From contig NZ_ANBM01000011.1 of the NCBI RefSeq assembly GCF_002100115.1, forward strand, positions 1-64,000: a stretch of 64,000 nt of DNA, given 5' to 3'. The notes beneath the pieces are model-generated. The model saw only the letters and a list, made by a program, of their open reading frames with translations. It ran no database searches and was not told the origin of the DNA. Numbering within the stretch: the first letter of the stretch is position 1; every line of letters begins with the position of its first letter. A program made the position numbers and the translations under genes. This document shows positions 1-64,000 of the stretch, one piece after another. Origin of the DNA: Anaerovibrio sp. JC8. GTDB lineage: Bacteria; Bacillota; Negativicutes; Selenomonadales; Selenomonadaceae.

Positions 1-115
1 TTTGTAAAAGTAGTACCATCATCTGGCTTGAATCATGTGTGCATGATTCCTTATTGCATTGTTTAGTTTTCAAAGAACACTCACTTTCTCAGAAGCTTCT
101 GCTTCGTGAGTCAGC
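1..115 (-). promoter_or_regulatory. rRNA leader with boxA antitermination site
   Basis: Reading leftward, the transcript from P1/P2 contains a boxA-like TGTTCTTTGAAAA (67-79) followed by CTAAAC, the sequence that precedes 16S (and 23S) rRNA in many Firmicutes. A palindromic hairpin around AGAAGCTTCT (about 90-117) lies just before it. No mature rRNA sequence is visible, so the operon body starts beyond position 1. Whether 16S is the first gene is inferred. Confidence 0.7.
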
Positions 116-121
116 TTCTAT

Positions 122-150
122 ATAATATCTCGAAGCCACTGTAATGTCAA
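122..150 (-). promoter_or_regulatory. rRNA operon promoter P2
   Basis: The minus strand has -35 TTGACA (145-150), a 17-nt spacer and -10 TATTAT (122-127), about 97 bp downstream of P1. Two near-consensus promoters in tandem ahead of a boxA are typical of Firmicute rrn operons. Confidence 0.82.
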
Positions 151-218
151 GCACTTTTTGATATTTTTTCATGTCGCTGAGATTCGTTTCATAATCTCCT
201 GTTGCGACAACGTTGATT

Positions 219-247
219 ATGATAACGCCATATGAGGATTTTGTCAA
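219..247 (-). promoter_or_regulatory. rRNA operon promoter P1
   Basis: On the minus strand there is a perfect -35 TTGACA (242-247), a 17-nt spacer and a -10 TATCAT (219-224). It lies upstream of a second promoter and a boxA leader, the usual tandem layout of rRNA operons. The rRNA genes themselves are off the left edge. Confidence 0.8.
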
Positions 248-276
248 CAGCTTTTTACATTTTTTCTGCACAATTG

Positions 277-320
277 CAAAAAGACTGCAACAGCAGGAAG
301 CTATTCCTGTGTTGCAGTCT
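277..320 (-). terminator. Rho-independent terminator of the paaK operon
   Basis: A long hairpin pairs AGACTGCAACA with its complement, extended by a CAGGAA/TTCCTG inner stem, and is followed on the minus strand by five T. It closes the iorA-iorB-paaK-small protein transcript and insulates it from the rRNA promoters. Confidence 0.85.
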
Positions 321-328
321 GTAAATCA

Positions 329-526
329 TTATCTGTATTCCTCGGTTATCTCCTGAAAGCTCCTTTTCCCGGCAATATAGTCTGCATAAACCGTTTCCGG
401 GGATTTTCCGTGATACACCTTGCACATACCACAAATATCACAGTTGCCCCGACAGTAAAAATTGTCCCTTATATACTGTTCACGTTCCAAAGCCGTAGAA
501 TTGGCAATCTCTGGAGGTTTTCCCAT
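329..526 (-). CDS. Small Cys-rich protein coupled to phenylacetate-CoA ligase
   Basis: A 65-residue soluble protein that I do not recognise. It contains a Cys cluster C-x4-C-x2-C-x2-C (CRGNCDICGMC, about residues 25-35), which suggests a metal or Fe-S site, followed by a charged helical tail. Its Shine-Dalgarno AAGGTG overlaps the stop codon of paaK and the gap is only 9 nt, so translation is probably coupled to the ligase. It is the last gene before the operon terminator. A role as an accessory or electron-transfer partner of the indolepyruvate oxidoreductase/arylacetyl-CoA pathway is inference from position alone. Confidence 0.75.
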   Translation of the reverse strand: MGKPPEIANSTALEREQYIRDNFYCRGNCDICGMCKVYHGKSPETVYADYIAGKRSFQEITEEYR

Positions 527-535
527 AATTACACC

Positions 536-1771
536 TTATTCATAACGTTCATCAATTACACGCTTGGTCTTCTTCTCACTTCTAGGCAGCAGACCAATTT
601 CTACCACCTTTACCAGTGGAGTAAAGCCTATGCGGCTCTTGACCCTGGTTGCCACCCGCTTGGCCATATCCAAAAAGTCCACACTGCCGTTGGTTTCCAC
701 ATAAATACGCATGGTATCCTTGCCATCGAGATGTGATATTCTGATCTGATACTCACTGGACAGCTCTGGGAATTCCTGCAGAATTTCCTCAATCTGCTTA
801 GGGAATACATTAACACCCTTGATCTTCATCATATCATCGGTACGTCCGCCGATAACATCAAGACGAGGGAACCTGCTGCCGCATGGGCACTCCCCTGGAA
901 TAATTCTGGACAGATCATGGGTCCGATAACGAATCAGAGGAGCGCCTTCCTTAACCAGGGTTGTAATAACAATTTCGCCCCACTCTCCGTCCGGAACCGG
1001 CTTTAAGGTCTGCGGGTCAATGATTTCCAGATAAATATAATCATCCCAATAATGCATGCCCGTTTCATGCTTGCAGTTTACTCCGATACCAGGACCATAA
1101 ATTTCTGTAAGTCCGTAAATATCGTAAAGCTCAATGCCCAGCTCCGTGGAAATGCGGTCACGCATTTTCTGACCCCAGCGCTCGGAGCCGATGACGCCCT
1201 TCTTCAGCCTGATCTTATCCTTGATACCCCGCTTTTCAATTTCCTCTGCCAGCAGCAAGGCGTAGGAGGAAGTAGCACACAATACAGTACTGCCCATATC
1301 CTCCATCATCTTAAGCTGCTTGTCAGTGTTACCAGGCCCCATAGGAACACACATGGCTCCCAGCTTTTCACAGCCTGCCTGGAAGCCGATGCCGGCTGTC
1401 CAAAGACCATAGCCCGGAGTAATCTGAATAACATCCTTGTCAGTAATTCCCGCCATCTCGTAGCAACGGGCAAACATGGTGGCCCAATCCTCTACATCCT
1501 TTTTGGTATAAGGAATAATTACTGGGGTCCCCGTAGTACCGGAGGATGAATGGATGCGGACTACCTGCTCCTGGGGAACAGTCATCAATCCTAAAGGATA
1601 TGCCTCCCGCAGATCATTTTTCTCGGAAAAAGGCAGCTTCTCAAATTCCTCCGGACTGGACACATGGTTTATGCCTGCCTCCTCCAGCTTCTTCCCATAG
1701 AAGCTGTTGGCCGCCTCCAGTGCATCAATGCGGTCATTTACTAACTTAAGCTGTTCTTCGGTTATCTTCAT
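536..1771 (-). CDS. paaK: Phenylacetate-CoA ligase (arylacetate-CoA ligase)
   Basis: Cytoplasmic adenylate-forming enzyme that ligates CoA to phenylacetate or related arylacetates with ATP. The 411-residue protein carries the AMP-binding loop SSSGTTGTP (about residue 75-83), a YGLTE motif near the middle and the C-terminal lid domain with IGGRTDDMMKIKG, all typical of PaaK; the length is near the family norm. The ATG at 1771 is chosen because GGGGAG lies 9 nt upstream; the longer frame needs a TTG start. It lies downstream of iorAB on the same strand, as in anaerobes that convert aromatic amino acids through arylpyruvates to arylacetyl-CoA. Confidence 0.92.
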   Translation of the reverse strand: MKITEEQLKLVNDRIDALEAANSFYGKKLEEAGINHVSSPEEFEKLPFSEKNDLREAYPLGLMTVPQEQVVRIHSSSGTTGTPVIIPYTKKDVEDWATMFARCYEMAGITDKDVIQITPGYGLWTAGIGFQAGCEKLGAMCVPMGPGNTDKQLKMMEDMGSTVLCATSSYALLLAEEIEKRGIKDKIRLKKGVIGSERWGQKMRDRISTELGIELYDIYGLTEIYGPGIGVNCKHETGMHYWDDYIYLEIIDPQTLKPVPDGEWGEIVITTLVKEGAPLIRYRTHDLSRIIPGECPCGSRFPRLDVIGGRTDDMMKIKGVNVFPKQIEEILQEFPELSSEYQIRISHLDGKDTMRIYVETNGSVDFLDMAKRVATRVKSRIGFTPLVKVVEIGLLPRSEKKTKRVIDERYE

Positions 1772-1827
1772 AATGAATTGCTCCCCTATCAATTACTTTA
1801 TTTTTTTATGTTGTGTATTACTTGCAA

Positions 1828-1944
1828 GATTTAGTCCCACGCTAATGGGCGCTAAGTCTCCTTTTCTCTTAGGTTGGAGACAAGCCCCCATAAGCTCTGG
1901 ATTAATTCGACTAAATTCAGTGGGTGCATACATTTCCCACTGAA
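1828..1944. repeat. Structured palindromic element between iorB and paaK
   Basis: The 180-bp gap between two genes of one operon is filled by nested inverted repeats. GATTTAGTC (1828-1836) pairs with GACTAAAT (1909-1916), enclosing a hairpin with GTCTCC/GGAGAC arms. A second hairpin, TTCAGTGGG (1916-1924) with CCCACTGAA (1936-1944), abuts the iorB stop codon. No T-tract follows, so it is not a plain terminator. The arrangement resembles the end structure or omega-RNA region of an IS200/IS605-type element without its genes; that identity is a guess. Confidence 0.5.
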
Positions 1945-1950
1945 TAAGTC

Positions 1951-2523
1951 TCATTGAACATACTGCAGGGCTTTAAAATTAAGCTCATGGAACTTTGGCG
2001 GAATACGGGTAAGTATCACCTGACGAATATCCTCCTCCGTCAGCCCAAGAGCTCCGCTGTTTACTGCCGCCCCCAACAGCAGCAAATTGACAATTTTGGC
2101 GCTGCCCAACTCCCTGCAGGCCTGTTCAGTATCTACAACAATGAGCTTTTCAACCTTGTTCCGGATATAATCCAGCATCTCAGTGCCATTGTAATTTGAG
2201 CCTGCCAAGGCAGCTGTAACCGGCATTACCGGCCGGCTGCTGACAATAACCTGTCCGCCTTTTTTCAGATAAGGCAGCATACGCACTGTCTCCCCCGGCT
2301 CAAAGCCAATAATAATATCCGCACTGCCACTGGCTATCATCGGGCAGTCCACATCATCACCCAATCTGATATGGCTGAATACACTGCCACCCCGCTGGGC
2401 CATGCCAATGGTTTCCGCACTCTTGACAGGAATTCCCTTATTCATGGCCGCACTGCTGATGAGCTTGGAGGCCAAAATAGTCCCCTGGCCGCCGACACCG
2501 CAAAGAATAATGTTTTTACTCAT
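1951..2523 (-). CDS. iorB: Indolepyruvate:ferredoxin oxidoreductase, beta subunit
   Basis: Smaller, gamma-type subunit of the enzyme that oxidatively decarboxylates arylpyruvates to arylacetyl-CoA with ferredoxin as acceptor. The 190-residue protein begins with a glycine-rich GVGGQGT loop characteristic of 2-oxoacid oxidoreductase gamma domains. The ATG at 2523 has AGGAGG 8 nt upstream; it overlaps the iorA stop by 8 bp, indicating translational coupling. It works as a heteromer with IorA. Confidence 0.93.
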   Translation of the reverse strand: MSKNIILCGVGGQGTILASKLISSAAMNKGIPVKSAETIGMAQRGGSVFSHIRLGDDVDCPMIASGSADIIIGFEPGETVRMLPYLKKGGQVIVSSRPVMPVTAALAGSNYNGTEMLDYIRNKVEKLIVVDTEQACRELGSAKIVNLLLLGAAVNSGALGLTEEDIRQVILTRIPPKFHELNFKALQYVQ

Positions 2524-4348
2524 TGGCCTCACCTCCTATTGCGCCCACTGGGCATATCTGACTGCAAAGACCGCAGCCAGTACAGAGGGAATAATCAATA
2601 ACCACCCGTTCATCGCGGATAATCAAGGCAGGACAGCCAATTTCCCGAATGCACTTGCGGCAATTTATACACTTATCCTGATTTACAGACAGGCATTTAT
2701 CTGATTTTACAATGGCAATACATGGAGACTTGAAAATAATAGCCTTAACCCCCGGAAGGGCCGCTGCCGCCTTTACTGTTTCCACGGACTTTTTATAGTC
2801 AAGTGGGTTCACTGTTTCCACAAATTCCAGGCCAATACCCTTCAAAATGGCTTCAATGCTGACCTTGTTCACCACATCTCCCATCATGGTCTGGCCAGTT
2901 CCCGGATGTGGCTGGTGCCCAGTCATGGCGGTGGTGGAATTATCCAGAACCACCAGAGTCATATTTGCCTGATTATAAACCGCATTTATTACTCCCGGAA
3001 TAGCCGCCGCAAAGAAGGTGGAATCACCTACAAAGGCAAAGCAGCTGGTATCGGGCTCAATGTGGTCCACACCCTGGGCTATACCAAGGCCAGCCCCCAT
3101 ACAAAGACAGGTGTCTACCATATCCAGCGGCATGGCATTACCCATGGTATAACAGCCAATATCTCCCGCAAATAATGTTTTCTTGCCCTTCATGGCCTGC
3201 TTAACCGCATAGAAGGAGGCCCTATGTGGACAACCAGCACACAGCACCGGCGGACGAACCGGCAGCTCCGGCATCTGTGCCTTATCCTCTTCCGTAAGGG
3301 CCGCAGTTTCAGGAGGCTGTACTCCCAGGAATTTGGTGAGGTTTGCCATAACTGAATCAAGACTGTTTTCCCCGGAATTTTTCACATCCAGAGTCAGCTT
3401 GCCATAAATTTTTACAGGCAGCTGGTACTTTCCTGCAATATAGATAAGCTCACGCTCAATAACCGGGTCCAGCTCCTCAATACAAATAACCTCATCCAAG
3501 CCCTTAAGGAATTTAACCGCCAGATCCTCTGGGAATGGATGGGGAGTAGATACCTTTAAAAGCTTAACATCACCTAAAGCTTTTAAGGCCTCAGAAACGT
3601 AGGTATAGTTAAAGCCGCCAGTGGCAATGCCCTTCTTAGGAAAAACCTTGCTGTCCTCATGTAACAGCAGATTTTTGCTGTAGGAAGAAAATACCTTGGA
3701 CAGCTCCACATTGCGGGCCTCAATATTTATGTGAGCCTGATAGGACAGCTTTGGGAAAATAACCCAGCGCTTGGTATCCTTAATAAAGCCTTCAGGCTTG
3801 TTATGCTTATATTCTGCTTCGTCCTTGACGCTTATGGAGGCATATCCATGTGATACGCGGGTTGTAGACCTCAAAAAGACAGGTGTCCTGTACTTCTCCG
3901 AATATTCAAAGGCGTCCTGAACCATCTCGTATGCTTCCTGCACCGTGGACGGGTCAAAGCATGGCAGCTTGGAAAAGCGGGAAAAATGACGGGTATCCTG
4001 CTCCGTCTGGGAGGAAATAGGGCCCGGGTCATCCGCAACCAGAACCACCATACCACCCTTGACACCAATATATTCCAGGCTCATAAGAGGATCCGTGGCC
4101 ACGTTAAGCCCCACCTGCTTCATGGTAACCATAACTCTGGCACCGGTATAGGCGGCTCCGGCCCCTACCTCCATGGCTGTTTTTTCATTAATTGACCACT
4201 CCACATAGGTGTCCTGAGGCCGATGCTTGGCCACAGTCTCCAGCACCTCTGTGGAAGGTGTCCCCGGATACCCCGCCACCAGATTGACTCCAGCCGCGAT
4301 GGCACCCATGGCAATGGCTTCATTGCCCATTAAAAACTCCTGATGCAT
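2516..4348 (-). CDS. iorA: Indolepyruvate:ferredoxin oxidoreductase, alpha subunit
   Basis: Catalytic subunit of indolepyruvate oxidoreductase (610 residues). The N-terminal half is the pyrimidine-binding 2-oxoacid oxidoreductase domain (GYPGTPSTE near the start); a TPP-binding motif starts at GDSTFF around residue 430; the C-terminus carries two [4Fe-4S] ferredoxin clusters, CINCRKC..GCP and CTGCGLCSQICP. The start at 4348 is preferred because GGGAGAG lies at good spacing, while the upstream ATG at 4369 has no ribosome-binding site. It heads the iorA-iorB-paaK operon for fermentation of aromatic amino acids, feeding reduced ferredoxin and, with PaaK, aryl-CoA/ATP exchange. Confidence 0.95.
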   Translation of the reverse strand: MHQEFLMGNEAIAMGAIAAGVNLVAGYPGTPSTEVLETVAKHRPQDTYVEWSINEKTAMEVGAGAAYTGARVMVTMKQVGLNVATDPLMSLEYIGVKGGMVVLVADDPGPISSQTEQDTRHFSRFSKLPCFDPSTVQEAYEMVQDAFEYSEKYRTPVFLRSTTRVSHGYASISVKDEAEYKHNKPEGFIKDTKRWVIFPKLSYQAHINIEARNVELSKVFSSYSKNLLLHEDSKVFPKKGIATGGFNYTYVSEALKALGDVKLLKVSTPHPFPEDLAVKFLKGLDEVICIEELDPVIERELIYIAGKYQLPVKIYGKLTLDVKNSGENSLDSVMANLTKFLGVQPPETAALTEEDKAQMPELPVRPPVLCAGCPHRASFYAVKQAMKGKKTLFAGDIGCYTMGNAMPLDMVDTCLCMGAGLGIAQGVDHIEPDTSCFAFVGDSTFFAAAIPGVINAVYNQANMTLVVLDNSTTAMTGHQPHPGTGQTMMGDVVNKVSIEAILKGIGLEFVETVNPLDYKKSVETVKAAAALPGVKAIIFKSPCIAIVKSDKCLSVNQDKCINCRKCIREIGCPALIIRDERVVIDYSLCTGCGLCSQICPVGAIGGEANE

Positions 4349-4412
4349 CTGTATCTCTCCCAACGACATTTATTTATTCAGTCGATACACATACTTACAC
4401 GACAACATCATT

Positions 4413-4440
4413 ATTCTACCACAGGTGGACAATAAAGCAA
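4413..4440 (-). promoter_or_regulatory. Candidate promoter of the iorAB-paaK operon
   Basis: On the minus strand TTGCTT (4435-4440), a 16-nt spacer and TAGAAT (4413-4418) lie about 65 bp upstream of the iorA start, in the only sizeable gap ahead of this operon. Confidence 0.45.
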
Positions 4441-4476
4441 AGGAATTCCTTTAACTTTTTAAAGGATGTTAGTAAC

Positions 4477-4519
4477 AAAAAACCGCCACAGATGATGCTT
4501 TATATCATCTGCGACGGTC
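4477..4519 (-). terminator. Rho-independent terminator after the 4552-5643 gene
   Basis: A stem of about 15 bp (ACCGTCGCAGATGAT with its near complement) and a short loop are followed by six T on the minus strand. Confidence 0.85.
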
Positions 4520-4551
4520 AAAAAGTCTATATTGCGGCATAAATCGCCATA

Positions 4552-5643
4552 TTACTGAACCTGAATATAATCCCTTAAATCACGGCGTATCAAGGCATTG
4601 GCACCATAAGCACCGTCCACATAGCCCACCCGCAGAACCATCTGCGGTGTATACGGCAGCTTCATGGTATTTTGAATAGCAAAGCGGCGGGCCTTGCTTT
4701 CCATGGCGAAGCTCATAGGCTGAACCTCAATATCATTGCGCACGGCATAAAGCCATGCCTCTGTCAAATGCATACCAGCCTCGATATAGCCCACATTGGT
4801 ATCATTGGCTGTAATCAGAATGTAGCCGGCACAGTTTTCCGCCTGACGCTGGGCCATTTCATAGCCAGTCTGGGCGAAGGTGTCTCCCTTGGCAAACCAG
4901 TGAGAGCCAAAGGTATAGTATATGGCCTTGCCCAGGCCCGTAATACCATTTTGCTCAGCTGTGAGGCCGTCCTTCTTCTTTTCCACCTCTCCATTGGAAA
5001 AACGCAGCCAGTCTGCCAGCTCATCACGAATATCCTGATTATCCCGTTGCTCGGCAGCTGCCGCCAGAGTCTGGTCCTTCACCAGCGTAAAGACCTCGGT
5101 AGTATCCGGAACAAATACCGCCCCCCGGATTCCCTTCAAACCGTCCTGGAAAAATTCCGGAATGCTGGCCTTGGTATAATCCCGCTTATCGGTGTGGCGC
5201 CGCCTCATCAGGGTAAGCAGCCCCTCATCCCGGGACATGCCGCTATTGGCATAAATAATAGTAATACTTTGGCCGTTGTCACTGATATGGAGGCTGGCAT
5301 TATAGCCGTAAGCCTCAAAGGCCAACATACAGCTGCGGGCATAGGCCCCCATGGAAATATAGGTTTCCCGGTTATCCTGATCCACAGCCGTCAGCAGTCT
5401 GGTATTATCCGGGGAAATAACCAGCTTCCCTTCCGCGGGATAAACCTTCACTTCCCACATCTGCGCATTATGGGAGCTTGGAGCCAGCCCGGCATAATAC
5501 AGTATCTGCTCTACCTCACTGTTTATGCCGTCTACCTCAGTATCCGTCCCCACATCCACTGGTTTTCCCACGTAGCACACGTACAGGCACAGAAGCACAA
5601 CAACAGATATGGTCGTCCACATAATTTTCCTTTTTAATGTCAT
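4552..5643 (-). CDS. Membrane-anchored Acg-type nitroreductase-like protein
   Basis: A 363-residue protein with one N-terminal hydrophobic segment (about residues 8-25), so it is probably anchored to or exported across the inner membrane. The motif LAPSSHNAQMWEV after the anchor is the FMN-binding signature of the Acg subgroup of nitroreductase-fold proteins, and a second nitroreductase-like half follows. Substrate is unknown; some Acg proteins sequester flavin rather than catalyse. The ATG at 5643 follows GGAGG; the longer reading runs through the terminator of the upstream gene and is rejected. Confidence 0.75.
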   Translation of the reverse strand: MTLKRKIMWTTISVVVLLCLYVCYVGKPVDVGTDTEVDGINSEVEQILYYAGLAPSSHNAQMWEVKVYPAEGKLVISPDNTRLLTAVDQDNRETYISMGAYARSCMLAFEAYGYNASLHISDNGQSITIIYANSGMSRDEGLLTLMRRRHTDKRDYTKASIPEFFQDGLKGIRGAVFVPDTTEVFTLVKDQTLAAAAEQRDNQDIRDELADWLRFSNGEVEKKKDGLTAEQNGITGLGKAIYYTFGSHWFAKGDTFAQTGYEMAQRQAENCAGYILITANDTNVGYIEAGMHLTEAWLYAVRNDIEVQPMSFAMESKARRFAIQNTMKLPYTPQMVLRVGYVDGAYGANALIRRDLRDYIQVQ

Positions 5644-5712
5644 AAATCCTCCGTCCTCTATCCCTCGTTGTCTAATTAACCACAAAGAAGCCCTGTTGTC
5701 AACCAAACCAAA

Positions 5713-5754
5713 TAAAGAACCTTCTTCAGTCCTATACCAAAGAAGGTTCTTGTA
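5713..5754 (-). terminator. Terminator after the SIMPL gene
   Basis: Perfect inverted repeat AAGAACCTTCTT ... AAGAAGGTTCTT followed by a T-rich stretch on the minus strand, 10 bp after the 5765-6421 gene. Confidence 0.8.
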
Positions 5755-5764
5755 CATATCATTT

Positions 5765-6421
5765 TTACACCATACTCCAGATAACCGTCACCACATCGTG
5801 CATCTGGATGCTTTTTGGGGTTATGTTCAGCTTCATGCCAGTGCCTGTTTCCGGGGAGCCTGGGACCGTCAGAACCGGCTCGGTGGCTGAGGCTATGCGT
5901 TCGTCGTTCCAGGAATACTCTATGGTCTGTATAGGACCAAGGGTGACTCCGGCGGCCTGGGCCAAAATCTCTGCCTTCCCCCGGGCACTGCTGACCGCCC
6001 TGGCCAACACCATGTCCTTCACCGCTTCCTTGGCCTTTACAGTGTAGGCTATACGAAACTCAGGATGGGCCGCACATTTGGTAAACTCCGTGAGGCAGGC
6101 GGTCACCAGCTTGGTATCCAGGGGAATTTCCAGTATCAGGCCGTGATTATAGCGGTAGCCCTTTAACACAGACCTTACCCCGCCATCTTCATCGGTTTCA
6201 TCCTCATAAACAGTATCCACCTCAAAAAATTCCGTTTTCAGGTCATCCTTGTTGAACTCCAGCCGCTGAATGCTGACCCGCAACAGCTCCGTCATGGCCG
6301 TGGACATCTTTACCGCCGCATCATAAGTGGGCGCAAAATCAGAAATTTTCGCGTGCAGACATACAATATCCGGCTCCACAGTAACACTGCCCCGGCCAGT
6401 AACCTTAATAACCCTGTCCAT
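5765..6421 (-). CDS. SIMPL (DUF541) domain protein
   Basis: A 218-residue protein spanning one SIMPL/DUF541 domain: an N-terminal VTGRGSVTVEPD segment, a central region with paired beta strands, and ARGKAEILAQAAGVTLGPI near residue 145-165, which is diagnostic of the family. Unlike many homologues it has no signal peptide, so it appears cytoplasmic. Family members are linked to oxidative-stress responses or unknown functions. It lies 20 bp after the exonuclease gene on the same strand and probably shares its transcript. Confidence 0.85.
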   Translation of the reverse strand: MDRVIKVTGRGSVTVEPDIVCLHAKISDFAPTYDAAVKMSTAMTELLRVSIQRLEFNKDDLKTEFFEVDTVYEDETDEDGGVRSVLKGYRYNHGLILEIPLDTKLVTACLTEFTKCAAHPEFRIAYTVKAKEAVKDMVLARAVSSARGKAEILAQAAGVTLGPIQTIEYSWNDERIASATEPVLTVPGSPETGTGMKLNITPKSIQMHDVVTVIWSMV

Positions 6422-6441
6422 GGTTTGTCCCCCCAGAAGCC

Positions 6442-7374
6442 TCAGCCCTGTTCGGCCAGATAGGCCTCGTCAATAAATTCGTTGGTATAGCCCTTAAACA
6501 GCTCTATATCCTGCTTATTCAGCTGATAAAATGCCTTGTAGTAATTTTCCCCGCCGATCATCTTTGGGGCAAAACGGGCCAGCAGGTCCTCATAGCCCTT
6601 CTGGGAATCCGCCAGCTCAATAATGCTGACAATCTTGCGCTTCTTTTCCTTGAATCGTGCCTTGTCCTCCTCGGTCAGAGGCCGCTTCCGGGCATAAATG
6701 GCATAGCCCTGGGGAGTATCCACCAGATACAGCATCCCCTTGGCCTTTTCCACTGCCTTGCTGTGACGTTCCTCACGAAGCAAATAACGCAGATGCTCCC
6801 ACACCTTGTTTATTTCCTCCGTACTCAGATGAGGCTTGTCCTCTACCTCAAAAAGATTATACTTTTCCGCAAACTTTCTTACGAGGTAATTAAAACAGAA
6901 AAGGGTGGCCTCCGCATCCGCAGCTGCCGAATGGGCAGAACCAGCCCGCCATGCATAGCCGCATTCCTCGGCACACACCACCAGACGTGGCACATGATAA
7001 TAATCAAAGTCCTTTTCCTCATGGAACACAGCCCAATAGAGGTCACGGACATCCATGGCCTTCTCCGGTAAATTCTGGAAACCGTACTTCTCCAGCACCC
7101 TTATATCATTATCTACAGCAAAGCCCAAAATCATCTCGCTTTTATCGAAGATTTTCTGAACCTTGGGTATATGCTTTACAAAATAAGGCTTGTCTGCCAC
7201 CATCTCAGGGGTTATACCATGTACCCTTTCGGCATAATGCCACTTATTAACCTTCTTAGGCTTGTACAATTGATTGTGAATAAGAGCCCCCTGTTCATTA
7301 AAAATTGACAACTCCAAAATCTCATTGCTGACTCCTGTACTGGTGGACTCAGTATCCAGGCAAGCGATATGCAT
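6442..7374 (-). CDS. DnaQ-like 3'-5' exonuclease family protein
   Basis: The N-terminal 180 residues form a DEDDh exonuclease domain: ACLDTEST supplies the first D and E, and HSAAADAEAT (about 150-160) the final H and D. The remaining 120 residues are a charged C-terminal extension that I cannot assign. Such proteins trim DNA or RNA 3' ends in the cytoplasm. ATG 7374 is chosen (AAGG upstream); the longer frame begins at TTG. Confidence 0.8.
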   Translation of the reverse strand: MHIACLDTESTSTGVSNEILELSIFNEQGALIHNQLYKPKKVNKWHYAERVHGITPEMVADKPYFVKHIPKVQKIFDKSEMILGFAVDNDIRVLEKYGFQNLPEKAMDVRDLYWAVFHEEKDFDYYHVPRLVVCAEECGYAWRAGSAHSAAADAEATLFCFNYLVRKFAEKYNLFEVEDKPHLSTEEINKVWEHLRYLLREERHSKAVEKAKGMLYLVDTPQGYAIYARKRPLTEEDKARFKEKKRKIVSIIELADSQKGYEDLLARFAPKMIGGENYYKAFYQLNKQDIELFKGYTNEFIDEAYLAEQG

Positions 7375-7470
7375 ATCCGAACCTTCTCTCAATAATAATC
7401 ATAAGGTGAAATAAGAATTAAATTCACCATAAGTATAATATACTACATACAGTTACATTTTTCCTGCAAA

Positions 7471-7511
7471 TAAAAAATACACCGCCCAAAATGAACGGTG
7501 TATTTACACTT
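7471..7511 (-). terminator. Terminator of the rpoA paralogue
   Basis: Inverted repeat AAATACACCG / CGGTGTATTT (7478-7505) followed by a T-rich tract on the minus strand, 30 bp after the alpha-subunit gene. The gene therefore appears to be transcribed without a ribosomal-protein neighbour. Confidence 0.85.
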
Positions 7512-7533
7512 TTCATCTGAAAACAAATGACTC

Positions 7534-8514
7534 TTAGTCAATGGAGCCGGACTTCAGGGACAGGCCACGCTCAGCCAGTCTGTCGCAGATTTCCTTGAAG
7601 GACTTGGCACCAAGATTTCTGAAGCCCATAATCTCCTCAGTGGTCTTGGCCACAAGATCACCGATAGTGAAGATGCTGTTGCGCTGCATGCAGTGAGTAG
7701 AACGCTGGCTCAACTCCAGCTCGCTGATAGGAGCATTCATGAGCTCCTCCATAGCCTCACGGCTGTTATCCCCATCATCGGAGGACAGGCTGTAGCTCTC
7801 AGGATTTGGCTCATCAACCACGGTATCCTCGCACAGAGCCAGGAATGGGTTCAGGCCCTCAATCATGATGTTGGCTGCCAGCTTCAAGGCATCAGCAGGC
7901 ATAACAGAACCATTGGTGAAGATATCCAGAGTCAGGCTGTCATAGTTGGTGATGTTACCAACACGGGTGTTCTTAACCACATAATCTACGCGGTCAATTG
8001 GAGAAAAGAGCGCATCAATAGGGAACATGCCCTTGTCGGCGGAAGTGTTCTTGTCGGCAGAAACATAGCCGCAGCCGCTCATAATCTTTAAATCCATGGC
8101 AAGCTTCTTGCCGGCCTTAACAGTGGCAAGGTGAAGCTCAGGGTTGATAATCTTGAGCTCGCTGTCAGAAGTAATATCAGCAGCAGTAACCTCCAAATCC
8201 TCGCCCTCGGCCTTAACATCAATATGAGCCACCAGCTCGTTCTCAACAGGCTCAATGCAAAGGCTCTTCAAATTCAAAACTATATCAATTGCATCTTCAT
8301 GGGTGTTGGACAGCTTGCTGTCAATGGCAGTTGCACCGGTAATCTTAACAGCTGTAACTGCTGCACCCTGAATGGATGACAGGAGAATTCTCTTGAGACT
8401 ATTACCAATTGTGGTACCATAACCACGGTCAAGAGGTCCGCATACAAACTGACCATGAGTTTTATCGGTCACATCTCCAGAACAACGAATTTTAGTTGTA
8501 TTGACATCCAGCAT
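7534..8514 (-). CDS. rpoA: Divergent free-standing RNA polymerase alpha subunit
   Basis: A 326-residue protein with full alpha-subunit architecture. The N-terminal assembly domain is recognisable from GPLDRGYGTTIGNSLKRILL (about 27-46) and IVLNLKSL; the C-terminal domain has LSQRSTHCM and FRNLGAKSFKEI. In the C-terminal domain the key DNA-contacting Arg (E. coli R265) and the K298 equivalent are kept, but N268 is replaced by His. The gene is not in the usual rpsM-rpsK-rpsD-rpoA-rplQ cluster: it is flanked by an exonuclease gene and a small HTH gene and has its own terminator. Either this lineage has moved rpoA or, more likely given the divergence, this is a second, specialised alpha subunit. 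GAGGGGAG lies 7 nt before the start. Confidence 0.85.
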   Translation of the reverse strand: MLDVNTTKIRCSGDVTDKTHGQFVCGPLDRGYGTTIGNSLKRILLSSIQGAAVTAVKITGATAIDSKLSNTHEDAIDIVLNLKSLCIEPVENELVAHIDVKAEGEDLEVTAADITSDSELKIINPELHLATVKAGKKLAMDLKIMSGCGYVSADKNTSADKGMFPIDALFSPIDRVDYVVKNTRVGNITNYDSLTLDIFTNGSVMPADALKLAANIMIEGLNPFLALCEDTVVDEPNPESYSLSSDDGDNSREAMEELMNAPISELELSQRSTHCMQRNSIFTIGDLVAKTTEEIMGFRNLGAKSFKEICDRLAERGLSLKSGSID

Positions 8515-8590
8515 ATCAAAACTCCCCTCAGGTATTTTAGTCCATTATCGCATACCATATATCTTAACACGAATATAATCAAAAATCAAG

Positions 8591-8758
8591 CTACTCGCTA
8601 AAAATACTGTCCAGCATCTTCATTTCCTGATCGCTGGCCTCCCTGACGGAATACTCCAGTTCCAAGTAACTGTCCACTGTAATATTAAGAAGCTCCGCTA
8701 CCATGTGAATGCTATATCCTTTTGCCTGGCGAGCAGCCTTCAATTTTTCTAAAACCAC
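8591..8758 (-). CDS. Small XRE-like helix-turn-helix protein
   Basis: A 55-residue open frame starting with GTG at 8758. The run LKAARQAKGYSIHMVAELL followed by NITVDSYLELE fits the first helices and recognition region of a Cro/C1-type HTH domain, and the protein is little more than that domain. GGGG lies 12 nt before the start, a long spacing; an in-frame stop just upstream excludes a longer reading. It sits 76 bp upstream of the alpha-subunit paralogue on the same strand and may be co-transcribed, making it a candidate regulator or partner of that subunit. Confidence 0.65.
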   Translation of the reverse strand: MVLEKLKAARQAKGYSIHMVAELLNITVDSYLELEYSVREASDQEMKMLDSIFSE

Positions 8759-8832
8759 TTTATATTAAATCCCCTTTGTCATAAACTGTAACCGCAATTT
8801 TTGACTGTCGGTTTCCAAACGAATGACATTTT

Positions 8833-8861
8833 ATTATATGGTCCGGGATTTGTAAAGTGAA
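8833..8861 (-). promoter_or_regulatory. Candidate promoter for HTH-rpoA pair
   Basis: Minus-strand TTCACT (8856-8861), 17-nt spacer and a consensus TATAAT (8833-8838), located about 75 bp upstream of the HTH gene and just downstream of the preceding EAL gene. Confidence 0.5.
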
Positions 8862-8868
8862 TTTTAAA

Positions 8869-11462
8869 CTAATTTTTATCCGCTGCCAGCGAGGCCTTCA
8901 AATCCATCTCTATACGCTTCTGCTTATCTATGTTGTATACATATTCGGTGCCCATGAGATGGCCTGTGGCCTTGTCCCTGTACAGGAGCATCAGGATCAG
9001 CTCCCAAGCAGGCTTGCCATTAATCAGACGCTCATACTCAAAGGAAAGGGTTGTGTTCCCTTCACCGAATTTTTCCATAAGCCAGGCCTGGTTCATAAAG
9101 GCCAAATAAACATCCTTGTATTCAGGAAGCACTGACCGCTCCACAAGGTGTCTTACGCCTACCATATATCTGTCATCACTGACTATACCCGTCTCAGTTT
9201 CCACCGTTGCCAGATCCTGGGCCGAAACAAACTTCTCCTCGGTAATGTCAAGATGAAGCACGAACACCAGTGAGCTCATGAGGCTCTTGAGAGAATCCGC
9301 AGTAGTAAACTGGGCCTGCACATCAGGCTCATAGAGATAATTGATATACTGTACCATGACCATCAATGCAGGATATTCATCGGAATATTCAAGGCTCCTG
9401 GAAACAGTCATGCACACCCAATGGTAAATATCTCCCACGCGACGGCGATACTGGAATCTCAATGGCTTATCCGACAAAGCCAGCCGGGTAGTCAAATTTC
9501 TGAGATCAGTAAACTTCTTGTAATTCTCCAGCTCATCAGGGTGGATTAGATTGTTGTCAATAATATTGCCGTTCCAGGTGGAAAAATGCTTGGAAATATG
9601 ATAGCCGAAAATCTCCTCATCCTTGTCCATCTGGATAATCTCGCAGGTCCCGCTCAAACCATCAACCTTCATGATAGTCTTAAAGGTCTTGTCAATAATA
9701 TTCATGGTGTCCTGACGGGCCGCCACATCATTATCAGCCAGCTTCCATGTGAAAAGCACCCACGGATTGTTCTTGGAGAACACATTTGGCACTATGCACT
9801 CAAAGGTAACCCAAACATAACGGCCATCTTTCATGCAGCGCAGATGAACACGGCGCCGATGCTGCTTTTTGGTAATCTGCAGCTGGGTAGCCACCATGGA
9901 GGTCTCACTAAGGAAACGCTCCTTATCGCTGCTGTGCACCATGCCGCTTTCCACATATCGCTTGGTATAATCTTCAATAGTAATAGGACGTGGGCCCATA
10001 ACCCCATCCTTGTCCTCAGACTTCTTGATAAAATGATACTCACCGGTCCAAGGATTAACCTCCGCCACCTTCCAGAAATATGCAGTAATATCCTGGAGGT
10101 AGGAACGGGTCATTTTACGCTTGTGTATATTAGATGTAGTAACATTATTCGCATCAGAAATAATAGCCTCAAAATTCTCGATGGACATAGGCTGGTAGAA
10201 ATAGTAGCCCTGCACATACTCGCAGCCCATCATGGAAAGAAGCTCTATCTGCTCAAGGGTCTCAATGCCCTCCACAATAATAGGCAAATCTATCTGGCGG
10301 GCCATATCAATAATGGAATAAATAATGTTGATGCCCCGACCACGGTTTCCACTGGAGAAATCAAGGAATCTCATGTCCAGCTTAAGAACGTCGGCGTCCA
10401 CATCCTTAAGCATATTCAGTGAAGAATAGCCACTGCCGAAATCGTCAATGATAATCTTAAAGCCATTGCGCTTCAGGGCTTCCTCTGCTTCCTTGACAAC
10501 GCTTTCGTTTTCCACATAGGCACTTTCAGTAATCTCTACCTCCAAGGCACACAGGGGATCTGATACTTGTGCACCAGCTCCGTGAGAACCCGCACAACGT
10601 CCATGTTTTGGATATCAATGCGGGAAACGTTAATGGAAACAGGCAGCACAGGAAGACCCGTATCCATCCAGCGGCGGATGGTACGGCAGGTAATCTCCCA
10701 TATATGCTGGTCAAGCTGGGTAATATAGCCATTCTTTTCCAAGAAGGAAACGAACTTCCCCGGCATAATGACTTCCCCATCCGGGGTAATCCAACGCACC
10801 AGAGCCTCCGCTCCCACAATTCTGCCATCCACAATCTGGCATTTTGGCTGCAGGAAAATGGTAAATTCATTATTTGCCATAGCCCGCTGAATACGTGGCA
10901 TCAAATCAACAGTGGTAGCCAGCTCCCTGGCCATGGTCTCACTGAACCAGTTAATATCAGCATAGGAATAGCAATAACACTTGCCAATGGCCATAATGGT
11001 GTAATCATACATATCTACGGCATCAGTAGTGTCATTTTCCGTAAATTTGTAGGCACCCCAAACCGGACGGAACAACGGATCCGTCATATATCTGCCCACA
11101 ATAAGCTTTACACTTTCAATAAGAGCCTCCACCAGCTCGGGATCTTCCTTAAAAAACAAAGAAAAATAGTCACTTCCCATATAACCGGCGATCAAATTAT
11201 GGTCATGACTAAGCTGCTGGAAATACTTGCCCAGCTCCGCCAGGAGAGCATCCCCCTTATCCCGCCCGTACCATTTATTGAAATACTGGAAATTCAGTAT
11301 ATTGACGGACATCATAACACTGGGAACCGGGTCAGATTTAATCTGTGTTTCTACCAGATTCCAATAAGAGCGCATCAGTGGCAAGCCCGTAAGCTGGTCA
11401 ATATTCAATGTGCCCTTCTCTGTTTCGGCAGAATTCTGCTGAATATTGTCATTTTCGTTCAT
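8869..11462 (-). pseudogene. GGDEF-EAL signalling protein, split by a one-base frameshift
   Basis: Two overlapping frames form one cyclic-di-GMP protein of about 865 residues. The first frame (from ATG 11462, GGGG 8 nt upstream) encodes a degenerate GGDEF domain (GSDYF in place of GGDEF, so probably not a cyclase) and the start of an EAL domain (EALVRW, SINVS). The second frame resumes at VEITES and supplies DDFGSGYSSL, LKLD, VEGIET and VQGYYF, so all EAL catalytic residues would be present in the joined protein, followed by 350 residues of PAS-like repeats. The break is at a run of four G (10554-10557); a fifth would restore the frame. It is either a sequencing error, a real mutation or a switchable site. 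Confidence 0.8.
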
Positions 11463-11579
11463 ATCTGACACCCCTTTAGGTCATTCTACCATAAACAACG
11501 TTAATCTGACTATAAGATATAGGACGAATTATTGAGTCATTTTTCTCCCATAAAAAATTATGTATACATAATATAACTC

Positions 11580-11609
11580 TTGCTACATAAATGCTGAAAA
11601 TGTTATACT
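11580..11609 (+). promoter_or_regulatory. Promoter of ddh
   Basis: TTGCTA (11580-11585), an 18-nt spacer and TATACT (11604-11609), about 75 bp upstream of the ddh start. Confidence 0.6.
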
Positions 11610-11655
11610 AACCAGGTATACATCGATAATAATATTTAATTATTCATAGAAAGGA

Positions 11656-11671
11656 CGCGGTACATTCCGCG
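11656..11671 (+). promoter_or_regulatory. Hairpin abutting the ddh ribosome-binding site
   Basis: CGCGG TACATT CCGCG forms a 5-bp GC stem whose last base is the first base of the GAAGG Shine-Dalgarno of ddh. It could modulate access to the site, but no larger aptamer is visible in the short leader. Confidence 0.35.
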
Positions 11672-11683
11672 AAGGTGATGAAA

Positions 11684-12664
11684 ATGAAGGTTGGTATTTA
11701 TGGTTACGGCAATCTGGGCCGTGGCATCGAATGCGCAGTAAAGAACAGTGAAGATATGGAACTGGTGGCTGTATTTACCCGCCGCGACCCTTCCACTGTA
11801 AAGATTCAGACCCCTGGTGTTGAGGTTGCTTCCGCTGCTGACGTGGAAAAATACGCCGAGAAAATCGATGTAATGATTATCTGTGGCGGCAGTGCCACCG
11901 ATTTGCCTGAAATGACTCCTGCCCTGGCAAAGCATTTCAATGTGATCGACAGCTTTGATACCCATGCCCGTATTCCGGAGCATTTTGATAACGTAAATTC
12001 TGCTGCCAAGTCCACTGGCCACATTGCACTCATTTCCGCCGGCTGGGATCCAGGCATGTTCTCCCTGAACCGTCTGTATGCCAATGCCATCCTGCCAAAC
12101 GGCAATGACTACACCTTCTGGGGCAAGGGCGTAAGCCAGGGCCACTCCGATGCCATCCGCCGGGTTAAGGGTGTAAAGAACGGCAAGCAGTACACCATTC
12201 CTGTAGACAGTGCCCTTGAGGCTGTCCGCGCCGGCAAAAATCCAGAGCTGACCACCCGTGAAAAGCATATCCGTGAGTGCTTCGTGGTAGCTGAGGAGGG
12301 TGCAGACAAGGCAGCCATCGAAAAGGAAATCAAGGAAATGCCAAACTACTTCGCAGATTATGACACCACAGTTCACTTCATTACCGAAGAAGAGCTGCAG
12401 GCCAACCACAGCGGCATTCCACATGGCGGCTTCGTATTCCGCACTGGCTCCACCGGCTGGAACAACGAAAACAAGCACGTTATTGAATACAGCCTGAAGC
12501 TGGACTCCAACCCTGAGTTCACTGCCTCCGTAATCGTGGCTTATGCCCGTGCCATCGACCGCCTCCATCAGGAAGGAAATATCGGCTGCAAGACCGTATT
12601 TGACATCGCTCCGGCTTATCTGAGCCCACTTTCCGGTGAAGAGCTGAGAGCCCATATGCTTTAA
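11684..12664 (+). CDS. ddh: meso-Diaminopimelate D-dehydrogenase
   Basis: Cytoplasmic NADPH-dependent enzyme that reductively aminates tetrahydrodipicolinate to meso-diaminopimelate, a one-step route to the peptidoglycan cross-linking amino acid and to lysine. The 326-residue length equals the family norm; the N-terminal Rossmann loop is GIYGYGNLGRG, and ISAGWDPGMFS and HGGFVFRTGSTGW are conserved substrate-site segments. Start 11684 has AAGGTG upstream; two earlier in-frame starts lie inside that site. It is monocistronic, with its own promoter and a shared terminator. Confidence 0.95.
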   Translation: MKVGIYGYGNLGRGIECAVKNSEDMELVAVFTRRDPSTVKIQTPGVEVASAADVEKYAEKIDVMIICGGSATDLPEMTPALAKHFNVIDSFDTHARIPEHFDNVNSAAKSTGHIALISAGWDPGMFSLNRLYANAILPNGNDYTFWGKGVSQGHSDAIRRVKGVKNGKQYTIPVDSALEAVRAGKNPELTTREKHIRECFVVAEEGADKAAIEKEIKEMPNYFADYDTTVHFITEEELQANHSGIPHGGFVFRTGSTGWNNENKHVIEYSLKLDSNPEFTASVIVAYARAIDRLHQEGNIGCKTVFDIAPAYLSPLSGEELRAHML

Positions 12665-12702
12665 TATTCATATACCTTAATATTTAAGATTTCTTTCAAA
12701 AA

Positions 12703-12750
12703 TAAGGCCGAATTGCCATCACTTAATAATTGATGGCAGTCCGGCCTATT
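12703..12750. terminator. Bidirectional terminator between ddh and cobO
   Basis: A long hairpin with AGGCCG / CGGCCT outer and TGCCATCA / TGATGGCA inner arms lies between convergent genes, with A/T-rich flanks on both sides. Confidence 0.8.
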
Positions 12751-12754
12751 TATA

Positions 12755-13327
12755 TTAGTTTTCTATTCCCTTGCGGGCTTCAATTCCTTTGGTGTAGTAA
12801 TGGCGGATTTCCTTCATTTCCGTAACTAAATCCGCCCTATCCAGCAGCCACTGAGGAGCATTGCGGCCGGTGCACACCACCTCCGTGGTTTCGGGAAGGG
12901 CCTGCAGCAGGCCTTCGATTGCTTCCTGCTTAATTAAACCAAAAAACAGGGCCACATTTACTTCATCAAGGACCAGCAGCTCTGGCGGTGATGCCAGGAT
13001 TTCCTCCTCGGCCACTTTGAATTCTTCATCTATCATGGCCACATAATCCACCGGGGGCTGTCCAGGCGGAAATATAACCACATTATCACCCCATTGGGCC
13101 TTTTCTGCCTCAGACAGCATGCCCTCAGCCGCCACAAAAAATGGCTTTCCCGTGGTTCTCAGCACCAGCTGGGGGGCAAACTTCTTCAATACCGACTGTT
13201 CACTGTAGGCAAGGCTTTTCATAAACTGCAAAAAGAACACCCTGTGTCCGGCCCCCAGGCTCCTGATGGCCAATCCTATGGCAGCAGTGGTTTTCCCCTT
13301 GCCCTTGCCCGTATAAACTTGAAGCAT
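12755..13327 (-). CDS. cobO: Cob(I)alamin adenosyltransferase (CobO/BtuR type)
   Basis: Transfers the adenosyl group of ATP to reduced corrinoids, making coenzyme B12 precursors in the cytoplasm. The 190-residue protein starts with the P-loop YTGKGKGKTTAAIG and has LLVLDEVNVAL near residue 118, both typical of CobO. AGGAAG precedes the start. It lies 18 bp after the 5'-nucleotidase gene and probably is co-transcribed with it, although the functional link is unclear; no other cobalamin genes are in the window. Confidence 0.93.
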   Translation of the reverse strand: MLQVYTGKGKGKTTAAIGLAIRSLGAGHRVFFLQFMKSLAYSEQSVLKKFAPQLVLRTTGKPFFVAAEGMLSEAEKAQWGDNVVIFPPGQPPVDYVAMIDEEFKVAEEEILASPPELLVLDEVNVALFFGLIKQEAIEGLLQALPETTEVVCTGRNAPQWLLDRADLVTEMKEIRHYYTKGIEARKGIEN

Positions 13328-13345
13328 CCTATATCACTTCCTAAT

Positions 13346-14989
13346 TTATGCTGCAAGATTTGTCATCAAACTTTCTTGATTCATAGTGATTCTACCCTTG
13401 GTAGCAGCATATTCTGAGGTTATTTCCCTGTTCAGCTTCACTGTCAGATAATTCTGCAGGGCCGCAGTATCAGTAACCCCCACCGGCTCAGCCGCAATGA
13501 TTGCCCCGTCTGCCCGCAGGCCGCTGTAGCTGTCACCGCCACCAGCGATAAAGCTGCTTACTACTATTCTATACTCTGCCTCCGGATTAAATGGCTGACC
13601 AGCCACCTTTGTTATGACAACCCTGCTGCCCGGCTCCGCCGGCGCATAAAATATGGACTCAGGATATTGCGGTCCCTTCTTGTATGGTACATCAATATTA
13701 AGGGTGTATTCTATCCCCGCCACCTGTGGAAAGCCTCCCATGCTCTCCGGTGTCTCCTGGGTATTTGCTTCCAGAATTTCCAGCAGCTTGGAGCCCTTAA
13801 TGGTAATAACCGACAGCTCATTGGCAAAAGGACTCACATCCTGCATATCCTTTACGGTAATTGGGCCAGCCTTGATACTGGTTCGGATGGATCCACCGTT
13901 ATAGATACTGGCCTGAGCCTTATTATTTTCGGCCAGCTTCTCATTGGCCTGCCACAAAATGGCATCGGCACAAAAGTCTCCCAGAGGCATTTCCTGGGTC
14001 CGTACCCCTGGCTTGGCGTTTCCATCAAGGGCTATATCCGCCTTGCCAATTACAGTACCAAACTGTTTTTCAATATCCTGCAGTGCTTTATTGACCATCT
14101 TTTCCAGGCCCTTGTCCTGCTTGGTGTACTGACCATAAGGAATCATTTTCTCCTGCCACCGGCCATCCTCATAAAGGATGCAGCCCACATTCTGGGTATA
14201 GCAGCCGGTTTCAGCCCGCAGGGTATTGCCAATAACATCGTTTTTTACATTGTGATCATGGCCATCAATAAAAATATCAATGCCGTTGACATTTTTCAGA
14301 ATATCCTCGGAACGGCTGCCCTCACAATCCGCGTTGCTTCCCATGTGTCCCAGGGCAATAATCAAATCGCACTTGGCTGCTATCAGTTTGTTGACACACA
14401 TCTGGGTGCTGGCATACAGCAGCTCCTTATCGAGAAAATGCAGGCCTGATACGTAATCATGATTGGCAATAGTCGAAGTGGACGGCGTAGTAAGCCCGAT
14501 AATGCCAATACTGCCATAAGGCTTCTCCAGAATCACATAAGGCTTGATAAAGGTCTTGCCCGTGTTCTTTTCCACTATATTGCAGGATACAAAGGGAAAT
14601 TTGGCTTCCTTCATCCGCTGCTGCAGCACCTCCAGGCCATAATCAAATTCATGGTTTCCAAGAGTAGCCGCATCGTAGCCCACTGAATTCAGAAATTTTA
14701 TGGCCGACTGGCCCTTATCAAACTGGGCGAGCTCATTGCCCTGAATGATATCCCCGGCGTCCAGCATCAGCACATGATAGCCCTTGGACTGAAAATCCTT
14801 CTTTATCTGGGCAATTACCGGCATGCCAATATGCTCAGCATCACTCTGGTCATAGCCGTGACTGTCATTGGTATGCAGAATCACCAGCTTGCTGAAATCA
14901 GCCGCAAAGGCCGTCTGGCACAGCAATATGAAGGTCACTAAAAATCCATACAGCGACCGTTTAAATATTTTTTCCCTGCCAAAACCCAT
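13346..14989 (-). CDS. Exported 5'-nucleotidase / 2',3'-cyclic phosphodiesterase (UshA family)
   Basis: A 547-residue metallophosphoesterase with a signal peptide (hydrophobic residues about 12-28, cleavage near AFA-A), so it acts in the periplasm or at the surface. The N-terminal catalytic domain has HTNDSHG, GNHEFDYG, LGHMG and GHDHN metal ligands; the C-terminal 5'-nucleotidase domain has YNGGSIRT and SSFIAGGGDSYSG. It releases phosphate and nucleosides from extracellular nucleotides. AAGGAGGT lies 9 nt before the ATG. First gene of a probable two-gene transcript with cobO. Confidence 0.92.
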   Translation of the reverse strand: MGFGREKIFKRSLYGFLVTFILLCQTAFAADFSKLVILHTNDSHGYDQSDAEHIGMPVIAQIKKDFQSKGYHVLMLDAGDIIQGNELAQFDKGQSAIKFLNSVGYDAATLGNHEFDYGLEVLQQRMKEAKFPFVSCNIVEKNTGKTFIKPYVILEKPYGSIGIIGLTTPSTSTIANHDYVSGLHFLDKELLYASTQMCVNKLIAAKCDLIIALGHMGSNADCEGSRSEDILKNVNGIDIFIDGHDHNVKNDVIGNTLRAETGCYTQNVGCILYEDGRWQEKMIPYGQYTKQDKGLEKMVNKALQDIEKQFGTVIGKADIALDGNAKPGVRTQEMPLGDFCADAILWQANEKLAENNKAQASIYNGGSIRTSIKAGPITVKDMQDVSPFANELSVITIKGSKLLEILEANTQETPESMGGFPQVAGIEYTLNIDVPYKKGPQYPESIFYAPAEPGSRVVITKVAGQPFNPEAEYRIVVSSFIAGGGDSYSGLRADGAIIAAEPVGVTDTAALQNYLTVKLNREITSEYAATKGRITMNQESLMTNLAA

Positions 14990-15021
14990 TAATTAACTAC
15001 CTCCTTACGCTTCAGGACAAG

Positions 15022-15070
15022 AAAAAGCCCTGCAAAATTATCCCGATGGATAATATTCGCGGGGCTTTTA
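15022..15070 (-). terminator. Terminator after the 15100-15897 gene
   Basis: Hairpin with AAAAGCCCCGC arms matched by GCAGGGCTTTTT and an inner ATTATCC/GGATAAT stem, followed by T residues on the minus strand. Confidence 0.85.
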
Positions 15071-15099
15071 TTATTTCCTCTTTTTAATTTGACATTACC

Positions 15100-15897
15100 T
15101 TACTTGCCAAGTGCCTGTACCTTGAGAAATTCCATGTCTGCACCGGCGTTGTCTTTTCTGTCAACCCATTTCAGCACACCATTGCGCAAAATCAGCACAC
15201 AGCTGCCGTCAGAATAAACATTGGTGTCACTTTCCTTACCGTTTTCATATACGATGCAATCATTGCAGATACCATTGCCAGGGCACACGATAACGGCATT
15301 ATCCTTGTCATAGCGACAGCTATAGGTCCAGTATCTGTGCTCAGCTGCACTGTTGGCCCATGTAATATCTACAACATAGGCATTGCCCTTCTTGTCAATA
15401 ACGATGTTGCAGCGTCCGCAGGCCCATACACCCAGATAATCCTTCGGAGCTATGCTTTCGCTGAAGTGCTTATAGTCATAAGTGCCACAACGGATAAAGT
15501 GGAAGGCACCATCCTGTCCGGACCAAAGCTCCTCCTGCAGGATGCCATCCTCATCAGTCTTGGCAAAGCAGGTCCAGTTAGTCCCATCATTTTCATCAAA
15601 AACGAACCATGGCGAATAGGATCCATCCGGATGCTCCTCTGCAATCACCCTGATAGTACCAAAGGAAGTTCCGCCCCCCTTATAGGACAATTCATAGGTG
15701 TAATCAGGATTTACCTTCAAGGTTCTGGCATCCATCACATCGCCCTCACTCCAGGTACCGATAATCCCCTGAATACTGGTGTCGATACTGCTCATATCAA
15801 CGGCTGCCGAAGCAAATGGCGTCTTGCCACCCCCCAGCACAAAACAAGCTGCCAGCACCAGGACAAACACATACCTGATAAGCCCTCTACTTTTCAC
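15100..15897 (-). CDS. Exported protein of unknown function
   Basis: A 265-residue protein with a clear signal peptide (hydrophobic core about 9-22, cleavage near ASA-A). The mature part seems to hold two similar beta-rich halves, each opening with a GTW or GVW turn (around residues 46 and 155), and several Cys (CGRC, CNDC) that could form disulfides or bind metal. I do not recognise the family; the GxW openings resemble lipocalin-like domains, but that is weak. Start is GTG with GGAGGG 6 nt upstream. It is monocistronic. Confidence 0.7.
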   Translation of the reverse strand: MKSRGLIRYVFVLVLAACFVLGGGKTPFASAAVDMSSIDTSIQGIIGTWSEGDVMDARTLKVNPDYTYELSYKGGGTSFGTIRVIAEEHPDGSYSPWFVFDENDGTNWTCFAKTDEDGILQEELWSGQDGAFHFIRCGTYDYKHFSESIAPKDYLGVWACGRCNIVIDKKGNAYVVDITWANSAAEHRYWTYSCRYDKDNAVIVCPGNGICNDCIVYENGKESDTNVYSDGSCVLILRNGVLKWVDRKDNAGADMEFLKVQALGK

Positions 15898-16052
15898 GAC
15901 AATCCCTCCTCAATGTTCAGTTTTCACACGGCAAAGCCTGCGGGCCCCCTGCCCCCGGCTTTTTGTACGAACATTATATAAGAATTGCGTGGGTACGTAC
16001 AATAGAACTTCAGGACTTTTTTAAAAATTTAAAATACGACTTTTTCTATAAA

Positions 16053-16080
16053 AAAACGAACTGGCTTAGACAGTTCGTTG
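16053..16080 (-). terminator. Terminator-like hairpin left of the toxin promoter
   Basis: AACGAACTG / CAGTTCGTT stem followed on the minus strand by seven T. It could terminate a read-through form of the antisense RNA described to its right. Its left arm lies just outside the toxin -35 box. Confidence 0.6.
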
Positions 16081-16106
16081 TACCAAGCAAACATATGTGT
16101 TATAAT
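16078..16106 (+). promoter_or_regulatory. Promoter of type I toxin mRNA
   Basis: TTGTAC (16078-16083), 17-nt spacer, consensus TATAAT (16101-16106); transcription would start near 16113, giving a 57-nt structured leader ahead of the toxin start. Confidence 0.7.
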
Positions 16107-16169
16107 CATTTTGGTGCTACCATAACGGTAGGCGGTCAATCCTGGCCCCTGAAACGGGGGTGTTGCCTA

Positions 16170-16238
16170 TGACATTATATGACTGTCTCACAATCATATT
16201 TCTTGTCACAATTTGTATTATCGCAATTAAGGCATAAA
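16170..16238 (+). CDS. Small hydrophobic type I toxin (holin-like toxin family)
   Basis: A 22-residue peptide, MTLYDCLTIIFLVTICIIAI plus KA, that is essentially one membrane-spanning helix. The leader (GGCGGTCAATCC, CCCCTGAAACGGGGGTG, then a GCCTATGAC start context) and the downstream bidirectional hairpin match the layout I know from Firmicute 'putative holin-like toxin' loci. GGGGG lies 8 nt before the ATG. Such peptides depolarise the membrane when over-produced and are silenced by an overlapping antisense RNA. Too short for ordinary gene calling; assignment rests on locus architecture. Confidence 0.72.
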
Positions 16239-16242
16239 TAGG

Positions 16243-16280
16243 AAAAACCGCCAGCAAGCTACCAACTTTGGCGGTTTTTC
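16243..16280. terminator. Bidirectional terminator shared by toxin mRNA and antisense RNA
   Basis: AAAAACCGCC ... GGCGGTTTTT stem immediately after the toxin stop codon, with A/T tracts on both sides so it can end both converging transcripts. Confidence 0.8.
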
Positions 16281-16330
16281 TAAAATCACTACAAATTGGG
16301 GCTGACCGTCTATCGGTAGCACCTTTCTTA
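16243..16330 (-). ncRNA. Antisense RNA (antitoxin) of the type I locus
   Basis: From the minus-strand promoter at 16336-16363 a transcript of about 85-90 nt would start near 16330 and end at the shared hairpin. Its 5' part GGTGCTACCGATAGACGGT is almost the same as the 5' leader of the toxin mRNA (GGTGCTACCATAACGGT), and its 3' part is complementary to the mRNA 3' end. Convergent promoters, a shared terminator and repeats at both 5' ends are the design of the Fst/par class. Boundaries are inferred. Confidence 0.65.
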
Positions 16331-16335
16331 TGTTC

Positions 16336-16363
16336 ATTATAACAAAACTAGTATCCTTGTCAA
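16336..16363 (-). promoter_or_regulatory. Strong promoter of the antisense RNA
   Basis: Perfect TTGACA (16358-16363), 16-nt spacer, perfect TATAAT (16336-16341) on the minus strand; stronger than the toxin promoter, as expected for an antitoxin RNA. Confidence 0.75.
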
Positions 16364-16374
16364 TTATCGCATAA

Positions 16375-16530
16375 TCAAACCAATGCATCCTTTTTGCCAA
16401 TTTCTGTGATTTGTTCAACAGTGAGCTTAGTAACACGGGCAATCATATCTATTGACAATTTTTCTTTAAGCATTTCAACTACCACTTCAGCCTTAGCTTC
16501 AGCTCTGTTTCTTTCAATAATCTCGCTCAT
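16375..16530 (-). CDS. C-terminal fragment of an Rpn-family nuclease/putative transposase
   Basis: A 51-residue frame (start context AAGGAG 9 nt upstream of ATG) rich in charged helices, with a SEIIERNRAEAKAEVVVEML segment and a short 'TKLTVEQITEIGKK' tail. This is the pattern of the C-terminus of Rpn (PD-(D/E)XK) recombination-promoting nucleases, but the nuclease domain is absent. It is probably a remnant, though the good ribosome-binding site means it may still be translated. It ends just upstream of the antisense promoter. Confidence 0.55.
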   Translation of the reverse strand: MSEIIERNRAEAKAEVVVEMLKEKLSIDMIARVTKLTVEQITEIGKKDALV

Positions 16531-16618
16531 CCTTACTCACTCCTTTTTCAGCAGTCTTATACTAATGTTTTCGACAGGATGTTGCCATAAAGATCTTTTT
16601 TAACATGTCTTATAATAC

Positions 16619-17557
16619 TTATTTGTCTGCAGCCCGTGCCAAGAAATCAAAAACTTCCGACCAGTATTTCCTGCTGTCTGTTGGCATGGAATCACCGTGG
16701 CCGGCTCCTGGTACGGTGAATTTTTCCTTTTTGGCCTTGCAGGCATCGTAAAGCTGCTCCATCATAACAGGTGGAATCAGCTTGTCGGCCTCACCGTGTA
16801 TGAACAGCACCGGAACCTTTATTTTGTCCACTACCTTTATAGGGGCAGCATCAGATACCTTTACGCCGGTTTTTATGCCACTGACCACATCAACGCAATT
16901 CATGATGGGAAACTCCGGCAGGCCGAAGATAACTCCAAGCTGGTTGGAAAACATTTCATAGGCACTGGTATAGCCGCAATCCTCTATTACAGCCACTACT
17001 CCCGCTATGTCATCCCTGGCAGCGGCCATCAGTGCTGTGGCGGCGCCCATGGACACACCATGCAGTACAATTTCAGCATCCGGATATTGCTCCTTTATTT
17101 TTCTCGTCCAAACAGCGATTTCCTCGCTTTCCTTGCCCCCCATGGTAATATACTGGCCCTCAGTTTCCCCCGATGCACAAAGATCCGGCGTCAGAACCTG
17201 GTACCCGTGCTTCAGATAAACCTCGGCATAATCCCCGGCATAGTGCTGGTCCCTTCCATAACCATGTATTAAAATAGCCCAGCGTTTTCCCGGATGTGCC
17301 GGAGAAAAATGGGTGGCTGCCAAATGCCTACCATCAGAGGATACGGCACTCCACGTTTCTTTTGATACTGCAGGTTCCGGAGGAACCATCCGGCTTTTAT
17401 CCTGAATATCTGCACAGGCAGCAGGCGGTGCCAAAGGATCGGTATCATTGCCCCTCTTTAGGGCAAAATCCACAAAATACGCCCCCACTGCATAGCCCAT
17501 GGCCACAACTGCCAATATCACGGTCAGAAGTACCGCCGCCCATTTCTTTCTATTCAT
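16619..17557 (-). CDS. Membrane-anchored alpha/beta hydrolase
   Basis: A 312-residue protein with an N-terminal signal anchor (about residues 7-27). The hydrolase fold shows the oxyanion HGYG near 98, the nucleophile elbow GVSMGA near 165, and the Asp and His of the triad in HGEADKLI and GAGHGDS. The closest group by pattern is the BAAT/dienelactone-like 'alpha/beta hydrolase of unknown specificity' set. The active site probably faces the periplasm. GGGGG precedes the start; monocistronic. Confidence 0.85.
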   Translation of the reverse strand: MNRKKWAAVLLTVILAVVAMGYAVGAYFVDFALKRGNDTDPLAPPAACADIQDKSRMVPPEPAVSKETWSAVSSDGRHLAATHFSPAHPGKRWAILIHGYGRDQHYAGDYAEVYLKHGYQVLTPDLCASGETEGQYITMGGKESEEIAVWTRKIKEQYPDAEIVLHGVSMGAATALMAAARDDIAGVVAVIEDCGYTSAYEMFSNQLGVIFGLPEFPIMNCVDVVSGIKTGVKVSDAAPIKVVDKIKVPVLFIHGEADKLIPPVMMEQLYDACKAKKEKFTVPGAGHGDSMPTDSRKYWSEVFDFLARAADK

Positions 17558-17628
17558 AACAATGCCCCCATATCATACGGATGCCCCAATTTATATCTTA
17601 CCTTTGCCTTAACTATTCAAGCTAATAT

Positions 17629-17676
17629 AAAAAAGCCCCACAAACTACCATCAATGGATATAATTCGTGGAGCCTT
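17629..17676 (-). terminator. Terminator after the frameshifted nitroreductase
   Basis: Imperfect hairpin with AAGGCTCCAC / GTGGGGCTTT arms followed by T residues on the minus strand. Confidence 0.7.
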
Positions 17677-17708
17677 CTATATTTCCCTTCATTACGGGGG
17701 AGTATTTT

Positions 17709-18207
17709 TTATTTTACATAATGGACACGGGCTGCATCATAGCGGTCCTGCTGCGGATTCTTTTTCAACGGATAGCCAAATGGAATAACCGTGAATACTG
17801 ACAGGCTGTCAGGAGCATTCACTGCCTTGGCCACCTTTTCCATACGGTCTGCAAATGGAGCAATGCCCAGCATTACACCGCCTAAGCCCTGTTCTTCAAT
17901 TTCCAGCAAAATATTTTCCGTTGCCAGGGACATATCCACATCCACCAGCTCCGGCACTCTTACATCAGACTTGCGGCTGCACAGAACAAAAGCCGCCGGT
18001 GCACCGGCAGTCATGCCGGCATAAGGGCTGGCCTCGGACAGCTCCTGCAAAGCCTTCTTGTCTGTCACCACATAAAACTCCCATGGCTGCTGGTTCATGG
18101 CCGATGGTGCTGCCATAGCCGCCCGTAAAATCTTCTCGATTTTTTGCCTCCTCAACGGGACGGTCCTCATAGCTGCGAATACTGGTACGGGAAAAAATTG
18201 CGTTCAT
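17709..18207 (-). pseudogene. Nitroreductase family protein, interrupted by a one-base frameshift
   Basis: The first frame begins MNAIFSRTSIRSYEDRPVEE, the canonical N-terminus of small FMN nitroreductases, and the second resumes with KIEKILRAAMAAPSAMNQQP, the next family segment. The break is at a run of six T (18140-18145, six A in the coding sense); five would restore one 165-residue protein ending in VHYVK, a normal family length. The start at 18207 has GGAGG upstream. It may be an assembly error or a true mutation. If intact it would be a cytoplasmic NAD(P)H-dependent flavin reductase of unknown substrate. Confidence 0.82.
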
Positions 18208-18308
18208 AATATGCCCTCCTCTTGCCGAGCAATAAACTTATCTGTATAGGATTATTCTCCTACTACACTCGTAGTTATATTATACCAGAAAAATGAAAAA
18301 TAAAAGGA

Positions 18309-18336
18309 AAAGCCGACTCCATTTGAAGTCGGCTTA
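18309..18336 (-). terminator. Terminator of tRNA-Pro
   Basis: AAGCCGACT / AGTCGGCTT stem followed by T residues, 10 bp after the tRNA 3' end on the minus strand. Confidence 0.8.
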
Positions 18337-18345
18337 AATTGCAAA

Positions 18346-18422
18346 TGGTCGGGATGACAGGATTCGAACCTGCGGCCTCATCGTCCCGAACGATGCGCGC
18401 TACCAAACTGTGCCACATCCCG
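18346..18422 (-). tRNA. tRNA-Pro (CGG)
   Basis: A 77-nt cloverleaf: acceptor CGGGATG/CATCCCG, D-arm with GGTAGCGC, anticodon stem CATCG/CGATG around the loop TTCGGGA (anticodon CGG), T-arm GGTTCGAATCC, and an encoded CCA end (18346-18348). Reads proline codon CCG. It is a single tRNA gene with its own terminator. Confidence 0.95.
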
Positions 18423-18551
18423 ATAGCTTTTCCGCAGATTATTATAACACAGTTGGAGCATTTTTTCCTTAATTTCTCATATTTTTCCCTAAAATACTAC
18501 ACAGCAGCCATCGGGCAAACAACAAAAATCAAAAATTTTTAATAAAACCTC

Positions 18552-18580
18552 TTCCACCTATCGCTTTAGTATGTTATACT
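18552..18580 (+). promoter_or_regulatory. Promoter of the ECF S-component gene
   Basis: TTCCAC (18552-18557), 17-nt spacer, TATACT (18575-18580). It places the transcript start near 18587, which rules out the longest open-frame start at 18571. Confidence 0.55.
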
Positions 18581-18633
18581 GTACTGCAATGGGGAATATG
18601 ACATTTGTACAAAGCAAGAAAGAAGTGATAGTA

Positions 18634-19179
18634 ATGTCAGGTTTATTGAAAGAACACCCTAACAAAACTCTTTTCGGTGCCAAATTCACCGTCAGAGAAT
18701 TATGCCTCTGCGCCATTATGAGTACCATTGTATTCCTGATGACCTTTGTGCCGAAGATTCCTATTCCGCTTGGCTATGCCCATGTTGGTGATGCCGCAAT
18801 TTTTCTGATAGTTTTACTGGCACCAAAGCGTCCGGCTCTGTTGGCGGCCTGCATTGGATCTGCAATGGCAGATCTTATCGGCGGCTTTTATCTTTGGATT
18901 ATGCCAACCATTTTCATAAAATTCATTATGGCCTACATTGTATATATAATTGCCCGACCGGATGGTGAAAATACCACCCTTCTCCGGGCTGCTGCAGCCT
19001 TTGTTGTAGCTTCTCTTTGGATGACCTTCGGCTATGTGGCCTTTGGTGCCCTGCTCTATGACAGCCTTGAAGCTGGTCTGGCCTCCGGCTACGGCCTGCT
19101 GGTAAAGAGCCTCATCAACACCATTGCCGCCCTGCTGGCCCTGCCATCCCTCAGAAAAGCCATTAATCTGAACTCATAA
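18634..19179 (+). CDS. ECF-type transporter S component
   Basis: A 181-residue integral membrane protein with about five to six hydrophobic helices. The segment PIPLGYAHVGDAAIFL followed by an LLAPKRPALLAACIGSAMAD stretch fits the substrate-capture subunits of group II ECF transporters (ECF-ribofla_trS-like). It would associate with the EcfA1A2T energising module encoded elsewhere. The vitamin is not predictable from the sequence. No riboswitch is visible in its short leader. The start at 18634 has only a weak GAAGTG; an ATG at 18598 is possible. Confidence 0.75.
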   Translation: MSGLLKEHPNKTLFGAKFTVRELCLCAIMSTIVFLMTFVPKIPIPLGYAHVGDAAIFLIVLLAPKRPALLAACIGSAMADLIGGFYLWIMPTIFIKFIMAYIVYIIARPDGENTTLLRAAAAFVVASLWMTFGYVAFGALLYDSLEAGLASGYGLLVKSLINTIAALLALPSLRKAINLNS

Positions 19180-19202
19180 CTGTTCATATTCTCCATATAA
19201 CC

Positions 19203-19252
19203 AACCGGCCTCCCATAGCAGAATTAAACTGTTATTGGAGGTCGGTTTTTGT
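19203..19252 (+). terminator. Terminator after the ECF S component
   Basis: ACCGGCCTCC / GGAGGTCGGT arms with an inner stem, followed by TTTTT on the plus strand. Confidence 0.85.
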
Positions 19253-19291
19253 TATTATTAGACTAACAGTTAATTTAACAGGAGGGGTATT

Positions 19292-20776
19292 ATGAAACTG
19301 AAAATTTCCCGTCGTGAATTTATGAAAATCTCCGGTGCCGCAGCAGCCGGACTGATGCTGTCCAATATAGCAGATACTAACAATAACCATACACCTGTGG
19401 CCCATGCCAAAGGGGCAGTCAATTATGCCGGACGGCAGATTCCCCTTCTATATGAAGCCGATATATGTGTGGTAGGCGGCGGGCCGGCAGGCGTTGCTGC
19501 AGCTTATACTGCAGGAAAAAAGGGTGCTTCTGCTGTAATCATTGAAAAGGGCATCACCCTTGGAGGCCTGCAGACCATGGGCAATGTTATACCATGCATG
19601 ACCACCTGGGCCCCGGACAGTGATACGGATTATGTCCGGGAAGTCAAGAAACGCCTGGGGCAATATGGTATTGCTTACGATGACCACAACGAAAAAAGCG
19701 AGGTGGGCATCTGGACCAATCCTGAGGTCATGAGCCTGATTTACGATGAGCTCTGTCAGGAAGCCAAGGTGGAAATCCTTTACAATACAACTCTTGTGGA
19801 CACCATTATGAAGGACGATTCCATTTCCGTGTGTATCGTCCAGACTATTGCCGGGTTGATGGCAGTCAAGGCCAAGACCTTTATTGACTGCTCCGGGGAT
19901 GCCATACTGGCCCGCAGTGCCAAGATTCCTTGTGAATGCGGCTTTGAAAAAACCGGGAAAAACCAGCCCATGAGCTTCCGCTTTGAAATGGGTGGTATTG
20001 ATATTGATAGGGTATATCAGTACGTGACCCTTGAGCTGGGTGATGATTTCTGCCCCACCAAGCCGCCCCATTATGAATTTGCCGAGGCAAGACATCGGAC
20101 CAAGCAATATATTCTGGAGCAATTTATGGTGGATGGCATAAAATCCGGGGAGCTGACGGAGGCCGATGCTGAATATATGCAGGCCTTTACCATTGTGGGA
20201 AAGCCGGGCCACGTTTCCATGAACTGTCCGGAGCTGCCACTGGAATTCAGTGCCTCCGATCCCCTCACCTACAGCCGGGGGGTACGGGCTGGACGCCAGA
20301 TGATTCACCGCCTCAGCCAATACTTCATCAAGCACATGCCGGGCTTTGAAAATGCCTATCTGGCCAAGGAAGCCTCCATGCTGGGAGCCAGAGAATCCTG
20401 GCGCATAAAGGGCAAATTCTATATGACCGAGGATGACTATCATAACCAGTCCCGTTTTCCTGATGCCGTGGCCCGCACAGCCTGGTTTATCGACGCCCAC
20501 GGGGAAAAGGTCAGCGAAAAGCTGCCAAAGGGGGCCTATTATGAAATCCCATACCGTGCCCTTATTACCAATGAGGTGCCAAATCTCATTGTGGCCGGCC
20601 GCTGCATAAGTGCCAGCTTCATTCTGCAGGCATCCATGCGTATCCAGCTCACCTGCATGAGTATCGGCGAAGCCGCCGGCATTGCCGCTGCCTGGGGCAT
20701 AAAAAACAGGATTCCAGCCAACAGCATCCGTTGGGAAGAAATTCCTGAAAATCTTAGAAGTTATGTTAGCAGATAA
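19292..20776 (+). CDS. Tat-exported FAD-dependent oxidoreductase
   Basis: A 494-residue flavoprotein. The N-terminus has a twin-arginine signal (SRREFMKIS followed by a hydrophobic stretch), so it is folded with FAD and exported by Tat. The dinucleotide loop is VVGGGPAGVAAAYTAG (about 59-74), and FIDCSGDAILAR and the C-terminal IVAGRCISASF fit the FAD_oxidored (PF12831-like) family. Its periplasmic substrate is unknown. AGGAGGGG precedes the ATG. It lies 70 bp upstream of a PTS permease on the same strand; shared transcription is possible. Confidence 0.85.
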   Translation: MKLKISRREFMKISGAAAAGLMLSNIADTNNNHTPVAHAKGAVNYAGRQIPLLYEADICVVGGGPAGVAAAYTAGKKGASAVIIEKGITLGGLQTMGNVIPCMTTWAPDSDTDYVREVKKRLGQYGIAYDDHNEKSEVGIWTNPEVMSLIYDELCQEAKVEILYNTTLVDTIMKDDSISVCIVQTIAGLMAVKAKTFIDCSGDAILARSAKIPCECGFEKTGKNQPMSFRFEMGGIDIDRVYQYVTLELGDDFCPTKPPHYEFAEARHRTKQYILEQFMVDGIKSGELTEADAEYMQAFTIVGKPGHVSMNCPELPLEFSASDPLTYSRGVRAGRQMIHRLSQYFIKHMPGFENAYLAKEASMLGARESWRIKGKFYMTEDDYHNQSRFPDAVARTAWFIDAHGEKVSEKLPKGAYYEIPYRALITNEVPNLIVAGRCISASFILQASMRIQLTCMSIGEAAGIAAAWGIKNRIPANSIRWEEIPENLRSYVSR

Positions 20777-20848
20777 AGAATTTAACGTAGATAAAAGATT
20801 TCAAGTAGATAAAGACTTTAAAAAAGTAACAAAAGAGGTTCTCGTAAG

Positions 20849-22336
20849 ATGAAATTTTTGCAAAAAATCGGAAAATCCCTTATGCTGCCCGTGGCATGTC
20901 TGCCCTTGTGCGGTATACTCATGGGTATTGGGTATCTGTTATGTCCTGCCTCCATGCAGGGGGGAGAAATAACCGGCATGGTTCCCACCATCGGAATGTT
21001 TCTGGTGAAAGCCGGCGGCGCCCTGATTGACCACATTGCCCTGCTGTTTGCCGTGGGTGTGGGCGTAGGAATGGCTGATGACCAAAATGGAACTGCTGGC
21101 ATTACGGCACTGGTTTCATGGCTGATTATTACCACTCTGTTGCAGGCTGATTTTGTCAAGCTGCTTTTGCCGAGCATTGCGGACCAGCCGGCAGCCCTGC
21201 TGGCCTTCCATAAGATAGAAAATCCTTTTATTGGAATTTTGGCGGGCATAATCGGTGCCCAAAGCTATAACCGTTTCAAGAATACTGACCTGCCGGAATG
21301 GCTGGCATTTTTCAGCCGAAAGAGAAGTACAGTTATTATATCCGGTTTAATCTCCATTTTAGTGGCAGCGGTTCTGTTCTTTGTCTGGCCGATCTTATTT
21401 GGAGCCTTGGTAAGCCTGGGACGGGGTATTGCAGATATGGGAGCTGTGGGAGCCGGTATCTATGCCTTCCTCAACCGTCTGCTCATTCCACTGGGGCTGC
21501 ATCACGCCCTCAACAATGTATTCTGGTTTGACACCATCGGTCTTGGTGACCTTACCCACTTTTGGGCAGGCCACACCGATGCCGATGTGCCCTGGTCTCT
21601 GGGAATCTACATGTCCGGCTTCTTCCCGTGCATGATGTTCGGCGTTCCCGGTGCGGCACTGGCTATTATTCATTGCTCCAATAACAAACGTAGAAAATAC
21701 GTTGTGGGCATACTGGCATCAGCGGCATTGTGTTCCTTCGTCTGCGGCATTACAGAGCCCTTTGAATTCGCCTTTATGTTCTGCGCCCCAATGCTGTATG
21801 TGGCCTATGCCGCCCTGTATGGCATCTTCAGCTATGTAACTGCACTGGTGGGTTTTCGGGCTGGCTTCTCCTTTTCAGCCGGAGCTACTGACCTGCTGTT
21901 TTCCGCTTCCTTGCCGGCTGCCCAAAACACCTGGATGATTTTGCCTTTGGGATTTGCGGCCTTTGTGATTTTCTATCTGGTTTTCCGGGTATTAATCCTC
22001 AAGTTTAATCTGCCTACCCCGGGCAACGAATCAGAAGCTGTGGATGAAGCTGAAGAAACCCGGGAAGAAAAAGCTGTGGGCAATAATATGGTAGAGGGCA
22101 TGGATATTGCCTCCATTCTTGAGGCCTTGGGTGGAAAGGACAATATCATCACCCTGGATAACTGCGCCACAAGGCTGCGGCTGGAGCTGAAGGATACCAG
22201 TCTGGTGGATGAAAAGAAATTAAAGACGGCCGGGGCCAAAGGCGTCATCAGCCTTGACAATAGCAGCATTCAGGTCGTTATCGGCATGAAGGTGCAAAAG
22301 GTTGCCGATGCCCTGCGGGAGCTGACAAGCCGTTAA
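20849..22336 (+). CDS. nagE: PTS IIBC component, N-acetylglucosamine/glucose family
   Basis: A 495-residue fusion of membrane domain IIC (about 1-385, ten or so hydrophobic segments, with the substrate-site motif GITEPFEFAFMF) and domain IIB (about 415-495, phospho-cysteine in LDNCATRLRLEL). It imports and phosphorylates a hexose; the IIC/IIB order and IIB motif fit the NagE/PtsG group, with GlcNAc more likely than glucose but unproven. There is no IIA domain, so a separate IIA and EI/HPr must be encoded elsewhere. GAGG precedes the start. Confidence 0.85.
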   Translation: MKFLQKIGKSLMLPVACLPLCGILMGIGYLLCPASMQGGEITGMVPTIGMFLVKAGGALIDHIALLFAVGVGVGMADDQNGTAGITALVSWLIITTLLQADFVKLLLPSIADQPAALLAFHKIENPFIGILAGIIGAQSYNRFKNTDLPEWLAFFSRKRSTVIISGLISILVAAVLFFVWPILFGALVSLGRGIADMGAVGAGIYAFLNRLLIPLGLHHALNNVFWFDTIGLGDLTHFWAGHTDADVPWSLGIYMSGFFPCMMFGVPGAALAIIHCSNNKRRKYVVGILASAALCSFVCGITEPFEFAFMFCAPMLYVAYAALYGIFSYVTALVGFRAGFSFSAGATDLLFSASLPAAQNTWMILPLGFAAFVIFYLVFRVLILKFNLPTPGNESEAVDEAEETREEKAVGNNMVEGMDIASILEALGGKDNIITLDNCATRLRLELKDTSLVDEKKLKTAGAKGVISLDNSSIQVVIGMKVQKVADALRELTSR

Positions 22337-22429
22337 AATAATTATCATAAAATCCAATTAAATTTATTAACAAACACCTCCCCAACGCCGATGTATGTAG
22401 TGAAGGCGAATGCACAGGGAGGTGTTTTT

Positions 22430-23563
22430 ATGCTTGAAGGAATCGGGCGTATCGGTGCCTATGTACAGCAGAAAAATTTAAAAACTGCGGCCAAGTATCG
22501 CATTAAAACAGGCAACAGTTTAATTCCCAGCAAAACGGAAAAGCTGGAAAGTGCCCTAAAACAGATTAATAAAAATCAGAGCTCCAAGGACACTAATTCC
22601 CTCAGAACAGCCAGCATAAAATCCAAGCTCAAGGGTGGCCGGAAGCTGACTTCCGAGGAAATGAACTATTTGCGGGAAAAGGATCCTGACCTGTACCGCA
22701 AGGCCAAGGGGGCCCAGGAGGCCCGTGAAGAACTGGAACGGGATTTGTCCCAATGCCATACCAAGGCAGAAGCCAGACAGGCGCTTATGCGTGCCCAGCT
22801 GCGTGCCTCCAATGAGGCCATGGCAGAATTGGCAGCTGTCAAGGGAGCGGGAGGAGCCGGTGGCATCGGTGGCGGATTCGGCGGTGTGGCCGGTGGAGCC
22901 CAAGCGGCATCCTTTGACGGAGATATGGGCGATATGGGCGATATGTCAGCAGAGGGCGTTGCTGCTGGAGCGGATATAAGTGGTGACGGTGTTCTGGCAG
23001 CTGAAGGAGCGGCTGCCCCGGCAACGGCCAATATTAGTGCCAATGTTAGCACCGATGCTGGTACGGTAAATGCTGATGAAAGCGGTGAAGCTGCTGAGGT
23101 TAACCAGGCCGTTGAAGCCAAGGAGCGGCTGGCAGAGGAAAACGCCGTTCAGCAAATGTTATCCAATGTTTTACAGGAAATTAATAACCTGATGTCTGAA
23201 GTATCCCAGGCTGATGAATCAGGGGAAAATGACAATAATCAGGCCGACGGAGTCAAGGGCAATGAGGAAGCAGCCGCCCCACCGGCAACTGGCAGCAGCT
23301 CCAATGACCCTGTGACGGATATTATCGAAAAGCTCCTGTTCAAGATGCGGGCCATTCAAAATGTCTGGGATGAATTTACCCATGACAAGGCCTACAAGGA
23401 AATGCCGGAGGGCTACAATTCCGAAGAAGCCAATCACACCAACGGCTATAAATTCAAGCATGCCGTAAATGACACCGCTCTGATGGATATAATCAACATC
23501 TACAACAATTCCTTTGAGGGTGGGGAGCTGACGGTCACCACCAGCTTGGATATTTTACAGTAG
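22430..23563 (+). CDS. Low-complexity protein of unknown function
   Basis: A 377-residue protein with three parts: a basic helical N-terminus (to about 140), a Gly/Ala/Asp-rich centre with an imperfect DMGDMGDM repeat (about 150-230), and an acidic C-terminus with helical stretches and a WDEFTHDKAYKEMPEGYNSE segment. No signal peptide or membrane segment. AGGGAGGTG lies 5 nt before the ATG; the longer frame is rejected. I do not recognise it. The layout hints at a secreted-without-signal or structural/motility-related protein, but nothing supports a function. It is followed by a terminator. Confidence 0.65.
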   Translation: MLEGIGRIGAYVQQKNLKTAAKYRIKTGNSLIPSKTEKLESALKQINKNQSSKDTNSLRTASIKSKLKGGRKLTSEEMNYLREKDPDLYRKAKGAQEAREELERDLSQCHTKAEARQALMRAQLRASNEAMAELAAVKGAGGAGGIGGGFGGVAGGAQAASFDGDMGDMGDMSAEGVAAGADISGDGVLAAEGAAAPATANISANVSTDAGTVNADESGEAAEVNQAVEAKERLAEENAVQQMLSNVLQEINNLMSEVSQADESGENDNNQADGVKGNEEAAAPPATGSSSNDPVTDIIEKLLFKMRAIQNVWDEFTHDKAYKEMPEGYNSEEANHTNGYKFKHAVNDTALMDIINIYNNSFEGGELTVTTSLDILQ

Positions 23564-23597
23564 TTATTCAATACGACAACAGACTAAACAACCCACG

Positions 23598-23633
23598 AAA
23601 AAGGACCAGAGAAGCAAATTTCTCTGGTCCTTT
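23598..23633. terminator. Bidirectional terminator between convergent genes
   Basis: AAAGGACCAGAGAA / TTCTCTGGTCCTTT, a 14-bp perfect stem with a 7-nt loop. Confidence 0.88.
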
Positions 23634-23659
23634 CTGTATCTTAAATCAGTTTTTATAAA

Positions 23660-24484
23660 TCACTTTGCATTGTTGTTCATGGCGCTCTGGGTGTCCTGCT
23701 CGGCACTGCGGATGTCAGCGGACATGTCCTTGGCCAGATTCAGCTCGTGGAAATGCTTGTCCTTATGCAGAACCATGGAGAACTTATCGGTTTTGTCCAG
23801 CTGAACCTCGCCGTCCTTGATAGCCAGCTCCAGAATATGACCACCGTGCTTCCTGTCATCGGAAATAAAGTGGAAATGCCACCCCACAGAGTTCAGCTCA
23901 CCCATATAGTTAGGACAGTACAGTCCCACCAGTGTTCCCTTAATATTTTTATGTGTAAATTCCGTCTGCTTGCCCTTCAGTGCCTCCACTAAAGTAGGAT
24001 ACGGCTTGCTGCTTCCATATTCGCTGCGGAACAGAATAGACGGAAATTCAGTGTGCAGCTTCACCATGTAAAAGCTGTTTTCCCCATGTTCCTCCACCGC
24101 CTGGTTCAATATCTTCTCAAAGGCTGCCTTATCCGCCACATTGGATAGCTTGATGGAAACATCATTATCAAAAAAGGTTACATTGGCAAAAGGAATGATT
24201 TCCTTATCGGGGGCCACCACCACCCTGCCATCTCCCAGAGCCTGATAAACCGTACCATCCAAGACGATCATTTCCCCGTTCAGCCCTTCAAAGGTGCCGA
24301 TACCGATGTCACCCATGGTGCGCAGATCCTTGACAGTAACCGTACCACCAAAATAACCCTGGGCCAGAGAATGTAACAACGCCACCTGGGAAAGATTTTC
24401 TCTGTCAACAGCTGCCGCATACCCGGTGCTGCCAATAAGCAAACCAGCAAGAATTGATGCAACCAATTTTTTTGACTTTGACAT
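23660..24484 (-). CDS. Acetolactate decarboxylase with a signal peptide
   Basis: A 274-residue protein of the AlsD/BudA family, which decarboxylates 2-acetolactate to acetoin. The zinc site is seen in GWHFHFISDDRKHGGH, and a conserved Glu lies further N-terminal in QVALLHSLAQGYFGGTVTV-type and TFEGLNGEMIVLDG context. Unlike most cytoplasmic homologues it begins with a signal peptide (LVASILAGLLIGSTGYAAA), so it should be exported, as known for a few Bacilli enzymes. GGAGG precedes ATG 24484. No acetolactate synthase is adjacent. Confidence 0.9.
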   Translation of the reverse strand: MSKSKKLVASILAGLLIGSTGYAAAVDRENLSQVALLHSLAQGYFGGTVTVKDLRTMGDIGIGTFEGLNGEMIVLDGTVYQALGDGRVVVAPDKEIIPFANVTFFDNDVSIKLSNVADKAAFEKILNQAVEEHGENSFYMVKLHTEFPSILFRSEYGSSKPYPTLVEALKGKQTEFTHKNIKGTLVGLYCPNYMGELNSVGWHFHFISDDRKHGGHILELAIKDGEVQLDKTDKFSMVLHKDKHFHELNLAKDMSADIRSAEQDTQSAMNNNAK

Positions 24485-24518
24485 ATTCAATACGCCTCCT
24501 CAACAGAATTATGGGTAA

Positions 24519-24986
24519 CTACCCGTATAACGGTATCAGCATGGCATAGGGTGCGGTCAACAATGCAAGGGTGCGGCTCAATCTGGTAATAGTCGTATCA
24601 TCAAGGCCACACTGCGAAAACGCAAATCGCCTGTTAATAAAAAATATGCACACCGCTGACAGCAGTACGCCGGGAATGGCGATTATAGTAGCCCCCGGAA
24701 AATTAAAGGTATTCCACCCGGGGCAGAATTTATCTGACAGAAGATAAATAGCCAAAATCAGCAGAGCCCCTATAATGTCGCTGATAAATCCAATGATCCA
24801 TACCTTTAAAATGCTTTTCTTCCAAAGGCTGACACATTCACTGATATTAAAGAATCTCGCGGCACAATATATCACAATACTGTCAATAAGGAAATTCCCC
24901 GGCAGTATAAGAAGCCATACCCCCGTAGGAAAAAGATAAAATAACCATGCAGGAAACAGAACATTGTAGAGACGGTTATTTTTCAA
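24519..24986 (-). CDS. Small integral membrane protein of unknown function
   Basis: A 155-residue protein with four predicted hydrophobic helices (about 10-45, 60-85, 95-115, 135-153) and few charged residues. The start is TTG with GGGGG 8 nt upstream. It lies 34 bp upstream of the acetolactate decarboxylase gene on the same strand, so they may be co-transcribed. No family recognised. Confidence 0.6.
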   Translation of the reverse strand: MKNNRLYNVLFPAWLFYLFPTGVWLLILPGNFLIDSIVIYCAARFFNISECVSLWKKSILKVWIIGFISDIIGALLILAIYLLSDKFCPGWNTFNFPGATIIAIPGVLLSAVCIFFINRRFAFSQCGLDDTTITRLSRTLALLTAPYAMLIPLYG

Positions 24987-25028
24987 GGAGATTGCCCCCT
25001 ATCTCTATAAAATATCGGCAGTTAACTT

Positions 25029-25547
25029 CTATCCTACAATTTCTATCTGGCACATTTTCATGGCTTCCAAGGCATTGGTGTGGCTCTCCGGTGTCACCCC
25101 GGCACAGCACTGTTCGTCCACACTTACCTTCACTTCAGGGTAGGCCGCCTTAATAAGCAGGGCGTTGCTGATTACACATATATCTGTACACAGCCCCACC
25201 AGCTCAACCTCATCAGTATTCTGCAAATGCTTTATAAGCTCCATGGAACCAAAGGTAGGCTTTTCTACCACCGCTTTGGCCTTATCCAAAAATTCACTGA
25301 GCTCATCTGTTATTTTCCAGCCCTGTGTCCCCTTTATGCAATGCTCAACAGGCAGCTTCTTCCCTTCCTGGGTGTTCAGATAATCCTCCCCATGGGTATC
25401 CATGGTAAAGATAAGCTCCGCCGAGCCCTTTTCCACTACATTTTGCAGCTTCTCCTTAAGCCGTGGCAGCATCTCCTGGGCTTCCTTGGTCCCAAGGCTG
25501 CCATCAATAAAATCATTCTGCATATCCACTACAACAATACTCTTCAC
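25029..25547 (-). CDS. pncA: Isochorismatase-family hydrolase, probably nicotinamidase
   Basis: A 172-residue cysteine hydrolase with the family triad: D in VVVDMQNDF near the N-terminus, Lys in the AKAVVEKPTF region, and the nucleophile Cys in VGLCTDICV. The metal-site D/H pair (TMDTHGEDY) favours nicotinamidase, which deamidates nicotinamide in NAD salvage; ureidoacrylate-type or other amidase activity is possible. The start is GTG 25547 with AGGAGG 9 nt upstream; the longer frame runs through that site. Confidence 0.82.
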   Translation of the reverse strand: MKSIVVVDMQNDFIDGSLGTKEAQEMLPRLKEKLQNVVEKGSAELIFTMDTHGEDYLNTQEGKKLPVEHCIKGTQGWKITDELSEFLDKAKAVVEKPTFGSMELIKHLQNTDEVELVGLCTDICVISNALLIKAAYPEVKVSVDEQCCAGVTPESHTNALEAMKMCQIEIVG

Positions 25548-25594
25548 TACTATGTACCTCCTATAAGTCATGCTCTTTTGAAATCGGTGTCCAT

Positions 25595-26032
25595 TTATTT
25601 TGCATACGAAAAAGCCGTATCAAATAAAAGCTCCGCTATGCTGTCCGGCACAATGGGATTATATTGAAAATCAAAAGGCTCATTGGTTACTATATGACGC
25701 CCTATCACATTTCCCCGGCTGTCATAATCCGTAGATGACATAACAAGAGCTTCCTTTTGTCCCTGCCGGGAATTTCTGAATGCCCACTGCCCGATGGAGT
25801 AAGAGCCGTCTGTTTGTGAAGCCTTTATCCAGCACACTGCATTTCGGCCGGCAAATTTAAAATCCACCAGCTTTGCGGAAGATTTGTCTATTTCCCAGTT
25901 ATATGTGTCATTTGAAATAATCCATTCCCATTCAGCTGCATGGCAATAATCAGAACAGCCAAAAGTTGCTGCCAGCACCAGAACGGCAATGAACCATCCC
26001 TTAACACCGCCCATAAAATGTCTTTTATTCAT
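25595..26032 (-). CDS. Exported surface-adhesin-E-like protein
   Basis: A 145-residue protein with a signal peptide (hydrophobic about 12-24) that includes a possible lipobox-like FGC, although the stronger cleavage is after CHA. The mature domain (WEWIISNDTYNWEID..., then WIKASQTDGSYSI) resembles the small beta domain called surface-adhesin protein E, common as multiple copies in Negativicutes. Function unknown. It lies 48 bp upstream of pncA on the same strand. Confidence 0.6.
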   Translation of the reverse strand: MNKRHFMGGVKGWFIAVLVLAATFGCSDYCHAAEWEWIISNDTYNWEIDKSSAKLVDFKFAGRNAVCWIKASQTDGSYSIGQWAFRNSRQGQKEALVMSSTDYDSRGNVIGRHIVTNEPFDFQYNPIVPDSIAELLFDTAFSYAK

Positions 26033-26183
26033 TACCTCTCCCCCTCGGGTTACTTATTTAAACTGCATTATGTAATTTCAATATTGGCAGGACTTTTTCC
26101 TGCCGACGCAGAAAATAACAAGAGTGTCATTTATGCTATTATCAAAGTAAGTAAAAATAATAGTTCAAAGGGGGATTTATACT

Positions 26184-26573
26184 ATGAACAAAATCGTTGA
26201 AGCATTGAAAAAGGCCGGTACCTTCTTTATTGCCACCGAGGATGGTGATCAGCCAAGAGTTCGTCCTTTTGGTGCTGTGCTGGAATATGATGGCAAGCCG
26301 TACCTTTGCACAGGCAACGCCAAGCCATGCTTTGCCCAGATGAAAGCCAACCCTAAAGTGGAGATATCCGCCACCTATCCAGATCATAGCTGGTTGCGTC
26401 TTACGGCCAAGGTTGAACCTATAGACAGTGACGACATTCGCGCTGCCATGCTGGAGGAATACCCAGAGCTAAAAGGAATGTACCATGTTGGGGATGGCAT
26501 CTTTGAAGTATTGGAAATCAAGGAAGCCAGCGGTGGTATATATTCATTTGGAGCTGAGCCTGTAATCTTGTAA
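26184..26573 (+). CDS. Pyridoxamine 5'-phosphate oxidase-like flavin-binding protein
   Basis: A 129-residue split-barrel protein: FFIATEDGDQPRVRPFGAV at the N-terminus and ISATYPDHSWLRL in the middle fit the short PNPOx-like group that binds FMN (or F420/heme in other branches). Probably a cytoplasmic reductase of unknown substrate. AAAGGGGG precedes the ATG. It is monocistronic and ends at a terminator. Confidence 0.82.
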   Translation: MNKIVEALKKAGTFFIATEDGDQPRVRPFGAVLEYDGKPYLCTGNAKPCFAQMKANPKVEISATYPDHSWLRLTAKVEPIDSDDIRAAMLEEYPELKGMYHVGDGIFEVLEIKEASGGIYSFGAEPVIL

Positions 26574-26579
26574 TAGTTA

Positions 26580-26612
26580 CGCCCTGCATTTTCGGTGCAG
26601 GGCGTTTTATTT
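26580..26612 (+). terminator. Terminator after the PNPOx-like gene
   Basis: GCCCTGCA / TGCAGGGC stem followed by GTTTTATTTT. Confidence 0.88.
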
Positions 26613-26663
26613 TGGGCATGATGCATAAAAGGGACTGCCGAAGCAGCCCCAAATTATGCAACC

Positions 26664-26795
26664 TTAACATTGATTAAGTTCCTCATATAACCCTACAAAA
26701 ATGTAATACAGCATCTTTCCGCCCATAATACCCAACGCACCTGCCAGGCCGATAAACAACACCGAGATTAAAACAAGAGCTCCACCTTCTGCCAT
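26664..26795 (-). CDS. 43-residue single-pass membrane protein
   Basis: MAEGGALVLISVLFIGLAGA opens a peptide with a hydrophobic helix (about 6-25), a Gly-rich turn and a second amphipathic hydrophobic segment. GGAGGG lies 7 nt before ATG 26795, which decides the start; the longer frame has none. It sits at the left edge of the AT-rich island. Function unknown; small size and composition are compatible with a membrane-stress or toxin-like peptide but nothing specific supports that. Confidence 0.6.
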   Translation of the reverse strand: MAEGGALVLISVLFIGLAGALGIMGGKMLYYIFVGLYEELNQC

Positions 26796-26858
26796 GTAAA
26801 ATCCCTCCTTTGGTCTGGTTGCCAAATAATACACGTTCCAACCATCACTTTTTATCAT

Positions 26859-27335
26859 CTCTTACCAGGTATATCGGAAACTCCGGGCCAAATGGCGAGC
26901 TTTTAATCAAATTATAATGATACTTGATTGATGCCATCATCACCGACCATAAAGCATAAATAAAGAGGCTTTTACGATAACAGGGAGCGGGCTGTATATT
27001 GCTGATAGATTTCTTCGTTGCCTGAACGACTTTGAAGTGACTTTGAAGTTTACTTCAAGATAACTTCAAAGTCAACTTCACGGTAACTTCAAACTCAATC
27101 CAAGATAAAAATGCCTTTACCTCACAGCGAAAAAGGTAAGCACTAAAATATACTATGTCCCAACAGCAAAAATAAAAAGCAGCCCGAAGGCTGCATCATC
27201 ATATATTGACATCATTATTCAGTTAGCATAGGTGCATTTCATGCAAACAATTCCTTTTTAAAGCCAAGGATTTTGTCCGCACTCCCAGCAGCTCACTTTT
27301 AGATTAGCATTTTTAGCTGTTAAAGTCTACAATCC
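26859..27335. other. Gene-free left margin of the AT-rich island
   Basis: A 480-bp stretch without an intact gene. It holds the 11-bp repeat array at 27028-27104 and a start-less open frame on the minus strand (about 26845-27060, ending LVRDDKK) that could be a remnant. A run of plus-strand CAGCCCGAAGGCTG near 27180 forms a short hairpin downstream of the RloB-like gene and may be its terminator, although the T-tract is poor. Confidence 0.5.
27028..27104. repeat. Array of seven 11-bp ACTTCAA repeats
   Basis: Seven units in exact 11-bp register: two GACTTTGAAGT units followed by five units carrying ACTTCAA or a variant in the opposite sense. The core is AACTTCAA/TTGAAGTT. The 11-bp period matches one DNA helical turn and is not a multiple of three. 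Confidence 0.75.
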
Positions 27336-27983
27336 TCAACCATATTCTATAGCCCGAATTGCCTCTATAATCTTATATACTTCTGTACTTGGCTGAAAAT
27401 CTGCCGTATGAATTTTTCGACCACTATCAACACAATGTTTCTCGAGTCTTTTGGCGTTCTGAATAGCTTGTTCCTGATAATCAGCAAGCAATTCATATAA
27501 GTCTTCACGACCTTTAGAATACTCAGGAATTATTTTTTCAACCGCCTCCAATAATTCTTCATTAGAGTTGTATTGCTTTGTTGAATAAATATAATGACAA
27601 ATAAACCATTCTTCAAAACATGGGGCAGAAACAATGACTTCCATACCATACTCTTTATTCGTGGCAGCTATCTTATCTGCAACCATAATCTGCTTATTTT
27701 TTTGGGCATTTACATCTGAATCAACGAGACAAAATGCCCGATCACCCGAATCTCTTTTTATATCTTTTTCTTCGCACTCTTGTAATAATTCCTCAACCAT
27801 TTTTACCGGATCTGTTGCATTCCCAGGAGCAAAATGAATTTTTACTTTATCACTGTTAAATTTTCTAAAGTAGTTTGTTTCAGTTTTATTCTTTCCTTCT
27901 GCAGAAATAACAATAATGCGCTTTCTTATCCGGCTATTTGAATTCCTCTTCTTCGACTCGTATCCAGTTTTTCTTACCCCCAT
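27336..27983 (-). CDS. RloB/AbiLii-like TOPRIM-type protein
   Basis: A 215-residue protein with the RloB pattern: VISAEGKNKTETNYFRKF near residue 25-42 gives the catalytic-type Glu, and AFCLVDSDVN near 85-95 the D-x-D of a TOPRIM-like fold. In paired systems (RloA-RloB, AbiL, and by analogy PARIS) this component is the nuclease effector released or triggered by an AAA15 ATPase. It starts inside the last codons of the ATPase gene (10-bp overlap), so the two are translationally coupled. Defence role is inferred from family and context. Confidence 0.75.
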   Translation of the reverse strand: MGVRKTGYESKKRNSNSRIRKRIIVISAEGKNKTETNYFRKFNSDKVKIHFAPGNATDPVKMVEELLQECEEKDIKRDSGDRAFCLVDSDVNAQKNKQIMVADKIAATNKEYGMEVIVSAPCFEEWFICHYIYSTKQYNSNEELLEAVEKIIPEYSKGREDLYELLADYQEQAIQNAKRLEKHCVDSGRKIHTADFQPSTEVYKIIEAIRAIEYG

Positions 27984-29254
27984 AAGCTACCCCCTGCGCC
28001 AACTTCAGGAATGGAACCATATCTGCCGAGTAAATACGCCTTGCGTATATCTTCTCTAGTCCTTGGAGAAAATTCATCAAGCGAATAAAGATCAGAGATG
28101 CCGGTCTGCTGATTCTTTTCAACAAAATAAATCTGATCTCTTCGCATTTCATTGAGGTCAAGAAGCGACATTGTATGAGAGGAAATAATCAGTTGAGCAT
28201 TCCTTTTATTAATATTAGGATTATTGAATAGTCCCACTACATATACAAGTAACATTGGATGAAGACTTGTATCAAATTCATCTATGCACACCGTTTCACC
28301 GGTATCAAAAGCCCGTTTAATAATTGGAGCCATAAAAAAAAGATTTCTTGTTCCTTGAGATTCACTGTGCATCCCCAATGAATATTTTTCATTGTGTCCG
28401 TTATCATCGCCTATTGTATGAAATGCTGTAATCTCATACACCTTACCCTGAATTTGCTGATCTGTACCCACTTCCTGCTTTGGAGCAAATTGACCTGGAT
28501 GTACAAAAGGTATTTCTTTGCTTGTGAAATTATAGTCGGAAATGTTTATATCCGCCTCTTTTAAAAGGTTGATTGTAAAATTACGCAAAGATTTATCTTC
28601 ATCATTTTCATAGAGATTTCCCGCAAGATTAAGAGCTTTCTCTTCATATCGTGGTTCATAAGTATTAATCCCTTGCATGAACCACAGCATTGGTTCTTTG
28701 GTTTCTTCCGCGTTCCAACTAGATGCGGTTGCAAGGAAAAGTTTATTATCTGTATTTCTTTCCGTAAGAGGCTTTAGCTTTTTTTGTATCGCATGATCCG
28801 TAAATCTATATGGTTCTTTTTCAGATTCATCACGCACAAATATAGTAGCCGGTTTAGATGAATTATAAACATAAAGATACTCCGTGCAAATTTTTTTTGT
28901 AGTCGCAGAAAATCCATAAACATATTTTTTTTCATTAACCGTAAAAACAAATTCAAAGGAAGTAGGCTTCGAACCCGATTCCTTGTCAAATAAAAATGGG
29001 GTAATTTGCGTTAAGGGCTCACCAATCTGTCTAAAATTTGAAAACCTTACCATTAAAATGGCTGCTGTTAGAGCAAAAAACAAATTGCTTTTGCCAGCTG
29101 CATTTGCACCAAATATAGCAGCAACCTTTAATACTCTATCTTTCTTCATTTGAACGATATTATCTAAAAGGTTTTTGTCAGCTGATGCTTCCATAGAGAG
29201 TACAGCCTTATTTTTAAAAGACCTAAAATTCTCCACTGAAAATTGTTGCAACAT
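27974..29254 (-). CDS. AAA15 ABC-type ATPase (AbiLi/RloA-like)
   Basis: A 426-residue ATPase of the COG1106/OLD-like group without a long coiled coil. Walker A is FGANAAGKSNLFFAL (about 49-63), the signature-like SESQGTRNLF lies near 302, and Walker B with its D-loop is TVCIDEFDTSLHP near 325. FSVENFRSFKNKAVLSM at the N-terminus is typical. It is the sensor/ATPase half of an AbiL-type abortive infection pair with the following RloB-like gene. GGGGG precedes the ATG and a good promoter lies upstream. AT-rich, unlike the core genes. Confidence 0.8.
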   Translation of the reverse strand: MLQQFSVENFRSFKNKAVLSMEASADKNLLDNIVQMKKDRVLKVAAIFGANAAGKSNLFFALTAAILMVRFSNFRQIGEPLTQITPFLFDKESGSKPTSFEFVFTVNEKKYVYGFSATTKKICTEYLYVYNSSKPATIFVRDESEKEPYRFTDHAIQKKLKPLTERNTDNKLFLATASSWNAEETKEPMLWFMQGINTYEPRYEEKALNLAGNLYENDEDKSLRNFTINLLKEADINISDYNFTSKEIPFVHPGQFAPKQEVGTDQQIQGKVYEITAFHTIGDDNGHNEKYSLGMHSESQGTRNLFFMAPIIKRAFDTGETVCIDEFDTSLHPMLLVYVVGLFNNPNINKRNAQLIISSHTMSLLDLNEMRRDQIYFVEKNQQTGISDLYSLDEFSPRTREDIRKAYLLGRYGSIPEVGAGGSLWG

Positions 29255-29285
29255 AGTTGTTCCCCCTTTTTAGACCTGTGTTACC

Positions 29286-29313
29286 ATTATACCAGTTTCA
29301 TTTCATTTTTCAA
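29286..29313 (-). promoter_or_regulatory. Promoter of the AbiL-like pair
   Basis: TTGAAA (29308-29313), 16-nt spacer, TATAAT (29286-29291) on the minus strand; the start of transcription would be about 25 nt before the coding region. Confidence 0.65.
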
Positions 29314-29382
29314 CAGTAAAATGCTGTTTTTTGACCAAATCTGACAATAATGTGCATTTTATTGTTAAGTTTAAAGTAGTAG

Positions 29383-29890
29383 TTATACCACTCCCCTAAA
29401 ACTAAGGACAACATATTTGCCAATTTTCACTTTTAACTGGCCTGTCGATATAATCCAATCATAACATCCGCATATTTCATACCTCAGATTGAATACACAA
29501 TCATACTTCAATAATCTTGTAAGGTCTTTTTCCTTACTATGCATATACTCTTTTAATACTGTTTAATAGGTATGAACTTCATCCACGTCCTTTAATATTC
29601 GTGCAGAAATCTCCTTATGTTCTGCACTAGGAGCCAAGGTGAAACACTTCCCATTTGAAAAGTGGTAATTATCGTTTTGCTTTCTGCGTTTTTACTGTTT
29701 TTTCTACCAAATCAATATTCGTCCGGTAATAATAGGTACGAGAATGCCTACTAACCAACAAATATCCCTGCTCCACCAGATTTTTAAGCACCTTGCGACG
29801 CAAATAGCTTGAATTGCTTATGCATACCTCCTTATCGTGAATTACTTCAAGATAACTTCAAACTCGCTTCAATTTCACTTCAAGCTGCAT
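29383..29890 (-). pseudogene. Decayed winged-helix-type gene with 11-bp repeats in its 5' part
   Basis: From ATG 29890 (AAAGAGG just upstream) the frame reads MQLEVKLKRV, meets TGA, then continues in the same frame with LEVIHDKEVCISNSSYLRRK and a wing-like SRHSRTYYYRT, resembling a winged-helix domain. It then stops at 29669, while another frame continues (FSNGKCFTLAPSAEHKEIS, one TAA, then TVLKEYMHSKEKDLTRLLKY) to 29383. A frameshift and two stop codons mark it as decayed. Family not recognised. The 5' part is made of four 11-bp repeats. Confidence 0.5.
29841..29884. repeat. Second array of 11-bp ACTTCAA repeats (four units)
   Basis: ATTACTTCAAG, ATAACTTCAAA, CTCGCTTCAAT and TTCACTTCAAG in exact 11-bp register, the same core as the array at 27028-27104. 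Here it forms the beginning of the decayed reading frame on the minus strand. Confidence 0.75.
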
Positions 29891-29907
29891 ACCTCTTTCC
29901 TTGCAAA

Positions 29908-29949
29908 GAAAAAGACTGCCCACACCTGATGTGCAGCAGTCTTTTTTTA
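29908..29949. terminator. Terminator after the six-gene island operon
   Basis: AAAAAGACTGC ... GCAGTCTTTTTTT hairpin with inner CACA/TGTG pairing; T-tracts on both strands. On the minus strand it lies 110 bp after the 30062-30517 gene. Confidence 0.8.
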
Positions 29950-30000
29950 GCTCAAAAATAATGTTTACGTGGCTCACTATTAGGTGAGCATTAGTGGCTC

Positions 30001-30022
30001 TTTACTTCAATATAGCTTCAAG
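30001..30022. repeat. Third, two-unit 11-bp ACTTCAA repeat
   Basis: TTTACTTCAAT and ATAGCTTCAAG, two units in 11-bp register, 40 bp before the stop codon of the last gene of the six-gene operon. Confidence 0.55.
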
Positions 30023-30061
30023 ATTACATAAACTATACCCTTCTCAAACAGCATTATGCAT

Positions 30062-30517
30062 TTATTCAGATAGAGCATATCCATCACAAATATCATAATA
30101 AACTGTATCAATCTCATTAATAATATCATAAAGGAACCGTTCTTCATCGAAGTTATCAATATCACCTATCATCTCGTCAAGAATCGTCAACCCGCCATTT
30201 ACATACTCTTCGACAATCTTACGCACCACATCATCATCATTAATCTGATTCTCTTTTCCTTCAGCTCTCAATTCGTTCAAAGCAACAGAATAAATGTAGG
30301 ACATTTCCTTAGAATTCTCTATTGCACTAAAACGAAGATAACTATTTGACTTCTCAGAGGAAACTTTCTTATTTCTGCTCACACCTAAGCTCATGGCAAA
30401 AACATAGATATCAGAATTACTACCATCTCCTAGATGAAGAATATTTTTCTTTTCAATTTTTCCTCTGATAACTTTTTCTTTTAAACTATCATCACAATTA
30501 AATGTCTTATCTGCCAT
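30062..30517 (-). CDS. 151-residue acidic protein, last gene of the island operon
   Basis: Predicted mostly helical and acidic, with a basic N-terminal third (EKVIRGKIEKKN) followed by SNSDIYVFAMSLGVSRNKK. The latter pattern vaguely recalls the small proteins associated with Dnd (phosphorothioate) systems, but I cannot make a firm match. The gene overlaps the SMC-like ATPase gene by 11 bp with GAGG inside it, so the two are coupled and the products probably form a complex. No signal or membrane segments. Confidence 0.65.
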   Translation of the reverse strand: MADKTFNCDDSLKEKVIRGKIEKKNILHLGDGSNSDIYVFAMSLGVSRNKKVSSEKSNSYLRFSAIENSKEMSYIYSVALNELRAEGKENQINDDDVVRKIVEEYVNGGLTILDEMIGDIDNFDEERFLYDIINEIDTVYYDICDGYALSE

Positions 30518-32504
30518 AGCTATTTACCTCTGTCACATTGTCCTTCATTTTAAGTTCTGTATAGCTGGAAATCACATTTTTATTAAAGACCTCACTAATT
30601 TCTTCAGAAAACTCTGAGGGGGTAAACGCAAGTACTATCTGCTTGTTCTCGCTTACATCTAGTAATACATCTGCAAAATTTTTCCTGTTAACATCCGATA
30701 CCCTACCCACGGGAGTATCAATGAATAGAAAGCTGTTATAACCAGATACCTTGTGAATAGCAAGCGTAAATGCTAGTGCAAGTAACTCCCTTTCTGAGGC
30801 AGAGCAACTGTTTAAACAAGATTCACCAGTATACTTATGATACAACTTGATATTATAACTTTCATCAAGCTCCACATTACCATAAGTGTCCTCTTTCCAG
30901 ATAAGTCTGTCAAAGACAGATGTTGTAACACTAGCTATATTAGTCCTTACCTCTCCGGCTAGTTCATTTCTGATTTCATCAACCATGCACTTCGCCTCTT
31001 TGGTAAAATTATAATATCTACTTAACTGCTCATTCGTATTATTTACCTCAACAGCATCTTCGTATTCCTTTTTTAGCCTATTCTCCTTATCCTTAAGCTG
31101 ATCTAATTGTTCATAATATTTGCCTTTCTTTTCCTGATTCTTAAATTTTAGTTCTTCATTTTTCCTTTTCTGCTCGATAGCAGTCGATACATCATCAATA
31201 GACTCTCTGCCATAAGCACCAATAGATTTCCAAATCTGTTTAGCTTTTTCTTCTATGTCCTCAATGGCCTTGACTTTAGAATTTATTTCATCAAGTTTGT
31301 TCTGCTTTTCAGACTCGTATCCATTAATATCTATAGCCCTCATAACATCTTTAGCAATATCGCTGATTTTCTGTGCAGAAATATTATCATTTATTTTAAA
31401 AAGCAACTCTTTAAGCTTATCAATTTTAGAACTATCAAGATGGCCCCCACAAAGCCTACATTCACAAGACCTGATACTTTCCTGTATCTCGTCAGAACTA
31501 AAATCCGGATAGAGGCTACCACTCTTTTTACGCTCGGCAATATAATCAGAAGTAGCTTTATTAGTCTTATACATAAGGATCAGAACAAAATATTTCTTGA
31601 CTATATCAATCAGCTGATTTTCAAGCTTGCCTTTATCTTCTGCTAAATTCTCCAATAATCTTTTATATTCCTCATATTGTTTATTTTTATCTGCAAGGAA
31701 TTCTTTACCATTAATCTTGTTATCACATTCAACAATCATTTTTTCGGCTTCACTTATCTGGGTTTCAATATCAGATATTTCTTTTTCCTTGTTCTCCCGG
31801 TCAGTTTTGACTTTCTCATATTCCTCTTCCTTCATCTTCAATTGAGGGGAATTAGCATTAATTTTATCGCTATATTCTTTCATGACCTTACCAAGATGAT
31901 CACTTACATTGTTGATAATATTAATCTGAGCAATTACAGAAACACTATCCTTGATGTTTTTCCTCTTTACAATACTAAAATATGTAAGAAGTTGTTCACC
32001 GTCAAAATAGAAATACTCCCTTATACTTTTCGGCAGAAATCTCTCTATTATTTCGGCAATTTCATTCTGTGCTGGAAAAGAAGTGTTTCCACTCTCATCA
32101 GTCATTTTACATGTAAGTTTATCTCTTCCTATCTGGCTCCTACTGGATGTCTTATATTTATGTTCTCTAGTAATCTCATAGGTAGTCCCTAAATCTTCCA
32201 ACTTGACAGTAACATAAACACAAAATTCAGTCTGTCCTGTTTCTTCTGCATCTGCCACAGCCTCAATATTATATAAAGGAAGCCGATCAACAGAATCCTG
32301 ATCATCCCCCCTTTTATCAATTATACCGGAAACATGGGGTTCATCTCCATAAAGGCACCAATTGATAGCATTAAGAAAATTAGTCTTTCCCACACCATTA
32401 GAGGCAACTATTACATACATATCACATGAATTAGTCTTAGGAAATTCAAGACAAAGATTTTTATATTGCCGATAATTATGACATAAAATTGAAATCAGAC
32501 GCAT
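30507..32504 (-). CDS. SMC/Rad50-like ATPase (DndD-like)
   Basis: A 665-residue ABC-type ATPase split by a long coiled coil. Head: Walker A SNGVGKTNFLNAINW (about 34-48) and FYFDGEQL near 165. Coiled coil from about 200 to 540 with a central Cys hook CECRLCGG (near 345). C-terminal head: signature SASERELLALAF and Walker B FLFIDTPVGRVSD near 605. The DTPVGR D-loop region resembles DndD. Such ATPases sense or load on DNA in defence systems. It starts at TAATG overlapping the stop of the 56-residue gene; AAGGTG is at good spacing. Confidence 0.85.
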   Translation of the reverse strand: MRLISILCHNYRQYKNLCLEFPKTNSCDMYVIVASNGVGKTNFLNAINWCLYGDEPHVSGIIDKRGDDQDSVDRLPLYNIEAVADAEETGQTEFCVYVTVKLEDLGTTYEITREHKYKTSSRSQIGRDKLTCKMTDESGNTSFPAQNEIAEIIERFLPKSIREYFYFDGEQLLTYFSIVKRKNIKDSVSVIAQINIINNVSDHLGKVMKEYSDKINANSPQLKMKEEEYEKVKTDRENKEKEISDIETQISEAEKMIVECDNKINGKEFLADKNKQYEEYKRLLENLAEDKGKLENQLIDIVKKYFVLILMYKTNKATSDYIAERKKSGSLYPDFSSDEIQESIRSCECRLCGGHLDSSKIDKLKELLFKINDNISAQKISDIAKDVMRAIDINGYESEKQNKLDEINSKVKAIEDIEEKAKQIWKSIGAYGRESIDDVSTAIEQKRKNEELKFKNQEKKGKYYEQLDQLKDKENRLKKEYEDAVEVNNTNEQLSRYYNFTKEAKCMVDEIRNELAGEVRTNIASVTTSVFDRLIWKEDTYGNVELDESYNIKLYHKYTGESCLNSCSASERELLALAFTLAIHKVSGYNSFLFIDTPVGRVSDVNRKNFADVLLDVSENKQIVLAFTPSEFSEEISEVFNKNVISSYTELKMKDNVTEVNSYGR

Positions 32505-32674
32505 TAGTTTTTCACCTTCTCATCTACAGCTTTTTCAATAAGCTTCTTATATTGCTTGGAAAACTGTACACTTTCATTTTCATGACTGATAATAGCATAT
32601 AAAAAATCTTTTAATATTATATTACTACCAGCCTTTTCTTCAATTTTATCATTTATTGCAGGATTGGATATCAT
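32504..32674 (-). CDS. 56-residue protein wedged between helicase and SMC genes
   Basis: The frame starts with ATG at 32674 inside an ATGA overlap with the helicase stop and ends at a TAATG overlap with the ATPase start. It encodes a small soluble helical protein (ISNPAINDKIEEKAGSNIIL at the start, a lysine-rich end). The exact stop/start overlaps at both ends and the absence of any other reading make it a real gene. It is too short for usual gene callers. Function unknown; perhaps an adaptor between the two large enzymes. Confidence 0.72.
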   Translation of the reverse strand: MISNPAINDKIEEKAGSNIILKDFLYAIISHENESVQFSKQYKKLIEKAVDEKVKN

Positions 32675-34809
32675 CTCAAAACCTCCGCTCTTATTTTCTG
32701 TAAAAGATTATATATGCTTACATTATTTAAAGCATTTTCAGACAAGTCCTCAGCCCTTAAAATTTCCTTGTCAAAAATACGAGTCTCACATTCAATCAAT
32801 CTTTCGTCCTTAAAAACCGATAAATCCGGTTTAAGTATCATGTCATAAATATTAGCCTGCCTCTTACCTGGCGCTTGTCTTATTATTCGGCCAATCCGTT
32901 GGACATATTCTCTTGGATTAGTACTGCTTGCCATAATAATAGCTGTATCTGCAGAAGGAATATCAATACCCTCGTCAAGACACTTAATTGCCACTAAAAC
33001 CTGATACTTTCTTTCTTTGAACAACTTTATGATATAATCGCGTTCTGACAATCCGTCATACTTGTCCATAGGAATAGTGCCTTGCTCTTGTGTAAATTTT
33101 GTGCAGGCAATATGATGTTTACCTAATAATCTTATTACTTCATCAATTTGTGCATCCGAAACAAATATAATAGTATCCGTGATTTCGTTGCCAAGTTCAC
33201 CTAAAATATTTTCAAGTTTCTCATATTTGTTCTCGGCATTTTTTTCAATATTGGCACGCTGAAACCTTAACATCTGTAAAAAGTCATCATTATCCGAAGC
33301 ATACCTTCCAATCTTAATTATTTTATCCGTGAGTTTCTTATACTCTTGCAACTCCGTTTCTGTAAGAGAGATGAAGCAAGGATGATAATAATAATTTACC
33401 AGAAATGTCCTACCAGTAACTGGGTTGATATTATTTAACGCATCTCTTATGGTAAATTCATAAGAATCATTGCCGAAATATTCAAATATAAGGTTGCTTC
33501 CAGCATCATCAAACCATCTTTGAGGTGTAGCGCTAAGTCCTAAACGATAGTCATACCCATCTATAAGCCCGTTACGGGTCTTCGCTGCCCCCATACCATG
33601 CACCTCGTCTCCAATAAAGAATTTTTTTATTCTCGTAAATTTTGAAGATTCAATAACACCCAAAAACTTTGTAGAAGAACATACTTGATGGGTAGTATAT
33701 ATAATAATATTTTTATACAGACCTACAGACAACTTTAACAGCTCTTTTTGCAATGTGTTGGGCCAGCCATGCACATTTCCATTAATAACTAAAGATTTAT
33801 CAACAGGAATATCCAATTTGTCAATATCAGCCTTCCACTGACCAGATAGTGTTACCTGAGGACAAGCTACCACTATAAGAGGTTTTCTGTTATCCAAAAG
33901 AACTATTTTTATACAACCTATAGCTGTCCTTGTTTTTCCCGTTCCAGTAGCTAACTGCAATAAAAGCTTCCTACCGTTATTCTTCCACTTTTCAACGGCT
34001 TCTTCCTGATAATAAAATAACTCCAGTTTTTCTTTAATCTTAGGTGTGACAACAGGAATAGTCGATTTAGGCGGATACTTCTTGTTTGCAATATATGACG
34101 GCTCAAAATCTTTGCTTTCTTCAATCAATTTCTCTTTAATTGCAACCGGCAAGTCCTTAACTATAACATCTTTACGCTCTTTTTTCCAAAAACTATTAAA
34201 TTTACGAACATCGCCCGTAATCCAAGCGCCATCACCTTTCCAGCTTCTAAAAACCTTAAATTCCTCGGTATTATCAAGCCAACCACTTGCAGATTCATTA
34301 TTTGAACCGCTAAAACTTATAATATTCCCAGCCTGATCATAAAAAATACCAACTTTTTGGTGCATTATACCCAGTTCGTTTACTTCATACTCTGAACAAA
34401 GCATGTTATTTTTACAAACAATAGCAATTTTTATTTCCAATAAGCCATTTGCTATCATCCAACCTAAAGCTTTAATATGGTCTTTTTCAAATTTATCCTC
34501 AATTTCGTCATAAGATTTTATGAAATCACGATAAATAACATTATCAAGATCATCAAGAGAATCATTTAATACCTTAATGTCCTTGCCTTGCAGCCTAGGA
34601 CATGTTACAAGCCGCATTTTACCACCATTAAGTATAAACCGCTCTATCCCCTTTGCAGCAACAGCTAATGCCCCCGAAGAGAAAAAACCCGCAATCCTAT
34701 CATACTGATTAGCTTTGGACAAAACAGGAATATAGAAATCCCATAAGATGTTATCTACTCCCGAATCATAGGATGGATTTAAATTTAGCTCACTGAAATC
34801 ATTGATCAT
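32671..34809 (-). CDS. PLD-nuclease domain fused to an SF2 helicase
   Basis: A 712-residue protein. The N-terminal 220 residues form a phospholipase-D-type (HKD) domain with HQKVGIFYD and SGSNNESASGW. From about 265 it is a superfamily 2 helicase: motif I ATGTGKTRTA, motif II GDEVHG, motif III GLSATP, motif VI QRIGRIIRQ. The DUF3427 tail of larger relatives is absent. Such fusions occur in restriction-like defence loci and probably translocate along and cleave DNA. Start 34809 follows GGAAG and lies 4 bp after the upstream stop. Confidence 0.88.
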   Translation of the reverse strand: MINDFSELNLNPSYDSGVDNILWDFYIPVLSKANQYDRIAGFFSSGALAVAAKGIERFILNGGKMRLVTCPRLQGKDIKVLNDSLDDLDNVIYRDFIKSYDEIEDKFEKDHIKALGWMIANGLLEIKIAIVCKNNMLCSEYEVNELGIMHQKVGIFYDQAGNIISFSGSNNESASGWLDNTEEFKVFRSWKGDGAWITGDVRKFNSFWKKERKDVIVKDLPVAIKEKLIEESKDFEPSYIANKKYPPKSTIPVVTPKIKEKLELFYYQEEAVEKWKNNGRKLLLQLATGTGKTRTAIGCIKIVLLDNRKPLIVVACPQVTLSGQWKADIDKLDIPVDKSLVINGNVHGWPNTLQKELLKLSVGLYKNIIIYTTHQVCSSTKFLGVIESSKFTRIKKFFIGDEVHGMGAAKTRNGLIDGYDYRLGLSATPQRWFDDAGSNLIFEYFGNDSYEFTIRDALNNINPVTGRTFLVNYYYHPCFISLTETELQEYKKLTDKIIKIGRYASDNDDFLQMLRFQRANIEKNAENKYEKLENILGELGNEITDTIIFVSDAQIDEVIRLLGKHHIACTKFTQEQGTIPMDKYDGLSERDYIIKLFKERKYQVLVAIKCLDEGIDIPSADTAIIMASSTNPREYVQRIGRIIRQAPGKRQANIYDMILKPDLSVFKDERLIECETRIFDKEILRAEDLSENALNNVSIYNLLQKIRAEVLR

Positions 34810-34813
34810 AAAA

Positions 34814-35503
34814 TCACTTCCAAGCAATGTTTTTCAAATAATTCCCTTTATAGTTAGACTTTTCGATAAGCATAAGAATCATCCTCTTGACATTTGGCAG
34901 TCTCCGCTGCGTAGTACTCTCAGATAAACACCTCATCATTATATCTGTAACATTAATGTGTTTTTGTTTTCCGTAATTCATAACCAATCTTACGATAGGC
35001 ACCCTAAGAAAAAGCTTAGTCTTAATATCAGCCTTTGTTCTATCAGGCAATTTCATAAATATCTGCCCCAAATGAGTAACAGCTTTATCGCCAGAAGACG
35101 TTACTAACCCTAAATGTGCAGTTAACTTATAATGGTTTTCTCCATATTTTGACCATGAAGTATGATTTCCATCCTTATTAAAATAATACCCAATATCAAC
35201 ATAAGTTCCACCAGGATTAGCATCGACAATATTAATAATACCTTCAATGCTATCTAATGAACTATACTGAGGAACATTGCTTGATTCTATTTTTTCCTCA
35301 TACGTAGTATCGAGATTTAGAATACTTACAATTTCATCAACAGAACTACTCTCCAATAATTCTACAAGCATTGTGTCAGCTAGTATTCTATCATTCTCAG
35401 AAAAATTTTTTCCGGCTTTCTCAGGATAATTGAAAAAAAAAGCTTTAAAAACATCATCCTTAGAATAGCAACCGCTTAAAAGAATATTAATATAATCATC
35501 CAT
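34814..35503 (-). CDS. Winged-helix-like protein of the island operon
   Basis: A 229-residue soluble protein. The centre (about 85-150: GGTYVDIGYYF, then KYGENHYKLTAHLGLVTSSG and VTHLGQIFMKLP) reads like a winged-helix DNA-binding domain; the C-terminal part has basic helices with RRLPNVKRMILMLIE. I do not recognise a named family. ATG 35503 follows GAGGTG. The genes before and after are 18 and 4 bp away, so it is a core member of the operon, perhaps giving DNA specificity to the helicase. Confidence 0.7.
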   Translation of the reverse strand: MDDYINILLSGCYSKDDVFKAFFFNYPEKAGKNFSENDRILADTMLVELLESSSVDEIVSILNLDTTYEEKIESSNVPQYSSLDSIEGIINIVDANPGGTYVDIGYYFNKDGNHTSWSKYGENHYKLTAHLGLVTSSGDKAVTHLGQIFMKLPDRTKADIKTKLFLRVPIVRLVMNYGKQKHINVTDIMMRCLSESTTQRRLPNVKRMILMLIEKSNYKGNYLKNIAWK

Positions 35504-35521
35504 GATATACACCTCTGCGCT

Positions 35522-36769
35522 TCATTTAGATGGCGGAATAAATCTTACATCAAAATATTTAGCAGCTATCTCAGGATATTCTTTTTCAAAATCCGTTAAT
35601 GCTTTCATCGAAGAGCATAAAGTACCTTTTGTTTTATGTAATGCCTGATTAGCATTGCAAAAATCACGAAAACTCATTTTCTTTATGATACTTGGTTGGT
35701 TGCACCATCGGGCAATGGTAACATACATGCTACGATACTTGGAATTTTTCCACGGAGTATCATTTTTACTACGATATCTCATAATATAAGGAAGGCAGCC
35801 ATATCTAAGTAATAAGTCAATACGAATAAATGCATTTTCTATATCTTTTGCATCAGTACTTTCAAAGCCAACCAGTACATAAAACATAATCCCCTTACGC
35901 TTGCTTCGATACTTACTAATACGTTTCAACTGACGATGAATCAATTCATAATCACTAACATTATCAAAGGCAAAAGTAAAATCGCCATCATATTTCGAAC
36001 TAAAAAGCAACTCACATTGTTCGTCATCAAGGACGCGTTCATCCATACCTTGCTTAAATTTAAACGGTTTGCCAGTTGCTCTTAACTTTTCTAGCAAAGG
36101 TTTATATCCCCTATGGTACCCAAAGAAGTTATCATCAAGCAGGCATATTTTCTTGCGAGATTCATCATAAAATTCCTCTAATTTACTATGTTCAAATACA
36201 CGATTATACTTTTGATTCACACAAAATGGGCATTTCCTAAAACACCCTCTTGTTAAGAACCCAATACTATAATCTGTGTATTCTTTAAACTGAACCCTAA
36301 ATCGGTCCTCGTTAAAACTAACCTTAACATTTTCAACTAATTCAGGGTCTAATCCATCTTTTACTGCCTGCTCCTTTAATGATCTTGTTTTGATTTCTGC
36401 GGCCTTGATGGCAGATTCTTTGGCATCTTTAACTTTTAGCTCAATCCACTTATCATAAAGATGATAGTCTGGCATATGATGTTCAATTTCATCTGGAAGA
36501 TTCGGCGCTTTATCAAACCAAAAACCCGTACCACCGATTTCAACGTTATCATATTCTTTAACATTATCCAACGTAATAGGACAGTATGTATCAGTAAAAA
36601 CCTTAGCAATATAAACCCTTTCATACTTGGACAGATTATCATAATCCGTCTTCAACTCAACTTCTTTTCCTTGTTCTTTCCAATAAGCAGAAAGCTTCAT
36701 ACAGACAAGATTAGGAAATCTGTGATTAGTCCTACCAAGTAAATCAGCATCGATAATAGCGATTGACAT
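35522..36769 (-). CDS. Radical SAM enzyme, first gene of the island operon
   Basis: A 415-residue protein. The [4Fe-4S]/SAM motif is GCFRKCPFC (C-x3-C-x2-C, about residue 181-189). The N-terminal 160 residues (AIIDADLLGRTNHRFPNLVCM...) resemble the Rossmann-type domain of B12-dependent or MTTase-like radical SAM proteins but lack a clear cobalamin motif. Similar proteins occur on phages and mobile elements. It could modify a nucleic acid, a protein or a nucleotide; being first in a helicase/SMC operon suggests DNA or signal-nucleotide chemistry, which is inference. GAGGTG precedes the start. Confidence 0.8.
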   Translation of the reverse strand: MSIAIIDADLLGRTNHRFPNLVCMKLSAYWKEQGKEVELKTDYDNLSKYERVYIAKVFTDTYCPITLDNVKEYDNVEIGGTGFWFDKAPNLPDEIEHHMPDYHLYDKWIELKVKDAKESAIKAAEIKTRSLKEQAVKDGLDPELVENVKVSFNEDRFRVQFKEYTDYSIGFLTRGCFRKCPFCVNQKYNRVFEHSKLEEFYDESRKKICLLDDNFFGYHRGYKPLLEKLRATGKPFKFKQGMDERVLDDEQCELLFSSKYDGDFTFAFDNVSDYELIHRQLKRISKYRSKRKGIMFYVLVGFESTDAKDIENAFIRIDLLLRYGCLPYIMRYRSKNDTPWKNSKYRSMYVTIARWCNQPSIIKKMSFRDFCNANQALHKTKGTLCSSMKALTDFEKEYPEIAAKYFDVRFIPPSK

Positions 36770-36835
36770 CTTTCACCTCTATAATGAGTTTTTCATATAA
36801 ACATAATTTATGTCATGATGGATAACATACTAAAA

Positions 36836-36860
36836 GCTGAGAATACCTTTTGTTCTCAGC
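36836..36860. terminator. Hairpin upstream of the island operon
   Basis: GCTGAGAA / TTCTCAGC with a 9-nt loop and T-rich flanks on both sides, 65 bp upstream of the radical SAM gene. It may insulate the operon from transcription entering from the right or act as a leader hairpin. Confidence 0.5.
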
Positions 36861-36869
36861 CTTTCCTTC

Positions 36870-37055
36870 TAAACTAATATATTCTTTATTAAATTTATTT
36901 TTCCTGCAAAATTAAAGATTACTTTAAATAGAATCCATTAAATTATATTTATGCCACTCCATCAAGAGATTATTCCTAAAAATATAAATAAAAAACTGCT
37001 CTCATAGAGAGCAGTATACCTTAAAATAACACATACATTTTATCATCGTGAAAAC
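36870..37055. other. AT-rich intergenic stretch
   Basis: Together with 36770-36870 this gap of about 290 bp contains no gene. It holds two hairpins (36836-36860, 36995-37015) and very AT-rich sequence where the operon promoter must lie; I could not single out a convincing -35/-10 pair. Confidence 0.4.
36986..37015 (-). terminator. Terminator after the Rpn remnant
   Basis: ACTGCTCT / AGAGCAGT stem followed by TTTTTTATTT on the minus strand. Confidence 0.75.
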
Positions 37056-37353
37056 TTATGACATATCAGCAACTATCTTTTTAAATTCTTCTACTGTGAT
37101 ACCGGCTTCCTCAGCCGCTTCCTCTGCAGTGAGTTTGGATTTTTTAAATAAGGACAAAACCGTTTCTATTCTACCCTCTCGTCTTCCTTCTTTTCTACCC
37201 TCGATTCTTCCTTCTTTTCTGCCTTCTATTCTTCCAGCATTTTTGCCCTGTTCTTCAATTTCCATCAAGGTTTGATTATACGTCATATACAACGCCCTCT
37301 TTCCATCATCATTAGGCTTATTATTAATATAGTCTACTATACTGGAGAGCTCT
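37056..37353 (-). pseudogene. 5'-truncated Rpn-family nuclease/transposase remnant
   Basis: The frame opens without a start right after a TGA near 37353 and reads ELSSIVDYINNKPNDDGKRA, then EEQGKNAGRIEGRKEGRIEG repeats and a short HTH-like AEEAAEEAGITVEEFKK tail: the C-terminus of Rpn PD-(D/E)XK recombination-promoting nucleases. The nuclease domain is missing. An internal ATG (37286, AGAGGG upstream) might still yield 76 residues. It marks the right boundary of the AT-rich island, only about 20 bp from the CoA-disulfide reductase stop codon. Confidence 0.7.
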
Positions 37354-37374
37354 GTACAATCTCAGCCTTGATAT

Positions 37375-39060
37375 TTATTTAACCAGCTTCAGACCATGCA
37401 CCATATCCAGATCAAACAATCTGGCGTAGGAGAAGCCGCCCATAAGGTTGCGGGCCTTGAAGCCATGCTGGTTCAGCATCCGTTCCATATAGTAGCCGTT
37501 GATGCCCACCCGGCAGCTGACGATAATTGGCCGTTCCTTGTCCAGCTGACTCAGCTGCTGGCGGAGCTTTGGTGCCGGAATATTGATGGCGCCCTTGATG
37601 TGTCCCGCCTCGAACATGGATGGACTGCGCACATCAATAAGCACGGCTCCCTTTTCCAGCTCAGCCGCCAGCTCCTGTGGCAGCAACGGGTCCGTCAGTC
37701 CCTGCATAATATTGTCTGCGTAGTAGCCTGCCATATTTACAGGGTCCTTGGCAGAGGAAAACGGCGGAGCATAGGCCAGCTCCAGATCCATCAAATCCTG
37801 TACAGTGCCGCCAAAGCGAATAACAGAGGCGATTACATCAATACGCTTGTCCACGCCTTCCTGGCCAATGGCCTGGGCTCCCAGCACCTTGCCATCCTTC
37901 ATGCTGAAGATCATTTTCAGGGTAATGGTTTTGGCCCCCGGATAATAGGACGCGTGATGATTTGGGAAGGTAACGGTAAAACGATAATCCTCGCCATATA
38001 CCATGCCCATCCGCTGCAGGGCCCTTTCATTCAGCCCGGTGGAGGCCGCCGTCAAATCAAAGACCTTCAGCACGGAGCTGCCCACAAAGCCACGATATTT
38101 TCGCTGGGCACCATTCATATTGTCGGCTGCCAGCCGCCCCTGACTATTGGCAGGACCCGCCAGGGCCAGGGAACCAGCCTCGCTGGTCTGGCCGTTGTAG
38201 GTCTGTACCGCATCACCTACGGCGTATATTGACGGATAATTGGTCTGCATGGATTCGTTTACTACAATATATCCCCGTTCATTGAGTTCAATGCCGCTAT
38301 CCTGCAGGAAAGCCGTATCTGGCCTTACACCAATGGACAGCACCACAAAATCGGCATCCAGCTGTTCACCTGAGGTCAGCTCAACCCTTAGGCCATTGTC
38401 TGCCCCATGATGGAATTCCTTGACCCCATCTCCCAGCACCAGCTTAACCCCTTTGGACTTAAGCTCGTTTTCTGCCAAGGACACCATATCTGTATCAAAA
38501 GGAGCCAAGATATGGGGAGCCGCCTCCACCACAGTTACCTCCAGCCCCTGCTGCCTTAAATTCTCGGCAGACTCAATGCCCACGAAGCCGCCGCCCACAA
38601 CAACTGCCTTGCCATTAGGATATTCACGGCTCAGCCTGTGCAGATTATCTGCATCCGGCACATTGCGGAGAGTTACAATATTTCGATGCTCTATTCCCGG
38701 AATCGGCGGAGTTAATGGCTTGGCGCCGGGAGCCAGCAACAAGGCATCATAGGTTTCCTCATACTGGGTATCCCCGAAACGAACCTGCACCGTCTTTGCC
38801 TCAGGATTTACAGACACAACCTCGCTATAAATCCGCACATCTACATTGAAAAGACTTTTAAAGCTCTTTGGGTCCATGACCAGCAGATCATCCCTGTACT
38901 CAATGGTTCCACCCACGTAATAAGGCAAACCGCAGTTGGCAAAGGAAACATCTCCGCCCCGCTCAAACATTATAATTTCAGCCTGCTCATCCAAACGGCG
39001 AAGTCTTGCAGCTGCAGTTGCACCGCCGGCCACGCCCCCAACGATTAAATACTTGCTCAT
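37375..39060 (-). CDS. CoA-disulfide reductase with C-terminal rhodanese domain
   Basis: A 561-residue FAD/NAD(P)H flavoprotein of the CoADR-Rhd type, which reduces CoA disulfide or CoA-/protein persulfides and polysulfide in the cytoplasm. N-terminal FAD loop VGGVAGGATAAARLR, redox Cys in FANCGLPYY (about 43), NAD loop VVGGGFVGIESAE near 155, and a rhodanese domain from about 460 with catalytic Cys in IVSCRVGINGYY. AGGAAGTG precedes the start. It is the last gene of the ArsR-ferredoxin-NapH-like operon (88-bp gap), which suggests control by reactive sulfur. Confidence 0.92.
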   Translation of the reverse strand: MSKYLIVGGVAGGATAAARLRRLDEQAEIIMFERGGDVSFANCGLPYYVGGTIEYRDDLLVMDPKSFKSLFNVDVRIYSEVVSVNPEAKTVQVRFGDTQYEETYDALLLAPGAKPLTPPIPGIEHRNIVTLRNVPDADNLHRLSREYPNGKAVVVGGGFVGIESAENLRQQGLEVTVVEAAPHILAPFDTDMVSLAENELKSKGVKLVLGDGVKEFHHGADNGLRVELTSGEQLDADFVVLSIGVRPDTAFLQDSGIELNERGYIVVNESMQTNYPSIYAVGDAVQTYNGQTSEAGSLALAGPANSQGRLAADNMNGAQRKYRGFVGSSVLKVFDLTAASTGLNERALQRMGMVYGEDYRFTVTFPNHHASYYPGAKTITLKMIFSMKDGKVLGAQAIGQEGVDKRIDVIASVIRFGGTVQDLMDLELAYAPPFSSAKDPVNMAGYYADNIMQGLTDPLLPQELAAELEKGAVLIDVRSPSMFEAGHIKGAINIPAPKLRQQLSQLDKERPIIVSCRVGINGYYMERMLNQHGFKARNLMGGFSYARLFDLDMVHGLKLVK

Positions 39061-39148
39061 TGTCTTGCACTTCCTTTAAACACTAAAACACTATTATTTT
39101 AACATTATTTAAACCCCATATTAACTTTAAATTATCACGATAGAATGA

Positions 39149-39730
39149 TTAACTCTCTGGTGAAGCCTTTGCCCTACAGATGGTTTGTGTCAAAGTCCCC
39201 ATCGGGCAGAATACGCACCAGGATCTCGGCTTATAAATCAGCATAGCCACAATGGCAATGACCTCGGAGGTCAGCATCAGGCTGTAAAGCCCAAAGGCAA
39301 ACTGGGCCACCCAAGGGCTGACACCGGCAGTGTAGGTCCAATTCCATGGAAGCTGGAAGGTCCAAAGGAGGGTAACCACATCCTGCAGATTCTGGATTTC
39401 ACTGCCCACCAGATAAGAGGTGTAAATTATATTGAAGAACATGGCGAAGAAAAATGCCATGAAGCCATACCGAAAGGCCTTGCCCTTCATCCAGTCCGGC
39501 ATCTCCCGTCGCATTGACAGTCCCACCTGGCTGCCCATTACCCGCAGGAACTGCCCCCGATCACAGTAGCGGTTGCAAAATAGCTTATTGCCTCCACCAA
39601 TAGCAAATATCAGAGGCAGGCAGAAGCTGATAAGTCCCAGCCAGGCAAAGAGAATGTTAACAAAACCCAGTGAAAAATAGATGATGGACCAAATCCAAAG
39701 GTAATGGTACCAATGACGCTGCTGCTTCAT
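39149..39730 (-). CDS. NapH/MauN-like polyferredoxin-type membrane protein
   Basis: A 193-residue inner-membrane protein with about four hydrophobic helices and two Cys motifs typical of NapH-like electron carriers: CNRYCDRGQFLR (near 50) and WCVFCPMGTLTQ (near 175), each at a membrane border. It probably passes electrons between the quinone pool or membrane and the adjacent ferredoxin. ATG 39730 overlaps the ferredoxin stop (ATGA) and GGAGGTG is within the upstream gene, so the two are co-translated. Confidence 0.82.
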   Translation of the reverse strand: MKQQRHWYHYLWIWSIIYFSLGFVNILFAWLGLISFCLPLIFAIGGGNKLFCNRYCDRGQFLRVMGSQVGLSMRREMPDWMKGKAFRYGFMAFFFAMFFNIIYTSYLVGSEIQNLQDVVTLLWTFQLPWNWTYTAGVSPWVAQFAFGLYSLMLTSEVIAIVAMLIYKPRSWCVFCPMGTLTQTICRAKASPES

Positions 39731-39930
39731 GACCTCACCTCCACCTTGATGGCCGAGGCGGGACATTCCTTGGCACACATGCCGCAGCCCACACACTTAT
39801 CCTCCACAGGACTGGCATATACCCCCTGTATAATTTTCATTGCCCCCATAGGACATACATCCACGCAGGTGCCGCAGGCCACACACATATCCCTGTCCAC
39901 CACCGCGTGACGGGGTGATAATTTTGCCAT
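39727..39930 (-). CDS. 2[4Fe-4S] ferredoxin
   Basis: A 67-residue protein with two clusters, CVACGTCVDVCP and CVGCGMCAKECP, the classical bacterial ferredoxin repeat. It lies 3 bp after the arsR stop and overlaps the NapH-like gene, so it is the likely soluble electron partner of that membrane protein and perhaps of the flavoprotein downstream. AGGAGG precedes the ATG. Confidence 0.93.
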   Translation of the reverse strand: MAKLSPRHAVVDRDMCVACGTCVDVCPMGAMKIIQGVYASPVEDKCVGCGMCAKECPASAIKVEVRS

Positions 39931-39933
39931 TCC

Positions 39934-40242
39934 TTAAGCCTCCTTCTCTTTGGACAGCTTGCTGTCTCCAAAAAGACATTCCAAAATCGCCTTTATATGG
40001 TCATTCTTCAGCCTGTAGGAAATCTCCAGACCGTTTCGCTCTCCTTCAATGATCCCGGCCTGACGGAGCTTTCCTAAATGCTGGGAAACCGTAGACTGGG
40101 GAACCTCCAGACAGCACTGCATGTGGGTTACATTGCAGCCGCCACTGCGCCAAAGGCCCCGCACAATACATAAACGGATAGGATGGGCAATCACCTTCAA
40201 AAGCTCTGCCCGCTCCTCCAATAATTTTATATCTTCAATCAT
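39934..40242 (-). CDS. ArsR/SmtB-family regulator of the reductase operon
   Basis: A 102-residue winged-helix repressor. LKVIAHPIRLCIVRGL leads the domain, the recognition region is VPQSTVSQHLGKLRQAG, and a Cys cluster GGCNVTHMQCC lies just before the recognition helix. Further Cys sit in RLCIV and LECLF. The pattern fits thiol- or metal-responsive ArsR proteins; with a CoADR-rhodanese downstream, sensing of persulfide is plausible but unproven. ATG 40242 follows GGAGGTG. First gene of the operon, so probably autoregulated. Confidence 0.85.
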   Translation of the reverse strand: MIEDIKLLEERAELLKVIAHPIRLCIVRGLWRSGGCNVTHMQCCLEVPQSTVSQHLGKLRQAGIIEGERNGLEISYRLKNDHIKAILECLFGDSKLSKEKEA

Positions 40243-40269
40243 TTTGACCACCTCCAACATTGTATTTGT

Positions 40270-40299
40270 ATATTACGATATTTGAATATAGTTTGTCAA
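40270..40299 (-). promoter_or_regulatory. Promoter with overlapping ArsR-type operator
   Basis: TTGACA (40294-40299), 18-nt spacer, TAATAT (40270-40275). An inverted repeat with ATATT/AATAT arms (40270-40289) covers the -10 and most of the spacer, the place and type of sequence bound by ArsR-family repressors. Confidence 0.65.
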
Positions 40300-40311
40300 T
40301 ACTCCCAAAAA

Positions 40312-40342
40312 GAAAAACCAGATTCCCCACGGAATCTGGCTT
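40312..40342 (-). terminator. Terminator after the first YitT gene
   Basis: CCAGATTCC / GGAATCTGG hairpin followed by TTTTTC on the minus strand. Confidence 0.85.
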
Positions 40343-40374
40343 TAAATGCTTTATTCAGCTCATTTCTACTTAAA

Positions 40375-41319
40375 TTATTGCTCCTCCGGAGCCTGTATCA
40401 AAGGCGGTGGATATGACAACCTTTTGCAGGCCGCCTCGTAGCTTTCACACTCAATGGTAAAGCCCCGACCGCTTACCTCCGAGGTATCGGATACAATCAT
40501 AAAGGCCAGGGGATCATGCTGGTCGACAATTTCCTTCACCTGGGCCACCTGGGTAAGACGCACCACAGTAAACAGCACATCACAGCGTGCCTCGGACATG
40601 CCGCCCCGGCCATCTATGTATGTCACGCCCCGATGGACCTGGGACATAATATCCCCGCATATTTCCTTGGCTTTTGGAGAAATAATGATAATGGATTTCT
40701 CCCGGTTAAAACCGGCAGCCACGCGATTGGTAAGCTCCGCCGTGGCATATATTCCCACAATGGACAACAGGGCCTCCTCCAGCTCGAACATGAAGGCCGA
40801 GGCCATGACAATGGCAAAATTCAGCACTGCCACCGCCGTACCCATATCCACGGAATAATACTTTTTTATAATGGCCCCCAGCACGTCCAGCCCACCGGTA
40901 TTGGCATTGGCCCTAAACACCAGCCCAAAGCCGATGCCGCTCAGCACACCACCAAAAACGGCGTTAAGTATGGGATTAGCGCATACCTTCCAGCCAATAA
41001 CGAAGGCCGTCATATCCAAAATAATGGAAAAGGCCACGGTACCGATAATGGTATCCATAAAGTAACGCTTGCCAAAAATTCGGTAGGCCAGAAACAAAAT
41101 TGGCAGATTATACACCAGATTCTGGATACCTACCGGTAAGGCGGTTATATAGTAAACAATCAAGGACACACCGCTGATGCCGCCAGTCAGTAAATGGCCG
41201 GGAATAAGGAACAGATTGAAGCCCAGTGCGGCAACAAGGCAGCCCAATAATATCTGAAATAAACGCACGACGTTTTTCATGGCCCATTTAAAATTTTTAT
41301 TTTGCGTAGTTAGTGTCAT
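40375..41319 (-). CDS. YitT-family membrane protein (paralogue 1)
   Basis: A 314-residue protein with five to six transmembrane helices (about 15-205, DUF161-type) and a cytoplasmic C-terminal DUF2179 domain (about 215-300) with the GVTYIDGRGGMS loop. N-terminal LIPGHLLTGGISGVSLI and GGLDVLGAIIKK are family hallmarks. Function in the family is not settled; some members act in organic-acid or amino-acid transport. A second paralogue lies at 56343-57260. It is 21 bp downstream of the condensation-like/cNMP gene and may share its transcript. Confidence 0.88.
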   Translation of the reverse strand: MTLTTQNKNFKWAMKNVVRLFQILLGCLVAALGFNLFLIPGHLLTGGISGVSLIVYYITALPVGIQNLVYNLPILFLAYRIFGKRYFMDTIIGTVAFSIILDMTAFVIGWKVCANPILNAVFGGVLSGIGFGLVFRANANTGGLDVLGAIIKKYYSVDMGTAVAVLNFAIVMASAFMFELEEALLSIVGIYATAELTNRVAAGFNREKSIIIISPKAKEICGDIMSQVHRGVTYIDGRGGMSEARCDVLFTVVRLTQVAQVKEIVDQHDPLAFMIVSDTSEVSGRGFTIECESYEAACKRLSYPPPLIQAPEEQ

Positions 41320-41340
41320 CTCGTAGTTCCCGATTTAATG

Positions 41341-42411
41341 CTATTCTATTTCATTTTTAACTTCTTCAGGCACCTTGGTCCAGCTCTTCTGATAGTGGTC
41401 CAGCTCCCTGGTTACGGCCTTAAAGGCCTGCCAGCCCACGTCATTGTGGTTCTGCAAAAGATGCTTGAACTGCATTCTTGGAATGTGCAGAATCTGGCAT
41501 TCCTCCGACGCCTCCAGCAAAAATGAGGACGGCACACCTAGGACGGCCTGAGGATTAAGCAGCTGCCCCTCCTCCACCTCGTCCAGAGGCTTCATCCACT
41601 CATCATCCCCCTTGCTGTACCGGGCGACCCTGCCTGTAAGCAGTACCAGCAAAGCGGTCTGATTTACGTTTTCATTCAAGATAACGTCATTCTTCTGATA
41701 AGAGGAAACCCAGCAGGAATCCAGAAGTGACCTGATCTGAGTCTTATTCAGGCTAAGGAGCAATGGTGTTTCGCTAAGCAGCCCCACATTGTAATCCAGC
41801 TCGTTGCCTTCCATGGTAACCGTCTCCGCAACGCTGAATTCCTCCATTATGCTGTAGGTTATCATAGGATGGTGGAACAGATTATGAGGGGTCCAATGCT
41901 TATCTATTAAAAGCGGCCAGCTCAGCAGGAAAATATATTCCTCGTTGCTGATGCGGAAAATGTAAATCCTCAGGAGCTTGCCCCGACGCAAGTCAAAAGG
42001 ACGGCGGCGATCCGCCTCTGCAATGCGGTGCATGGTGTCCATAAGATCATTTGGCCCCAATGCCTCAGCCGCCCTGAACACAGGCTGGATGGTATTGGAA
42101 TTCAAAATAATCCGCCACAGCTTGCCATTGCCAAAATAATAATTGGTCCTCAGATAGGAGTCGCTCATAACCTCATCACGCAGATAGCCCAAATAGGATA
42201 CAGGCGCAATTCTCCCGCCAACCCGGAAAATGGCCTGCACAGCGGCTCTGGAGTGCTGCCCCTTTTCGTTCAGGACCTTCAGCTCCTCCTCATCCAAAGT
42301 AACAATATCCTTTATATTATTGCCGTATATCTTCCTGAGCTCGTCCATCATGGTACTGCTTACGTTGCCCACTCGGAACCGCGTCTTGGAAGGAGGTGTA
42401 ATAATATCCAT
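41341..42411 (-). CDS. Condensation-like domain fused to a cyclic-nucleotide-binding-like domain
   Basis: A 356-residue protein of unusual make-up. Residues about 85-215 resemble the middle of an NRPS-type condensation domain (EADRRRPFDLRRGKLLRIYI then FLLSWPLLIDKHW), but the catalytic HHxxxDG is replaced. Residues about 225-345 form a CRP-like cNMP-binding beta barrel (CWVSSYQKNDVILNEN, LLTGRVARYS); no HTH follows. No signal or membrane segment. GAAGGAG precedes the ATG. Possibly a sensor protein tied to the YitT transporter downstream; the condensation resemblance is from pattern memory only. Confidence 0.6.
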   Translation of the reverse strand: MDIITPPSKTRFRVGNVSSTMMDELRKIYGNNIKDIVTLDEEELKVLNEKGQHSRAAVQAIFRVGGRIAPVSYLGYLRDEVMSDSYLRTNYYFGNGKLWRIILNSNTIQPVFRAAEALGPNDLMDTMHRIAEADRRRPFDLRRGKLLRIYIFRISNEEYIFLLSWPLLIDKHWTPHNLFHHPMITYSIMEEFSVAETVTMEGNELDYNVGLLSETPLLLSLNKTQIRSLLDSCWVSSYQKNDVILNENVNQTALLVLLTGRVARYSKGDDEWMKPLDEVEEGQLLNPQAVLGVPSSFLLEASEECQILHIPRMQFKHLLQNHNDVGWQAFKAVTRELDHYQKSWTKVPEEVKNEIE

Positions 42412-42654
42412 AGCAAGAGACTCCTTCTCTAAAATTGAATCCTTTCCTTTACAATTTTATCGGATTCTCCTGCATAACACATTAGTATTTGTAAGTATAT
42501 TAACCATATTATCAAAGCCGCCCTTAAAATACTTGTATTTTTGCCTTTAAGCCATTTTTTTCATATACATTTTCTATATAATTCTAACATAATTCGGCAT
42601 ATTTCGGTATATTTTTCCTTTACCCCTTTTTCCTATTTTAAAAGCATCAGTTAA
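42412..42654. other. AT-rich intergenic region
   Basis: About 240 bp upstream of the 41341-42411 gene with no open frame of note. It presumably carries that gene's promoter; several weak TATAAT-like boxes occur and none is compelling. Confidence 0.4.
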
Positions 42655-42687
42655 ATAAAAAATCCACCGCTAAACAGCAGTGGATTT
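42655..42687 (-). terminator. Terminator after the DUF2905 gene
   Basis: AAATCCAC(T)GC / GC(A)GTGGATTT hairpin followed by a T-run on the minus strand. Confidence 0.8.
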
Positions 42688-42740
42688 CGTGTTTTTAAGT
42701 TACAATACCGGAACAGCAGTAGTCTCTCCAGCCCGCTGCC

Positions 42741-42953
42741 TCACCTAAAAAACAAGTTTGCTATCACACTTAAAAGTATGCTGATGATAATGCAGGTGAC
42801 GACAGGAAAGTGAAAGGAGCTGTTTTCGTCTACAATATTAATATCGCCCGGTAATTTCCCAAAAGGGATAAATTTCCCGCCAAAATGGATTACACAACCC
42901 ACTACAACAAGAATTACCCCCAAATATATCAGCATTTTTCCCATATCGTTCAT
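42741..42953 (-). CDS. DUF2905 small membrane protein
   Basis: A 70-residue protein with two hydrophobic helices joined by the signature FIPFGKLPGDINI, which defines DUF2905. Function unknown; common in Firmicutes, often near DNA-repair or tRNA-modification genes. ATG 42953 follows GAGGTG that overlaps the stop of the upstream gene, so both are translated from one message. Confidence 0.88.
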   Translation of the reverse strand: MNDMGKMLIYLGVILVVVGCVIHFGGKFIPFGKLPGDINIVDENSSFHFPVVTCIIISILLSVIANLFFR

Positions 42954-42954
42954 A

Positions 42955-43281
42955 CTACACCTCATTTTCCGAATATAGCGGAATAACATTTATAACCGGC
43001 TCCTCATATGGATGCACCCGTCTGATGGCCCGTAGCGTGCTCTGCAGCTTGCTTTTCAGTACATTTACTTCCACCTTAAGCTCAGCTTCCTCACTAACCG
43101 CACCTACATTTCCGATATAAGGATTCGCACCACTAAGTGGTCTCCAGGTGCTCCTTACACGGGAATATGACAGGCAGCTGTCATAATTTCCAATATGTCC
43201 GGCATCCGCCTCCTGCAACGCAGCCTGCAGCACCGACAAGTGAGATTCCGGTATAAATATCTCCAGTTTAAGCCAATCCAT
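42955..43281 (-). CDS. Stand-alone PII/CutA-like domain of the YqfO (Nif3) type
   Basis: A 108-residue alpha/beta protein. GHIGNYDSCLSYSR, the loop RPLSGANPYIG and the C-terminal RRVHPYEEPVINVIPL match the domain inserted in some Nif3/YqfO proteins and also found alone. The ferredoxin-like fold trimerises and may bind metals or small ligands. GAGGG precedes ATG 43281. It is the first gene of a two-gene unit with DUF2905. Confidence 0.8.
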   Translation of the reverse strand: MDWLKLEIFIPESHLSVLQAALQEADAGHIGNYDSCLSYSRVRSTWRPLSGANPYIGNVGAVSEEAELKVEVNVLKSKLQSTLRAIRRVHPYEEPVINVIPLYSENEV

Positions 43282-43363
43282 CAATATCCCTCACCGTATC
43301 AAATGTATCAACACTTCCGCAAATTTCTATAAAAATAGTAATGCTTCGCATATTTTAAATAAT

Positions 43364-43398
43364 GAATTCCACCGCAAAATTGCAGTGGAATTATTTTT
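43364..43398 (-). terminator. Terminator after the DUF4160 gene
   Basis: AATTCCAC(T)GC / GC(G)GTGGAATT hairpin with T-run on the minus strand. Confidence 0.8.
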
Positions 43399-43419
43399 TG
43401 GTACACGGTTATCTTACCC

Positions 43420-43698
43420 CTAGCAATAGAAGGATACTTCACCAAATCTTTCTTGCCAACACTTAACAATGTAGTCTACACGTAATTCTATCATACGCAT
43501 GATGTTTCGTAAGGTACCATCCGTAATATGAGATTTATTGTGGCACTTTAGGCATTTACCCGACATGGTAATCCATATTTTTGTGGCATTAGCCGACGGC
43601 CTGCCTTCAGATACGTGCACATGAACCGGTTCCAGTGGTTTACTTTCATCCGACCAAAAATACACCCAATAACAACCAATCTTAAACAGCTGTGGCAT
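43420..43698 (-). CDS. DUF4160 domain protein
   Basis: A 92-residue protein. FKIGCYWVYFWSDESKPLEP followed by VHVHVSEGRPSANATKIW fits DUF4160, a small domain usually found as one half of toxin-antitoxin-like gene pairs. It overlaps the preceding gene by 17 bp with AAGGTGG inside it. A toxin or regulator role is possible but not shown. Confidence 0.78.
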   Translation of the reverse strand: MPQLFKIGCYWVYFWSDESKPLEPVHVHVSEGRPSANATKIWITMSGKCLKCHNKSHITDGTLRNIMRMIELRVDYIVKCWQERFGEVSFYC

Positions 43699-43954
43699 TA
43701 TTAAATCCACCTTCCTGAGAAAACTCAAGTATAAGATTTGCAGCCTTGCGTATAAAGTCAACGTGCTTCGCAACCTCTTCTTCAGAATAGCCCTTTACAT
43801 CCTCAACCCTATAAGCAGGAAGATAACATACCATACTATGAAAACAATCTTTTTCATCAGGAGTCTCAACATATACCTTTACTTCACCATTGGCAAGCAT
43901 TTCGGAATGGGTAATCTCAGTATCATCTTCCAATGTCATAAATGGATAAATCAT
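43682..43954 (-). CDS. Partner of DUF4160 (putative antitoxin-like protein)
   Basis: A 90-residue acidic protein beginning MIYPFMTLEDDTEITHSEM, with a beta-rich N-terminus (VKVYVETP) and a helical C-terminus ending in FSQEGGFNNATAV. Its fixed place upstream of and overlapping a DUF4160 gene is the DUF2442/DUF4160-type arrangement. The acidic composition suits an antitoxin. ATG 43954 chosen over a GTG because AGGTG lies at better spacing. Confidence 0.65.
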   Translation of the reverse strand: MIYPFMTLEDDTEITHSEMLANGEVKVYVETPDEKDCFHSMVCYLPAYRVEDVKGYSEEEVAKHVDFIRKAANLILEFSQEGGFNNATAV

Positions 43955-43990
43955 ATTCTCACCTGCTTTCACGCAATATTTTCAATGTAA

Positions 43991-44305
43991 TTATATCATA
44001 ATCAGCAATACATTAATATTGCTATAATTGGTAATCCCCCTAGAAGATGCTGCTTCCTGCCCAACATCTTCTAAGGGGATTACTGCTCCGCGTTTCGCAC
44101 TGAAGTAATTATACAATCCCTTTGTAAAGCATAACTACTTGTATGTGCTTTATTTGACTATATAATCGTTGTTTTACCCGCCAAGCATAAGACCTATAAC
44201 ATTTTTTTAATACTTTTTTAATACACAGGTTCCATATATATTGCATAACCCTTAAAATAATGGTACATTTGTATAAGCGCAAAACAAGGCAAGGAGTGAA
44301 AGTAT
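43991..44305. other. Intergenic region between divergent genes
   Basis: About 310 bp. It contains the long hairpin at 44031-44083 and presumably the promoters of the minus-strand DUF4160 pair and the plus-strand zinc-ribbon gene. No gene seen. Confidence 0.4.
44031..44083. repeat. Long inverted repeat with 19-bp arms
   Basis: GTAATCCCCCTAGAAGATG (44031-44049) and CATCTTCTAAGGGGATTAC (44065-44083) are complementary except for one base. No T-tract follows on either side, so it is not an ordinary terminator. It may be a palindromic mobile repeat or a regulatory site. Confidence 0.7.
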
Positions 44306-45061
44306 ATGCGTTGTAACAAATGTGGAGCTGAAATGCCGGAGGGAAGCCGTTTTTGTGTTTCCTGTGGCACTTATATAGGAAATGACCCTATTCCGCCCCA
44401 GAAGGATAATGGCAAGAAGATTCTCATGATTTCCATAGCTTTGGTGGTTGTCCTGGTACTGGGCATCTTTGGCTACAGTGCCTACACCGAAATGGAGGCC
44501 CAGCGCCAGCTGGAAGAGCATCATTGGGAGGTTCATAGTCAGGCCCTGGATGATATAACTGACAAAAAGTGGAGTAAAGCCTACGATGAGCTGGATGCAC
44601 TGGAAAACCGCTGTCATGAGTGCGATATCCTCATGCTGTACGCCAAGGCCATGGATTTATATCAGGATGGCCATGCCAGTGATGAATCCCTGGAAACAGC
44701 CCATGATTACTTTGACCAGATTGACCCTGAATACTTGGGTGCCATGGAAAAAGAAATCCGTCAGGACCGGGAGGTTGTAGACAAGTCCTATAAGGCTATG
44801 CTGGCCCGCAAGGCTGAAGCCAAGCGCCGGGCTGCTGAAGCCGCTGCTGCCAGAAAGGCTGCTGAAGAAGCTGAACGGGCCAATAACATTTACATTGGTG
44901 ACCCGGAAGAGAAAATCCAAAAGGTATTTGGCACCCCATATCGTGTGGGACGGGCAGTCTCCAACGGAATCGAGGTCAAGCAATATGTTTACGAATATCC
45001 AGGATATCGCCACGTCATTATTTACACCACCAATGGCAAAGTAACCGGCTTCCAGGAGTAA
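44306..45061 (+). CDS. Zinc-ribbon membrane-anchored protein
   Basis: A 251-residue protein: an N-terminal zinc ribbon (CNKCG and CVSCG, residues 3-21), a single transmembrane helix (about 40-60), an extracytoplasmic helical segment with a strongly charged Ala/Lys/Glu stretch (about 165-190), and a C-terminal small domain (GDPEEKIQKVFGTPYRV to the end) resembling the SmpA/OmlA-like fold. Function unknown. AAGGAG lies upstream of the ATG. Monocistronic, closed by a terminator. Confidence 0.75.
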   Translation: MRCNKCGAEMPEGSRFCVSCGTYIGNDPIPPQKDNGKKILMISIALVVVLVLGIFGYSAYTEMEAQRQLEEHHWEVHSQALDDITDKKWSKAYDELDALENRCHECDILMLYAKAMDLYQDGHASDESLETAHDYFDQIDPEYLGAMEKEIRQDREVVDKSYKAMLARKAEAKRRAAEAAAARKAAEEAERANNIYIGDPEEKIQKVFGTPYRVGRAVSNGIEVKQYVYEYPGYRHVIIYTTNGKVTGFQE

Positions 45062-45083
45062 AAAGAAAAAGTAACACAAAAAC

Positions 45084-45120
45084 AAGGCAGGACCCGCCAA
45101 TAAGGCGGTCCTGCCTTTTA
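45084..45120. terminator. Bidirectional terminator
   Basis: AGGCAGGACCGCC arms (one bulge) around a short loop, followed by TTTTA on the plus strand and by T-rich sequence on the minus strand, between convergent genes. Confidence 0.88.
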
Positions 45121-45131
45121 TAATATCTGGA

Positions 45132-45950
45132 TTATCCCTGTTTTGGGAACATACCAAAAGCGAACATGGTCATGGCCACGGAGCCCATGGAAAATACCCT
45201 GTTTACTGCCACGCCATCATCACCGTCTGCGGCGCCGATGGTATAAAGCAGCGGCCAATAATGGTCCACAGTTGGCACGGCAAATTCGGAATTTGGTCCG
45301 ATTTCCCAATTAAGGGCCCTGTCCTCATGGTGATATTCCACAGCCCTGCAAATATAATTGTTAAAGGAGATGGCCTCCTGGGTGCCCTCTCTGTTCCTGC
45401 GGGCCATCTTGTCAGAAGTATAGCCCACCTTCTCCGGATCGTATGCCACGTTGCCGCTGCCCAAAATGAGGTAGCCCTCACTTCTGAGCTGTGCCAAGGA
45501 CTTACCTAAATCATAGCATTCCTGGGCAATTAAGCTCTTGTTGACAGACAGCTGCACCACGGGAATATCCGCCGCCGGAAACATATGCACCAAAACAGAC
45601 CAGGTTCCATGGTCGATACCCCAATCATCATTTATCGAAACCTTGTCCCCCAAAAGCTCCTGCACCCGGCTGGTCAGATCAGCACACCCGTTAACAGGAT
45701 AGGACACCTGATAATATTCCTCCGGAAAGTCCTGAAAATCGTATTCCTGCTTTGGCTGGGCTGCACTCTGGACATAGGTCCCCTCAGTGAACCAATGTGC
45801 AGAAATAGAAAGTATTGCCTTTGGCTTGCCAAAAATATTGATTACAGATTCGCCCACTGCCCGCATCCCTGCGGTAATGTCATTCATTTCCAGCGCCGTC
45901 ATGGGGCTTCCATGTCCTGCAAAAATGACCGGCATCCTTATATCATCCAT
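45132..45950 (-). CDS. ygiD: 4,5-DOPA-extradiol-dioxygenase-like protein (YgiD family)
   Basis: A 272-residue class III extradiol dioxygenase-fold protein. FAGHGSPMTAL, ISAHWF, DHGTWSVL and the C-terminal TVDHYWPLLY supply the metal-binding His and acid-base residues of the YgiD/LigB family. Native substrates in anaerobes are unclear, since oxygen would be needed for ring cleavage. AGGAGA precedes the ATG. Confidence 0.88.
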   Translation of the reverse strand: MDDIRMPVIFAGHGSPMTALEMNDITAGMRAVGESVINIFGKPKAILSISAHWFTEGTYVQSAAQPKQEYDFQDFPEEYYQVSYPVNGCADLTSRVQELLGDKVSINDDWGIDHGTWSVLVHMFPAADIPVVQLSVNKSLIAQECYDLGKSLAQLRSEGYLILGSGNVAYDPEKVGYTSDKMARRNREGTQEAISFNNYICRAVEYHHEDRALNWEIGPNSEFAVPTVDHYWPLLYTIGAADGDDGVAVNRVFSMGSVAMTMFAFGMFPKQG

Positions 45951-46038
45951 AAAAAGTCTCCTTGAAAATCATATATTCAGCTTACCTTTTATTATATCAC
46001 TAAAATATCACAAAATTTGCTAATTTCTTATATAAAAA

Positions 46039-48846
46039 TCAAAGGACATCTTTTATTGCCTTCATCAGCTTATTGATATCCACCGGCTTGCTGATGTGGC
46101 ACTGCATACCGGCTTCCATGCAGTTGCGGATATCCGCCTCATAGGCATCTGCAGACATGGCAATTATCGGCACAATGCCTGCGTCAGGACGATGAAGCAT
46201 ACGGATTGTCCTGGTGGCTGTAAGGCCATCCATAACCGGCATCCGCAAATCCATAAGAATCAGTTTGTAATGAGATCTTTCACTGGCACTGTAGAAATCC
46301 ACGGCCTGCTGGCCATCGTGGGCCCAGTCAATAATATTTGCACCATAGTCAGCCAGCATCAGCTGGGCCAGCTCAGCATTAATTTCATTATCCTCTACCA
46401 GCAGGATAGGCACATCCTTCAGCAGCTCCTTGGAAATTTCCTCCCCGGAATCTGCTCCGTACTTGCCTTCCAAAGCCAATGCCTTGGCATCCTCCCGTAC
46501 AGTCTTTATCGGAACAGTGAAGATAAAGGTAGTACCTTCATCCACTTTACTTTCTACCTCTATGGAACCGCCCATCATGGTAATGAACTTGTGCACCAGT
46601 GAAAGCCCCAGACCGGTGCCCCGGGTATTTACAGTTTCTTCACGATTTTCCTGGCTGAATACATCAAACATGCGACGCTGGAATTCCTCGCTCATGCCGA
46701 TACCATCATCCTGAACAATTTCCACAAGGGTAGACTTATCCCCATCAGCATTCACATGAACATCCCATACCACATGGCCCCCGGCCTGAGTGTATTTCAC
46801 GGCGTTGCTGAGGAGATTCATGGCCAGCTGCTGCAGACGAAGCCGGTCAGCATAAACCACCACATCATCATCCACATGAATCTCAGCCTTAAAGTCAATA
46901 TGATGATTGTTGGCATTCATGGTGATGGCATCCTTGATAATGTTAAACAGCTCACGAGGCACTATTCTGTCCTCACGAAGCTCCATCTTGCCGCTGGACA
47001 GCTTGGACAGATCAAGGACATCGTTTACCAGGGCCAGCATCAGCTTGCTGGAGCTGTCAATACGTTCAAGGTACTGCTGGATTTCATCCAGATTTTGGGT
47101 GCCACGGGCCAGTCTGGTGTATCCCAAAATGCCATTCAGCGGTGTACGCATATCATGGCTCATGGTGGACAGGAAGCTGCTCTCCGCCTGACGGGCCTGT
47201 TCTGATGCATCCAGGGCCGCCTGCTTGACACTGAGCTCAGCCTGTACCCTTTGTTTATGGGTTGTATACATGGAATAGCTTACGATGATGGTAATAAACA
47301 GAATCACCGTAAAGAAGATTACTACCAGCCTGGTTGGTATGGAACGCAGATAATCCATGGTGGTCTGGCCGGTGTAAATATTGTGGCTGATGATACTGGT
47401 AACATCGATATTGCTTCCACTTACAGTTTTACTGAGTATAGAATTCAGGAGATAATTTTCCGGCAGCAGCTGACCGCTGCACTCTGTATAGAGGTTGTCC
47501 ACCCCTTCCACCAAAAAGCTGCCGGAGCCCCGCTTGATGGTCAGCCAGTTAAGCTGGGCCATATTGCAGAATACCGCATCCACCTGATGGGCCATCATGG
47601 CATCATAGCATTCCTCCAAAGTGCTGTAGCCATGGAAGTCTACCTCCGGGAAGGATTCCTTCAGCATCTTCTCTACATTGGCCGGCACTTTGCCGATATA
47701 TGCCGCCGAGTGAACAGTCTCAGCATCAGAGCGTCTTAAATAAACCATGTTAAGGGTAAAATATGTCTTGGTCAGGGCCAGCCCCTTGGACTCGCTGGCA
47801 ATAATATCCTGGGTAGTGACGCCATACAAATCTATATCCTTTGAGTGGATGGCAATTAATATATCCGCCCGATTTTTAAAAGGAACGAACTCCACCTGCC
47901 AGTTCAGCTCCTGACCGATTTTGCGATATAAATCCGGTGTTATTCCACGGAAATTGCCATCATTGTCAATATACGAAAATGGTGGCTGATTTTCCAACAG
48001 ACCTACCCTGAGAACGGGATGATCCGCAATATACTGTTTTTCCTCAACAGACAGAGGCAGGCCTTCCCGAACCTGGAAGTGACGATACTTGTCAAACAGC
48101 TTCTCAGGATACAGGGCGTCTTCATAAAGAATACGGTTCATGGCCGCATCCACTTTATTTTTCAACGCAACCTCATTCCTGTTAAAAATAGGATAATAGG
48201 TGTTGGTGGCAATATTAAAGGACGCACGATAGCTGTTGGCATACTTGGTGCCTGTAGCCACAATGGCATCCACCGCACCGCTGTCCATGGCATCATACAT
48301 GTCCTGGTCACTGTCAAATATTACAAACTCCGGATGAATGTTGCTCTTTTCCGCCCACTCCTTGGCACGGTCATACATAATGGATAATTTAACTACACCA
48401 ATACGCTTCCCGTCAAATTCAGCCGGGTTGCCATAACTGAACCGCGCATCGTCCTTGCGCACCCGGATACTGGCCTGGCCGGTGAAAAAGCCATTGTTGG
48501 CAAACAAAAACTGCTGCAGGCGCTCCGGATTAGGGGAAATTCCCAATGCCATCTGAATTTCTCCATCCCTCAGGGCCTGAAACATTTCAACATTATTTTT
48601 ATATGGGTGATAAATAACCTTCAGATTGGCATATTGGGCAATCTTGTACATAAATTCTGCATCAAAGCCGTAATACACCCCTGTATCTGTAGGCATGGCA
48701 ATGCCGGGCTGCACCACAATACCCACATCCACCGGCTGCCGTTTGATCGGAGCTTCATCAGCATGAATCCCCCGGGCCGGAAGCATTACCAGGCAAATGA
48801 CTATCACCATTATAAGACGCATCAGCGTAGACCGATTTTTTATCAT
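46039..48846 (-). CDS. BvgS/EvgS-type hybrid sensor histidine kinase
   Basis: A 935-residue protein. Signal sequence (about 5-25), two tandem periplasmic solute-binding domains of the SBP_bac_3 type (about 38-265 and 275-500), one transmembrane helix near 520, a HisKA domain (phosphoacceptor in FLSTMSHDMRTPLNGILGY), an HATPase (DDGIGMSEEF, GTGLGLSLV) and a C-terminal receiver (LVEDNEINAE, MDLRMPVMDG). It probably senses an amino acid or organic acid. No separate response regulator is adjacent, so the output partner is encoded elsewhere. ATG 48846 is at proper distance from GGGAGG. Confidence 0.92.
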   Translation of the reverse strand: MIKNRSTLMRLIMVIVICLVMLPARGIHADEAPIKRQPVDVGIVVQPGIAMPTDTGVYYGFDAEFMYKIAQYANLKVIYHPYKNNVEMFQALRDGEIQMALGISPNPERLQQFLFANNGFFTGQASIRVRKDDARFSYGNPAEFDGKRIGVVKLSIMYDRAKEWAEKSNIHPEFVIFDSDQDMYDAMDSGAVDAIVATGTKYANSYRASFNIATNTYYPIFNRNEVALKNKVDAAMNRILYEDALYPEKLFDKYRHFQVREGLPLSVEEKQYIADHPVLRVGLLENQPPFSYIDNDGNFRGITPDLYRKIGQELNWQVEFVPFKNRADILIAIHSKDIDLYGVTTQDIIASESKGLALTKTYFTLNMVYLRRSDAETVHSAAYIGKVPANVEKMLKESFPEVDFHGYSTLEECYDAMMAHQVDAVFCNMAQLNWLTIKRGSGSFLVEGVDNLYTECSGQLLPENYLLNSILSKTVSGSNIDVTSIISHNIYTGQTTMDYLRSIPTRLVVIFFTVILFITIIVSYSMYTTHKQRVQAELSVKQAALDASEQARQAESSFLSTMSHDMRTPLNGILGYTRLARGTQNLDEIQQYLERIDSSSKLMLALVNDVLDLSKLSSGKMELREDRIVPRELFNIIKDAITMNANNHHIDFKAEIHVDDDVVVYADRLRLQQLAMNLLSNAVKYTQAGGHVVWDVHVNADGDKSTLVEIVQDDGIGMSEEFQRRMFDVFSQENREETVNTRGTGLGLSLVHKFITMMGGSIEVESKVDEGTTFIFTVPIKTVREDAKALALEGKYGADSGEEISKELLKDVPILLVEDNEINAELAQLMLADYGANIIDWAHDGQQAVDFYSASERSHYKLILMDLRMPVMDGLTATRTIRMLHRPDAGIVPIIAMSADAYEADIRNCMEAGMQCHISKPVDINKLMKAIKDVL

Positions 48847-48960
48847 AATATGCATCCTCCCTTATGGACGTTGCATAAAAAAATCTAAAATAATATATAG
48901 GTACTAATTCGACATTTGCCCAGTTAATCCTTTTTTATATCCCATTATTAATACATATAA

Positions 48961-50169
48961 TTAATCTGCCTGTACAGCCGTGGTGTACTCCCTGGTGCCC
49001 TTTAATTTCAGCACTGCGGCAATAAAGAAGTTCAGGACAAAACAGCCCGCAAAAAACATGAGGGTATCCGTATAGCTGTGGGTGTGCTCCCAGAACCATG
49101 AAACGATAGTAGGCCCCACTACTCCGGCCAATCCCCAGGCAGTCAGCACCCGACCGTGGATTGCACTCAGCTCTCTCGTGCCAAAAATATCGGACAAATA
49201 GGCCGGCATGCAGGAAAACCCACCGCCATAGCAGCTGATTATCAAAAATACCAATATCTGGAACATGAATTCATCACGGGTACCGGCCAGCATCCAAAAG
49301 GCAGCAACTTCAATGAAAAAGAACAGCATATAGGTAAGGCCCCGTCCCAAATAGTCAGATATTGTGGACCAAATAATACGTCCGCCACCGTTTAAGAGGC
49401 CAATAATGCCCACCATGGCCGCCGCCCCGGACGCATCCATGCCCACAACCTGCTGGGCCATAGGAGATGCTACAGCCAAAAGGCCAATACCGCAGGTGAT
49501 GTTCACAAAGAACACCCACCACAGGGCACCGAACTGCCAGGTCTTCAAGGCCTCAGCAGCTGTTGCCCCCTGATGCAGCATAACCGCTTCCCGGCTTCCT
49601 TCCTCAGCCACCGGTGGCTTAAGATATAAGGCGGAAGCACCCATGATTACCATATAAACTACACCGAGAATCAGGAAGGTTTCCACCAGACCGTACTCCA
49701 CCGTCAGCCGCTGCATGGTAGGACCGGCGATAAGTGCCGCAAAGCCGAAGCCCATAATGGCCAGGCCGGTGGCAAAGCCGCGATGATTCGGGAAATATTT
49801 AACCAGCGTTGACACCGGAGTAATATATCCCACCCCAAGGCCGATACCGCCAATCACTCCATAGAAAAGGTACAAAAGCGGCAGACTGTGGAGATAAAGG
49901 GCCAGGGCCGAGCCCAGCATTCCCGTGCCAAAAAACAGCATGGACATCAAGCCGCTCTTTCTGGGACCGTGCTTTTCCACAAACCGGCCCAAAAAGCCTG
50001 CCGAGGTGCCAAGGAAAAGAATCGCAATGGAGAAAATCCAGGTAGTTGCTGACAGACTGAAGCCCATAGCCTCCATAATAGGCCGGGTGAGAACGCTCCA
50101 GGCATACACGCTGCCGATGGAAATATGGATTCCCACAGCAGCCAGGGCGATTAACCAACGATTACGCAT
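48961..50169 (-). CDS. OFA-family MFS transporter under ZTP riboswitch control
   Basis: A 402-residue permease with twelve hydrophobic helices. The start (RNRWLIALAAVGIHISIGSV then YAWSVLTRP) and GGIGLGVGYITPVSTLVKYF in helix 4-5 are signatures of the oxalate/formate antiporter family, whose members move small carboxylates such as oxalate, formate, lactate or pyruvate. ATG 50169 follows AAAGGATGG; the longer frame runs into the terminator. The upstream ZTP riboswitch (50236-50336) should raise expression when ZTP signals 10-formyl-folate shortage, which favours formate (a folate one-carbon source) as substrate; this is inference. Confidence 0.88.
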   Translation of the reverse strand: MRNRWLIALAAVGIHISIGSVYAWSVLTRPIMEAMGFSLSATTWIFSIAILFLGTSAGFLGRFVEKHGPRKSGLMSMLFFGTGMLGSALALYLHSLPLLYLFYGVIGGIGLGVGYITPVSTLVKYFPNHRGFATGLAIMGFGFAALIAGPTMQRLTVEYGLVETFLILGVVYMVIMGASALYLKPPVAEEGSREAVMLHQGATAAEALKTWQFGALWWVFFVNITCGIGLLAVASPMAQQVVGMDASGAAAMVGIIGLLNGGGRIIWSTISDYLGRGLTYMLFFFIEVAAFWMLAGTRDEFMFQILVFLIISCYGGGFSCMPAYLSDIFGTRELSAIHGRVLTAWGLAGVVGPTIVSWFWEHTHSYTDTLMFFAGCFVLNFFIAAVLKLKGTREYTTAVQAD

Positions 50170-50235
50170 CTTTAAACCATCCTTTCTGTAAAACAAACCA
50201 GAAAAGAGATTCCCCCCGGCGGCCCTTTCCAAATA

Positions 50236-50336
50236 AAAAAACCGTCCGGACAAAATCTCTCTGCCCAGACGGTCGGCTCTTCTTAACCCTGCAGTACACG
50301 TGGTCAATTCCACATTATTCCGTCAGCCCTGCACGG
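50236..50336 (-). promoter_or_regulatory. ZTP (pfl) riboswitch with overlapping terminator
   Basis: On the minus strand the leader reads TGCAG (P1), GGCTGACGGA, a GTGG/CCAC hairpin, CTGCA (P1 3' arm) and then the invariant block GCCGACCGTCTGGGCA. The CCGTCTGG of that block also pairs with CCGGACGG just downstream, followed by seven T, giving a terminator that competes with the aptamer. Consensus and mechanism match the ZTP riboswitch class; ligand binding would free the transcript (an ON switch). The class is recalled from known examples rather than a covariance search. Confidence 0.82.
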
Positions 50337-50359
50337 CCTATTTACTTTTCAACACGCTC

Positions 50360-50388
50360 AGTATAGCAACTGGCCATTGTCATGTCAA
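50360..50388 (-). promoter_or_regulatory. Promoter of the riboswitch-MFS transcript
   Basis: TTGACA (50383-50388), 17-nt spacer, TATACT (50360-50365) on the minus strand, about 20 bp upstream of the aptamer. Confidence 0.8.
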
Positions 50389-50568
50389 TAAATATTATTT
50401 TTGTTACAAAAGCTCCTTATTATTTGCCATTTTCCATATTTTTTGTTAATTTGTAATATGTTAGTCATTTTACACGGGATTATGATACAATAGAAAGCGG
50501 ATTGACTGTGTATAACAAGTATTCAATAAAATAACCAATATAAATTATCAAGAGAAAGAGTGATGATA

Positions 50569-51603
50569 ATGAGCATGGAAATGGAATTCATTCGGGTACT
50601 GCCTTCCCCACAGAGTCTGATGGAGGATTACCCTATAAAGCCAAAATACAAGGAAATCAAGCTGGAGCGTGACGCTACCATCCGCAATATTTTTTCCGGT
50701 GAGGACAACCGTCTGGCCCTTATTATCGGCCCTTGCTCCAGTGACAACGAGGATGCTGTGGTTGACTATGTGTCCCGCCTGGCCAAGCTTCAGGAAAAGA
50801 TAAAGGACAAGATTTTCATCGTGCCACGGCTTTATACCAACAAGCCCCGCACCATCGGTGTAGGCTACAAGGGTATGCTCCACCAGCCATCTCCTGAGGG
50901 TGAGGAGGATATGCTGGAGGGTATTATCGCCATCCGCAAGCTGAATGTCCGGGTCATTGAGGAAACCGGCCTCACCGGTGCCGAGGAAATCCTCTATCCT
51001 GAGGTATTCCGCTATCTCTCCGATCTCCTCTGCTATGCGGCTGTAGGTGCCCGTTCCAGTGAGGACCAGCTTCACCGCATGATTGCCAGCGGTGTAGGCA
51101 TCCCAGTAGGTCTGAAAAATCCGACCAGCGGTGATCTGTCCGTTATGCTGAACTCCGTGGCCGCCGCCCAGCATTCCCAGAAATTCCTGTTCCGTGGCTG
51201 GGAGGTCCGCACCAAGGGCAATGCCTTTGCCCACTCCATTTTACGTGGCTACGTGGATGCCGCCGGCAACAGCCTGCCAAACTACCACTATGAAACCCTT
51301 AACCAGGTTATCAAAATGTACGAGGAACGGGGACTGGAGAATCCGGCCATCGTGGTGGATACCAATCACGCCAACTCCGGCAAAAAGTATCTGGAGCAGA
51401 TCCGTATTGCCAAGGATATTATTCATTCCCGCAAGCTCAACCCTGACATCAACCATATCGTCAAGGGCCTCATGATTGAAAGCTATATTGAGGACGGCTG
51501 TCAGAAGGTGGACGGCGGCGTATACGGCAAGTCCATTACCGACCCTTGCCTGGGCTGGGAAAAGACCGAGCGCCTGCTTCTTGACTTGGCGGATATGCTG
51601 TAA
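50569..51603 (+). CDS. aroF: 3-Deoxy-7-phosphoheptulonate (DAHP) synthase, class I
   Basis: A 344-residue enzyme that condenses PEP and erythrose 4-phosphate, the first step of aromatic amino-acid synthesis. Class I (AroFGH) motifs are IIGPCSSDNEDA, YEKPRTIGVGYKG-type PRLYTNKPRT, GARSSEDQ, GLKNPTSGD and VDTNHANSGK. The length is right for the E. coli-type enzyme without an extra regulatory domain. Several ATGs cluster at the start; 50569 best fits the AAAGAG site. Which amino acid inhibits it cannot be read. Gene symbol could equally be aroG or aroH. Confidence 0.9.
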   Translation: MSMEMEFIRVLPSPQSLMEDYPIKPKYKEIKLERDATIRNIFSGEDNRLALIIGPCSSDNEDAVVDYVSRLAKLQEKIKDKIFIVPRLYTNKPRTIGVGYKGMLHQPSPEGEEDMLEGIIAIRKLNVRVIEETGLTGAEEILYPEVFRYLSDLLCYAAVGARSSEDQLHRMIASGVGIPVGLKNPTSGDLSVMLNSVAAAQHSQKFLFRGWEVRTKGNAFAHSILRGYVDAAGNSLPNYHYETLNQVIKMYEERGLENPAIVVDTNHANSGKKYLEQIRIAKDIIHSRKLNPDINHIVKGLMIESYIEDGCQKVDGGVYGKSITDPCLGWEKTERLLLDLADML

Positions 51604-51665
51604 TTATATAGATATGATGTGACTTTAGAGTAAGGATTTATACTTAATTTGGGGAGGTAAATTCT

Positions 51666-52226
51666 ATGCAGACTGCGGTAAATATGTTGACCATTGCCCA
51701 GGGGGCCTGGGTCAAATCCTTGGAAACAGCCAAAGTAATCGTGGATGCCACGTCCGGTGCGGGCAAGGACACCCTGTATCTGGCCCAGCACATGAAGCCA
51801 GAGGCGCATATATATGCCTTTGACGTGCAACCAACAGCTATGCTAAAGACCAAGAAAACCACTGAAGCATACAAGGACAAAATCACCTACGTTCTTGACT
51901 CCCACGAAAATATCGAGCAGGTGGTTGAGGACAAGCTGGATCTGGTGGTATTCAATCTGGGCTATCTCCCAGGAGGAGACCATTCCATTACCACCGTGCC
52001 AAAGGTGACTATTAAAGCCGTGGAAAATGCCATGAAGCAGCTGGCCGTAAATGGGGTTATTTCCATTATGGTTTACCCTGGCCACCCTACTGGCAAGGAG
52101 GAAGGCGTCCGACTCCTGATTTTACTGGAGGAACTGCCAAAGGAGGAATATTCCGTGGTAAAATGCCAGCTGACCAACCACGATTCCACCGCCCCATATC
52201 TGTATTTAATTGAAAAAGTGAAATAA
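51666..52226 (+). CDS. mnmM: tRNA (mnm5s2U34)-methyltransferase, MnmM/YtqB family
   Basis: A 186-residue Rossmann methyltransferase. The SAM loop DATSGAGKDTLYLAQ lies near residue 27, and VVFNLGYLPGGDHSITT (about 98-114) is the signature of the PF06962 rRNA_methylase/YtqB group, which methylates nm5s2U34 in the tRNA wobble position. GGGAGG precedes the ATG. It lies 62 bp after the DAHP synthase gene; functional link unlikely. Confidence 0.85.
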   Translation: MQTAVNMLTIAQGAWVKSLETAKVIVDATSGAGKDTLYLAQHMKPEAHIYAFDVQPTAMLKTKKTTEAYKDKITYVLDSHENIEQVVEDKLDLVVFNLGYLPGGDHSITTVPKVTIKAVENAMKQLAVNGVISIMVYPGHPTGKEEGVRLLILLEELPKEEYSVVKCQLTNHDSTAPYLYLIEKVK

Positions 52227-52248
52227 AAGAAAAAGTAACATAAAAAAT

Positions 52249-52276
52249 TAAAGCGGCTTATACAGCCGCTTTTTCT
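52249..52276. terminator. Bidirectional terminator between mnmM and the C-S lyase gene
   Basis: AAAGCGGCT / AGCCGCTTT stem with a 5-nt loop, followed by TTTTC on the plus strand. The hairpin contains the last codons and stop of the minus-strand gene. Confidence 0.8.
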
Positions 52277-53475
52277 CTTTTTATGGCCTCATACATTCTG
52301 TCCAGCCCCTTTGCCAGAATTGCCCGTGGCATAGCCAAATTAAGGCGGACATATCCCTTGGCGTTGCCCACAAACAGGTCATCCCCACCTTCCAAAAGCA
52401 CCCCGGCCTTGTTGGCGAAGAAATCCGGCAGATTGTCTACTCCCGGCAGGCACTTGCCCATATCCACCCAGGCCAGATAAGTCGCATCGGGAATAGTAAA
52501 CACCGCCTCCGGCAGCTTTTCCTTCAGGAATTTATCTACATAAGCAAAATTATCGTCCAGATATGCTTTCAGCTCAGTGAGCCATTCACCGCAATGATCG
52601 TAGGCCGCTTTATGGGCCGCAATGGACAATGGATTCAGCATGCCAATATTTTTGTCCCGCCCCTTAAAGGCTGTGCGCAGCTTTCTGTCACGGATGATGA
52701 TATCTGAGAACATCAAACCCGCCATATTAAAGGTCTTGCTGGCAGACATGCAGGTAATGAGCTTCTTATAGTCCGGCATAACCTTCCCCATGGGAATATG
52801 CTTTACACCGGTGCGCAGCAGGTCGCAGTGGATTTCGTCAGAGATGATCCACAAATCATTTTTCTCCACTATCTCAGCCACCTGCTTTAATTCATCCTCA
52901 GTCCATACCCGCCCGGATGGATTATGGGGATTGCACCAAATCAGCAGCTTTACCTTTGGGTCAGCGGCTATTTTCTCCAGTTCAGGATAATCTATTTTAA
53001 AATTGCCCTTTTCCTTGATAAGAGGCGCCCTTACATATTCCACATCATTGTATTCGGCAGTATGCTGAAAATAGCCATAGGCCGGCGTGTGGATAATCAG
53101 CTTCTCATCCTTCCCCACCAACAGCTCCACCAGTTGATAAAGGGCAGGAATAACGCCAGCGGAAAAGGTCAGCTCCTCCTTGGGGAAGGACCAGTCATAC
53201 ATCTTTCTGCACCAGCCCGCAAAGGAGTTATAGTAATCGTCATTGAACATCATAGTATAGCCGAAAATTCGCCGGTCCAGGCGTTCCTTTATAGCGTCGA
53301 TAATAGGCTGTGGCGTGGCAAATTCCATGTCCGCAACCCACATCCGGACAAATTCCTCGTCCTTGTATGGAAAGACCTTCTCCGGACCCGCATGGAATAT
53401 ATATCCCCTGAAGCCATCCGTATTAAGGGCATTGGTCCCCTGCCGGTCCACGATTTCATTAAAATCATATTTCAT
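52258..53475 (-). CDS. patB: PatB/MalY-family cystathionine beta-lyase (C-S lyase)
   Basis: A 405-residue PLP enzyme of aminotransferase fold type I. MWVADMEFATPQPI near the N-terminus, WCNPHNPSGRVW near 175, SDEIHCDL near 215 and the PLP lysine in SASKTFNMAGL near 250 are the MalY/PatB signatures. It cleaves C-S bonds of cystathionine or other cysteine conjugates, giving homocysteine or thiols, pyruvate and ammonia. Start 53475 has AAGGGGTG 7 nt upstream. Confidence 0.92.
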   Translation of the reverse strand: MKYDFNEIVDRQGTNALNTDGFRGYIFHAGPEKVFPYKDEEFVRMWVADMEFATPQPIIDAIKERLDRRIFGYTMMFNDDYYNSFAGWCRKMYDWSFPKEELTFSAGVIPALYQLVELLVGKDEKLIIHTPAYGYFQHTAEYNDVEYVRAPLIKEKGNFKIDYPELEKIAADPKVKLLIWCNPHNPSGRVWTEDELKQVAEIVEKNDLWIISDEIHCDLLRTGVKHIPMGKVMPDYKKLITCMSASKTFNMAGLMFSDIIIRDRKLRTAFKGRDKNIGMLNPLSIAAHKAAYDHCGEWLTELKAYLDDNFAYVDKFLKEKLPEAVFTIPDATYLAWVDMGKCLPGVDNLPDFFANKAGVLLEGGDDLFVGNAKGYVRLNLAMPRAILAKGLDRMYEAIKREKAAV

Positions 53476-53505
53476 CACGAAACACCCCTTCTCCCTTGAT
53501 TTCCC

Positions 53506-54651
53506 CTATATTTTATGTCTAATAAGCCGGCCTATCTGGGCAATGGTCTGCCGCAAATTGGTCCGGGCAGTTTCCTGCTCCATGGCTTCTTCCACAGTCA
53601 TAGGCAGGTGGATTATTGGAAAATAGGCATCGATGCCGGCGTTGTTTACGGCCTCGGCCTCTTTGGTGGCTCCGCCGCAGACGGCTACAGCCAAAATAGA
53701 TGGTTTTATGGACTTGGCAAATTCTGCTACACCGCATGGGGCCTTGCCCATGGAGGTCTGAAAGTCCATGCGGCCCTCGCCGGTTATAAGCAAATCCGCG
53801 TCCTTTAGGGCCTCTCTAATATTAAGGGAATCCAGAACCAGCTGAATTCCAGGCTTTAGGTGGGCCTTTAAAAATCCATGAAAAGCGTAGCCCAGACCGC
53901 CGGCCGCTCCGGCTCCCGGCAACGTGGCTCCTTTTATCTGACATTGCTGCTCCGCCAGCTGGGAGAACCACTCTATGGCCTTATCCATTGCCTTTACTGT
54001 ATCGGGATCGGCACCCTTCTGAGGGCCATATACAAAGGAGCAGCCTTTTTCTCCGCAAAGGGGATTATTGACATCACAGGCTACCATAATATTGGCTTCA
54101 AAAAGGCGTTTGTCCAGGCCCCTTAAATCCATGGATGCAATAGTGGCCAGGTCTTTGCCCATAATTCCCGCAGGAGAACCACCATCGGTGAAAAACTTGG
54201 CTCCCAAAGCTGTCAGCATACCAAGACCGGCGTCATTGGTGGCACTGCCCCCAATACCGATAATAAATTCCCGGCAGCCCTTGTCCAGCGCCTGCTGTAT
54301 CAGCTCTCCCAAGCCGTAGGTGGTTGTGTATAAAGGATTGCGGCGGTCCTTCGGTACCATGGGAAGTCCTGCAGCATCAGCCATTTCAATAATGGCCATG
54401 GATTTATCCCCCAGATATCCAAAACGGCTGGAAACCTTATCTCCCAAAGGCCCCGTTACCTTGGTTTCAACAATAGAGCCTCCCAGCCCTTCCACCAGGG
54501 CATCTACTGTCCCCTCTCCACCATCAGCCAAGGGAAATACGCTAACCCTGCCGTCGGGAAACAGCTTCTGTAGCTCCTGGGCCGCAATATTCCCGGCCTC
54601 AAAGGATGACAGACTTCCTTTAAAGGAATCTATGGCTATTACTGAATTCAT
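53506..54651 (-). CDS. glxK: Glycerate kinase (GarK/GlxK type)
   Basis: A 381-residue kinase of the glycerate kinase type-1/2 family: IAIDSFKGSLSSFEAG at the start, PLADGGEGTVDAL, IIGIGGSATNDAGLG and DLLITGEGRMDFQTSMGK are invariant blocks. It phosphorylates glycerate to 2- (or 3-)phosphoglycerate, feeding glycolysis from serine or glyoxylate breakdown. ATG 54651 follows GGTGG. It lies 30 bp upstream of patB on the same strand, so the two may be one transcript. Confidence 0.92.
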   Translation of the reverse strand: MNSVIAIDSFKGSLSSFEAGNIAAQELQKLFPDGRVSVFPLADGGEGTVDALVEGLGGSIVETKVTGPLGDKVSSRFGYLGDKSMAIIEMADAAGLPMVPKDRRNPLYTTTYGLGELIQQALDKGCREFIIGIGGSATNDAGLGMLTALGAKFFTDGGSPAGIMGKDLATIASMDLRGLDKRLFEANIMVACDVNNPLCGEKGCSFVYGPQKGADPDTVKAMDKAIEWFSQLAEQQCQIKGATLPGAGAAGGLGYAFHGFLKAHLKPGIQLVLDSLNIREALKDADLLITGEGRMDFQTSMGKAPCGVAEFAKSIKPSILAVAVCGGATKEAEAVNNAGIDAYFPIIHLPMTVEEAMEQETARTNLRQTIAQIGRLIRHKI

Positions 54652-54860
54652 ATCCTGCACCACCTATCATTCCGCATTTTTTAAATTAAAAAATTACCTC
54701 AACTGATAATATTTTATCATTCTTAAAGGTGTTTTAATAGCTTATACTAGTAATTTCTTAGTCAAAGCCAGGGTTAATGACATATATTTTTCTGTTACGA
54801 AAAAATAGATATTTTATTTTGGTTATGTAGTATACTGTAGGCAAGAATGGAGGTATGTGT

Positions 54861-55781
54861 ATGAAATCAGGACATAAACGTCTTTGGGCTGCGGCAATGG
54901 CAGTATTTGTGGCAATAATGATGACCGCGTGCATGGCAGGCATGGAGAAGCCGGTGGCAGCCAAAACTGCGGACAAAACCTACCAGCGGGACGGACTGAA
55001 GCTGATGGTTCCTTATGAATTCAAAAATCAGCTTTTAGTAAGTACAAAGCCTCATAGAAATGAAAGCCTGTTTTCCGTGTCTGAAAAGGCTTCTTTGGAG
55101 GCTGCCAAGGCTCAGCATCAGGAATACGAAGGGGCCGGCTGGCTGTTTGACATTGCCAAAATAAGCAAGACCCAGCTGGAGGATTCCCTGTGCCACGATA
55201 TGTCCGGCATAGATGTATTTGCCAAGGACGAGAAGGACAATTATTTTATCATGTGCCATCCTACCGACGTGCGGTATATGCGGGAGGATAACAAGGCCAT
55301 GGAGCGGGACTTCCATCAGTGGGAAGAGCTGACCAAATGGTCATATACCAAGGTTCCTACGGAATTCATCAGGGATAACAATGGGCTGACGCCGGTGACA
55401 TATGATAACAGCGACGTGGCCATTTATCTGGCCCAGACCGCCTACAGACCGGATGAGTATTATACCATCAGCTCCACGGAGTATCGGCCGGTGAAGCCGG
55501 AGAAAGTTAACGCCGCCCCATACGTTGAAAAGCTAATCCGCAATGTCAAATACGATATGGTGGATTTGGCGGAAACACCGACAGGAGACTTCGTAATATT
55601 GGACTTCCCTGCAGACATGGTAAGCCTTAACTTCTTCACGGCAAAGGGGCAGGAGAATTACGTCCGTGAGGTTCATTCCAACGGGACAGTATTGCTTTTC
55701 AAGGCCAGCTTTAAGGACAGCTCCATTCTGGCCGGTGAGGTAATGAGCCAGTGGCTGAATGATGCCATCAGTTCACGATAA
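54861..55781 (+). CDS. Lipoprotein of unknown function
   Basis: A 306-residue protein with a lipoprotein-type signal: basic start (KSGHKR), hydrophobic core and MTACMAG with the modified Cys near residue 24. The mature part is a soluble alpha/beta protein with a conserved-looking YQRDGLKLMVPYEF opening and two similar halves (each about 130 residues, ending DLAETP... and FKASFKD), without a family I recognise. GGAGG precedes ATG 54861. Monocistronic. Confidence 0.65.
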   Translation: MKSGHKRLWAAAMAVFVAIMMTACMAGMEKPVAAKTADKTYQRDGLKLMVPYEFKNQLLVSTKPHRNESLFSVSEKASLEAAKAQHQEYEGAGWLFDIAKISKTQLEDSLCHDMSGIDVFAKDEKDNYFIMCHPTDVRYMREDNKAMERDFHQWEELTKWSYTKVPTEFIRDNNGLTPVTYDNSDVAIYLAQTAYRPDEYYTISSTEYRPVKPEKVNAAPYVEKLIRNVKYDMVDLAETPTGDFVILDFPADMVSLNFFTAKGQENYVREVHSNGTVLLFKASFKDSSILAGEVMSQWLNDAISSR

Positions 55782-55798
55782 AATAAAGTATGGAAAAA

Positions 55799-55838
55799 AG
55801 AACGTCCGACAGGAGATTCTCCCGTCGGACGTTTTTGA
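55799..55838. terminator. Bidirectional terminator
   Basis: AACGTCCGAC / GTCGGACGTT stem with an inner GGAGA/TCTCC pairing, followed by TTTTG on the plus strand, between convergent genes. Confidence 0.88.
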
Positions 55839-55855
55839 ACGGATTTATATAGGTA

Positions 55856-56266
55856 TTAAAAGGTTTCAATGAGCTTAAAGCCCTTGCCCAAAAGGAAGGT
55901 TGCTGTCTCCGGCTCGTTGGTCTTGAACACGGCCACCGGCTTGCCGGAATGACGCTCAAAGGAAATGTACAGATAGCAGATGTCGATGTTGGCCCCGTCA
56001 ACGGCCGCCAAAATCTTATCCAGATAACCCGGCACATCCTCCATGGTCACTGCAATAACCTTGTCCAGACGGCACTGGTAGCCGGCCTCCTGCAGCACCT
56101 TGATGGCCTTGTCAGGCTGGTCCACTATCAGGCGGATAATACCAAACTCCGCGCTGTCATTGGCCAGCATGGTATAAATGTTTATATTGGACTTGGCCAG
56201 GACTGAGGTAATCTTGTACAGGCCACCGGCCTTGTTCTCGGTAAAAAGAGAAATCTGTTGTAGCAT
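55856..56266 (-). CDS. Tandem ACT-domain protein
   Basis: A 136-residue protein made of two ACT folds (about 1-70 and 70-136). The first has the typical QISLFTENKAGGLYKITSVL and NINIYTMLANDS strands; the second PGYLDKILAAVDGANIDICY. Such stand-alone double-ACT proteins bind amino acids and regulate enzymes or transporters; they often sit next to arylacetate-CoA ligases in anaerobes, but here the neighbour is a YitT gene (76 bp upstream). GGGAGG precedes the ATG. Confidence 0.88.
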   Translation of the reverse strand: MLQQISLFTENKAGGLYKITSVLAKSNINIYTMLANDSAEFGIIRLIVDQPDKAIKVLQEAGYQCRLDKVIAVTMEDVPGYLDKILAAVDGANIDICYLYISFERHSGKPVAVFKTNEPETATFLLGKGFKLIETF

Positions 56267-56342
56267 TATAAAACCTCCCGTAACAAACTCTATCCATAAC
56301 TATAGCAAAAATGGGTAAAGTTGTAAACCGGATTATAAACAA

Positions 56343-57260
56343 TTAATCATCAGTGTCCACAGGTGTTCTGCCCTGACGGAGCTTATCCAATTCCACACCC
56401 GGCAGGGTAAAGCCCCGGCCCAGAACCTCGTTGGCAGACATAATCAGCATGAAGGCCGCCCGGTCCACGGTGTCAACAATGGCCTTAATCTTGGCAATCT
56501 GGGTGGTCTTGACTACTACAAAGACAATTTCCCGCTCCACATTGCTATAGGCCCCCTTGCCGTGAATAAAGGTTACGCCACGGCCTACCTCATAGATAAT
56601 ACCATCCGCAATTTCCTCGGCCTTTTTGGAAACAATAAGCACAGCCTTTCTGTGGTTGATACCCGCAATAACCTTGTCCGTCACATTGGCGGACACAAAC
56701 ATGCCTATGAGGGTAAACATGGCCTGGGTCACTCCGAAGAGGGCCCCGCCCCCCACCATCAGCAGGCAGTTAAAGGAAAAAATAACTGCTCCCATATCGA
56801 AGGAATAGAATTTCTTGACGATGGCACCGATAATATCAAAGCCGCCGGTGCTGCCGTTGTTTCTGAACACAATACCATAGCCGATACCACACAGCACACC
56901 GCCAAAAATGGCCGACAGCATGTGATCCGGTACCAGATGAAAGTCATTCATGAATTTGGTCAGATCCAGGCATGCGGAAAATACAATGGTACCCACTATA
57001 ACATCCATGAGATAGCGTTTACCCAGGAAAATGTAGGCTGCCACCAGCAGCGGGATGTTATAGATAAAGGTCTGTACACCCAGAGGAAAACCGAAGGTAA
57101 ACAACATAATCATGGAAATACCAGTCACACCGCCGGTCAGCAGATGTGCCGGAACATAACACGAATTAATGCCCACGCTGGCGATCAGGCACCCCAATAT
57201 AATCAAAGCATAGCGACCAATATGTCGTTTGATGTGATGCTTCCTTATAAAGTTACTCAT
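56343..57260 (-). CDS. YitT-family membrane protein (paralogue 2)
   Basis: A 305-residue paralogue of the 40375-41319 protein: same five to six helices (PAHLLTGGVTGISMIMLF, STGGFDIIGAIVKKF) and C-terminal DUF2179 domain (GVTFIHGKGAYSN). It lies 45 bp after the TonB-receptor gene on the same strand and may belong to that operon, suggesting that its cargo relates to the imported nutrient. AGGAC precedes the ATG at long spacing. Confidence 0.88.
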   Translation of the reverse strand: MSNFIRKHHIKRHIGRYALIILGCLIASVGINSCYVPAHLLTGGVTGISMIMLFTFGFPLGVQTFIYNIPLLVAAYIFLGKRYLMDVIVGTIVFSACLDLTKFMNDFHLVPDHMLSAIFGGVLCGIGYGIVFRNNGSTGGFDIIGAIVKKFYSFDMGAVIFSFNCLLMVGGGALFGVTQAMFTLIGMFVSANVTDKVIAGINHRKAVLIVSKKAEEIADGIIYEVGRGVTFIHGKGAYSNVEREIVFVVVKTTQIAKIKAIVDTVDRAAFMLIMSANEVLGRGFTLPGVELDKLRQGRTPVDTDD

Positions 57261-57305
57261 GTTGTTATTGTCCTCCCAGTAGAAACCCCGTTTGCAGCTA
57301 CCCGT

Positions 57306-59345
57306 TTAGAAATTATAGGTACAGCTCAGGGCGTAGGTGCGGCCCTGCATTGGGTAGCCATAAATTTCGCAATAATCCTTATCGAATAAATTATACACCG
57401 ACAGGTTGGCACTTGTCTGCTTATCAAACTCTTTTGTTAAAGAAATATTGTGTACAGCATAGCCTCCCAGCTCCACAATTTTGGTTTCCATTGGAGCTGC
57501 TGACGGATAACCGTACATGGCCTTCTGGCTGCCCACATAATTCATATCATACCGAACAGTCCAGCTGTCGCGCTTGAACTGATAGCCCAAAGACAGCATG
57601 TGGCGAGGACGATAATCCAGCTCGTCAGATAAAGCTACCTTATCATAGTTCTTGGTCCCATCCTTTGAAGTATGCTGGTTGGTGTAGTTGAGATAAACAG
57701 AGGAATAATCGTCAAATTTATAGCTGTTTTCCCACTCAAAGCCCCAAATCTTCACTCCACTCAGCATATATACATTGAATGGTCTGGTGTGGAGGAACTG
57801 AATGAAGGAACTGAAATTCTGGTAGTACAAGGACACCTTGGTGTCGTACTTGTCACTGAAGCTATGGGCCACAGACAAATCATAGCCCCAGCCCTTTTCC
57901 GGCTTCAACTCTGCTTCAGCATTATGATTCATTGCCCCCATAGCCGGCCCCTGATAATACCAATAGAACTCTGCCATGGAAGGGCTGCGCCAAATGCGGT
58001 TAATGGAAAAGCTGGTGGTAGTTTTGTCATCATTTTTCACAGTGGCAGTCAGCTTTGGAGAAAACCCACTGTCGCTGTAGGGTTTCATTCTTGCACCCCT
58101 GGCATCATCACGGTCAGCATGCATGGTATCATAGCGGAGGCCATATTCCAAGGTCCAGCGCTTGTCCATGGTCCAGGTGTCCCCCACATAGAGGCCCCAA
58201 ACATCAGCCTTCTGGGACGGATAAAGATTTTGGGCAAATCCTGGCTGTACACCATTATACCAGCCGTAGCCATAACGGAAGCGGGTATACTCACCACCAA
58301 ATGCCAGCTCATGCTTGTCGTCCAGCACCTGGGTACCACGATAAATATAGCCGGAGGACTTGTCGCTGGAATTGTGACGGTCATAAACCGTGGCACCATT
58401 AACCACCTTTACCTCATGTAAATCCTCATTATTTTTCCAGTAGGTAAGTAGGTCACTGCCGTTGTCCCGTTTGGACTCATAGGTAATATCGAAACGGTTG
58501 CCGGTGGCAATGGCATGACTGCCGTCTCCTGGCATTATTGGATTAGGCATTCCCTGTGTATCGTTACCAAAGGCATCACCAAATAATGTAGTAGGGTAAT
58601 ATGGATTATAGCCCGCTTCACCCGGTTCATTCTTCACCACCCGGCCCACATGGGTACGGTTATGCTGGTAATTAACCCTTATGGAATCAGTCTTGCTGAA
58701 ATGATAAGCCAGATTCAGTCCAAAGAGCTTGTTGCCATAATCAGCATTTCTCAGATAGGCATCCTGGGACTCATAGAGATAATTGATGCCAAAATCGAGT
58801 TTATCGGCAGAGCCCCTGTAATTGAAGGCTGTCTGGCGCAACTTGGTGCTGCCCACAGCCACCTTCAGGGAGCCCCCATTGGTACGCTTGGTAATAATAT
58901 TAATAACACCGCCATCGGTCTGGCCATACTTAAAGGATTTGGCGCCCTTGATGATTTCGATTTTTTCTATAATGTCCATTGGCATGGCATCCCAAGTAAA
59001 ATAGCTGCCGCCCATGACACCGGAATTTTTCTGTGGTACGCCGTCCACCAGCACAATAAAGCGGCGGCTGTCGTGACCGCGGAGCTTTACACTCTGGTCC
59101 TCGGCGCCACTCACCGGCTTCTCCTGAATCTGAATACCGGCAGTACCACGAAGAAGCTCAGGCACGGACTTGACCTCACCCTTGTAGTCCTTCAAATCTA
59201 TGGTAGTATCCACCAGATGATCCGTTTCCTTGTCTCCGTACACCACCACGTTTTCATCGCCGAAATCCTGCACCTCAGCGGCATAACCGGTACCGGTCAC
59301 CAGACTAAGACACAACAACCCACTTAAAATCTTCCACTTGCTCAT
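57306..59345 (-). CDS. TonB-dependent outer-membrane receptor
   Basis: A 679-residue receptor. Signal peptide (cleavage near GYAA-E), a TonB-box-like NVVVYGDK, a plug domain (about 35-155, with LLRGTAGIQIQEKP, LVDGVPQK and IEIIKGAKSFKYGQTDGGVI) and a 22-strand barrel ending in the aromatic CTYNF needed for outer-membrane insertion. This proves a diderm cell. The nearest functional guess is a siderophore, heme or vitamin receptor; the ECF S component 27 bp upstream favours a vitamin or metal complex. No cobalamin riboswitch is seen. Confidence 0.93.
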   Translation of the reverse strand: MSKWKILSGLLCLSLVTGTGYAAEVQDFGDENVVVYGDKETDHLVDTTIDLKDYKGEVKSVPELLRGTAGIQIQEKPVSGAEDQSVKLRGHDSRRFIVLVDGVPQKNSGVMGGSYFTWDAMPMDIIEKIEIIKGAKSFKYGQTDGGVINIITKRTNGGSLKVAVGSTKLRQTAFNYRGSADKLDFGINYLYESQDAYLRNADYGNKLFGLNLAYHFSKTDSIRVNYQHNRTHVGRVVKNEPGEAGYNPYYPTTLFGDAFGNDTQGMPNPIMPGDGSHAIATGNRFDITYESKRDNGSDLLTYWKNNEDLHEVKVVNGATVYDRHNSSDKSSGYIYRGTQVLDDKHELAFGGEYTRFRYGYGWYNGVQPGFAQNLYPSQKADVWGLYVGDTWTMDKRWTLEYGLRYDTMHADRDDARGARMKPYSDSGFSPKLTATVKNDDKTTTSFSINRIWRSPSMAEFYWYYQGPAMGAMNHNAEAELKPEKGWGYDLSVAHSFSDKYDTKVSLYYQNFSSFIQFLHTRPFNVYMLSGVKIWGFEWENSYKFDDYSSVYLNYTNQHTSKDGTKNYDKVALSDELDYRPRHMLSLGYQFKRDSWTVRYDMNYVGSQKAMYGYPSAAPMETKIVELGGYAVHNISLTKEFDKQTSANLSVYNLFDKDYCEIYGYPMQGRTYALSCTYNF

Positions 59346-59372
59346 AAAAACTCCAAAACTCCTTGCACTTTC

Positions 59373-59888
59373 TTATTTAAACAATTCATGATGGGAAAAA
59401 GCTATCTTTAAACGCTTTACTATAAATGGAATCAGCAGCAGCTGCAAAATAATTCCCGGCGCCCCGGTCATGATGCCGCCCCAGACATAGGTAAAAGGAT
59501 CCGCCTTGATCTGCAGCAGCTCCCCGAAGAGCATAAGTACCACCACAATCATGGCACGGCCGCACACAATAGCCCCCAGCATGGCCAGCCACAGATTCAG
59601 CTTCCGGCTCAGCAGCCCGGACACCAGACCGTATACACCCAATTCCGCCACCATCATTGGCAGCATAGGCATTACCGGCGGCATGCCCGTCAGCAGACTG
59701 CTGATAATCGGGGTTGCCACCCCCACAATAAGCCCATAAATGGGCCCCAAAATAAGGCCCCCCATAAATACAGGAATATGCATAGGGGATATGATTCTGG
59801 CCACAGGGCCAAAGGCATGAAATGCTATAGGAAGCAGTACTCCCAAGGCCACAAAAAATCCCGCAAATACCGTCTTTTTCGTACTCAT
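59373..59888 (-). CDS. ECF transporter S component next to the TonB receptor
   Basis: A 171-residue membrane protein with about five helices. FAGFFVALGVLLPIAFHAFG, SPMHIPVFMGGLILGPIYGL and VGVATPIISSLLTGMPP are typical of the ECF_trnsprt (PF12822) S components. GGAGAG lies 4 nt before ATG 59888. It ends 27 bp before the TonB receptor gene, so outer- and inner-membrane uptake of the same nutrient is likely. The substrate is not identified. Confidence 0.85.
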   Translation of the reverse strand: MSTKKTVFAGFFVALGVLLPIAFHAFGPVARIISPMHIPVFMGGLILGPIYGLIVGVATPIISSLLTGMPPVMPMLPMMVAELGVYGLVSGLLSRKLNLWLAMLGAIVCGRAMIVVVLMLFGELLQIKADPFTYVWGGIMTGAPGIILQLLLIPFIVKRLKIAFSHHELFK

Positions 59889-59979
59889 AAAACTCTCCAT
59901 CCCATCTAATTTAAAATTCATCGGACCAATCAATTCATACACTACTCTATTTTGCCATTAAACACACCTTTATAGCAAG

Positions 59980-60020
59980 TAAAAAATCCACTACCAAAAA
60001 AGTAGGTAGTGGATTTTTCA
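59980..60020 (-). terminator. Terminator after the YjfB-like gene
   Basis: AAAAATCCACTACC / GGTAGTGGATTTTT, a 14-bp hairpin with T-run on the minus strand. Confidence 0.88.
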
Positions 60021-60033
60021 TCTTACGGTAGTC

Positions 60034-60228
60034 TTATGCCATAATATCAATGTTCTGGCCGATACCGGTCATGGCTGCTACATCAGCAGCCCCCATTGCA
60101 TCAAGCATACCATCCATCATTTCAGTCTGGGTATCCATGGCCATTTTCATTACAGCAGTGCCAATACTCATTGCATCCTTTTGCTGATGCATATCTACTG
60201 ACAAAGCAGCAATGCTCATTATATCCAT
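60034..60228 (-). CDS. YjfB-family putative motility protein
   Basis: A 64-residue protein: MDIMSIAALSVDMHQQKDAM, then SIGTAVMKMAMDTQTEM and a short C-terminus ending NIDIMA, the pattern of PF14070 YjfB_motility, small proteins often in the SigD/flagellar regulon. Function unknown. GGGAGTG precedes ATG 60228; it starts 5 bp after the stop of the upstream membrane protein gene, so the two are one transcript. Confidence 0.82.
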   Translation of the reverse strand: MDIMSIAALSVDMHQQKDAMSIGTAVMKMAMDTQTEMMDGMLDAMGAADVAAMTGIGQNIDIMA

Positions 60229-60233
60229 AGGAC

Positions 60234-60491
60234 TCACTCCCCTTTCTTGTATATCCGCCAATTTACTGCAGCAGCCACTGAGGTAAGTACAGTACAAACT
60301 ATGAGCATGATGTCAGCTCCACCTCGCACCATTGCTTCCAATATGTTCAGCACTGTCAAAATACCAAACATTATAGCCGCTTTTCTGTAGAATCTTGGCG
60401 TCTTGCCTTCATCTCTGTAGGCTTTGAAAATCAGGAAAAAGACCACCAGTGATGCCACCAGTAAAAACATTGCAATATAACGTGGATCCAT
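60234..60491 (-). CDS. Small two-to-three-helix membrane protein
   Basis: An 85-residue protein with three hydrophobic segments (about 5-22, 40-60, 65-80) separated by a positively charged loop (KAYRDEGKTPRFYRK). No family recognised. GGAGGTT precedes ATG 60491. Co-transcribed with the YjfB-like gene. Confidence 0.65.
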   Translation of the reverse strand: MDPRYIAMFLLVASLVVFFLIFKAYRDEGKTPRFYRKAAIMFGILTVLNILEAMVRGGADIMLIVCTVLTSVAAAVNWRIYKKGE

Positions 60492-60589
60492 CAACAGGAA
60501 CCTCCAAACAATACAATAATATCAAAAACAGAGACATTGTATCACAAACTATATCGTCATTTCCAGTAAAAAACTTTATTAACAAACCT

Positions 60590-61960
60590 TTATTTCAGCT
60601 TCTTTCTGAGCTCCTGAGCCTGCTGGTTTTCCGGGTCCAGCAGCAGCACCCTGTCAATGTCTCCCAGGGCCTTGGACTTCTCGCCCACGGAATTATAGAA
60701 AATTCCCCGATAAAGGTAAGACAACACAAACTTGTCATTAAGGGAAATGGCCTTGGTGAAATCAGCCTCGGCAGCCTCATTCTGTCCCAGATACGCCTCG
60801 GCCACGGCCTTATTGATCATGAACTGCGGCGTTCTGCCGCCGTCCAGCTCCACCGCCTTGGTGAACAGCTCCAGGGCCTTGTCCGGCTGGTGCATTTCCA
60901 GATAGAGACAGCCCTCATCATAATGGGAGACAGGGTTGTCAGGAGTCAGCTCAAGGATTTTCTGAAAATCCGTAAGAGCCTTGTCAAAATCTCCCATATC
61001 CCTGTGCAGCATGGCCCGCGACTGATAACCCAGCTCGTAATCCGGTGCCAGCTCTATGCACTTGTCAAAATCCCTCATGGCCTCCTCATAGCTTCCCACC
61101 TTGCGGTTGGCCAGGCCTCTGGCATTGTAGGCCAGGGCATTGTCCGGCTGAAGCTCCAGAGCCTTGTTGAAATCCGCCATGGCCTCCTCAAACTGCTTGG
61201 ACTCCATGTAAAGGTAGCCTCTGTTGATATAGGCATTGACATTCTTCGGATCCACGCTGATGGCCGCATCAAAATCGCTGCGGGCCGCACTGAACTTACG
61301 CTGCTCCACAAAGAGCATGCCCCTGTTCAGATAGGCGGTAACGCACTTTGGATCCAGCTCCAGGGCCTTGTTGTAATCCAGATTTGCGGAAGAAATATCC
61401 GGAATCTTGGAATACATAATCGCCCGATTTACATAGCTCATGGCCGTCGGGGACTTCTCCACCGCCAGGCTCATGGCCTTCACGGCTTCATTTTCCCGCC
61501 CCGTATCAAAGTACAGCTTGCCAAGAACAGTAATGGCATCAACATAATCCGGATACAGCTCCAGGGCACGGTTGAAGCTTGCCTCCGCACCGGCAAAATC
61601 ATTTTCCATATACTGGAAGCTGCCCTTCACATAATAGGCATCCGGCAAATTGGCATCGTAGCTCAGGGCAGTATTCAAATCCTCCTCGGCTCCGGCTCTG
61701 TCTCCCAAAAGGAATTTAGCCCGGGCACGGCTGGTATATACCACCGCCCAGCCACTGTTGGTGGACAGAATATGGTCATAGGCCTCAAGGGCACGGCTGT
61801 AATCGTGCTTTTCCATAAATGAATTTCCCAGCTCATATACCTGGGAGTCATCCAGCCCGCCAAAATCCTCCGCCCCAAGGGCAAAGGAAGGAGTCACCAA
61901 AAGGGCGGCTGCCATCAGGGGAGCAATTATTTTTCTGCCGATTTTTTTATTAATTCTCAT
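60590..61960 (-). CDS. Exported TPR-repeat protein
   Basis: A 456-residue protein with a signal peptide (cleavage near ALGA-E) followed by about twelve consecutive 34-residue TPR units (each with the A..Y.RG/..A..D...A..L.P pattern) covering residues 35-450. It should form a superhelical periplasmic or surface scaffold for protein binding. Partner unknown. Monocistronic. Confidence 0.85.
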   Translation of the reverse strand: MRINKKIGRKIIAPLMAAALLVTPSFALGAEDFGGLDDSQVYELGNSFMEKHDYSRALEAYDHILSTNSGWAVVYTSRARAKFLLGDRAGAEEDLNTALSYDANLPDAYYVKGSFQYMENDFAGAEASFNRALELYPDYVDAITVLGKLYFDTGRENEAVKAMSLAVEKSPTAMSYVNRAIMYSKIPDISSANLDYNKALELDPKCVTAYLNRGMLFVEQRKFSAARSDFDAAISVDPKNVNAYINRGYLYMESKQFEEAMADFNKALELQPDNALAYNARGLANRKVGSYEEAMRDFDKCIELAPDYELGYQSRAMLHRDMGDFDKALTDFQKILELTPDNPVSHYDEGCLYLEMHQPDKALELFTKAVELDGGRTPQFMINKAVAEAYLGQNEAAEADFTKAISLNDKFVLSYLYRGIFYNSVGEKSKALGDIDRVLLLDPENQQAQELRKKLK

Positions 61961-62141
61961 AATGCTTTAACACATTCCTCTCATTTAAAATGACACCATT
62001 CATTCTACCACCAGCCCAACCTTCCCACAATTAAAAGCCTATTAAAAAAAACACCAAAATATTATAATAAACCCTTCATATCAGCTAAACAATTTTATAT
62101 AATATAGAAAGAAATATTATACATCATCGAGGGGACAAGGT

Positions 62142-63482
62142 ATGAATCTTAATAATGTAGGCAAAACAAGTCGCATAACCACAGTTTCGGCTGTATTCCT
62201 CCTGAGTATGCTGGTGCTGGTACTGGTAATCAACGGTATCTGGCGGCAGCAGACCTCCCAGGAGCAGACCCTGGCCAAGCAGAATATTCAAAACCGTGTC
62301 AGCGAGCTGAAATACGGTATCAATGAATGTTGCGGTATCACCGAAGTCATGAACCTTATTTTACAGGAAAATGCTGAAGGAACCATGAAAGACTTCAATG
62401 ATGTGGCCAGACACATTATGAAGGACCGGAAATACATATCCTGCCTCCAGCTGGCTCCTGACGGCACCGTTACCTCCATATATCCTTTGGAGGGCAATGA
62501 GGGTGACCTTATTAACCTCTTTGAGGAAAAGCATTATGGCTCCCTGGCCGCCTACAGTAAGAACACCGGCACCATGACCCTGCAGGGCCCCTTCGAAACC
62601 CCGCACAATGAAGTGGGGCTGGAGCTGAGAGATCCGGTGTATGTCCGTGACGGCAACGGCATAAAGCAGTTCTGGGGCTTTGCCATCGCCATCGTAAAGG
62701 TGCCGGATGTATTTCAGATTTCCATAGATAACTTGAAAACCTTTGGCTATGATTACGCCCTTTACAAGACAAATCCTTTTGATGATGAAATGCGCCTTAT
62801 TACCTCCTCCCGTGGTATCATGGAGGATCCGGTGGTGGCAGAATTTGACGCCGCCGGCGTATCCTGGAGGCTGGAAATCATGCCGGTAGACGGCTGGGCT
62901 CATCCTGCCACCCTGTTGCCATATGCCCTCTTTGGACTGATTCTGGTACTGCTGCTGACAACCCTGACCTACATGGTTATGCTGCTGGCAGAGGACAGAA
63001 ACATCTTCAGCAATATTTCCCTCAGAGACCAGCTGACGGGCCTGTACAATGTCCGCTGCTTTGAGGAGGACATGGCTGCCCTGGTACGCACCAACAGCCT
63101 TCATGGTATCTTCTTCATCGATGTAAACAAGTTCAAGCACATCAACGACACCTACGGCCACCGTGCCGGTGACGATGTACTGAAGGAAGTAGCCCTTAGA
63201 ATTAAAGGAGCCTGCGACTTCAAGGTTTACCGCCTGGGCGGTGATGAATTCGCCATTATGGTGGACCAGGAAATCAAGCGCAGTGCCTACGATAAAATAA
63301 CCAACCAGATGGCCAAGGCCTTTAACCGTTCCATAGTCAGCGGTTCCAACCATATGATGGTCAGCGTCAGCATTGGCTACGCCTTCTACCCTGATGACGG
63401 CACCGATCCGCAGCAGCTTAGAGAAATTGCTGACCAGCGCATGTACAACATGAAGCAGGAGTATCATGCCAATATGGAATGA
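62142..63482 (+). CDS. CHASE-GGDEF diguanylate cyclase
   Basis: A 446-residue membrane sensor. Two transmembrane helices (about 13-32 and 265-285) bracket a periplasmic CHASE domain (YISCLQLAPDGTVTSIYPLE), followed by a GGDEF domain with intact YRLGGDEFAIM, so it should synthesise cyclic-di-GMP. The allosteric inhibition RxxD is not obvious. GAGGGGACAAGGT precedes the ATG. It pairs functionally with c-di-GMP degrading proteins such as the broken EAL protein at 8869-11462. Confidence 0.92.
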   Translation: MNLNNVGKTSRITTVSAVFLLSMLVLVLVINGIWRQQTSQEQTLAKQNIQNRVSELKYGINECCGITEVMNLILQENAEGTMKDFNDVARHIMKDRKYISCLQLAPDGTVTSIYPLEGNEGDLINLFEEKHYGSLAAYSKNTGTMTLQGPFETPHNEVGLELRDPVYVRDGNGIKQFWGFAIAIVKVPDVFQISIDNLKTFGYDYALYKTNPFDDEMRLITSSRGIMEDPVVAEFDAAGVSWRLEIMPVDGWAHPATLLPYALFGLILVLLLTTLTYMVMLLAEDRNIFSNISLRDQLTGLYNVRCFEEDMAALVRTNSLHGIFFIDVNKFKHINDTYGHRAGDDVLKEVALRIKGACDFKVYRLGGDEFAIMVDQEIKRSAYDKITNQMAKAFNRSIVSGSNHMMVSVSIGYAFYPDDGTDPQQLREIADQRMYNMKQEYHANME

Positions 63483-63524
63483 TTTTCCATCCCTAAAGTT
63501 ATTGTCAGATGATTCAAAATATTA
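63483..63524. other. Spacer between the GGDEF gene and an RNA promoter
   Basis: Short gap without a clear terminator for the GGDEF gene; the RNA promoter begins immediately after. Confidence 0.3.
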
Positions 63525-63553
63525 TTGCAAAGTGGAAATTTCTATATTATAAT
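63525..63553 (+). promoter_or_regulatory. Strong promoter of a structured RNA
   Basis: TTGCAA (63525-63530), 17-nt spacer, consensus TATAAT (63548-63553). The predicted start near 63560 opens a 310-nt gene-free region ending at a terminator. Confidence 0.75.
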
Positions 63554-63559
63554 ATAGGC

Positions 63560-63873
63560 AAATAGAGAGGTACTTGATGTTTGCACCGTCAGCACTTTAA
63601 CATATATGGTTCTATATGGTTCCCCAGCTGACGTTGATGCGCCGATAATTATTCATCTCACTTAGTTGTCTGGTAGTAGATTTATTCTGGTAGTAGATGT
63701 TAGTGACAGTGGATTGTGTGGTAACGTTAGTACCCTAGATAATTAATCAATGCTTCACTCCCGGTTGGGAGGTCCGACGACGTCAGGTACCTCTTTCCTA
63801 TATCTACTAAGAGAGATGCAGTGAATTGTATAGTTATGGTGACAGCCATCCTTTTGGGTGGCTGTTTTGTTTT
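63560..63873 (+). ncRNA. Unassigned structured RNA of about 310 nt
   Basis: From the promoter at 63525-63553 to the terminator at 63842-63873 there is no plausible gene. The ends of the first 230 nt pair: AGAGGTAC (63566-63573) with GTACCTCT (63787-63794). An inner helix joins GTCAGC (63588-63593) and GCTGAC (63627-63632), and TCTGGTAGTAGAT occurs twice at a 17-bp interval (63669, 63686). This layout (closing helix, branched core, terminator) fits a stable ncRNA or a large leader. It lacks the conserved blocks I would expect of tmRNA, RNase P, SRP or 6S RNA, T-box or cobalamin elements. Confidence 0.55.
63842..63873 (+). terminator. Terminator of the structured RNA
   Basis: ACAGCCATCC / GGTGGCTGT hairpin (one G-U/mismatch) with a TTTTG loop, followed by TTTTGTTTTG. 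Confidence 0.85.
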
Positions 63874-63889
63874 GTAAAATCATAGCCAT

Positions 63890-63983
63890 TGCGTTATAAC
63901 AAGGCTTAACAGAATACGCCTTGTTGAAACGCTTAATAGGAAAATTTTCCATAAATGGAAAATTTTGAACAACTGCGTTATAA
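63890..63983. repeat. Palindromic segment flanked by TGCGTTATAA repeats
   Basis: TGCGTTATAA occurs at 63890-63899 and 63974-63983. Between them lie two inverted repeats: ACAAGGC/GCCTTGT and a perfect 12-bp AAAATTTTCCAT/ATGGAAAATTTT (63941-63966). The right copy may be the -10 region of a promoter for a gene beyond the edge. Confidence 0.5.
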
Positions 63984-64000
63984 TTAATTACAGCAAATCT

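What the first reader, a model, noticed from the sequence alone, without database searches (positions are those of the whole stretch)
30062..36769. Six-gene coupled operon of radical SAM, winged-helix, PLD-helicase, 56-aa protein, SMC ATPase and acidic protein
All six genes are on one strand with gaps of 18 and 4 bp or overlaps (ATGA, TAATG, 11 bp), so the products almost certainly work together. PLD-SF2 helicase fusions and SMC/Rad50-like ATPases are typical nuclease/sensor modules of anti-phage systems (as in DISARM, Dnd, Lamassu and ABC-three-component systems). I do not know a named system with this exact set, headed by a radical SAM enzyme that could write a modification or make a signal. 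AT-rich composition, a neighbouring AbiL-like pair and a nuclease-remnant boundary all say defence island.
Basis: partly seen in the sequence, partly recalled or inferred. Interest (0 to 1): 0.82.

Follow-up and report, generated by a model that had tools for sequence, protein, structure and literature searches.

The report
Radical-SAM-headed Pbe-like DNA restriction operon
A six-gene bacterial operon pairs a known anti-virus attack cassette with a radical-chemistry enzyme and a DNA-recognition-like protein that probably write an unknown "self" mark on DNA, which would be a new kind of restriction-modification.

Summary
The operon is real, and four of its six genes are known: PbeA (HKD nuclease-SF2 helicase), PbeB-like small protein, PbeC (DndD-like ABC ATPase) and PbeD-like (DndE cognate), the effector cassette published with DNA phosphorothioation. 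The new part is the front pair. The host genome has no DndC and no DUF4007/SspB match. Instead there is a class B-like radical SAM enzyme and a 232-aa protein (wH) whose predicted fold is nearest, weakly, to FokI and PaqCI. In 24 of 80 related loci the enzyme lies with Pbe genes, 22 in the window's order, 23 with wH, 4 of them as one fused protein; no DndC or SspD match was found near any of the 24. Elsewhere the enzyme lies with ParB/SNF2 genes (15 loci, 11 with wH), GmrSD nucleases (2), or a PLD nuclease fused to wH (1). In phage-type loci it lies beside DNA methylases, ParB and SAM synthetase. PbeA of rSAM loci forms one clade (25 of 26). Best reading: rSAM-wH is an exchangeable, sequence-guided DNA-marking module standing in for phosphorothioation or methylation. 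The mark, its substrate and any anti-phage activity are untested. It offers a testable answer to what guards "solitary" PbeABCD.

The parts
35522..36769 (-). Radical SAM enzyme, 415 aa, class B-like (Rossmann/B12-binding-like N-terminal domain plus radical SAM barrel); proposed DNA-modification writer
   Evidence: CX3CX2C at C176/C180/C183 in 97 of 97 selected rows; model pLDDT 96.5; VIA Z 17.0 MgmA, 16.2 AprD4, 15.5 MiaB; phrog_9298 radical SAM E 7e-49
34814..35503 (-). 'wH' protein (about 230 aa), proposed DNA target-recognition subunit of the radical SAM enzyme
   Evidence: model pLDDT 93.5; best VIA matches FokI Z 6.8/6.3 and PaqCI Z 5.0/4.5, no significant Foldseek match; C-terminal part of the radical SAM ORF in 7 loci; fused to a PLD nuclease domain in L066
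32671..34809 (-). PbeA: HKD/PLD nuclease domain fused to SF2 helicase
   Evidence: PADLOC PbeA E 2.3e-217; TIGR04095 E 5e-107, under its cut-off
32504..32674 (-). Small protein in the PbeB place, 56 aa
   Evidence: position between PbeA and PbeC; 47% identical to the homologue in L028, 41% in L029; no family match
30507..32504 (-). PbeC: DndD-like ABC ATPase with hook motif CECRLC
   Evidence: PADLOC PbeC E 1.6e-83, DndD E 5.6e-46; hook motif
30062..30517 (-). PbeD-like: DndE cognate / dnd_assoc_4
   Evidence: TIGR04062 E 1.6e-9, under its cut-off; homologues in the same place in L028 and L029
29920..29936 (-). Possible intrinsic terminator downstream of PbeD
   Evidence: consensus scan only; 4 sites found in the region against 2.9 in shuffles

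Best explanation
The operon is a self/non-self DNA defence system of the restriction-modification kind. PbeABCD is the attacking half (by homology). The radical SAM enzyme, steered by the wH target-recognition protein, is the self-marking half (inferred): it uses SAM, a [4Fe-4S] cluster and perhaps cobalamin to put an unknown mark (for example a carbon-bound methyl or another group) on a specific sequence of host DNA. The PbeC-PbeD pair scans DNA and licenses the PbeA nuclease-helicase against DNA that lacks the mark, as PbeABCD does with phosphorothioate (inferred by analogy with PMC6459918). The rSAM-wH module is portable: in other loci it goes with unrelated nucleases, and phages carry the writer without an attacking half, as they carry orphan DNA methylases.
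For: (1) PbeA and PbeC assignments, weaker for PbeD. (2) In 24 of 80 rSAM loci Pbe genes are present: 22 in the order rSAM-(wH)-PbeA-PbeC, wH in 23, a small ORF between A and C in 21, an ORF in the PbeD place in 22 (the other two contigs end). (3) No DndC or SspD match near any of the 24; no DndC and no DUF4007 in the genomes G000, G133, G224. In the phylum sample of 26 PbeA genomes 7 have a radical SAM gene beside Pbe, 14 a phosphorothioation module, none both (hypergeometric 0.0012). (4) PbeA of rSAM loci forms one clade apart from Ssp-linked PbeA, 25 of 26 rows, SH-aLRT 99. (5) Seven rSAM-wH fusions. (6) wH resembles FokI/PaqCI, weakly, is fused to a PLD nuclease beside rSAM in L066, and matches the C-terminus of a protein between two DPPY-motif ORFs in G186. 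(7) On the rSAM tree the effector kind (Pbe, ParB, GmrSD) needs at least 12 changes. (8) Neighbours of rSAM in loci without wH include DNA methylases, ParB, PAPS reductase and SAM synthetase.
Against: Nothing here shows that the enzyme acts on DNA; the nearest structures act on protein (MgmA), an aminoglycoside (AprD4) and RNA (MiaB) (titles). The FokI match is weak (Z 6.8; Foldseek E 1.1). In phage-type loci methylases already supply a modification. One rSAM-linked PbeA (L106) lies outside the clade, and a clade of all 26 is rejected (AU p 0.014). L091 has no wH match, nor have L088 and L103 of the ParB kind though sequence is available. One type II methylase and two proteins with generic methyltransferase domains are among the 127 neighbours of rSAM-Pbe loci. 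G274, one of the four 'other radical SAM' genomes, has a DUF4007 gene elsewhere, and three of those four loci also carry a 1100-aa gene that could be the partner. No phage challenge has been done.
Confidence: 0.67

Rival explanations
1. The radical SAM enzyme modifies a protein of the cassette (for example PbeB or PbeD) or a phage protein, and wH is its protein-binding adaptor; the change is an activation switch, not a DNA mark.
For: The top structural match, MgmA, is a protein glutamine methylase; PbeB is described as a small, fast-evolving protein, a plausible peptide substrate.
Against: The same enzyme occurs with effector sets in which no PbeC was found (ParB/SNF2, GmrSD, PLD-wH). Phage-type loci hold it beside DNA methylases. 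wH is also found fused to a nuclease domain.
Confidence: 0.13
2. rSAM-wH is itself an effector or eraser: a sequence-guided enzyme that damages or strips marks from phage DNA by radical chemistry, with Pbe as a second layer.
For: A radical SAM enzyme can act directly on DNA (spore photoproduct lyase, recalled).
Against: It sits in modification-gene clusters of phage-type loci; several unrelated nuclease sets accompany it, as expected of a writer.
Confidence: 0.08
3. The radical SAM enzyme makes a small antiviral molecule or signal from a nucleotide, in the manner of viperin, and Pbe is an independent neighbour.
For: Radical SAM viperins are known antiviral enzymes in bacteria (recalled).
Against: Best structural matches are enzymes with an N-terminal Rossmann-type domain; fusion to a winged-helix domain; no overlap with phosphorothioation modules; PbeA clade.
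Confidence: 0.05
4. rSAM-wH is a chance neighbour of a solitary PbeABCD in a defence island.
For: An AbiL-like pair lies downstream; in L106 a different Pbe lies next to an rSAM-wH pair.
Against: Same order in 22 of 24 loci of several phyla, close coupling in the window, fusions, and a cluster of just these six genes in Mitsuokella.
Confidence: 0.05

Closest known systems
DndCDEA-PbeABCD of Haloterrigena jeotgali (PMC6459918, passages read)
   Same: PbeA-B-C-D effector genes in the same order with similar sizes (66 and 152 aa for B and D there, 56 and 151 here)
   Different: No DndC or DUF4007 in the host genome; a radical SAM enzyme and wH protein take the place of the modification genes; PbeC hook contains CxxC
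CxC ABC-ATPase-DndE systems (PMC10853773, passages and section 16 read)
   Same: ABC ATPase, DndE cognate, HKD-SF2 protein and small protein; some with cytosine methylases as partner
   Different: The main text uses 'radical SAM' twice, both about DndC; figures and supplements were not seen; the hook of the rSAM clade is CxxC
SspABCD with SspE or SspFGH (PMC8092258, search listing only)
   Same: In the phylum sample Ssp-like genes sit next to Pbe genes; GmrSD-type nucleases, the SspE kind (recalled), lie with rSAM-wH in L048 and L054
   Different: Ssp writes phosphorothioate; no such genes were found at the rSAM-Pbe loci
Type II restriction enzymes FokI and PaqCI
   Same: Nearest, weak, fold matches of wH; a wH domain is found with a nuclease domain in L066
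   Different: The writer would be a radical SAM enzyme, not a usual DNA methylase
Class B-like radical SAM enzymes (MgmA, AprD4, MiaB/RimO, CysS, TsrM)
   Same: Two-domain fold and CX3CX2C motif
   Different: Lacks the three N-terminal cysteines of methylthiotransferases; substrate unknown; cobalamin binding untested

Membership tests
PbeABCD | PbeA: HKD nuclease fused to SF2 helicase | tested here: met
   PADLOC PbeA E 2.3e-217
PbeABCD | PbeC: DndD-like coiled-coil ABC ATPase | tested here: met
   PADLOC PbeC E 1.6e-83
PbeABCD | PbeD: DndE cognate (TIGR04062) | tested here: inconclusive
   E 1.6e-9, but 38 bits against a cut-off of 74
PbeABCD | small protein between A and C, order A-B-C-D | tested here: met
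   by position, no family match for B
PbeABCD | paired with phosphorothioation genes (the name means phosphorothioate-blocked DNA exclusion) | tested here: not met
   no DndC in the host genome, no DUF4007/SspB; SspD was not searched genome-wide
CxC ABC-ATPase | CxC zinc hook at the coiled-coil apex | tested here: inconclusive
   The window has CECRLC, which holds both CxC and CxxC. CxxC is present in 25 of 26 rSAM-locus rows (L044 is a fragment); CxC alone in 16 of 19 others (L243 CxxC, L244 CACC, L247 no motif and perhaps DndD)
Radical SAM superfamily | CX3CX2C motif and barrel fold | tested here: met
   97 of 97 rows; Foldseek E 1e-8 to MiaB, probability 1.00
Methylthiotransferase (MiaB/RimO) | three conserved N-terminal cysteines for a second cluster (recalled) | tested here: not met
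   only one N-terminal column with Cys in over 30% of rows, 56 of 97
Cobalamin-dependent radical SAM (class B) | N-terminal cobalamin-binding domain | tested here: inconclusive
   fold matches TsrM, OxsB and MgmA but also AprD4 and MiaB; the relative in L243 has Pfam B12-binding E 1e-12; cofactor binding not testable
FokI-type DNA-recognition domain | shared fold over most of the domain | tested here: inconclusive
   Z 6.8, rmsd 4.0, 151 residues, top of the list but under 8; no sequence match in the PDB

The most novel reading that the evidence does not exclude
Probability: 0.57. Interest if true: 0.92.

Novelty: new variant of a known kind. Interest (0 to 1): 0.77.

Why it matters
Xiong et al. 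(PMC6459918, passages read) found 320 of 553 PbeAC without dnd genes and 165 without any modification component nearby, and left open whether these are inactive or use another mark. The rSAM-wH pair is a concrete candidate for that missing mark. If DNA is the substrate, it would bring a radical SAM-made DNA mark into defence biology, give a purpose to a phage gene now annotated only as 'radical SAM domain protein', and point to cultured strains in which to look for a new nucleoside or backbone change.

Tried and rejected
Rejected: DISARM, Lamassu, ABC-three-component (PADLOC best hits are PbeA and PbeC by wide margins); methylthiotransferase (no three N-terminal cysteines); wH as an ATP synthase AC39 subunit (Pfam E 0.0025, under its cut-off); rSAM as cytokine-receptor-like (Pfam E 0.0088, under its cut-off).

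Led nowhere: PDB sequence searches with rSAM, wH and the PLD-wH protein gave no hit at the limits used; the G186 protein hit only a designed protein (E 0.004). An empty site could not be shown: 5 genus relatives share only the genes right of the operon. PLD-wH relatives were not found in plasmids or viral contigs. The shorter (about 300 aa) rSAM homologues of the phylum sample (10 loci) showed none of the effector genes asked for; one (L033) showed phage-type and methylase-like genes; not followed further.

Literature: no paper describing a radical SAM partner of Pbe, or a radical SAM/ParB/SNF2 system, was seen in the listings. Only PMC10853773 and PMC6459918 were opened (passages; section 16 of the first). 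The library holds no bioRxiv and few subscription papers, and the paper I looked up as reference 24 of PMC10853773 (its DOI is from memory) was not held, so prior mention cannot be excluded.

Limits of the counts: one search kept the best 80 of 152 relatives, all chosen by rSAM. Several loci are cut by contig ends (5 to 21 kb). The tallies show only the 25 most frequent families, so singletons can be hidden. The control list A3 is 78 of 180 neighbours, picked by hand for size. In one search the loci L069 and L161 hold the same neighbours, and L062/L122 and L089/L092 are near-copies, so counts are a little inflated. The rSAM alignment A6 is the window, L028, L029 and 94 of 108 candidate rows (80 genome loci and 28 of 80 viral loci picked by hand; 11 had no clean full ORF, 3 left out by hand). 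Trees are 'quick' ones with SH-aLRT only.
Full report
OBSERVATION. The six ORFs, their strand and their spacing are as described. GC is 0.34-0.35 at 30-36 kb and 0.45-0.51 in most of the window. Pfam sees an SF2 helicase and an ABC ATPase, but only a sub-threshold Radical_SAM match.

FOUR GENES ARE PbeABCD-LIKE. PADLOC gives PbeA (E 2e-217) for the helicase and PbeC (E 2e-83; DndD further down) for the 'SMC'. NCBIfam gives dnd_restrict_1 and dnd_assoc_4, both under their cut-offs. In the passages read, PbeB is a 66-aa small protein and PbeD a 152-aa DndE cognate (PMC6459918; PMC10853773); the proteins in those places here have 56 and 151 aa. PADLOC has no match for the first two genes of the operon.

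NO PHOSPHOROTHIOATION GENES FOUND. The host genome (2.68 Mb, 33 contigs, completeness 99.99) has no DndC match and no DUF4007/SspB match. The same holds for two other carriers in a sample of 398 genomes of the phylum, G133 and G224.

THE GENES TRAVEL TOGETHER. G133 (another family) has the same six genes in the same order. In G224 the rSAM gene is convergent after PbeD and the other five are in order; by eye the six lie between a transposase and a transporter-like gene on one side and a phosphorylase-like gene on the other. A scan of genome contigs gave 152 relatives; the best 80 were kept. Of the 80: 24 lie with PbeC; 15 with ParB genes; 2 with GmrSD plus wH; 4 others with wH (L057, L066, L082, L116); 35 with none of these. 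Of the 24 Pbe loci, 22 have the order rSAM-(wH)-PbeA-PbeC, wH is matched in 23, fused to rSAM in 4, a small ORF lies between PbeA and PbeC in 21, and an ORF of PbeD size follows PbeC in 22, the other two contigs ending there. The exceptions in order are L113 (rSAM convergent) and L106 (Pbe reversed); L091 has no wH match. Record titles of the 24 name Bacillota, Actinomycetota (Collinsella, Enorma), Bacteroidota, Verrucomicrobiota, Lentisphaerae, Kiritimatiellia, Spirochaetales and a Nanoarchaeia bin; many are metagenome bins, where contamination is possible.

SAMPLE NOT CHOSEN BY rSAM. In the same 398 genomes rSAM was matched in 12; G000, G133 and G224 stand apart (E under 1e-60, frames of 400-416 aa), the other nine being weaker (best 1.5e-24) and 291-376 aa. 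PbeA was found in 26. The wH profile was found in 4: those three, and weakly G186 (1.3e-6). All three strong wH genomes lie among the 26 PbeA genomes (chance 0.00025). By neighbouring module the 26 split as follows: 11 Ssp-like (DUF4007- and DUF6079-type clusters in all 11, the PAPS-reductase cluster in 9, the aminotransferase-V cluster in 7), 3 with DndC within about 11 kb, 3 rSAM-wH, 4 with another radical SAM protein (L237, L240, L241, L243), and 5 with none recognised, one of them on a short contig. No locus has both a radical SAM gene and a phosphorothioation module (hypergeometric 0.0012, relatedness not corrected). Against this: G274 (L243) has a DUF4007 gene elsewhere in its genome, and L237, L240 and L241 also carry a related gene of about 1130 aa that could be the true partner. 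No ORF of the 23 loci L226-L248 matched the wH profile. The four other radical SAM proteins are one cluster with CX3CX2C and are distant homologues of the window's enzyme (HHalign 97 and 98% for the two compared); the L243 one has a Pfam B12-binding domain.

NEIGHBOURS. BLAST with Ssp and Dnd queries found no SspD or DndC near the 24 rSAM-Pbe loci, the only hits there being PbeC through DndD; weak SspD-like hits do occur in loci without wH (L068, L071, L110, L117) and viral loci. A Pfam tally over 127 neighbour proteins of the 24 loci shows no PAPS reductase or DUF4007 among its 25 most frequent families, and generic methyltransferase domains in 2; PADLOC shows one type II methylase and one type II nuclease. 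The same tally over 78 of 180 neighbours of Pbe loci without this rSAM shows DUF4007 in 9, PAPS reductase in 7, GmrSD_N in 6, Radical_SAM in 2.

FUSIONS AND OTHER EFFECTORS. wH is the C-terminal part of the radical SAM ORF in L064, L075, L078, L082, L094, L116 and L170. In the ParB layout (L041 as example) rSAM is followed by a ParB_N protein, a 136-aa protein in which I read a PD-ExK-like pattern by eye, a SNF2 helicase, a second ParB-like protein and wH. wH was matched in 11 of these 15 loci; not in L085 and L108 (contig ends), nor in L088 (where rSAM comes last) and L103. In L048 and L054 rSAM-wH lies with a GmrSD_N protein. In L066 a PLD domain is fused to wH, convergent beside rSAM. In G186 the C-terminus of a 429-aa protein between two ORFs with DPPY motifs (methylase-like by motif; no family search was run on them) matches wH (HHalign 88%, E 3e-6 for the pair). 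A domain that occurs with the writer in one place and with a nuclease in another is what a target-recognition domain does; that step is inference.

TREES. On a quick tree of 101 rSAM rows the labels Pbe, ParB and GmrSD need at least 12 changes, and defence against phage/none at least 10; well-supported branches alone force 8 changes for Pbe and 6 for ParB. On a tree of 46 PbeA rows, 25 of 26 rSAM-linked PbeA sit in one clade (SH-aLRT 99), with L243 (other radical SAM) beside it (81); the 10 Ssp-linked rows lie together elsewhere with one row of no recognised partner; L106 falls outside on a long branch, and a clade of all 26 is rejected (AU p 0.014). Next to its PbeA, L106 has a 700-aa gene with sigma/RpoA-type Pfam matches, a kind also seen at L239 and L244, so its rSAM-wH may be an island neighbour. 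The PbeC hook holds CxxC in 25 of 26 rSAM-locus rows (the 26th is a fragment) and is CxC alone in 16 of 19 others.

STRUCTURES. The wH model (pLDDT 93.5) has no significant Foldseek match. The second look puts FokI first (Z 6.8 and 6.3 over 150 residues, within residues 7-276, which I recall as its DNA-recognition part), then PaqCI (5.0), MarR (4.5) and PaqCI again (4.5), then other winged helices. Under Z 8 this is suggestive only. The rSAM model (pLDDT 96.5) matches MiaB (E 1e-8), AprD4 and RimO in Foldseek, and MgmA 17.0, AprD4 16.2, MiaB 15.5, RimO 14.8, CysS 14.1, TsrM 12.6, OxsB 12.2 in the second look. The second-cluster cysteines of methylthiotransferases are missing (criterion recalled).

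PHAGE-TYPE LOCI. I took the two genes either side of rSAM in 60 loci without wH or Pbe/ParB sets (35 genome, 25 viral): 211 proteins, of which 150, from 33 genome and 9 viral loci, were scanned. Pfam finds N6_N4 methylase in 10, C5 methylase in 9, PAPS reductase in 7, ParB_N in 7, small terminase in 6, SAM synthetase in 4. PHROGs give DNA methyltransferase in 11, ParB-like in 10, PAPS reductase in 7. I did not show locus by locus that the genome loci are prophages. In the annotated Oscillospiraceae phage the rSAM gene overlaps a DNA methyltransferase gene, and in a Methanomassiliicoccales virus a ParB-like gene. So the gene often sits in what look like phage DNA-modification clusters.

MECHANISM. 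Shown: gene content, order, lack of overlap with phosphorothioation modules, fusions, predicted folds, one PbeA clade. Inferred: DNA is the substrate; wH gives the sequence; the mark protects; PbeC/PbeD check and PbeA cuts. In Haloterrigena, PT-modified virus escapes PbeABCD (PMC6459918), so a protective mark is the natural reading; that paper saw no cleavage of viral DNA, whereas PMC10853773 argues for cleavage. Not known: the chemistry, whether cobalamin is used, whether the operon is active.

NOVELTY. The effector is known. A radical SAM/recognition-protein partner for it was not seen in the literature listings named under Tried and rejected. I file the window as a new variant of the Pbe kind, since pairing with phosphorothioation was tested and not met, and give the bolder reading (a radical SAM-written mark as a class of restriction-modification) 0.57.

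Noticed in passing
window 27336-29254 (-): AAA_21 ATPase plus RloB-like pair, an AbiL-like candidate defence module downstream of the operon.
   Followed up: partly
window 37056-37292 (-): 78-aa ORF matching, below cut-off, the C-terminus of the Rpn nuclease/transposase family, with a run of GR-EGR-type repeats: a possible remnant at the upstream border.
   Followed up: no
L237:13486-15543, L240:3352-4836, L241:4276-6309, L243:5300-6556: A second radical SAM family next to Pbe genes, distantly homologous to the window's enzyme; in L237 and L241 the next gene looks like a GHKL-type ATPase by eye (HATPase_c_3 is in 2 members of the tally).
   Followed up: partly
L041:9986-15734 and 14 like loci, some cut or incomplete: rSAM-ParB-small nuclease-like-SNF2-ParB-wH: an apparently undescribed restriction-like operon.
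   Followed up: partly
L066:10001-12368: rSAM beside a PLD domain fused to the wH domain: a minimal two-gene restriction-modification-like pair.
   Followed up: partly
L226-L246: In the phylum sample 11 of 26 PbeA loci carry Ssp-like rather than Dnd genes next to Pbe genes.
   Followed up: no
L107:15136-17475: wH N-terminal to sigma-70 region 2 and 4 domains in one ORF, at the end of the ParB/SNF2 layout.
   Followed up: no
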